Assembly: GCA_021784785.1 (NCBI GenBank)
Contig: JAJYHJ010000173.1
Coordinates: 1 to 35,090, forward strand
Direction: 5' to 3'
Length of the DNA stretch: 35,090 nucleotides
Source of the DNA: Actinomycetes bacterium
GTDB lineage: Bacteria > Actinomycetota > Acidimicrobiia > Acidimicrobiales > Acidimicrobiaceae
Position numbers and translations under genes: made by a program. Below are positions 1 through 35,090 of this stretch, one piece after another. Position 1 is the first letter of the stretch. Each line of letters opens with the position of its first letter. The notes under the pieces were generated by a model. That model was not told where the DNA came from. It made no database searches and saw only the letters and a list, made by a program, of their open reading frames with translations.

Positions 1-59
1 GGACGTGGAGGGATATCGCACACTACCAAGCACAGCGACCTAAGTAAAGCGTCAACTAC

Positions 60-125
60 CTATACCTGTTTACGCAGGCGTGGGAAGCCCCATCCGTAAG
101 GGCTGGGAGGGTGTCACTATGTGCT
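60..125 (+). mobile_element. Probable right end (RE) / omega-RNA 3' scaffold of an IS200/IS605-type (TnpB) element, element body off the left edge
   Basis: acgcaggcgtgggaagccccatccgtaagggctgggagggtgtcac: short ACGC/GCGT hairpin, then a hairpin with a GTAA tetraloop (ccccatcc-gtaa-gggctggg, one bulge), then gggagggtgtcac, resembling RE sequences of tnpB elements from memory. No TnpB protein visible in the window. Confidence 0.45.
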
Positions 126-852
126 TTCTGGTCCAAGACCAATTCAAATGATGTACGGTATTAATGTGCTCTTGGAAACCTTTCCTTCCGTTATGAAACG
201 TGGAAAGGGATTGCCCGACTTTGGCAAGTTACCAAACTTTTCTGATGCTGCTCAAAGAGTTCTACCAAAGCGTGGATTGTTGGTTGTCTTTGGTGCCTAA
301 TTCCAGTTGGCATTTTTGCATTTGAACTGAGGGATCGTAGTGTCGATCTCCTTGTTCTGCAAGTTGGCGTGCAGATGTCCGAGGGAAGGTTGTCAAACTC
401 TTTACCAGCGTTTACGTTGACGGTGGGAGGCGTGATATCTAAGGCAGTTAGACAAGGTGGCATAATCGTTGACGAAGGTAGAGCGGTGGTTCCTGATCTT
501 TTTATGGAATTGGCCAAGACCGATCTTCACGTGCATATGGGTATTCATAAAGGAGATGTACTGTGATCTTCGAACTAGTGGAATCTGGTCCGAGATGAGC
601 TGTTTAAGGTGGACTCGCCTTTTAAGGCGAAATGGATCTTACCTCATAGCGTTGTATTAACGTGTCGGGTTTCTCTCGTGCGCAGTTTTAAAAAGGATCG
701 ATAACCAATTCCAGTTTCAGGTGATGCAGAGTCGAGGACTATGATTAATCAAGTCTCCCTCTGAAACTCACAGAATCAATTGGTCAGATACTGTTGGTAT
801 CTCATGTTGATATAGCCGTGGTTCTTTGGCTTCTGGGCATCTGTTTAAAGTC

Positions 853-886
853 GAAACACACGACCTGAACGCAAGCCGTGTGTTTC
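853..886 (-). terminator. Possible intrinsic terminator hairpin downstream of the MFS gene
   Basis: Perfect 10-bp inverted repeat gaaacacacg / cgtgtgtttc with 14-nt loop, 32 bp past the MFS stop; no strong U-tract. Confidence 0.4.
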
Positions 887-917
887 AAACGCATCTTTAT
901 GCTTAGCGGACTAAGTA

Positions 918-2351
918 CTATGTGGTTGGTAACGCTGATTTATGAGCCTTATCGATGATTGCCTCAGCTGATGTCATGATTGCCTCTTCGCCTGAAAGGT
1001 CATCAAGGCTCCTGTGACTGGGTTCTGGCAGTAATAGTGTGACTAATATGCCGATAAGAGCCATTCCGAAAGAGAACTCCAATGCTCCAGCGAGTCCAAA
1101 GTCTTTCTTGATAATTGGGAATAGATAGACTCCTAAGAACGCGCCGAACTTGGCTACCCCAGCGGAGATACCGTGTCCGGTGGATCTTGCACTTGTTGGA
1201 TAGACTTCAGCCGATAGTACGAAAGTAGTCTCGTTGGGTCCGAACTCTGCGAAGAAGTAACTTATACCAAAGAGCAATAGGAAGGGAAGTACCATCGTCG
1301 TTACGTTGGGGATTACACCGATTAGGAGGAAAGCAATGCCCATAAAGAAGAACCCTATGAGCTGAAGTCGTTTATGCCCTATGCGATCCATAAGTGTTGC
1401 GCCGAGGTAGTATCCAGGCACCGCGAATATGGTGAAGATTATTAACTGCAGAGCGATTGCCTCTGTGAGTACATGGGCGCCCTGAGTGCCTAGTACGCTT
1501 TTCACGATTAAAGGTGCAGAGACTGAGTTTCCATAGTATGCGTAGTCAAAGACAAACCATGAGCCAGCTGTTCCCAAAAGGTAAAGCAGATACTTTGGGT
1601 TGCTGAGGAACTGTCCGAGGGAGAGTCGGACTTGACGCTCTGAGACTGGTTGGAAACTCAGGTCGCCATCGGAGTAGCTCTTTAGATCTGAAGCCGCTTT
1701 AGTCGAATCACCGTTTACTCGAGCAGTGTAACGAGGAGACTCTGGCATCTTTCGCCGTAGATATATCACGCCTGCAGCGGGTAATGCGCCAAATCCAAGC
1801 ATTATTCTCCATGCGAGGTCTGTGTTGATGTTGGCTGATAGTAAGGTGAGAGCGACTATGTATCCAGTAACGGTTCCAAGACCCTGCATTGCAAAGACTA
1901 GTCCTACGAGCTTGCCTCGACTTTTTGTGTTTGAGTACTCGCTCATCAATACAGCGGACATCGGGTAATCGCCGCCGACTCCAATTCCTAAAATGAATCT
2001 AAAGACTAACAACCAAACAAGAGAGGGAGAAAACGCCGAGGCTAGTGCACCTACGGCCATGAGGCCTGCCTCTAGTCCATATGTTCGCTTTCGCCCTATC
2101 TTGTCTGCAAGTCGTCCGAAGAAGAGCGCTCCAAAGAAGGCTGCTAGCAAAGTGATTGAATTGATTAGTCCAGTCTGTGCAGAACTCAGACCCCACTGTT
2201 TCGCAATTAGCGTCGTTGCTGTTCCGATGATAAATAGGTCGTACGCATCTGTGAAGAATCCCATACCTGCTACGACTATTGAACGACTATGGAAACGACT
2301 TGGAGGCGCTGAATCAAGAGCTTCTGAAACTGTGAGATGTTCTTGAGCCAT
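918..2351 (-). CDS. MFS transporter, phosphate:H+ symporter / sugar transporter-like
   Basis: 477 aa; GMGFFTDAYDLFIIG N-terminal signature, GRLADKIGRKR loop, ~12 TM pattern; SD AAAGGA upstream of ATG. Confidence 0.9.
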   Translation of the reverse strand: MAQEHLTVSEALDSAPPSRFHSRSIVVAGMGFFTDAYDLFIIGTATTLIAKQWGLSSAQTGLINSITLLAAFFGALFFGRLADKIGRKRTYGLEAGLMAVGALASAFSPSLVWLLVFRFILGIGVGGDYPMSAVLMSEYSNTKSRGKLVGLVFAMQGLGTVTGYIVALTLLSANINTDLAWRIMLGFGALPAAGVIYLRRKMPESPRYTARVNGDSTKAASDLKSYSDGDLSFQPVSERQVRLSLGQFLSNPKYLLYLLGTAGSWFVFDYAYYGNSVSAPLIVKSVLGTQGAHVLTEAIALQLIIFTIFAVPGYYLGATLMDRIGHKRLQLIGFFFMGIAFLLIGVIPNVTTMVLPFLLLFGISYFFAEFGPNETTFVLSAEVYPTSARSTGHGISAGVAKFGAFLGVYLFPIIKKDFGLAGALEFSFGMALIGILVTLLLPEPSHRSLDDLSGEEAIMTSAEAIIDKAHKSALPTT

Positions 2352-2390
2352 CGTTTTCCTTTCATAGTGTCGTCTCTATGACGACTACTG

Positions 2391-2424
2391 GTAGATGTTC
2401 TGAACAAATATTCAGAACATCTAC
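2391..2424. promoter_or_regulatory. Perfect inverted repeat, candidate operator or leader hairpin for the MFS gene
   Basis: gtagatgttctgaa-caaata-ttcagaacatctac: 14-bp perfect arms, 6-nt spacer, 40-73 nt upstream of the MFS start codon. Confidence 0.6.
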
Positions 2425-2865
2425 ATGATGTAACGGTGATATGACGTGATATAGAAATAGAGATTAATGGCAGACAAAGTAAGAGTAAATAGTTGGTTAA
2501 CTGCCGTTTCAGAGAATTTGCACGGCTGCCCATTTGTTCGAGATAGTGACTTCATCGAAGGGCGCACACCATGTCGACCGTTCAACTGTACAGAGACCGA
2601 GGCTAGGTATGCGTGCGGTTTTAGCTTTGCGATTCCGATAGGGTAAATCTGCTTTCACCAATGATCAAGGACAGCGGTGGTCGAGGTACTAGATCCAAGG
2701 AACTCTACCTGATTAACGATAACGATGCGTTCTTAGTTGATTTTGGGAAGACATCTAACTTTCTGATGGCTTCTAGCGGATGATTTATCGTAGATCGTAT
2801 CATCAGACGACCTGTCGAGCTTGATCCACTCTATCTATATTAAAGACGATCCCTTGCGTGATCTA

Positions 2866-2900
2866 CGCCCTTAGGGCGGGAAGTTGGGCTTGAGGATGTC
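2866..2900 (+). repeat. Degenerate IS605-RE-like sequence
   Basis: acgcccttagggcgggaagttgggcttgaggatgtc; CGCCC-TTA-GGGCG hairpin followed by GGAAG...GAGGATGTC, parallel to the 72-125 sequence. Confidence 0.3.
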
Positions 2901-3079
2901 TTTTTTGTGCTTTGGGGCGAGACGGAATCGAATCTTCACTTCTAGCTTAGAATCTTGTGGTCGCGTTGTTTTAATGTACTGGTTGACGATCTGCTTTGGT
3001 ATATGAGATGGTTTCTACAAAGCCTTCAATGCTTCCAAATGACAAGGAATAGCTAGAGGTTCTGTAGTCTGGTACTGTT

Positions 3080-4156
3080 GTGAAAGTAGCAGAGGTTAGT
3101 CCCTATAGCATGAGTATCCCAGGCGGTGTACAGGGACAAGTACTGGCTTTGGCGCGCTCCATGAGGAACCTAGGTCATGACGTCGACGTAATTGCGCCTT
3201 GTGATGAGCTAACGATGGTGGAAGAGGTGCTATCTGTCGGTGGATCGCACAACTGGTGGGCGAACGGTTCGGTAGCTCCTATCTCCCTAGGTCCACAGAT
3301 GTGGCTTTCTCTCAGATCCATGCTTCACGCTAACTCCTATGACATCGTTCACCTCCATGAACCTCTAACGCCATTTGTAGGCGTCGCTACCGTGATGTTT
3401 TCGCCCGTTCCTACGGTAGGCACATTCCATAGATCAGGTGCATCGGCAATATATCGTGCTTACGGGCGGTCTCTTGGTGGTCTAGCAAGACGACTCTCAC
3501 TCCGATTTGCCGTTTCTGAAGAGGCGAGACGAACTGCTCAGTCTGTAAGCGGTGTTGACTCCATGATTGTGGGTAATGGCGTTGATCTCTCGCGCTTCTC
3601 CGTAGTTGCACCTTGGCCCAAAGACAGCTTTGTTGTAATGTTCATAGGCCGTCACGAACCTCGAAAAGGCCTCGAAGTTCTTTTGGAAGCTTTTACATTT
3701 GTGGATAATCCCGACGTTGAACTGTGGGTCGCGGGCGATGGACCCGAAAGTCTCAAACTTCACTCAAGGTTTCGCCAAGACACGAGAGTAAGGTGGTTAG
3801 GACGGGTATCAGAGGCAGAGGCGGCGGCTCGCATGCTGGCGGCAGATGTAGTTGTGGCTCCGTCACTTTACGGAGAGTCCTTCGGCGTAGTCTTGCTTGA
3901 GGCGATGGCTTGTTCAAGCGCCGTTTTAGCCTCAGATATCGATGGTTACAAGGCTCTTATACAAGACGGCGTTGACGGGGAACTTGTGTCCCCCGGTGAT
4001 CCATCGAAACTAGCGAAGGCCATTGTCGAACTGATGAATTCACCTGATAAAGTTGATTATCTCGCTTCGAACGGTCTGAAAAAGGCAGCGCTATTCTCTA
4101 TGGATGTGTTGGCTAAGACATATTTGGATCTATTCACAGAGGAACTGTCTCGTTGA
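3080..4156 (+). CDS. Glycosyltransferase family 4, phosphatidylinositol mannosyltransferase PimA-like
   Basis: 358 aa; PGGVQGQVLALARSMRNLGHDVDVIAP, GRHEPRKGLEVLLEAF, PSLYGESFGVVLLEAMA motifs; GTG start. Confidence 0.85.
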   Translation: MKVAEVSPYSMSIPGGVQGQVLALARSMRNLGHDVDVIAPCDELTMVEEVLSVGGSHNWWANGSVAPISLGPQMWLSLRSMLHANSYDIVHLHEPLTPFVGVATVMFSPVPTVGTFHRSGASAIYRAYGRSLGGLARRLSLRFAVSEEARRTAQSVSGVDSMIVGNGVDLSRFSVVAPWPKDSFVVMFIGRHEPRKGLEVLLEAFTFVDNPDVELWVAGDGPESLKLHSRFRQDTRVRWLGRVSEAEAAARMLAADVVVAPSLYGESFGVVLLEAMACSSAVLASDIDGYKALIQDGVDGELVSPGDPSKLAKAIVELMNSPDKVDYLASNGLKKAALFSMDVLAKTYLDLFTEELSR

Positions 4157-4173
4157 ATTACTAGTCTGTACTC

Positions 4174-4995
4174 GTGTTTGACGCATCTGACAGGACGACT
4201 ATTTGGGGAGGTGCCTCCCTATATCAAGTTTGGCACAAACGTCTACAAGTTCTTGTTTCGTATACGATTGTGGCAGTCGCGATATCGCTAATAGCGTGGG
4301 TTATACTTCTGGCACTTTCTGCGATAGTAGGTTTTCCTGGAGGCGTGATCGGAAGTGTGCCTATATCGGTGTTAATTGGTGCATTAGTTTCGTTATTGAT
4401 GCTCATCTTCTCTAAGTGGAGTTCAACGGTCGGAATTTCGATCGGGCCGCTCGCTGATAAGAAAGCTGAAGCCAAGGTAAAGACGGTACTGGAGTCGATC
4501 TGTACGCAGGTCGGCGTCGCCATGCCTGATATAGGACAGATAGATGGAGCTGCAATCGAGGTCGCCTCCTTTGCGAGACCGCGCAAACATTTGATAGTAC
4601 TATCCAATGGCGCAATCTCGGCACTATCTACTTTGGAGCTTGAGGCCGTTCTGGCCCGCGAGATTGCGAAGGTTCGCTCAGGGCTTTCCAATTATGATGC
4701 TTATCTCTTGGTTCCGCGAAAGCTTCTTGCACTAATCACGCTTGGTGCCTATCCAGAGTCTGTCACGCTTCCAATTGCACAAGAAACGATGCTAGTTGAC
4801 CTTGCTTCACTTGCAATAACGAGATTTCCGCCCGCGCTGATCTCGGTTTTGAGGAAATTTAGAGATGAAGGGACATTTTTCGAACTGAAAGGTGCCTCGG
4901 CTAAGGGGTCAAGCTGGTTGTGTGTAAATCCTCCAGTCATTTCAGGATCAAAAACATTACTCGAAGATCGAATAGCTCAGTTGGAGGAGTGGTAG
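4174..4995 (+). CDS. M48/HtpX-like membrane protein with degenerate zinc-protease motif (pseudo-peptidase)
   Basis: Two N-terminal TM segments; LSTLELEAVLAREIAKVRSG aligns by eye to the M48 LsxdELeAVLAHELaHvrnrD motif. Confidence 0.65.
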   Translation: MFDASDRTTIWGGASLYQVWHKRLQVLVSYTIVAVAISLIAWVILLALSAIVGFPGGVIGSVPISVLIGALVSLLMLIFSKWSSTVGISIGPLADKKAEAKVKTVLESICTQVGVAMPDIGQIDGAAIEVASFARPRKHLIVLSNGAISALSTLELEAVLAREIAKVRSGLSNYDAYLLVPRKLLALITLGAYPESVTLPIAQETMLVDLASLAITRFPPALISVLRKFRDEGTFFELKGASAKGSSWLCVNPPVISGSKTLLEDRIAQLEEW

Positions 4996-5145
4996 AAGGC
5001 CTTGTGCCGGTGGCGCGGGCATTGATCCAAGCAGTCAAGAAGGACTTTGCATGGGCTCATAACCTATTCCTGTAAGCGCAAATCGCATATTGCATTTGTT
5101 ATTTCGATTAGGGACTAAAATTGATGCAAGAACACGATTTAGGAA

Positions 5146-6045
5146 GTGATGAATTTGTCAAAAGAACGCCCAGAGTTTGCAACCACTAGAGTCAAGCGGG
5201 GATTAGCCGAGATGCTAAGAGGCGGCGTCATTATGGACGTTGTCAATGCGGAGCAGGCCAAAATCGCGGAGGATGCGGGGGCAGTCGCGGTTATGGCTCT
5301 TGAAAGGGTTCCAGCCGATATTCGGCGGGACGGTGGAGTCGCAAGGATGAGCGATCCTGCTTTGATCGTGGAGATTCAAGAAGCGGTAACGATCCCAGTT
5401 ATGGCCAAGGCGCGCATCGGTCACTTCGCAGAAGCCCAGATACTCGAACATCTGCAGGTCGACTACATAGATGAGTCAGAGGTTCTTACGCCGGCGGACT
5501 ACGCTCATCATATCGATAAGTGGGCTTTTGAGATTCCCTTTGTCTGTGGCGCGACCAACTTGGGAGAGGCTTTGAGGCGCATATCTGAAGGGGCCGCTTT
5601 GATCCGCTCCAAAGGTGAGGCCGGTACTGGTGATGTTAGTGAAGCGGTTACTCATCTGAGATCAATAGCTGGGGATATTAGGAAGATAACGCAAGCTGAC
5701 GACTCTGAGGTTTACGGTTGGGCTAAAGAACTAAGAGCTCCAATCGACTTAGTTTTGGAGATTCGTCAAAGTGGGAAACTCCCCGTACCTTTGTTTTGCG
5801 CCGGAGGGTTGGCCACTCCTGCGGACGCTTCTTTGGTGATGCAACTTGGTGCCGAAGCTGTGTTTGTAGGCTCTGGGATCTTCAAAAGCAATGATCCCGC
5901 AAAACGGGCTCGTGCTATCGTGGAGGCTACGACGCACTTTAGAGATGCATCGATAGTTGCAAAAGTCTCCAAGAACTTAGGCCCCGCTATGGTTGGAATA
6001 GAGATGGACAAAGTAGATCTGCATCTAGCTGAGCGAGGCTGGTAG
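5146..6045 (+). CDS. pdxS: Pyridoxal 5'-phosphate synthase lyase subunit PdxS
   Basis: 299 aa; [40 protein letters not shown]...GGVARMSDP, very highly conserved. Confidence 0.98.
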
Positions 6046-6048
6046 CTC

Positions 6049-6648
6049 TTGTATATTGGAGTCCTAGCTCTCCAGGGAGACTTTTTAGAACACGCCGAAA
6101 TGCTTGAGCGCATTGGCGTGCGCGCTAAGTTGGTTACGTCGCCTAGAGACTTAGACTCGATTGAGGGATTGATCCTTCCTGGTGGAGAGTCCACAACAAT
6201 ATCTAAGCTTCTTGACTCCTCTCATCTTGGAGAGTTTATAAAGGCGCGCCAGGATCTTCCCATCTTTGGAACGTGTGCGGGGCTCATACTACTCGCGCGA
6301 TCCATCACCGATGGAAGAGCCGATCAGATGAGTTTTGGATACTTGGATATCGAGGTGAGAAGGAACGGTTTCGGGAGACAGATTCGTTCTTTCGAATCTG
6401 ATCTTGATATCTTGGGGTTATCACCCACCCCTATGAAAGCGGTCTTCATTAGGGCTCCTGTTATAGAAAAAGTCGGCGCTGAAGTGACAGTGATGGCTTC
6501 TGTGTTGTATAACTTCGAAGGTCGTGATGCGAGGGTTCCAGTTGTAGTACGGCAAGGTCGATACTTAGGATCAGCGTTCCATCCTGAACTGACCTCCGAT
6601 ACTCGTTTACACGAGTACTTTCTGCAAAGTGTTGTAAGGTCACGGTAG
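6049..6648 (+). CDS. pdxT: Pyridoxal 5'-phosphate synthase glutaminase subunit PdxT
   Basis: IGVLALQGDFLEH, GGESTT, FGTCAGLILLA, FHPELT; TTG start directly after pdxS. Confidence 0.97.
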   Translation: MYIGVLALQGDFLEHAEMLERIGVRAKLVTSPRDLDSIEGLILPGGESTTISKLLDSSHLGEFIKARQDLPIFGTCAGLILLARSITDGRADQMSFGYLDIEVRRNGFGRQIRSFESDLDILGLSPTPMKAVFIRAPVIEKVGAEVTVMASVLYNFEGRDARVPVVVRQGRYLGSAFHPELTSDTRLHEYFLQSVVRSR

Positions 6649-6689
6649 TTATACCTGTGACGTGAGTTACGTGGATTGGTAGTGCATAT

Positions 6690-7439
6690 ATGTCAGGTCA
6701 TTCAAAGTGGGCAACGATAAAGCACAAAAAAGGAGCTCAAGACAAAGCTCGAGGAAAGTTGTTTGCCAAGCTTATTCGACAGATAGAAGTAGCGGCTAGG
6801 GAAGGTGGTGGTGACCTCAATGCCAACGCAACCCTACGCACCATGTTTCAAAAAGCGCGGGACGCTTCGGTCCCTATCGATACGATCAATAGAGCTATTA
6901 AACGTGGTACTGGCGAACTAGAAGGCGTGCGTTATGAAGCGGTTAGCTATGAAGGATATGCACCAAATGGCGTAGCTGTGATCGTCGAGTGTTTAACTGA
7001 TAACCGTAATCGGACGAGCGCGGACGTAAGATCTGCGTTTTCTAAAAACGGAGGATCGATCGCGGAACCCGGCGCAGTTGCATGGCAGTTCTCTCGGAAA
7101 GGCATAATAACTATGTCTAAGAAGTACGAAGAGGACGATTTGACGATGGTTGCGTTGTCGAGCGGAGCTGACGACGTGGTTGACCAGGGAGACGAGTGGG
7201 AGATCGTTTGCTCCCCAACTGATCTTGCTGCGGTGAGAGGTGCATTTGAAGACGCTGGTATGGAGTGTAAGTCAAGTGAGTTGATTCTCCAGTCAGCCAA
7301 CTCAGTGCCCATTGACTCAGAGATCGAGGCACGAAAGATCTTGAAACTTATCGATGCTCTGGATGATCTTGATGATGTTCAAAATGTCTACTCTAATGTT
7401 GATATTTCAGACTCTGTCCTGGAACTTTTAGAGAATTAA
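6690..7439 (+). CDS. YebC/PmpR family transcriptional regulator / translation factor
   Basis: MSGHSKWATIKHKKGAQDKARGKLFAKL signature. Confidence 0.97.
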   Translation: MSGHSKWATIKHKKGAQDKARGKLFAKLIRQIEVAAREGGGDLNANATLRTMFQKARDASVPIDTINRAIKRGTGELEGVRYEAVSYEGYAPNGVAVIVECLTDNRNRTSADVRSAFSKNGGSIAEPGAVAWQFSRKGIITMSKKYEEDDLTMVALSSGADDVVDQGDEWEIVCSPTDLAAVRGAFEDAGMECKSSELILQSANSVPIDSEIEARKILKLIDALDDLDDVQNVYSNVDISDSVLELLEN

Positions 7440-7898
7440 ATGGCAGCAGAGGTAGGCGAATTAGCACCTAACTTTTCACTGGGAGGAACCGGTGGGAAGA
7501 CCTATATACTAAGCGATTACTTGGGTTCAACGCTTATTCTCGCGTTTTATCCAGAGGATTTTTCCCCGATTTGTACAACACAGCTGAACGCTTACTCAAG
7601 GTCAGCTTCCGATTTTACACAACTCAACACGACGGTATTGGGAATCTCACCGCAGTCAAGTGAATCTCACGATGCGTTTGCGGAACGCGTAGGAATAACA
7701 ATCCCACTCTTGGCCGATACAGATAAAGGCGTTGGCCAATCTTACGGAGTCCTTGGCCCTCTAGGGTTTTACCGCAGGTCTGTATTTGTGATAGACGGAG
7801 ACGGAGTCATCCGATACGCTCATCGCACGCGAGCCGGGTTAACGTATCGATCATCTGGAGAGTTGTTAGAGGTAGTTAGATCACTCTCGGTTAGTTAG
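7440..7898 (+). CDS. Peroxiredoxin (AhpC/TSA; Bcp/AhpE-like)
   Basis: 152 aa; AFYPEDFSPICTTQL peroxidatic Cys context; start immediately abuts yebC stop (taaatg). Confidence 0.9.
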   Translation: MAAEVGELAPNFSLGGTGGKTYILSDYLGSTLILAFYPEDFSPICTTQLNAYSRSASDFTQLNTTVLGISPQSSESHDAFAERVGITIPLLADTDKGVGQSYGVLGPLGFYRRSVFVIDGDGVIRYAHRTRAGLTYRSSGELLEVVRSLSVS

Positions 7899-8059
7899 CG
7901 GGTTATGGTCTTTGCATACTTTAGTTCGTAGTTGCTTGTAATATTGGTTCCGCTATAGAGGATGCCACGGGTTCTTGGACCTGTACAGCATGGCGACTAT
8001 GAGCTTTGGAAGTTGGTGCAGTGCGTAATGGTGCGCTGCGATAGGCTATTTTAGAACAT

Positions 8060-8557
8060 ATGTATGTACTCGGAGTGGACCCAGGTGTAGCGCGGTGTGG
8101 ATATGCGATTCTTAGCCGTTCCAGTCGCGCCATTGAGGTGCAAGAGGCGGGAGTGATACGCACTCATAAAGATACTCCGCTACCCTCAAGGCTGCTTCAA
8201 ATCTTTGATACGCTGAAAAGTATTATTGCGAGCCAATCTATTGATGTGGTAGTTGTGGAGCGCGTAGTGTTCAAGACAAATGCTAAATCTGCGATGGCTG
8301 TGGGACAGTCTTTGGGAGCGGCGTTTATGGCAGCTCAGAGCGCGTCTCTACCGATTGCCCAGGTTTCTTCAAATGAGATGAAGCTGTCGTTGGTTGGCGA
8401 CGGTGCTGCTGACAAATGGCAGTTGCAAAGTATGGTTCAGAGACTTCTCGGAATGACTCAACCAATAAGTCCGCCAGATGTCGTTGATGCCATAGGTCTG
8501 GCATTTTGTTTCTTGAGTGCTTCTGAACCTGTGAGGCAAAGGTGGAGAGTGTCGTGA
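8060..8557 (+). CDS. ruvC: Crossover junction endodeoxyribonuclease RuvC
   Basis: VLGVDPGVARCGYA, VVVERVVFKTNAKSAMAVGQ, PPDVVDAIGLAF. Confidence 0.95.
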   Translation: MYVLGVDPGVARCGYAILSRSSRAIEVQEAGVIRTHKDTPLPSRLLQIFDTLKSIIASQSIDVVVVERVVFKTNAKSAMAVGQSLGAAFMAAQSASLPIAQVSSNEMKLSLVGDGAADKWQLQSMVQRLLGMTQPISPPDVVDAIGLAFCFLSASEPVRQRWRVS

Positions 8558-9120
8558 TCGATCGAGTTTCTGGAAGAGTGGTAGACAACTATGGATCTTC
8601 ACTGGTTATCGATATTGGAGGAATGGGTTACGAGATTATCACAGCTTCATCGGTTTCGTTTGATCTTGGAACACCGGTTGTGATCTATACGAGGATGCTT
8701 GTTCGTGACGAGATACCCGTTCTTTACGGCTTTGAATCTACGGCTGACAGGAAGAGCTTCGATCAACTACGTACAGTTCAAGGGGTAGGTCCGCAGTTGG
8801 CTCTGACGATTTTAGAGAGGCTTGGAGCCAAAGGTGTAATTGAAGCTGTACTTGGAAACGACGGAAAGCGGTTTAAGTCTGTGCCAGGGGTGGGTGAGAG
8901 ATTGGCTTCGCGTTTAGTACTTGAGATGAAGCGGTTTTATGACGCAGATGACTCCATGGAAAAGACTCTCGCATCCCAAGGCAACAAGGGTGAGGTCGGA
9001 GAGGCTCTTTTGGCGTTGGGTTTTTCAATTGGCGAGATCTCTCAAGCTCTCAGCACGCTTCCAGCAGATATTGACTCTGAGAGTGGCCTGCGATTAGCTT
9101 TGAAAGGACTTAGGTCATGA
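8542..9120 (+). CDS. ruvA: Holliday junction branch migration protein RuvA
   Basis: VSGRVVDNYGSSLVIDIGGMGYEI, LRTVQGVGPQLALTIL, VPGVGERLASRLVLEM; start GTG 8542 or 8554, overlaps ruvC. Confidence 0.95.
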   Translation: MESVVIDRVSGRVVDNYGSSLVIDIGGMGYEIITASSVSFDLGTPVVIYTRMLVRDEIPVLYGFESTADRKSFDQLRTVQGVGPQLALTILERLGAKGVIEAVLGNDGKRFKSVPGVGERLASRLVLEMKRFYDADDSMEKTLASQGNKGEVGEALLALGFSIGEISQALSTLPADIDSESGLRLALKGLRS

Positions 9121-10196
9121 GCGCCAAAGAAGTTGTGTTCAAAAAGTCCGATAGCGCTTCACAAGGCGAGATGCCTTCTAAACCCAAAGTTGCCTCTTCG
9201 ACTTCCCTGTTAGACATATACGACACCTCTATTGACAATATACTGAGACCGAAGTTTCTTTTGGACTTTGTTGGTCAACCCGAACTCAAAGAGCGCCTGA
9301 ATATAGTTGTGACTGCGGCCAAGATGAGGGGAGAACAGGTCGACCATATCCTCTTCGCGGGGCCACCGGGCCTTGGTAAGACGTCGCTCGCTTCCATTGT
9401 CGCCAACGAGGTAGGTGTCAACTTTCGTGTGACTTCCGGGCCAGCAATTACCCGAGCAGGGGACTTGGCTTCGTTGCTCTCTGACTTATCAGACTCGGAC
9501 GTACTTTTTATAGACGAGATTCATCGGCTTCCTCGCTCCGTTGAGGAACTCCTTTACAGCGCTATGGAGGACTTCAAGGTAGATGTGACACTTGGAAAGG
9601 GGCCCACAAGTCGTACGTTGAGGTTAGACATAGCGCGATTCACACTGATCGGTGCAACCACAAGAACCGGGATGCTTTCTGGACCGCTGCGAGATCGCTT
9701 CGGATTTGTTCATACAATGGAGTACTACAGTGCTAATGAGCTAGCGGAGGTCGTTACCAGGTCGGCTAAGATCCTTGAGATTCAGATCGATCAAGAGGCA
9801 GCGCATGAGATAGCTCTTCGTTCTAGAGGAACACCGCGACTGGCGAATCGACTACTAAAGAGAGTTAGAGATTATGCATCAGTAAATAGTGATGGAAGGC
9901 TCGATCGGAAGACGGCTCGAGAGGGTTTGAATGTCTTTGGAGTTGACGATCTTGGTCTTGATCGCGTTGACCGGGACATTCTACAGACCTTATGTGTAAC
10001 TTTTCAAGGTAGGCCAGCTGGACTGAGTGCGATCGCCTCAGGGATCGGTGAGGAGAAAATGACTATTGAAGATGTTCATGAACCTTTCTTGGTCAAACTT
10101 GGTATGGTGGTAAGGACTCCGAGGGGAAGAATCGCTACACATAGGGCTTTTGATCATCTTGGTATTCCACGATCCGAAAGCGTTGGACTATTCTGA
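9117..10196 (+). CDS. ruvB: Holliday junction branch migration helicase RuvB
   Basis: LRPKFLLDFVGQPELKERL, GPPGLGKTSLA Walker A, DEIHRL, GATTRTGMLSGPLRDRFG; overlaps ruvA by 4 nt. Confidence 0.98.
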   Translation: MSAKEVVFKKSDSASQGEMPSKPKVASSTSLLDIYDTSIDNILRPKFLLDFVGQPELKERLNIVVTAAKMRGEQVDHILFAGPPGLGKTSLASIVANEVGVNFRVTSGPAITRAGDLASLLSDLSDSDVLFIDEIHRLPRSVEELLYSAMEDFKVDVTLGKGPTSRTLRLDIARFTLIGATTRTGMLSGPLRDRFGFVHTMEYYSANELAEVVTRSAKILEIQIDQEAAHEIALRSRGTPRLANRLLKRVRDYASVNSDGRLDRKTAREGLNVFGVDDLGLDRVDRDILQTLCVTFQGRPAGLSAIASGIGEEKMTIEDVHEPFLVKLGMVVRTPRGRIATHRAFDHLGIPRSESVGLF

Positions 10197-10341
10197 TGCA
10201 ATTTAGGACCCTTAGATTTTGGACTTTTGATGCCCGACCTTTTCGTCAAGGTTTTTCATTGATATTCCGATAAAGTCACCTAGAAACTCTAAAGGCCAGG
10301 GGCTTTGTGGATATATGTAGCGTTGTGACGACAAGGGTCCG

Positions 10342-10369
10342 GAATCTTCTAACGAGTGTTGGAAGATTC
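10342..10369 (+). promoter_or_regulatory. Strong hairpin between ruvB and the GGDEF-EAL gene
   Basis: gaatcttctaac-gagt-gttggaagattc: 12-bp stem (one G-T), 4-nt loop. Confidence 0.5.
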
Positions 10370-13300
10370 ATTTGCGTTGACATCTATAGTCATAGGTCGA
10401 CCGGCCCTTCGCGTTGGCGAATTGGAGTTATGCATGACTGACAACCCATCGCAGGAACCTGCGACGACCTTGCATACCGGTGTATATCCTGGTGTTGGCG
10501 TATTGGTCAGCGATGCTTCAGGGGTGATATACGATGTGAACACCCATCTCTTGCATCGTTTAGGATATAGTTACTTTGAAGTGGTAGGTGTGAAATCTCT
10601 TCACGAGCTGCTGCCAACCTGCCGATGTAACGGGCGAGTATTCGATCTGGTTAACTCCTGTTTTGACGATACTTCACCAGGAGTTTATCGGCCGATGTCA
10701 GCCAGCGTTGTCTCATCTAACGGTGAAGAACTTGAGTCGACCATTTGGATCTTACCGTACGAAAAGGAGGGGGAACGCACAACCTATCTGCTTTTGGTGG
10801 CTCCGAAGGTGGGTGGAAGAGCGATTCTTGAATTTGTCAACCAAGACGATCAAGGGATCTTAGCTACATTATTGGAGGCTGTCACCTTTGGGGTTCTTTT
10901 GGTTGACGGTCACGGAGGAGTTTTATACTCTAACGTTAGGGCTCTTGAAATTTTAGATATATCTGAAACCCGCCTTGGAACTATGGTTGAAGACTTGTTT
11001 TTCAACCTGTTTGGCGAGGGGTTGGTACCACTAGCCTACACAGACTCACCTATCTACAATTCGATACAAAACATGGTCCCTAGCAATGGATCCTTTGGCA
11101 TATCTACTTCGGCCAAGGTGTTGCGCTGGCTTGCCGTAGAGACGGTTCCAGTAAACCTCGTTGGTGTAGGTCCTGGCATCGTGGTTACTTTGGTGGACGT
11201 TACCACGGAAAGGTCGATCAGAGATAACGAGAGATTGTCGATGAGTCGTCTAGAGGCTCTGATTGAGGACGGGTGGGACCTTGTTATCACGGTTGATCTA
11301 GACAGTACGATTACATGGTCGTCCGCTGCTTGTAGACGATTGCTCGGCTACGAAAAGGATGAGTTGATCGGATCTAATTTCTTAGATTTCATCCATAAAG
11401 AGGATCTTGAAGAGGTTACGAAAGTCGCCGACGTTGTTAGTCGTTCTGTTGGACAACGAGTTTCTTTGACGGTTAGGGTATCACATAAAGATGGCGGTTA
11501 TAGGCATCTAGAGTTTTCGGTTATTAACTGCTATGACGATCCGAGTATTAGGGGGGTTCTTGCTACAGCTCGAGACGTCACCGACAAGATGTTGGCAGAG
11601 GGGCGTTGGAAAGCGGCGGCAGAGACCCTCCATGTCGGTCTGGTGCTGATGAGTCCAGATGGCGTCTGGAGGGAGGTAAATCAAGCTGTAGCTGATATGT
11701 TAGGTATCTCGGCTGAGTTCTTGGTCGGAGCTGACCTGGAAGCGTTTTCCTATCTACACGACAGTGGACTTGGCGCTAAGGAGTTTCTCGCGGTTGTGAA
11801 GAGAGAAAAGGAGCGCACTACGTTCCAAAAGCGCCTAGTTCGATGGGAAGGAACACCCTTTCAAGTAGAGGTTGGATTTGCGGGTATCTTTGACCCTTCA
11901 GGCACGTTGCTTGAGGTAGTAGCGTTTATCGAAGATATAAGCGTTCGGCATAGAGCCCAACAGGAACTGGAGAGGGCCTTTTCAAGGTTTGAGGCTTTGG
12001 TGGAACACTCAAGCGATGTAACGTTGATCGTCGATAAGGTTGGCAGACTTCTATATGCGTCTCCTGGACTAGAAAACGTCTTAGGGTATAGCAATCGTGC
12101 GCGCTTTGGGAAACGGACGGCGGATCTCGTACATCCCGCCGACCGCGAGAGGGTCAAGGAGATATTCGCGGTAATTTTGTCGAAGCAAGGTTGCGTCGAA
12201 TCCTTCGACTGTCGTCTGTTTCACAACGACGGAACCTACAGGTATGTCGAAGTAACTGTCACTAACTTGACCGAGGATCGAGCAGTTAGTGGGATTGTTG
12301 TAAACGTTCGAGACGTCACCGAGAGCGTTGTAATTGCACGAAGACTTGAGTACCAGGCGTCCCATGATCCACTTACTATGCTTCCGAACAGATTGCTGCT
12401 TCTTGATCGATTAAATGTCGCACGAGAGCGGTATCTCCGAGAAGGTTACGAATTTGCGCTTTTGTATCTAGACCTTGATGAGTTTAAACACGTCAATGAT
12501 TCGATGGGTCATACGGTAGGAGACGAACTTTTGATCGAGGTGGCCAGGAGGTTGGTGAGAGCTGTACGGTCAGAAGATACGGTTTCTCGACTTGGCGGAG
12601 ATGAGTTTGTAGTTTTAGCTATGAGTGTCGGTGGAGCCTCAGAGGCAAGGAGTTTAGCGGAGAGGATTCGCGGATATCTGGAGGTTCCTTTTGACATAGG
12701 AGATGTGAAGTTGAGAGTGGGGTGTTCGATAGGGATAACCTTGTCCGAAGGTGCAACCGCCGAAGAGATGATGCAAGAGGCTGATACGGCGCTCTATCGA
12801 GCCAAAGAACGCGGCAGGGGCCGATGGGAGCTTTTTGATCAAGCCATGAGGACGATGTCTCAAAGACGTATGGAGATCGAGCAACTCCTTCGACGGTCTA
12901 TCGAATCGAACAATGTAGTTCTGGTATTTCAACCGATCGTTGACATTAGTTCTATGAAACTGTCATGCACTGAGGCGTTAGTCCGTATACGGGATGAGGG
13001 TATTAATTCATTAGTGGGACCGAGTGAGTTCATAGATATCGCGGAGCGAAGCGGCTTGATAGTCCCGATCGGCAATAGCGTGCTGAAGATGACTGGGAGG
13101 TATGTGAGGGAATGGAACCAAAGTCCAGAGCTTCACAATGACCCTATGACGGTATCGGTCAATCTTTCTCCCCGCCAGTTGTCAGATCCACTCTTAGTGC
13201 CCCTGGTGCGCTCGATTCTATCGGAGAACGCTCTTGATCCAAGCTGGCTCTGCGTTGAGTTGACCGAGTACGCTCTTATCGATGTAGGTTCGTCTATGCA

Positions 13301-13643
13301 GAGATCCCTCTTCGACCTAGCTGATCTCGGAATAAAAATTGCGATCGATGATTTTGGTACTGGCTGGTCTTCACTCACGTATCTTCGCAACTTTCCTATC
13401 TCGACTTTAAAGATAGATAGAAGTTTTGTTGAAGGCCTAGGCAAAGTCCAAAAAGATACCGAGCTAGTCAAGGCAGTGGTTGGACTTGGCCATTCATTGG
13501 ACTTGGAGACTGTGGCAGAAGGCGTGGAGTTCGAAAACCAACTAGCGATTCTAAAAGAGTTAGGGTGTACGAAGGCTCAAGGTTATCTAATCTCAAGGCC
13601 TGTAGATGAGGCTTCGCTTTTTGAGTTCAAACAATCGCACTAA
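10356..13643 (+). CDS. Multi-PAS GGDEF-EAL protein (c-di-GMP cyclase/phosphodiesterase)
   Basis: About five PAS-like repeats, RSEDTVSRLGGDEF, TEALVRIRD, DDFGTGWSSLTYLRNFPISTLKIDRSF, TVAEGVE. Track start GTG 10356; ATG 10434 with SD GGAG is a likelier start. Confidence 0.93.
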   Translation: MLEDSFALTSIVIGRPALRVGELELCMTDNPSQEPATTLHTGVYPGVGVLVSDASGVIYDVNTHLLHRLGYSYFEVVGVKSLHELLPTCRCNGRVFDLVNSCFDDTSPGVYRPMSASVVSSNGEELESTIWILPYEKEGERTTYLLLVAPKVGGRAILEFVNQDDQGILATLLEAVTFGVLLVDGHGGVLYSNVRALEILDISETRLGTMVEDLFFNLFGEGLVPLAYTDSPIYNSIQNMVPSNGSFGISTSAKVLRWLAVETVPVNLVGVGPGIVVTLVDVTTERSIRDNERLSMSRLEALIEDGWDLVITVDLDSTITWSSAACRRLLGYEKDELIGSNFLDFIHKEDLEEVTKVADVVSRSVGQRVSLTVRVSHKDGGYRHLEFSVINCYDDPSIRGVLATARDVTDKMLAEGRWKAAAETLHVGLVLMSPDGVWREVNQAVADMLGISAEFLVGADLEAFSYLHDSGLGAKEFLAVVKREKERTTFQKRLVRWEGTPFQVEVGFAGIFDPSGTLLEVVAFIEDISVRHRAQQELERAFSRFEALVEHSSDVTLIVDKVGRLLYASPGLENVLGYSNRARFGKRTADLVHPADRERVKEIFAVILSKQGCVESFDCRLFHNDGTYRYVEVTVTNLTEDRAVSGIVVNVRDVTESVVIARRLEYQASHDPLTMLPNRLLLLDRLNVARERYLREGYEFALLYLDLDEFKHVNDSMGHTVGDELLIEVARRLVRAVRSEDTVSRLGGDEFVVLAMSVGGASEARSLAERIRGYLEVPFDIGDVKLRVGCSIGITLSEGATAEEMMQEADTALYRAKERGRGRWELFDQAMRTMSQRRMEIEQLLRRSIESNNVVLVFQPIVDISSMKLSCTEALVRIRDEGINSLVGPSEFIDIAERSGLIVPIGNSVLKMTGRYVREWNQSPELHNDPMTVSVNLSPRQLSDPLLVPLVRSILSENALDPSWLCVELTEYALIDVGSSMQRSLFDLADLGIKIAIDDFGTGWSSLTYLRNFPISTLKIDRSFVEGLGKVQKDTELVKAVVGLGHSLDLETVAEGVEFENQLAILKELGCTKAQGYLISRPVDEASLFEFKQSH

Positions 13644-13828
13644 ATCCGAGGTCAACTCTCGATATAGGCGCTTTGGGCATGTGTGTGAATCTCAGTCGAT
13701 GAGTGGCGAAATTTGTTCGTCCAACCAAACAATCTCCAACTTATGGGGGAGGAACGGTCGAGACTACTTCGGTGAATGACCTAGTCTAGTTGATGAGAAC
13801 TCTAACTTAAATTGAAAAGGAGCCATCT

Positions 13829-15151
13829 TTGATGGGATCTACCCCTGAGAGTATGCATGAGCAGTGGTTAAAGCGCCATAAAGCTGTAATGCCGAAGTGG
13901 CTGTCACTGTACTACGATTCACCTATTGAGCTAGTCTCCGGCGATGGTCGGCATGTAGTTGATAGGGACGGTAAGCGCTACCTAGACTTCTTTGGAGGCA
14001 TACTTACCACGATGACTGGGTACAACGTGAAAGAAGTAGTTTCCGCCATTACCGAACAGGCCTCGAATATGGTTCACAGCTCCACTTTGTATCTGATATC
14101 GCCGATGATCGAGTTAGCGGAAGAGATAGCAGCTCTATCAGGGATCGAGAACCCGCGGGTGTTTTTCACAACATCTGGAACTGAGGCGAACGATACTGCT
14201 TTGATGTTAGCGACGGCTTATCGAGGAACAAACCAGATTTTGGCTGTTAGGAATAGCTATCATGGTCGGTCACCATCTGCTCTTTCGGTAACGGGTAATA
14301 TCCACTACCGAGTCAATGCCTATTCTCCATTTCAAGTCTCTTACGTCCTTGGAGGTTCGCGTCTTCGTGGACCGTTGGCTCAGCTGGACGACGAGGAGTA
14401 TATAAGGCGAGGTGTGTTAGACGTCGAGGATGTACTACAGACTCAGACCAACGGTAATGTGGCCGCTTTAATCGCTGAACCGATTCAGGGCGTGGGAGGT
14501 TTCGCGGTTCCCCCTGACGGCTACTTTGGCGAGATTAAAAAGGCGTTGGACTCCTCTGGAGCGTTGTATATCTCTGATGAAGTCCAGACTGGCTGGGGTC
14601 GAACAGGTGAACACTTTTGGGGATACGGTGCACAAGGCGTAAGGCCCGATATGATTACGTTCGCAAAAGGTATAGGCAACGGCCTAGCCTTAGCGGGGGT
14701 AGTGGCAAAGGCCGAGATAATGGACTCTTTGCATGCATCGTCGATCTCAACGTTTGGAGGATCGCCTTTAGCTGCAGCAGGAGGCCTGGCTAATCTTCGC
14801 TATCTTTTGGCGAATAACCTGCAAGATAACGCTTTAAAGATGGGTTCTTTAATAGCAAGAAGGTTACAAGAGGCTCGCTCTGAGATGTCTGCAGTGGCAG
14901 ATATTCGGGGTAAAGGATTGATGATCGGCGTCGAACTTTGTGAACCTGGTACCGTGACGCCTTCTCCTAGACGTGCGAACTTGGTTATGGAGAATGCAAA
15001 AAGTAAAGGCATTCTAGTTGGAAAGGGTGGATTGTCTGGTAACGTTCTTAGAGTTGCGCCCCCACTTTCAATCACTGAAGAAGAGGCGACCTTTGGCGTC
15101 GAGACTCTGGTAGAGGCCTTGAAATTTGGATCAAGTGAGGCATTGTCATGA
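13829..15151 (+). CDS. Class III (PLP) aminotransferase, AGXT2 / beta-alanine- or GABA-type
   Basis: FFTTSGTEANDTAL, YHGRS, DEVQTGWGRTGEHFWGYGAQGVRPDMITFAKGIGNG; SD AAAAGGAG. Confidence 0.9.
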   Translation: MMGSTPESMHEQWLKRHKAVMPKWLSLYYDSPIELVSGDGRHVVDRDGKRYLDFFGGILTTMTGYNVKEVVSAITEQASNMVHSSTLYLISPMIELAEEIAALSGIENPRVFFTTSGTEANDTALMLATAYRGTNQILAVRNSYHGRSPSALSVTGNIHYRVNAYSPFQVSYVLGGSRLRGPLAQLDDEEYIRRGVLDVEDVLQTQTNGNVAALIAEPIQGVGGFAVPPDGYFGEIKKALDSSGALYISDEVQTGWGRTGEHFWGYGAQGVRPDMITFAKGIGNGLALAGVVAKAEIMDSLHASSISTFGGSPLAAAGGLANLRYLLANNLQDNALKMGSLIARRLQEARSEMSAVADIRGKGLMIGVELCEPGTVTPSPRRANLVMENAKSKGILVGKGGLSGNVLRVAPPLSITEEEATFGVETLVEALKFGSSEALS

Positions 15152-16647
15152 GGCGTCTAACGCACTTTATCGACGGTATGTACCAAGAAGGAACGTCGAC
15201 GCGTGCTGCGAATGTATATAATCCGGCCACCGGCGAGATTGCGAGCACAGTCACTTTAGGAACAAAAGCAGATCTAGATGTAGCCGTTACCTCTGCTGCG
15301 AAGGCCTTTTTGGAGTGGAAAGAGACGTCGCTATCTAAGAGATCACAGGTAATGTTCGCCTTTCGGGATCTGCTAGAGAGACGTGTCAAAGATGTCGCAA
15401 AGCTGATAACCAATGAACATGGTAAGGTGCTTTCTGATGCCGAAGGTGAGGTTAGACGGGGCCTTGAGGTAGTGGAGTTCGCTTGTGGAGTTCCGCATCT
15501 TCTAAAAGGTGACATGTCTGACTCGGTGTCAAGATCGATCGATACTTACTCGATTCGTCAGCCATTAGGTGTGGTAGCTGGTATTACCCCATTTAACTTT
15601 CCTGCGATGGTGCCTATGTGGATGTTTCCAATAGCGATTGCATGCGGGAACACATTCGTACTTAAGCCTTCGGAGAAGGACCCGTCCGCTTCGTTGATGT
15701 TGGCAGAGATGATGATTGATGCGGGTCTTCCTCGGGGTGTTTTAAACGTAGTCCATGGGGACAAAGAGATCGTAGACGGAATTTTGGAGTCGAAAGAGAT
15801 AAAGGCAGTTTCTTTTGTAGGCTCCACCGCCATAGCCAGATATATCTACTCGCAGGCAGCTGCTCATGGTAAGAGGGTTCAAGCGCTCGGTGGAGCTAAG
15901 AATCATATGGTTGTAGCCAAAGATGCAGACTTGAACTTTGCGGCCGATGCTGCCGTAAGTGCTGCATATGGGAGCGCTGGCGAGCGGTGCATGGCAATTT
16001 CGGTCGTTGTGGTAGACGAGGCGGTCGCTGATGATTTTGTTGAGTTAGTTGCTAAAAAGACGAGACAACTTCGAGTTGGCCCCGGAACGCAAGAAAGTTC
16101 AGAGATGGGGCCATTGGTGACCATGGAGCATAGAGATCGGGTCGCGTCCTACATTGAAACTGCTAGCACACAAGGCGCCCGTGTCGTTATAGATGGTCGT
16201 GAGTCTATTGACATGCATACGAAGGGCTTCTTTTTGGGCCCTTCTCTTGTTGATGCGGTATCTATAGATATGAGTGTCTATCGAGATGAGATCTTTGGAC
16301 CAGTTCTTTCGATCGTACGAGTAAAAGGATTTGATGAAGCCGTTGAACTAGTCAATACCAATTCCTACGCCAATGGTGCCGCGCTTTTTACTAGAAGTGG
16401 AGCGCTGGCACGAAAGTTTAAGCGTGAGATAGACGCGGGAATGGTTGGAATCAACGTTCCAATTCCAGTGCCGGTCGCATACTACTCTTTCGGGGGGAAC
16501 AAGGACTCATTGTTTGGTGGAAGTCATATGTATGGAACCGATGGAGTTAGTTTTTTTACTCGCTTAAAAGCGGTTACGGAGCGATGGCCAGAGCCTAACG
16601 TCGGAGATGTTCAAGGTAGGGACCTCAACTTTCCTGGTACCCGTTGA
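15148..16647 (+). CDS. mmsA: CoA-acylating (methyl)malonate-semialdehyde dehydrogenase
   Basis: QPLGVVAGITPFNFPAMVPMWMFPIAIACGNTFVLKPSEKDPS, GGAKNHMVV, GERCMA; 4-nt overlap with aminotransferase. Confidence 0.92.
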   Translation: MRRLTHFIDGMYQEGTSTRAANVYNPATGEIASTVTLGTKADLDVAVTSAAKAFLEWKETSLSKRSQVMFAFRDLLERRVKDVAKLITNEHGKVLSDAEGEVRRGLEVVEFACGVPHLLKGDMSDSVSRSIDTYSIRQPLGVVAGITPFNFPAMVPMWMFPIAIACGNTFVLKPSEKDPSASLMLAEMMIDAGLPRGVLNVVHGDKEIVDGILESKEIKAVSFVGSTAIARYIYSQAAAHGKRVQALGGAKNHMVVAKDADLNFAADAAVSAAYGSAGERCMAISVVVVDEAVADDFVELVAKKTRQLRVGPGTQESSEMGPLVTMEHRDRVASYIETASTQGARVVIDGRESIDMHTKGFFLGPSLVDAVSIDMSVYRDEIFGPVLSIVRVKGFDEAVELVNTNSYANGAALFTRSGALARKFKREIDAGMVGINVPIPVPVAYYSFGGNKDSLFGGSHMYGTDGVSFFTRLKAVTERWPEPNVGDVQGRDLNFPGTR

Positions 16648-16717
16648 CAGGTGATATCTCCGCTCTCTAAAGGCTATCGGAAGTGGTGATTTTATAGATA
16701 GTTGTACTTCTTCCGCT

Positions 16718-17782
16718 GTGGAACTGCATGGGTTACCGGTTAGAGTCTTGGTAAGAATGAACGCAAAGGACTATCAAGATCTGTCTAGTTATGACTATGA
16801 TCTACCGGAAGATCGGATTGCTCAAGAACCGTTGGCGATACGCTCAAGTTCAAAACTGCTCGTTTCTCTCGACGGCGAGGTGAGGGTGCAAAAAGTTTCT
16901 GAGCTACCCGATCTTCTCCAATCTGGGGATCTTGTCGTTATCAATGACTCAAAAGTGTTCTCAGCGCGCCTTAGATTAAGGAGGGCCTCTGGTGGTTATG
17001 CTGAAGTTTTACTCCTTGAAGAGGTAGAGGACGGGTTATTCACTGCGCTGGTTCGCCCGAGTCGAAAGCTTGTTACGGGAGAGCCGTTGTTTCAGGGTTT
17101 AACAGAGGTTTTGCGTCTTGCCCGAAGCCCGAAGGACTGTATTGAAGGTCAGCTGCCGCTAGTGAAGCTGAGCGATAAATCTGTAGTTGATCGCTTTGGC
17201 GAGGTGCCACTTCCTCCTTACATAAAGAACAAGATTGCCGATTCACAGAGGTATCAAACTATCTATGCGCACAACTACGGTTCGGCCGCAGCTCCGACTG
17301 CGGGCCTTCATCTAGATGAAGAGGTGTTCAGGGGATTTCGCAGACGATCAATTGAAGTTGCGACGGTTGAACTTATGGTCGGTGTTGACACTTTTAAGCC
17401 GATATCGGCGTCTCGCATTGGAGAACATAAAATGCACTCGGAGCGCTATAAGGTGTCTACAGAGACGTGGGAAAAGATTCAATGTGCGAAAAGAGTAGTT
17501 GCGATCGGCACGACTGTGGTAAGAACGCTGGAATCCGTGGCTGCAACTTCACGGCTAGAAGGACGAACAGACCTCTACATAACGCCAGGATATGAGTTTA
17601 AAGTGGTGGATGTACTTATGACAAACTTCCACACCCCAAAGTCGTCTTTGTTGGTACTAGTTGCGAGTTTTTATGGTCCGAGATGGCGAGAGCTTTATCA
17701 GAATGCACTGGACTCGGGCTTTCGCTTTTTATCTTTCGGTGATGCTATGTTGATTGAGAGAAATAACTCCATTGAGTGGTAG
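16718..17782 (+). CDS. queA: S-adenosylmethionine:tRNA ribosyltransferase-isomerase QueA
   Basis: YDYDLPEDRIAQEPL, AAPTAGLHLDEE, GVDTFKPI, LMTNFHTPKSSLLVLVASF; true start may be ATG 16757. Confidence 0.95.
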   Translation: MELHGLPVRVLVRMNAKDYQDLSSYDYDLPEDRIAQEPLAIRSSSKLLVSLDGEVRVQKVSELPDLLQSGDLVVINDSKVFSARLRLRRASGGYAEVLLLEEVEDGLFTALVRPSRKLVTGEPLFQGLTEVLRLARSPKDCIEGQLPLVKLSDKSVVDRFGEVPLPPYIKNKIADSQRYQTIYAHNYGSAAAPTAGLHLDEEVFRGFRRRSIEVATVELMVGVDTFKPISASRIGEHKMHSERYKVSTETWEKIQCAKRVVAIGTTVVRTLESVAATSRLEGRTDLYITPGYEFKVVDVLMTNFHTPKSSLLVLVASFYGPRWRELYQNALDSGFRFLSFGDAMLIERNNSIEW

Positions 17783-18866
17783 TTTCGCCGTGACAAAAGT
17801 ATACGACTCTGCGAGGACCGGTACGTTTTGTGGTTCCCGGCATACCTTTGAGACTCCAGTATTTATGCCCGTAGGCACGAGAGGTGCAGTACGTCTTTTC
17901 CCCTATGATCTGGTGGCAGAGATAGGTTTTGAGATCGTCCTCGCTAACACATATCATATGATGCTTCGACCGGGCGCAGCTACGGTTGAAGCTCTCGGTG
18001 GCTTGCACCGCTTCACGGGGTGGGACGGTGCAATCTTGACAGATTCTGGTGGCTTTCAAGTGATGTCTCTAGGAGCTACCTTTGACGAAGATGGTGTGTC
18101 CTTTCGGTCTGTCTATGATGGTGCGAAGTTACGTCTAACTCCAGAAGATGCGATTGAAGTGCAAGAACTACTTGGTTCGGACATAGCTATGGTACTTGAC
18201 GTATGTACTATGTTGCCCGCCGATCGGTATGAACTCAAAAGGAATCTTGACCTAACTTTAGCGTGGGCAAAGAGGTCTAAGGCGAGAAAGACGCGGTCTG
18301 ATCAAGCATTATTTGGAATCGTGCAAGGCGGTACAGACGTCGAACTTAGAAAAAGATCCTTGGAAGAGACTTGCGAGCTTTCATTCGATGGATACGCAAT
18401 CGGAGGTCTAGCCGTCGGGGAAGAGAGGTCATTGACTCTGGACACAGTTGCAAGTTGCACGGAGGTGCTTCCTAAAGAAGCTCCAAGATACCTGATGGGT
18501 GTGGGCGATCCATACTCTGTCGTACACGCTATAGCGCTTGGGGTGGATATGTTTGACTGTGTGGCTCCGTCACGCATAGCGCGTCACGGAGTTGCTTGGA
18601 CATCAACTGGGAAAGTGACAGTTAAGCAGGCACGATACATTCAATCTATGGATCCACTAGATCCGAACTGCGCATGTGAAACCTGTAAACGCTATCCGTT
18701 AGCGCTCTTGAACCACCTCTATAAGGTAGACGTTGAAACCTTGGGCGTCTTGCTTACTAGGCACAATCTTTCTTTTATGCAGACGCTCATATCATGGAGC
18801 CGCTCGTCGATAAGAGTCGGTAGCTGGTCTGAAGTGAAGAGGTTCGTGGAAACTTACTATAGCTAG
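17754..18866 (+). CDS. tgt: tRNA-guanine transglycosylase
   Basis: ETPVFMPVGTRGAVR, LTDSGGFQVMSLG, CACETC zinc motif with downstream H; start uncertain (TTG 17754/17772 or GTG 17790). Confidence 0.95.
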   Translation: MREITPLSGSFAVTKVYDSARTGTFCGSRHTFETPVFMPVGTRGAVRLFPYDLVAEIGFEIVLANTYHMMLRPGAATVEALGGLHRFTGWDGAILTDSGGFQVMSLGATFDEDGVSFRSVYDGAKLRLTPEDAIEVQELLGSDIAMVLDVCTMLPADRYELKRNLDLTLAWAKRSKARKTRSDQALFGIVQGGTDVELRKRSLEETCELSFDGYAIGGLAVGEERSLTLDTVASCTEVLPKEAPRYLMGVGDPYSVVHAIALGVDMFDCVAPSRIARHGVAWTSTGKVTVKQARYIQSMDPLDPNCACETCKRYPLALLNHLYKVDVETLGVLLTRHNLSFMQTLISWSRSSIRVGSWSEVKRFVETYYS

Positions 18867-18881
18867 GAGCTAAGTGATATG

Positions 18882-18900
18882 AGTTTCAACTCTTGAAACT
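18882..18900 (+). terminator. Hairpin between tgt and yajC
   Basis: agtttcaa-ctc-ttgaaact, 8-bp perfect stem; no U-tract, so role uncertain. Confidence 0.3.
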
Positions 18901-18928
18901 ACAATAAGCTAGTCGCATTGGAAGGACT

Positions 18929-19351
18929 TTGATGAGTCAACTAATTTTTGTAATAATTGTTTTAGTAATCCTTTACATGTTGTTTTTGCGCCCCCGTATG
19001 AAAGGCGCGAAGACGAACCGAAAGCTCGGTCTACAACCAGGAGATGATGTTGTGTCAAATGGTGGGATCTTCGGTGTCGTTACCAAAACCTACGACCAGA
19101 GGATCTATGTCGAGATAGCTCCAGAGGTAGAGGTGATCTTCGATAGGAGATCGTTAACTCATCTTGACAGTGTCATTGTGGACGCTATGGAGGAGGCCGA
19201 GGCTAAATTTGATGAGATTGAAGCTAGAAAAGCGCAAACTGAGTTGAAAGAGGGAGATGCGGTCGATGAAGAACCTCAACCCCTATCGAACTTATCCGAT
19301 GCAAAAGAAGTAGAAGAAGTCAAAGGTGATGATGAAGGTGACGTTAAATAG
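18929..19351 (+). CDS. yajC: Preprotein translocase subunit YajC
   Basis: N-terminal TM then LFLRPRMKGAKTNRKLGLQPGDDVVSNGGIFGVV; acidic C-terminal tail; between tgt and secD. Confidence 0.92.
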   Translation: MMSQLIFVIIVLVILYMLFLRPRMKGAKTNRKLGLQPGDDVVSNGGIFGVVTKTYDQRIYVEIAPEVEVIFDRRSLTHLDSVIVDAMEEAEAKFDEIEARKAQTELKEGDAVDEEPQPLSNLSDAKEVEEVKGDDEGDVK

Positions 19352-19403
19352 TGACGAGGTAGCAGGTGATCACTAGGTGAAAGACTTGGTGTAGGGTGAC
19401 TCT

Positions 19404-19436
19404 ATGATTAAGATCGGTGTTTTAGAGAGAGTATGA
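19404..19436 (+). CDS. Candidate micro-ORF MIKIGVLERV overlapping the secD start
   Basis: atgattaagatcggtgttttagagagagtatga; AGGG SD about 7 nt upstream; stop TGA overlaps secD ATG as ATGA. Confidence 0.3.
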   Translation: MIKIGVLERV

Positions 19437-20905
19437 GAAAAGGTCCACACGTATTATCAGTCGTTTTATCGATAGTGGTTTCTTTAGGTGCCTTTATCGC
19501 TGTGCTAGCGCTCAACTATAAGCCAATACTTGGACTTGATCTGCAAGGGGGAGCCTCGGTCGTCTATAAACCTACTAGAGCTGTTTCCCAGGCGACGTTA
19601 AATCAGACCATATCTATTATTCGGAACCGTGTAGATGGTCTAGGAGTGGCTCAACCGAACATCGCTCAACAGGGCAAAGACATAGTGGTGCAACTTCCTG
19701 GAATTAAACATCCAAATCAGGCACTTTCTCTTATCGGGCAGACTGCACAGCTTGAATTTCGACCTGTGTTGTGCTCGATCCCTACCTATAAAAAACCTAC
19801 TGGACAACTCGCTAAAGATATCAAGGCCCATCCTCTTTCTCCGTTTTGTCCAAGTTCAGCACAACAAGATGCACTTGCCCAGTATGAGCCGAATACGACG
19901 TTTTCGAAGCTGAACTCTTCAAAAGAAGCCGTATTGTCGCAAACCTCTGGCTCTCGGGTTACGCGTTACGTTCTTGGACCGACACTGGCTAACGGCACTG
20001 CACTTTCTAGTGCTTCGGCGGGACTTAATCAACAGCAACAATGGGTCGTGAACTTCTCCCTCACTGCTAAGGCGACGCCACTTTTTAATCAAATTGCGAC
20101 GACATACTTCGACAAACAGCTGGCGATCGTCTTGGATACGAACGTGATCTCTGCTCCGGTCATAACCACTAAGAGTTTCAATGGGCAAGGTGAAATTACT
20201 GGTTCAGGCGGTCAAGCTCAGGCAGAGAATTTGGCATTGGTGTTAAAGTATGGAGCATTACCAGTGCAACTTCAGCAACTTACGGTTCAGACTATCTCAC
20301 CGACGCTTGGTAAGGCATCGTTGAAGGCGGGAGTGTATGCAGGCTTAGGTGGACTTTTGTTGGTGCTTCTCTATACAGTCCTTTACTATAGAGCTTTAGG
20401 GGTGGTTGTACTTTTGGGGCTATCTACAACTGCAGCGATGCTGTGGGCGATTGTGTCTCTGCTTGGTCATACATCTCAGCTGACCTTGGATCTCTCTGGA
20501 GTTACTGGCTTGATAGTATCTATCGGCGTCACCGTGGACTCTTATGTAGTTTTTTTTGAACGCTTAAAGGATGAGCTGAGAGGTGGAAAGTCGCTTAGAT
20601 CTTCGGTGGACAGAAGTTTTGCAAAGGCTTTCCGCACTATAGTCGCGGCAGATCTTGTGTCGCTTATCGGAGCTACTCTGCTCTACCTGCTCAGTATTGG
20701 TCCAGTACGAGGATTTGCCTTCTTTCTAGGAATCTCAACGTTGTTAGATGTTGTTTCCGCTTGGTTTTTTACTAGACCCATAGTTATTTTGATGGGCCAG
20801 TCTAAGATCGCCCAAAACCCGAGGTTTTTTGGATTAAGTACCGGAGCTCTCAAGACGACAGCACCTGCACCTAGTAGTGGTGTCCTAAAACCAAGTGGGG
20901 TGTGA
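19433..20905 (+). CDS. secD: Protein translocase subunit SecD
   Basis: LGLDLQGGASVVYKP, IIRNRVDGLGVAQPNIAQQGKDIVVQLPG, GLIVSIGVTVDSYVVFFERLKDELR. Confidence 0.97.
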   Translation: MRKGPHVLSVVLSIVVSLGAFIAVLALNYKPILGLDLQGGASVVYKPTRAVSQATLNQTISIIRNRVDGLGVAQPNIAQQGKDIVVQLPGIKHPNQALSLIGQTAQLEFRPVLCSIPTYKKPTGQLAKDIKAHPLSPFCPSSAQQDALAQYEPNTTFSKLNSSKEAVLSQTSGSRVTRYVLGPTLANGTALSSASAGLNQQQQWVVNFSLTAKATPLFNQIATTYFDKQLAIVLDTNVISAPVITTKSFNGQGEITGSGGQAQAENLALVLKYGALPVQLQQLTVQTISPTLGKASLKAGVYAGLGGLLLVLLYTVLYYRALGVVVLLGLSTTAAMLWAIVSLLGHTSQLTLDLSGVTGLIVSIGVTVDSYVVFFERLKDELRGGKSLRSSVDRSFAKAFRTIVAADLVSLIGATLLYLLSIGPVRGFAFFLGISTLLDVVSAWFFTRPIVILMGQSKIAQNPRFFGLSTGALKTTAPAPSSGVLKPSGV

Positions 20906-20908
20906 TCT

Positions 20909-20992
20909 ATGAAACGTCTCTTAGGTGCCTTTAATGGTGCTAAACGCACCTGCGAGTGTACGGTTATAGCGAGTATTGAGGTGGCACTGTGA
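20909..20992 (+). CDS. Candidate 27-aa small ORF filling the secD-secF gap (MKRLLGAFNGAKRTCECTVIASIEVAL)
   Basis: ATG 4 nt after the secD stop; GGGG SD-like within the secD end; TGA stop overlaps the secF GTG (GTGA). Confidence 0.4.
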   Translation: MKRLLGAFNGAKRTCECTVIASIEVAL

Positions 20993-22179
20993 CAACCATT
21001 GGCGAAGGTGAAAGAGAGTCAACCCGATCGTCGGATGATGTCTTAATGGGAGCAACGAGAGTGGCTTCCAAAAAGCGATCTCGCTGGAGTGCTCTTTATG
21101 AAGGCGAGACGACCATTGGATTTTTGAAAAAGCGTAAGATTTTTTACGCTTTTTCGATAGCAATCATACTGCTAGGAGCTCTCTCTATGGGGGTGCGAGG
21201 TCTGAACTTTGGAATCGATTTCAAAGGTGGAACCTCCTGGCAGGTGCCTTCTAGTACTTTAAGTGTCACAAAAGCTCAATCTGTGCTCAGAGCAGATGGG
21301 GTCACCCAGGCTACAGTTTTCACATTGGGTACTGGCCATAATCGTACCTTAGAGGCCGAAGCTGACCTCTCAAATCTTTCTCCAGGAGCACAGGCTGCCA
21401 AAGACAAGCAGATCTCGGTGGATCTAGCGAAGGCTGGTGGCGTTAGCTACTCTTCGGTTAGCCTAACCAACGTCGGTCCAACGTGGGGTGGTGACGTTAC
21501 ATCGAAAGCGCTCGAGGCCCTGGGATTCTTCTTCCTTGGGATAGTGATATATATATCGATTCGTTTTGAATGGAAGATGGCCGCGGCGGCCTTAGTCGCA
21601 GTAATTCACGATCTTTTAGTCACAGTTGGCATCTACTCGATATCCAACTTTCAGATCACGCCTGCGACTGTGATTGCAGTGCTTACAATACTTGGATACT
21701 CTCTTTATGATACGATCGTTGTCTTTGACCGGATTCAAGAGAACGTGAAGGCTTTGGTCAATCCTGGTCGTCTTGCTTATGACGACTCTGTGGATCTGTC
21801 TTTAAACCAAGTGTTGATGCGATCTTTGAATACATCACTAGTGGCAATTATCCCTGTATTTTCAATCCTTGTCGTTGGTGCTTACATACTAGGTGCGACG
21901 ACGCTGCAAGACTTTGGTCTTGCATTGTTCGTAGGACTGACTACGGGAGCGTACTCGTCTATCGCCATAGCCTCTCCGGTCCTTGCTTTCTTGAAAGGCC
22001 GAGAACCTAGATACCAGAGCCTCAAGAAACGTCTAGGCGCAAGCCACCATCCTTACTCCCCTAAGGCAGTAGCCCAAGGGGTGCTGCTTACCACATCTAG
22101 CACCACGGGCGACCAGGGGACGAGGACTCCGCGTTCCAAGCCGAATGGCTCACGGAGAAAGAGTCGAGCAAAGCGTTAG
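20989..22179 (+). CDS. secF: Protein translocase subunit SecF
   Basis: GLNFGIDFKGGTSWQV, LTILGYSLYDTIVVFDRIQEN; SD GAGG before GTG 20989. Confidence 0.97.
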   Translation: MTTIGEGERESTRSSDDVLMGATRVASKKRSRWSALYEGETTIGFLKKRKIFYAFSIAIILLGALSMGVRGLNFGIDFKGGTSWQVPSSTLSVTKAQSVLRADGVTQATVFTLGTGHNRTLEAEADLSNLSPGAQAAKDKQISVDLAKAGGVSYSSVSLTNVGPTWGGDVTSKALEALGFFFLGIVIYISIRFEWKMAAAALVAVIHDLLVTVGIYSISNFQITPATVIAVLTILGYSLYDTIVVFDRIQENVKALVNPGRLAYDDSVDLSLNQVLMRSLNTSLVAIIPVFSILVVGAYILGATTLQDFGLALFVGLTTGAYSSIAIASPVLAFLKGREPRYQSLKKRLGASHHPYSPKAVAQGVLLTTSSTTGDQGTRTPRSKPNGSRRKSRAKR

Positions 22180-22259
22180 ACGTTTTGGTTAAAACTCTTT
22201 AGTAGATCTCTTAGAGTCGGCAGTGTCGTTCTGGATATGAGGTAACTTTATATACATAG

Positions 22260-24515
22260 ATGGCTGATGTTGTTGAGATAAAGTTAGAACTGTTTTCACC
22301 AGATAGGTTGGTGGAGATTTTCTTGCGCCGCCACGAGAACTATAGTGGAGATCCTCAAGTAATACTTGGTGCTTTCGATCTAGCAAAGTCGGCACATAAA
22401 GGTCAGTACCGAAAATCAGGAGAACCGTACTTCTACCATCCACTATCTGTAGCGGAGATTGTAGCGTCATTGGGTGCAGACGAGATTACTGTGTCCGCAG
22501 CACTTTTGCACGATGCCGTTGAAGACACTGATTTAGCACTAAAAGAGGTTGAGGATCGCTTCGGGATCTCAGTGGCACAGATAGTAGATGGAGTGACGAA
22601 ACTTGATCGTCTGAGCTTTGAATCCAAAGAAGCTCAACAAGCTGCTACTATGCGAAAGATGCTCTTGGCAATGGCAAGAGATCCGAGGGTTCTGGTGATT
22701 AAGCTAGCCGATCGGCTTCATAACATGAGAACCATTGGCGCACTACCGGATTGGAAACAGCGGCGTACTGCTCAAGAGACGATGGACATCTATGCCCCGT
22801 TGGCACACAGACTTGGTATTGCAGAGATTAAGTGGCAGCTTGAGGACTTGGCTTTTGCAACGTTGCACCCCCGACGCTACGCAGAGATTGAACACCTGGT
22901 AACGACACGGTCTCCAGAGCGCGAAGAGTATCTGCACTCAGTCCAAGAGATGGTGAAAGTGAAGCTGAGTGAGGTGGGAATCGATGCAGAGGTGACTGGC
23001 CGCCCTAAGCATCTCTGGAGCATCTACGAGAAGATGGTGATCAAGGCTAAGGACTTTGACTCAATCTATGACATTGTAGGTATGCGGATCATTACTGAGA
23101 CTGAAAAAGACTGTTGGGCTGCTCTTGGTGTAGTACATTCCATCTGGTCCCCGGTGCCGGGAAGATTTAAAGACTACGTAAACGCTCCGAAATTTAACCT
23201 GTATCAGTCCCTACATACCACTGTCGTACTGCCTAGCGGCAACCCACTTGAGGTTCAACTGCGTACGGCGGACATGCATAGACGCGCTGAGTATGGGGTT
23301 GCAGCTCACTGGGGGTACAAGGAGGGTTCGACCAAAGAGGAGCTTGTCTGGTTGCAGCGTATAGTTGACTGGCAAAAAGACACCACAGATCCTCACGAGT
23401 TCTTGGAGAATCTCAAGCTTGATCTTGAGGTTGATGAGGTCTATGTATTTACTCCTAAGGGTCGGGTGATAACTCTCCCAAACAACGCTACTCCAATCGA
23501 CTTTGCCTACGCAGTACACACCGAGGTAGGGCATAGATGTATTGGTGCGAAGGTGAATCAGCGACTTGTACCCTTGGACTCTAAGTTAAACTCAGGTGAC
23601 ACCGTTGAGATCTTTACCTCGAAGGTCCAAAGTGCCGGCCCTTCGCGAGACTGGCTGAAAGTTGTGGTGACTCCACGTGCTCGTAATAAGATTAGACAAT
23701 GGTTTTCGAAAGAGCGACGAGACGAATCAGTCGAAGTAGGCAGGGAAGAGCTAGTTAAGGCTCTACGGAAAGAGGGCCTAGCTGTTCAAAAACACACGTC
23801 ACAGACGGGATTAGGACAGATTAGCCAACTGATGGGATTTGACTCCGTTGAAACCCTACTTGCGGCGATCGGAGAGAATCACGTAAGTGCTAGAAGTGTT
23901 GTTACAAAACTCCTTCGAGACGTCTACCAAGTGGAAGATGAGACCTCTATACCTATAGTGACTCCGGGACGCGGACGTCGGAAAAGAGGTGGTCCAGGTA
24001 TATACGTGGAGGGTCTCGACGATGTTATGGTTAAGTTATCCAAGTGTTGTTCGCCTATGCCAGGAGATCCGATTATTGGTTTCGTAACCCGCGGTAAAGG
24101 GGTATCGATCCATAGGTCAGACTGCTCTAACGCGATGGCACTATTTAGCTCAGAGGCTGAACGCATGATTGAGGTTGAGTGGGACCTCGAATCTCACGGC
24201 ATCTTTTCGACTACGATCGAGGTGCGCTCATTGGATCGATCTCGATTACTTGCTGACGTAGCTAGGGTACTTTCCGAACACCATATCAATATCTTAAACT
24301 CGTCCTCGCAAGCGGGACACGATAGGGTATCCACTATGCGATTTGAGTTTGAACTGGCAGATCCGGCCCATCTCGAGTCGATCTTGGCTTCTTTACGGCA
24401 GCTGGACGGCGTCTATAACGCATATCGGGTATTGCCGAACGGTGGCTCTCCTGCTCCTGCTATTCCAACTTTTGGTGACGATGACCCTAAGGCGACTAAA
24501 GTCGAATCTAGGTAA
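22260..24515 (+). CDS. RelA/SpoT bifunctional (p)ppGpp synthetase/hydrolase
   Basis: LLHDAVEDT and KLADRLHNMRT (HD), RFKDYVNAPKFNLYQSLHTTV (synthetase), TGS and ACT domains. Confidence 0.97.
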   Translation: MADVVEIKLELFSPDRLVEIFLRRHENYSGDPQVILGAFDLAKSAHKGQYRKSGEPYFYHPLSVAEIVASLGADEITVSAALLHDAVEDTDLALKEVEDRFGISVAQIVDGVTKLDRLSFESKEAQQAATMRKMLLAMARDPRVLVIKLADRLHNMRTIGALPDWKQRRTAQETMDIYAPLAHRLGIAEIKWQLEDLAFATLHPRRYAEIEHLVTTRSPEREEYLHSVQEMVKVKLSEVGIDAEVTGRPKHLWSIYEKMVIKAKDFDSIYDIVGMRIITETEKDCWAALGVVHSIWSPVPGRFKDYVNAPKFNLYQSLHTTVVLPSGNPLEVQLRTADMHRRAEYGVAAHWGYKEGSTKEELVWLQRIVDWQKDTTDPHEFLENLKLDLEVDEVYVFTPKGRVITLPNNATPIDFAYAVHTEVGHRCIGAKVNQRLVPLDSKLNSGDTVEIFTSKVQSAGPSRDWLKVVVTPRARNKIRQWFSKERRDESVEVGREELVKALRKEGLAVQKHTSQTGLGQISQLMGFDSVETLLAAIGENHVSARSVVTKLLRDVYQVEDETSIPIVTPGRGRRKRGGPGIYVEGLDDVMVKLSKCCSPMPGDPIIGFVTRGKGVSIHRSDCSNAMALFSSEAERMIEVEWDLESHGIFSTTIEVRSLDRSRLLADVARVLSEHHINILNSSSQAGHDRVSTMRFEFELADPAHLESILASLRQLDGVYNAYRVLPNGGSPAPAIPTFGDDDPKATKVESR

Positions 24516-24602
24516 TGTGACTCTTCTTGCAGGCGAGTTTTCTTAGATCGTTTACGATCTGGGGTATCTTCGACGTGAGACTTTAAAGGGAAGAATAGGT
24601 AG

Positions 24603-24962
24603 ATGTCTTTTGTTTTAGCCACTTTAGTGTTGGTGGCTTCTGTTGTTACTCTGGCTGTATCTGTTCTTGCGCTGCGGGAATCGAAAGCGACATTAAAAGC
24701 GTCGGAGAGCTTGATGCGCTCTTTACAGACTGAGACCTTAGAGTTGGTTCGAGAGGCGACTGCCTTGTTGGTCGGCACCAGAGAGGATGTATCAAGGGTT
24801 GAAGATCTACTAGAGATGTCTGAACTTAGGTCAAGCGCTATCAATGAAGCCTCTAAGGTCGCTATCGGTGCTATCTCTGCACCGATCGTGCGCTTCCGAG
24901 CGCTCAAGTTAGGACTACGGAGAGCAACTGAGTTATTTAGAGCAAAGAGAGGGAGTAGGTAG
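24603..24962 (+). CDS. Small single-TM protein, DUF948-like
   Basis: 119 aa; N-terminal TM followed by coiled-coil; conserved position upstream of alaS. Confidence 0.6.
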   Translation: MSFVLATLVLVASVVTLAVSVLALRESKATLKASESLMRSLQTETLELVREATALLVGTREDVSRVEDLLEMSELRSSAINEASKVAIGAISAPIVRFRALKLGLRRATELFRAKRGSR

Positions 24963-25331
24963 TTGGCTTCACGGCTTAGGTGGTTGAGTGTGGGAGTGAC
25001 GATAGGTTCGATAGCTACAGTAAAAGTTGAAAGAGTTCTGCGTCAAAAGATAAAGACCGTTTCTCCTGACTCGATGGTCCGTAGTCTCTCTAAGGAGTTC
25101 TCGAAGGTTTCGGAGGACTTTATGTTGTCGGTAAGAGAAGGCTTATACGTTGTTCGAATGGAGAGCTCACGTTCAATCTCTCACGCAATTGATCTGAGAA
25201 GGGATGATATCGAAGAGTTTGCGTTGAAGATCAAGTCCAATAAGGCGTTCGGAGAAGAAAGGTTCGATGGAGCTTCCGTGGGGCGGTGTCTGGATGAGGT
25301 TTCAGATAGAGCAGAAAGGCTGGTTCGTTGA
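24963..25331 (+). CDS. Small hypothetical protein, DUF6167-like
   Basis: 122 aa; tandem with previous ORF; 4-nt overlap with alaS. Confidence 0.6.
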   Translation: MASRLRWLSVGVTIGSIATVKVERVLRQKIKTVSPDSMVRSLSKEFSKVSEDFMLSVREGLYVVRMESSRSISHAIDLRRDDIEEFALKIKSNKAFGEERFDGASVGRCLDEVSDRAERLVR

Positions 25332-27916
25332 TGGACTCGAACGATCTTCGGAAGGAGTTTACGAGATACTTCGTAGAGAGGGGGCACGTCTCTGTGCCTT
25401 CGGCTTCTCTTATCCCTCATGACGATACGATCCTTTTCACCGTGGCTGGAATGGTTCCCTTCAAGCGATACTTTTTAGGAGAAGAGACTCCGCCGTATCA
25501 ACGAGCAACATCTATCCAAAAGTGCATTCGTGCTGGCGGAAAGCATAACGACCTTGACCAAATTGGAAAGACGCTCCGGCATTTGACTTTCTTTGAGATG
25601 CTGGGTAACTTCTCTTTCGGCGATTACTTCAAAGAAGCGGCGATTCCGTATGCTTGGGGATTTGTAACCGAGGTCCTAAAGTTGGATCCAAATAGACTTT
25701 GGGTGACGGTTCATATAAGTGATGACGAAGCGGCACAGATCTGGCAGCATCAGGTAGGGGTTCCCTGTTCACGTATACAACGTCTTGATGAGGACAACTG
25801 GTGGCAGATGGCTGACATCGGCCCCTGTGGACCGTGCTCCGAGATCTACTATGATAAGGGACCAGAGTATGGAGATGACGGCGGTCCTGAATTTGGATCC
25901 GATGAGAGGTTTTTGGAGATCTGGAACCTTGTCTTTATGCAGTTCGTTCGAGATGCCCAGGGTAATCTGACCCCGCTTCCAAAACCAAGCATCGATACCG
26001 GCGCTGGACTTGAAAGAATAGTTCCCATTCTGCAGGGCAAGGGTTCTGTGTATGAGACCGACCTTATGGTACCGATGGTCCAAACGGCCGAATCTATAAC
26101 TAACACTAAGTATGGCATGGGTCACAAAGAGGACGTGTCGCTTCGTATCATAGCTGACCATGCACGTGCCATGACGTTTCTAGTGTCAGATGGAGTCTTT
26201 CCCACGAATGAAGGTAGAGGCTATGTCCTTAGGCGAATTATAAGAAGAGCGGTGTTGCGGGCCTACATGTTGGGGGCAAAGGACGATATGGTAACCGGGC
26301 GCCTTGTGGATTCAGTAGTTACGTCTATGGGAGAGTATTACCTTGAGCTGAGGGAGCGAAGTTCCTATATAAAAGAAGTGGTTGAAAGGGAAGAAGAAGC
26401 CTTCCGTAACAGGATTATGGTTGGTGTCGAACTGTTTGAAAGAGAGATTCGAGATAGCTCTTTCATAAGCGGATCAGCTGCCTTTCGTCTCCACGACACC
26501 TTTGGCTTTCCTATCGAACTTACAGTTGAGATGGCTGAAGACAGAGGTGTGGTTGTCGATACAGCTGGTTTCCATCGCGAGATGCAGCAACAAAAACACC
26601 AATCTCGTGAGGCAGGCCTGGGAGGAAAAGGCCGAGAGAAAAAGGACGAAAGGGCCTTTGAGCTCCTTGAGACTCATGGACCGACGCAATTCACCGGATA
26701 CGAAAAAACGGTTGATGAGGGGAGGATCCTTGCCCTGTACGCATCTGAAGGGAACAAAGATGAACTGTATCTGTACCTTGATAGGACTCCCTTTTACCCC
26801 GAAGGCGGTGGCCAGGTAGGAGACAAGGGGACCATCAGTACAGACAGCGCTGTATTAGACGTCCTAGATACTAACTACGCCACTAGTCAGATCATACGGC
26901 ACCTGGTTAGAGTAAAAGAAGGCAGCGTTGTTATAGGATCTTTGGCTAAGTGTGAGGTAGATGAGTTGGCTCGTATGAGCACTAGGCGTAATCATACCGG
27001 CACACATCTTCTTCACTATGCGCTTCGTCAGGTGCTTGGTGAGCATGTAAAGCAGCAAGGATCACTAGTTGAACCCGGGCGATTGAGGTTTGACTTTACG
27101 CACTGGGGACCGTTGTCTAAGGACGAGATTCGACAGGTGGAACAGGTGATCTACCGAGAGATTATATCTGACGCCAAGGTAGTTACGAAAGAGATGGACA
27201 AAGAGGAAGCTATCTCTGAAGGGGCGATCGCTTTTTTTGGCGACAGATATCAAGATGTGGTTCGGGTCGTAAAAGCTGGGGATCACTCCGTTGAGCTTTG
27301 CGGCGGTACCCATGTCTCTTCTCTTGGAAATATAGGCCTGTTCAAAGTAGTGTCGGAGTCCTCGATAGGTTCAAATACTCGACGAATTGAGGCCGTAACT
27401 GGAGAAGGTGCTCTTGAGTATGTCATGGCGACAGAAGATCTAGTGGGGGAGCTCGAATCGCTGCTAAGGACGAGTCGAGGTGAACTGATATTTAAAGTTG
27501 CCTCGCTTAAGGCTAAAGAGCGAGAGCTTTTAGATGAGGTAAAGAAGATCAAGACTCAGAGCCTTAGGTCGATATCGCAAGAGTTGATCAACGGCGCTTT
27601 GGGTCGTTTCCTCGTTGGTAGGGTGGATAACCTTTCGCCTGAAGAGCTAAAAGACCTCGCTCTTATGATTCGATCCCAGTCACCCATGATGAAGGTGGTC
27701 GTGGTGGGAGGGGTCTACGGATCGCGGGTCGCCCTTGTATGTTCAGTCATCGATGGTTTTGATCGGAAGGCGTCTGACGTAATTCAACAAGCAGCTTCGC
27801 TTGTTGGAGGTGGGGTGGGTAGGCAGGTATCGCTAGCGCTTAGTGGAGGGAAGGATACGTCACGCCTAGACGACGCTTTGCAGCTTGTGAAAGATGATCT
27901 TAGCGGTATGCTTTAG
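25328..27916 (+). CDS. alaS: Alanine--tRNA ligase
   Basis: FFEMLGNFSFGDYFKEAAIPYAW, NLVFMQF, RRNHTGTHLLHYALR, ELCGGTHV. Confidence 0.98.
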   Translation: MMDSNDLRKEFTRYFVERGHVSVPSASLIPHDDTILFTVAGMVPFKRYFLGEETPPYQRATSIQKCIRAGGKHNDLDQIGKTLRHLTFFEMLGNFSFGDYFKEAAIPYAWGFVTEVLKLDPNRLWVTVHISDDEAAQIWQHQVGVPCSRIQRLDEDNWWQMADIGPCGPCSEIYYDKGPEYGDDGGPEFGSDERFLEIWNLVFMQFVRDAQGNLTPLPKPSIDTGAGLERIVPILQGKGSVYETDLMVPMVQTAESITNTKYGMGHKEDVSLRIIADHARAMTFLVSDGVFPTNEGRGYVLRRIIRRAVLRAYMLGAKDDMVTGRLVDSVVTSMGEYYLELRERSSYIKEVVEREEEAFRNRIMVGVELFEREIRDSSFISGSAAFRLHDTFGFPIELTVEMAEDRGVVVDTAGFHREMQQQKHQSREAGLGGKGREKKDERAFELLETHGPTQFTGYEKTVDEGRILALYASEGNKDELYLYLDRTPFYPEGGGQVGDKGTISTDSAVLDVLDTNYATSQIIRHLVRVKEGSVVIGSLAKCEVDELARMSTRRNHTGTHLLHYALRQVLGEHVKQQGSLVEPGRLRFDFTHWGPLSKDEIRQVEQVIYREIISDAKVVTKEMDKEEAISEGAIAFFGDRYQDVVRVVKAGDHSVELCGGTHVSSLGNIGLFKVVSESSIGSNTRRIEAVTGEGALEYVMATEDLVGELESLLRTSRGELIFKVASLKAKERELLDEVKKIKTQSLRSISQELINGALGRFLVGRVDNLSPEELKDLALMIRSQSPMMKVVVVGGVYGSRVALVCSVIDGFDRKASDVIQQAASLVGGGVGRQVSLALSGGKDTSRLDDALQLVKDDLSGML

Positions 27917-27931
27917 CGACGAAGGCAATAT

Positions 27932-28381
27932 ATGCGGGTAGTGGGAATTGATCTAGGCGATAAACGTGTGGGGGTAGCGGTATCTGACTCCGAGAGGACC
28001 GTTGCGGTCCCAGTAGATGTGTTTGTGCGCGGTGGGAATCAGCATCAAGATATGAAGAGACTCGCCAAGGTTATTCATGAGCACGAACCTAAGATTGTAG
28101 TTGTGGGAACTCCGCTGCTACTCTCAGGTGGGTCGTCAAAGCAAACTTTGAGAGTCAACTCTGAGGCAAAAATGCTTTCTAAACTACTAGATGCAGAGGT
28201 TCAGTTGTGGGACGAGAGGTACTCTTCCCGACAAGCGGAACGACGGCTTAGGGAAATCGGACATAGCTCAAAGTCAATGCGGAAAATTGCTGATGCGCAG
28301 GCTGCCTGTATTATCTTGCAGAGTTGGATAGACGCTAACGTTACACGAAGCGCCGATGAGGATAACGGGCAGAGGTTGTAA
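27932..28381 (+). CDS. ruvX: Holliday junction resolvase-like RuvX/YqgF
   Basis: VVGIDLGDKRVGVAVSD, LWDERYSSRQAERRL. Confidence 0.95.
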   Translation: MRVVGIDLGDKRVGVAVSDSERTVAVPVDVFVRGGNQHQDMKRLAKVIHEHEPKIVVVGTPLLLSGGSSKQTLRVNSEAKMLSKLLDAEVQLWDERYSSRQAERRLREIGHSSKSMRKIADAQAACIILQSWIDANVTRSADEDNGQRL

Positions 28382-29530
28382 TTGAGCGATCATAAAAACG
28401 AGAGCGACGAGGTTTTTGAACCCGCATCGTCCTTAGACGACGGCTTGGTAAGTCTGTCGGAGACGTCGGATGAGGTGGAAGGCTTCGGAGAAGTCAAAAG
28501 CGGGCGTATGGTACGACTTGATGGTCGATCAATGATTGCCAAAGTACTGCTAGTTGTGGTCGTTATCATGCTTGTTACCGTAGCTTACGGTGGAATCTAC
28601 TATTACCAAAACATTAACGGCGCCGCCGGTGGGTCACGTGTAGTCGTCCTCGTTCCAGTGGGTGATAATCTTGACTCACTGGCAACGACGCTGGATAAAC
28701 GTGGTGTGATCTCCTCGGTAACTGTATTTCGTGTCTATCTTCGTCTTCACGGTTATCTGGGACTCCAACCAGGTATCTACTACTTCCAAAGACATGAACC
28801 TTACGCGAAGATTTTTGCACAGATACGAGGAGGCCCCTCCTCTGTGCGGCTTACTCTAATTCCCGGATGGACGTTATCAGAGATAGCAGCTGAGGTCGGA
28901 AAGATTCCTTATCATAGTGCGAAGGGATTTTTAAAGACGGCCATGTCTACAACTGGGTTGAGTTCTCCGTATCTTCCAAGTTCAGCGTCTAGCGTTGCGG
29001 GCTTGGTCTACCCAGACACCTACTTTGTTTCACCTTTAGAAAGTGATAAACAGGTACTGCAGACGGCTATAGATCGATTTGATCAGATCGCATCGGAGAT
29101 TGGTCTATCTCCTAACGGAAAATACAATGGGCTGAGTGCGTATCAAGTAGTAGTAGTGGCGTCCATAGTGCAAAAAGAGGCGACTACGGTAGGAGATATG
29201 GCCAAGGTAGCAAGAGTGATCTTGAACCGCCTATCTGTCGGGATGAATCTGCAGATGGACTCGACTGTAAGGTACGCTACGGGAAACTTCTCAAGCCCCC
29301 TTACTCAAGCGAATCTTGATAGCCCATCTCCTTATAACACATATGTGTCTCATGGACTGCCGCCATCACCAATATCTGAACCCTCGAGCCAGGCACTTAG
29401 GGCAGTTATACATCCTGCAAAAGGAAGTTGGCTGTACTTCGTAGCGCTGAAGGGGCACTCGTCAGAGTCCTTCTTTAACACCTACGCGGAGCAAGAGCAA
29501 GCGATATCTCAAGCTGGTGGAGTTGCATAG
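28382..29530 (+). CDS. mltG: Endolytic transglycosylase MltG
   Basis: Single N-terminal TM; VVASIVQKEATTVGDMAKVARVILNRLSVGMNLQMDSTVRYA, SPYNTYVSHGLPPSPISEP. Confidence 0.95.
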   Translation: MSDHKNESDEVFEPASSLDDGLVSLSETSDEVEGFGEVKSGRMVRLDGRSMIAKVLLVVVVIMLVTVAYGGIYYYQNINGAAGGSRVVVLVPVGDNLDSLATTLDKRGVISSVTVFRVYLRLHGYLGLQPGIYYFQRHEPYAKIFAQIRGGPSSVRLTLIPGWTLSEIAAEVGKIPYHSAKGFLKTAMSTTGLSSPYLPSSASSVAGLVYPDTYFVSPLESDKQVLQTAIDRFDQIASEIGLSPNGKYNGLSAYQVVVVASIVQKEATTVGDMAKVARVILNRLSVGMNLQMDSTVRYATGNFSSPLTQANLDSPSPYNTYVSHGLPPSPISEPSSQALRAVIHPAKGSWLYFVALKGHSSESFFNTYAEQEQAISQAGGVA

Positions 29531-29533
29531 CTG

Positions 29534-30394
29534 ATGCAGGACGACTTTCGACTACCGATCAGCGCGACAACGAAACTGCTAGGCGTAGTCGGTGATCCGA
29601 TATCGCACTCGCTCTCTCCAGAGATCCATAACGCCGCAATCTTGGAGCTTGGTATTGACTACGCCTTCTTGGCGTTTCGAGTTCCATCTGCTTCCCTTGG
29701 TCGAGCCATTGAAGGAGTAAGGGGTCTAGGTATTCGTGGACTTTCTGTTACGATGCCGCATAAGGCAGATATCGGACAGTACCTGGACTCCGTAAGTGAA
29801 GATGCTAAAGCATTGAACTCTGTCAATGCCGTCTACTGGGACGAGACTACGGCGAGACTCTGCGGTACTTCGACCGATGGGGTTGGTTTTATAGATGGAT
29901 TGAAGTCTGAATGTAGCTTTGACTTTAAAGGAAAAGTGGTGGGCGTAATAGGAGCTGGTGGGGCTGCTAGATCCATTGTATTGGCTTTGGTTCACCAAGA
30001 GGTTGAGGAAGTCCAAGTGTTGGGTCGAAGTCAATCCAAGCTAGAGCAGACCGTTGCGATAGGCGGTGATAGATGTGTGGCGGCTACCGTAGAGTCTTTG
30101 AGAGACTGTGATCTTATCGTAAACGCTACTCCAGTGGGCATGAGTGGACGAAATGACTTCGGTGGACTTCCCGTTCCAACTTGGGTGTTGCGCGAAGAGA
30201 TGTTGGTGTGCGATATTGTTTATACTCCGCTTGTGACTGAATTAATGAAGGTTGCTGCGGCGAAAGGCTGCCGAACCGTCGGCGGGCTTCCAATGCTTTT
30301 GCACCAAGCAGCTCATGCCTTTAGGCTTTTTACGGGCTTTGATCCACCCTATGAGGCTATGAGAAGGGCGGTCAGGGCTCGACTCAATGGATAG
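29534..30394 (+). CDS. aroE: Shikimate dehydrogenase
   Basis: GVVGDPISHSLSPEIHNAAI, SVTMPHK, GAGGAARSIV, NATPVGM. Confidence 0.95.
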   Translation: MQDDFRLPISATTKLLGVVGDPISHSLSPEIHNAAILELGIDYAFLAFRVPSASLGRAIEGVRGLGIRGLSVTMPHKADIGQYLDSVSEDAKALNSVNAVYWDETTARLCGTSTDGVGFIDGLKSECSFDFKGKVVGVIGAGGAARSIVLALVHQEVEEVQVLGRSQSKLEQTVAIGGDRCVAATVESLRDCDLIVNATPVGMSGRNDFGGLPVPTWVLREEMLVCDIVYTPLVTELMKVAAAKGCRTVGGLPMLLHQAAHAFRLFTGFDPPYEAMRRAVRARLNG

Positions 30395-30536
30395 ACAGTG
30401 CACAGTTGGGGCGGTATGGTTGGTTTCGGACCAGACGGAGTTTGTCTATCGTCATTTTTAGGGTCAAAGGTGCGAAGACATCGACGTTGAGGATAATTTA
30501 CTTTTGTTGACCTTGTAATACGTCGATAAGAGATCT

Positions 30537-32270
30537 GTGGATGAAGCAACAGCGACATCGAAACAGAGGATGAATCCTCCTGTGCCTGGTAGGGATCTAT
30601 CACCCTTAGCTCGAGGGCTGATCCTTGCGCGCCTTATCGATGAGCAGACCCTTAGGGTCGTACTTTCAGAACAGACGCGATCTCAAAAGGCTTTGATTCC
30701 GTTCTTGCTAGAAAAAGGTATTGTCAACGAGATTGCTCTCGGACAGTTTCTTGCCTCTAGATTGGGTCTTGAGTTCGTTGATCTTGATAGTATTTCCGTC
30801 GACGACCAGGTGGCGACTTTAGTCTCTAGCCAGATATGCAAGAAGCATGTGCTTTTACCTCTTGGAATGAAAGATGACCGCATCGTGCTTGCAATGGCAG
30901 ATCCTACCAATGTCGTTGCGCTTGATGATGTAAGGGCAATCACTCGTAAGGAGGTAAGGGTTGTCGTCGCCCCGTGGAGCCAGCTTACCTCACTGATAGA
31001 GCGCATTCAACGTATGGGTGAAGAGGCCCTAGAGACCACGGCCCTTGCCGCGAGCGAGGAGGCTGGAGGAGGCGGTCAGCTAGAGGCAGACGTTACCGAT
31101 ATGGTAGACGATGCACCTATTATCCGACTGGTCAACATGACAATATCTCAAGCGGCCTTAGATAGAGCATCAGATATTCACATTGAACCGCAACAAGGCG
31201 ACATCCGAATTAGATTTAGAATTGACGGAGTTCTACATGAGGTAACGCGGGTGCCAAAGGCGCTTCAATCTGGAATTGTTACCCGACTCAAGTTGATGGC
31301 GAGTCTCAATATTGCCGAGCGTAGAGTTCCTCAAGATGGTCGCATAACTTTGAAGATTGACGGGAAAGAGGTAGATCTTCGCGTAGCTACACTTCCGACG
31401 GTGGAAGGCGAAAAGGTCGTAATTAGGATATTAGATAAAAGTAGAGCACAGTTTTCACTGGGAGAGTTGGGATTTACAAGGGAGTCCCTTGAGCGATTCG
31501 AACGCTCATTTAGGAAGCCGTGGGGAACTATCTTGGTGACTGGTCCCACAGGTTCCGGAAAATCTACAACTCTATACGCAACAATCAATATTTTGAATGA
31601 AGTTCAACGAAATATCATCACAGTTGAAGATCCAGTCGAGTTTCGTCTAAACGGCATCAACCAGGTCCAGGTTCACAACAAGGCTGGTTTAAGTTTTGCT
31701 AACGCGCTGCGATCAATTTTAAGGTCAGATCCGGACGTAATACTTGTAGGTGAGATTCGTGATCGGGAGACTGCTGCGATCGCCGTTGAAGCGGCTTTGA
31801 CTGGTCATCTCGTGCTGTCGTCTCTACATACCAACGATGCCGCATCAACGCCATCTCGTTTGACAGAGATGGGTGTTGAGCCTTTTTTGATAGCCTCAGC
31901 CCTAGACTGTGTGGTCGCACAGAGGTTGGCGCGAAGGTTGTGTGATAACTGCAAGATTCCCCTTGAGATAAGTGAGTCAGATCTTATCGTGGCTGGATGG
32001 AACTTAGACGAGATGCCAGTTCCAGAGGTTCTCTATAGAGCGCGTGGCTGTAAGCAGTGCTCACATACAGGGTTTCGGGGTCGAATTGCGATCCATGAAG
32101 TGATGCCAATAGATGAGGATCTTGAAAGAGCGATAGCGGAAGGAGCCCAAACTGACTCAATTCGTCATCTCGCGCTAAAGGCTGGAATGATCGATATGCG
32201 GAGCGTTGGCCTCCTACATGTTGCGAGTGGGACGACTTCCTTAGAAGAGATACTAAGGGTTGTTGCGTAA
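30537..32270 (+). CDS. pilB: Type IV pilus assembly / type II secretion ATPase PilB/GspE
   Basis: GPTGSGKSTTLYATI, ITVEDPVEF, LRSDPDVILVGEIRDRETA, CDNC...CKQC zinc motif. Confidence 0.93.
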   Translation: MDEATATSKQRMNPPVPGRDLSPLARGLILARLIDEQTLRVVLSEQTRSQKALIPFLLEKGIVNEIALGQFLASRLGLEFVDLDSISVDDQVATLVSSQICKKHVLLPLGMKDDRIVLAMADPTNVVALDDVRAITRKEVRVVVAPWSQLTSLIERIQRMGEEALETTALAASEEAGGGGQLEADVTDMVDDAPIIRLVNMTISQAALDRASDIHIEPQQGDIRIRFRIDGVLHEVTRVPKALQSGIVTRLKLMASLNIAERRVPQDGRITLKIDGKEVDLRVATLPTVEGEKVVIRILDKSRAQFSLGELGFTRESLERFERSFRKPWGTILVTGPTGSGKSTTLYATINILNEVQRNIITVEDPVEFRLNGINQVQVHNKAGLSFANALRSILRSDPDVILVGEIRDRETAAIAVEAALTGHLVLSSLHTNDAASTPSRLTEMGVEPFLIASALDCVVAQRLARRLCDNCKIPLEISESDLIVAGWNLDEMPVPEVLYRARGCKQCSHTGFRGRIAIHEVMPIDEDLERAIAEGAQTDSIRHLALKAGMIDMRSVGLLHVASGTTSLEEILRVVA

Positions 32271-32326
32271 CTTACCGACATAGCCAATGTGACTGTAGTT
32301 GAGTGTCTTAGCTTTAGAGTCCGCGA

Positions 32327-33460
32327 TTGGAAAAGTGCGTCGTGGCTGATGCGATAACGGACTCGTATCCTTTCCATATAAACGATATGCTCTCCTATCT
32401 TGTATCGGTAGGCGGATCAGACCTTCATCTTTCAGCAGGCACGACTCCGAGTTTTCGAATCGATGGTGACTTAGTTCGACGAGAGGATCTTCCGCCGATT
32501 CCCCCCCGCCTTCTTCAGGAGATGGTCTACTCTGTGCTTACTCAGAGTCAGCGCGAACGCTTTGAAGAGAACTTAGAGTTGGACAGCTCCTACTCTGTAC
32601 CGAAATTGGGTAGATTTAGAATGAATGTGCTCCGTCAACGAGGAAGCGTGGGAACAGTATTTCGTTTCATTCCATATCAAATTGCGTCGATCTCGGAACT
32701 TGGACTTCCCTCTGTAATTTCCTCGTTTGCAGAGTTACCTAGAGGTTTGGTGATCGTCACTGGCCCTACAGGCTCTGGTAAGTCCACGACGTTGGCAGCG
32801 ATCGTTGATCAGATCAATGCGTCACGGGCCTGCCACATTGTAACCATTGAAGATCCTATCGAGTTCCTACATAAGTCAAAGAGGTCTCTCGTGGATCAGC
32901 GAGAGGTGGGTACCGATACCAAGTCTTTTGCATCTGCACTCAGGCACGTCTTAAGGCAAGACCCAGATGTGATACTTGTTGGTGAGATGAGAGATCTAGA
33001 GACCGTGTCCTCTGCCATAACGGCCGCCGAAACAGGACATCTTGTTATGGGCTCACTCCATACCCAAGATGCACCTCAGGCTGTTGATCGCATGATCGAT
33101 ATTTTCCCTACAAATCAACAGTCTCAGGTGCGCATCCAGCTTGCCTCTACAATTCAGGGAATAGTAACGCAGCAGCTGCTACGGCGGGCGAGTGGGACGG
33201 GCCGAGTTGCTGCGACAGAGGTGATTGTGGGAACACCTGCGGTTAGAAACCTTATTCGAGAAGGGAAAACGCATCAAATCTACTCGGCTATGCAGGCCGG
33301 AGCTCAGTTTGGTATGCAGACGATGGATTCATCTTTGGCAAAGTTGCATAGACAAGGAGAGGTTTCGCTCAAAGAAGCACTATCGGCCTCGTCGAGTCCT
33401 GAAGAGGTTAGGCGACTATTAGGATCGGGTAACGGAGTTGTTGGAAACATACGCGTATAA
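32327..33460 (+). CDS. pilT: Type IV pilus retraction ATPase PilT
   Basis: GGSDLHLSAGTTPSFRIDGDL, GPTGSGKSTTLAAIVDQIN, LRQDPDVILVGEMRDLETV. Confidence 0.95.
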   Translation: MEKCVVADAITDSYPFHINDMLSYLVSVGGSDLHLSAGTTPSFRIDGDLVRREDLPPIPPRLLQEMVYSVLTQSQRERFEENLELDSSYSVPKLGRFRMNVLRQRGSVGTVFRFIPYQIASISELGLPSVISSFAELPRGLVIVTGPTGSGKSTTLAAIVDQINASRACHIVTIEDPIEFLHKSKRSLVDQREVGTDTKSFASALRHVLRQDPDVILVGEMRDLETVSSAITAAETGHLVMGSLHTQDAPQAVDRMIDIFPTNQQSQVRIQLASTIQGIVTQQLLRRASGTGRVAATEVIVGTPAVRNLIREGKTHQIYSAMQAGAQFGMQTMDSSLAKLHRQGEVSLKEALSASSSPEEVRRLLGSGNGVVGNIRV

Positions 33461-34658
33461 AGCACGTGATAAGGCTGGAAATGTTCTTGATGGGAAGGTC
33501 GAGGCTGAGAGCCAGGAACTAGTGGTCGCAAGACTTAAGGAGATGGGGTTTATACCAGTCTCAGTTACACGTTCCAAAAGCTCGTTAGCTAAGACTGAGA
33601 TAAAGATTCCGGGGCTCACTGATCGTATCACACCAAAAGACGTTGCAGTATTCTGCCGACAGTTTGCGACGATGATCAGCTCTGGGCTGACCCTTCTTAG
33701 AGCTCTAAATATTCTAGTTGTTCAGGCAGAGAACCCCAATTTTCAAAAGACTCTCCAGCAGGTGAAGGTGGATATAGAGAGAGGTTCGTCGCTCTCGGTA
33801 GCGCTAAGCAAGCATCCTAAGGTATTCGACCACCTCTTTGTTGCCATGGTACGTTCAGGAGAGTCTGGTGGAGTTCTTGACGAAGTGCTTATGCGCCTTT
33901 CAAATACGCTGGAGAAGCAGGTGGAGATAAGACGGAAGATGAAATCGGCGATGACCTATCCGGTCGCTGTGCTCATACTTGTTGTTCTTATCCTTACTGC
34001 GATGATGATTTTCGTTATTCCAACCTTCAAAAAGATTTTTGCTTCCTTACACGGACAACTTCCTTTGCCTACAAGAATATTAATGGCGGTATCGCATATA
34101 TTTGTGGCATACCTCCCCTTGGTCGTGTTGTTTTATATCGGAGCGACCGTAGGTTTTATTAGGTTTAGACGATCCAAGAGGGGTCGAGAGTTCTTGGACC
34201 GATTGATCCTTAGGATTCCTATTTTTGGAAAACTTGCGCACAAGTATGCAATAGTTCGTTTCTCTAGGACATTGGCGTCATTGTTGCGTTCCGGTGTCCC
34301 AATACTCAACTCTTTGTCGATCACAGCGGAGGCGGCAGGAAACGTGAAAATGGTTGAGGCGGTCGCTGATATTGAAGTTGGGGTAAAACAAGGTGAACCT
34401 TTAGCTCGCCGCATGGCCATGCACTCAATTTTTCCACCGATGGTGACTCAAATGGTCTCCGTTGGCGAGGAAACCGGAGGCGTGGACGACATGTTGGACA
34501 AAGTGGCGTCGTTCTATGAGAGCGAAGTAGAGGCAATGGTAGCGTCACTCTCTTCGCTGCTTGAGCCGGTGTTGATAGTAATTCTAGGGTCAGTCGTAGG
34601 CTCGATGGTTATCTCACTTTATCTACCGATGTTCAACGTCTACAAGCTGATTAACTAG
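33438..34658 (+). CDS. pilC: Type IV pilus inner-membrane platform protein PilC / GspF
   Basis: TPKDVAVFCRQFATMISSGLTLLRAL, SGESGGVLDEVL, VSVGEETGGVDDMLDKVASFYE. Confidence 0.95.
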   Translation: MLETYAYKARDKAGNVLDGKVEAESQELVVARLKEMGFIPVSVTRSKSSLAKTEIKIPGLTDRITPKDVAVFCRQFATMISSGLTLLRALNILVVQAENPNFQKTLQQVKVDIERGSSLSVALSKHPKVFDHLFVAMVRSGESGGVLDEVLMRLSNTLEKQVEIRRKMKSAMTYPVAVLILVVLILTAMMIFVIPTFKKIFASLHGQLPLPTRILMAVSHIFVAYLPLVVLFYIGATVGFIRFRRSKRGREFLDRLILRIPIFGKLAHKYAIVRFSRTLASLLRSGVPILNSLSITAEAAGNVKMVEAVADIEVGVKQGEPLARRMAMHSIFPPMVTQMVSVGEETGGVDDMLDKVASFYESEVEAMVASLSSLLEPVLIVILGSVVGSMVISLYLPMFNVYKLIN

Positions 34659-34664
34659 CGAGTT

Positions 34665-34770
34665 GTCAATTTGCAGTGATAAAAGCATTTTTCGCGGTTA
34701 TGGTATAATCCAAAAGCAATTAATTTGCACTATAAAAGCAATCTGCAGTTCAGAGGCACTTTTCATCCAG
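34665..34770. mobile_element. Possible IS21-type terminus remnant (TG-start, repeated terminal motifs)
   Basis: tgtcAATTTGCAgtgaTAAAAGCAttttt (34665) and tAATTTGCActaTAAAAGCAatctgcag (34722), with weaker third copy ctgcagttcagaggcactttt; no istA found. Confidence 0.35.
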
Positions 34771-34972
34771 AGGGCAAAAATGCGCGTTTGGGGCAAAATT
34801 TACCATAATATGCCCATATATGCGTATATTATGCATCTGCGTGTGTTTTAAAAGAATTGCGGTGGCTGATCATAAGGCTTGACATCTGTCCCAGCCATCG
34901 ATATTTTTGTTGCTGAATGGAGGGGTATGCTTATTGAGGGAGCCGTATCCACCGTCCCTCCCCGCATTCTCC

Positions 34973-35089
34973 CTAAATAACAATAGGGCCTAGGTATTTT
35001 TGCATGGAGGCGAAGATCTCGTTTGCACTCTTGGTCCATATAAAGGGCTTGGGATCGTCATTTGATTTCTTAGCCCACTTGGTAATGCC
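34973..35089 (-). pseudogene. C-terminus of IS630-family transposase, continuing beyond the window
   Basis: Minus-strand frame open to the window edge: GITKWAKKSNDDPKPFIWTKSANEIFASMQKYLGPIVI*, matching the IS630 W..NP.PF.WTKTADEIL end. Only the C-terminus is visible; whether the gene is intact is unknown. Confidence 0.75.
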
Positions 35090-35090
35090 C

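Follow-up and report, generated by a model that had tools for sequence, protein, structure and literature searches.

The window, a stretch of 35,090 nucleotides, comes from an actinobacterium of the genus of Ferrithrix thermotolerans. It carries the genes secD and secF, separated by a spacer of 83 nt. A small open reading frame (ORF) fills this spacer, and a second small ORF stands directly upstream of secD. The features of the locus are as follows.

19388 to 19403, plus strand: conserved -10-like block, TAGGGT followed by 6 nt, 5' of the secD-proximal small ORF; 75-88% identity in three genomes.
19404 to 19436, plus strand: secD-proximal small ORF of 10 codons, MIKIGVLERV, whose TGA overlaps the secD ATG (ATGA); three genus members share its position, length and overlap.
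19433 to 20905, plus strand: secD, an ORF of 490 aa ending in ...SGVLKPSGV*, with its stop TGA at 20903-20905; Pfam SecD_1st, SecDF_P1_head and SecD_SecF_C.
20897 to 20902, plus strand: Shine-Dalgarno (SD)-like GGGGTG for the 27-codon ORF, also the last codons of secD; duplex -10.4 kcal/mol.
20909 to 20992, plus strand: small ORF of 27 codons filling the secD-secF gap, from the ORF call; peptide unconserved.
20978 to 20983, plus strand: SD sequence GAGGTG of secF, within the 27-codon ORF; duplex -10.6 kcal/mol; TTTGAGGTGG also in F. thermotolerans.
20989 to 20992, plus strand: GTGA, start of secF and stop of the 27-codon ORF (-4 overlap); kept in three genus members.
20989 to 22179, plus strand: secF, an ORF of 396 aa; Pfam SecD_SecF_C and Sec_GG.

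The 27-codon ORF starts with an ATG three bases 3' of the secD TGA, lies in the same frame as secD, and translates as MKRLLGAFNGAKRTCECTVIASIEVAL. Its TGA (20990-20992) falls on the secF GTG (20989-20991), giving GTGA. This is an overlap of the RTGA type, in which a TGA stop lies on a downstream RTG start. The original prediction had described an ORF bridging the two genes in this manner, preceded by a GGGG SD-like sequence, and the coordinates bear out both points. The GGGGTG is spaced 6 nt from the ATG, and the strength of its duplex with the anti-SD of the 16S tail is equalled by only 1.9% of the 971 ATGs in the window.

Two genus relatives keep the secD-secF junction. One is F. thermotolerans DSM 19514 (G003, NZ_FQUL01000002.1), and the other is a metagenome-assembled genome (G001, identical to L054; JAJYGA010000065.1); a further genus genome, G002, is without the junction. 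Aligned junctions make GTG 20989 the likely start of secF. The first codons of the gene agree between the window (GTG ACA ACC ATT GGC GAA GGT) and G001 (GTG ACG ACC GTT GGT GAA GGG), with differences mostly in the third position. A start at the internal ATG 21046, which the original prediction had named as evidence that would refute it, finds no counterpart, that ATG being absent from the relatives.

The two relatives differ in what they have kept between the genes. G001 (SecD 91% and SecF 80% identical to the window) has an ATG ORF that is also 27 codons long, MSIEFNKRSVMSYIYGGTAPLDARVIS, with an identical GTGA end. Its peptide is unrelated to that of the window, it stands in a different frame relative to secD, and the two spacers do not align above the level of shuffled sequences. 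F. thermotolerans (SecD 88% identical) has a spacer of 75 nt that does align to the window (score 3.0; shuffles -10.0, sd 3.9). However, length changes with a frameshift, together with stops, leave only 5 codons open before its GTGA, and no bridging ORF is found at its junction. The longest candidate there opens with TTG, spans 19 codons and closes before reaching the secF SD. The coupled linkage is thus retained, with a diverged peptide, in one of two relatives and lost in the other, and stops and frameshifts, which the original prediction had named as evidence against a functional ORF, do occur in F. thermotolerans. On these alignments, conservation of the peptide does not extend even to close relatives.

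Searches beyond the genus agree with this. A search of 41 other genomes of the family turned up no homologue of the 27-aa peptide, which also has no Pfam match, and a genus search with the spacer as a possible repeat found only its own locus and weak short matches. The codon composition of the ORF also looks non-coding: it resembles stop-free off-frame sequence, unlike the genes of the window, and 58% of such pieces score above it.

How often such an ORF would arise by chance can be estimated from dinucleotide-shuffled versions of the 83-nt spacer in which the GTGA is held. In 10% of these the frame is open; 3.7% have a start codon of some kind within the first 10 nt, and 0.8% have an ATG there, all figures to be read in the knowledge that the ORF was picked post hoc. 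The corresponding values for the G001 spacer are 33%, 10.8% and 4.7%. Elsewhere in the window, no same-strand gap in front of a called gene start is spanned completely by such an ORF; the one full match depends on an alternative internal start. The geometry of the ORF in the window is mildly unusual.

In most of the Actinomycetota junctions that were read, the secF start is at -4 or -1 with respect to secD or lies only a few bases away. Within the window's family, four genera (g1, g3, g4 and g7) include members with gaps longer than 25 nt, though not all members have one, and a single further case (L052) comes from a different family. In two of three Ferrithrix-genus members, two g4 genomes and g7, the reading frame stays open all the way from the secD stop to a stop codon that overlaps the start of secF. 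No bridging ORF is present, despite the gaps, in g3, in the other g4 members, or in L052. The two open frames of g4 (L014 and L020) run from the secD stop to a secF GTGA over 11 and 10 codons, with unrelated sequences.

The genus g7 provides the largest set, with nine genomes and gaps of 49-54 nt. Its frames end at -4 or -1 on secF and are fully open in eight of the nine; that of L025 is open for 14 codons. Permutation of alignment columns leaves all nine open in 3.5% of cases and at least eight open in about 10%. Substitutions are spread about equally over the three codon positions (170/155/145). Because of this even spread and these permutation values, there is no protein-level selection in g7, and the evidence for an open frame is only marginal. 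In L022, L023, L025, L026, L028, L029, L030, L033 and L035, the frame ends on the secF start after a spacer of about 50 nt. The endings are TAATG or ATGA in the same frame, and the two genomes without TGA carry TAA.

The small ORF upstream of secD is better kept. Its ATG lies at -29 in all three genus members, and a member of a neighbouring genus has a version of 9 codons with its ATG at -26. In F. thermotolerans the body of the ORF has diverged to chance level (24-31%), with frame and length kept. Among three genomes, identity is 75-88% within the block at -45 to -30, compared with 22-33% in the stretch before it; a sigma-70 scan did not call this -10-like block. Shuffling gives a 3-13% chance for this ORF, each case taken alone. 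These patterns fit a candidate leaderless coupled small ORF, and it is a better candidate, and a better kept one, than the ORF between secD and secF.

The best explanation for the ORF between secD and secF, held with confidence just short of even, is that it is a lineage-specific relay that hands ribosomes from secD to secF and whose peptide is irrelevant. A ribosome finishing secD would restart at the ATG 6 nt past the GGGGTG, translate all 27 codons as far as the GTGA, and there initiate once more, this time on secF. The relay would link translation of secF to that of secD over an 83-nt gap that otherwise breaks the usual direct overlap. A reason for having one can be seen in E. coli, where reinitiation drops by 80-100% at a gap of 38 nt (PMC10666635). 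Since secF has its own SD, normal initiation would continue alongside the relay, which would only supplement it. The observations beneath this model are the ORF, both SD-like sites, the GTGA, one sister with matching geometry but unrelated sequence, and another without the ORF; translation of the ORF, and thereby a raised output of secF, is what we infer from them.

Several results count in favour of a relay, namely the geometry in G001, direct secD-secF spacing as the rule, the open frames of g7, and the strong SD of the small ORF. Counted against it are the non-coding-like codons, the marginal result in g7, the unbridged gaps of g3 and part of g4, and F. thermotolerans, which has no bridging ORF but does have the secF SD. 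This last case, together with secF having an SD of its own, suggests that the relay is dispensable. Translational coupling, which the original prediction had taken as its conservative reading, is plausible and the best functional reading, whereas the stronger readings it had raised fail.

The alternative that survives best is a chance ORF. On this view the 83-nt spacer is simply neutral sequence. Initiation of secF then depends on its own SD, GAGGTG, and if the small ORF is translated at all, that is a by-product. A precedent is M. tuberculosis, in which small ORFs are translated pervasively without being under selection (PMC9094748). The unconserved peptide, the disrupted frame in F. thermotolerans and the non-coding codon use are all expected under it; an open frame arises by chance in 10% of shuffles for the window and 33% for G001, and any secF that begins with GTG-A supplies the GTGA end for free. 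It accounts less well for the combination of a start near secD with a fully open frame, which has a chance of 0.8-4% in the window and 5-11% in G001, yet is present in both. The explanation falls a little short of an even chance, and it and the relay are rated nearly even.

Three further explanations fare much worse. The GGTGC/GCACC pairings proposed to expose or hide the secF start do exist as sequence, and one hairpin appears in the minimum free energy fold. Yet folding of the spacer in three species gave no signal against shuffles (z-scores of 0.38 and -0.38 in the window, 2.02 and 0.33 in the relatives), the arms have no counterpart in the aligned relatives, and an Rfam scan of 18800-22400 returned nothing at E<=1, which makes an RNA switch very improbable.

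A Sec-monitoring arrest or leader peptide controlling secF, which the original prediction had mentioned while noting that no arrest motif or signal sequence is present, is more improbable still. The ORF shares its position directly 5' of a sec gene with the Sec/YidC arrest peptides SecM, VemP, ApdA/ApdP and ApcA (PMC10987492). Such peptides depend on a signal and a conserved C-terminus, and their arrest site has to lie more than 30 aa beyond the signal (PMC10987492). By inspection, the secD-secF peptide has no signal or transmembrane segment; no conserved C-terminus or arrest motif is found, the G001 peptide being unrelated and family homologues being absent, and at 27 aa the whole ORF is shorter than the published spacer alone.

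A C-terminal extension of SecD by UGA readthrough, prompted by the shared frame in the window genome, is just as improbable, as that frame closes 4 codons past the stop in both genus relatives (FYVD* and FEGS*) and several genera of the family have the SecD C-terminus (K/R)PS(G/R)V at the end of the protein or close to it.

The relay can be compared with known systems. By analogy, small coupled frames of this type are already known from mycobacteria, where RTGA-coupled small ORFs can hold the linkage while the peptide diverges (PMC4633059, Shell et al. 2015). As there, an unannotated ORF has its TGA on the RTG of the next gene, and one relative keeps the linkage with a diverged peptide. The mycobacterial ORFs, however, start leaderless transcripts, whereas the present one lies within an operon behind secD and has an SD; moreover, one close relative here is without the ORF. 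Another example is Salmonella mgtQ, an intergenic small ORF in the mgtC-mgtB gap that promotes translation of the downstream gene (PMC8092293). It too belongs to an operon, in which it sits in an unusually long gap. Unlike the ORF between secD and secF, which shows no structure signal or conserved residues, mgtQ has 8 codons, alternative stem-loops, and acidic residues that destabilise the ribosome. The MIRU elements of mycobacteria (PMC12548453) likewise place an ORF of an intergenic insert in -4 coupling with the next gene, but they are repeats, and the secD-secF spacer is not repeated in the genus search.

A wider proposal is that some lineages of the Acidimicrobiia have independently replaced a lost secD-secF overlap with unrelated relay ORFs, in which only the open frame to the secF start is selected, and that a second, leaderless relay drives secD in Ferrithrix. 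This proposal is tentative and, on present evidence, unlikely. Should the ORF be due to chance, it would serve as a caution that even an ORF that exactly fills a gap, with an SD and an RTGA overlap, can be unconserved. If the relay is real, selection in an operon gap would be keeping the translational linkage of two subunits and no peptide, which would help to account for many translated small ORFs of Actinomycetota without protein conservation.
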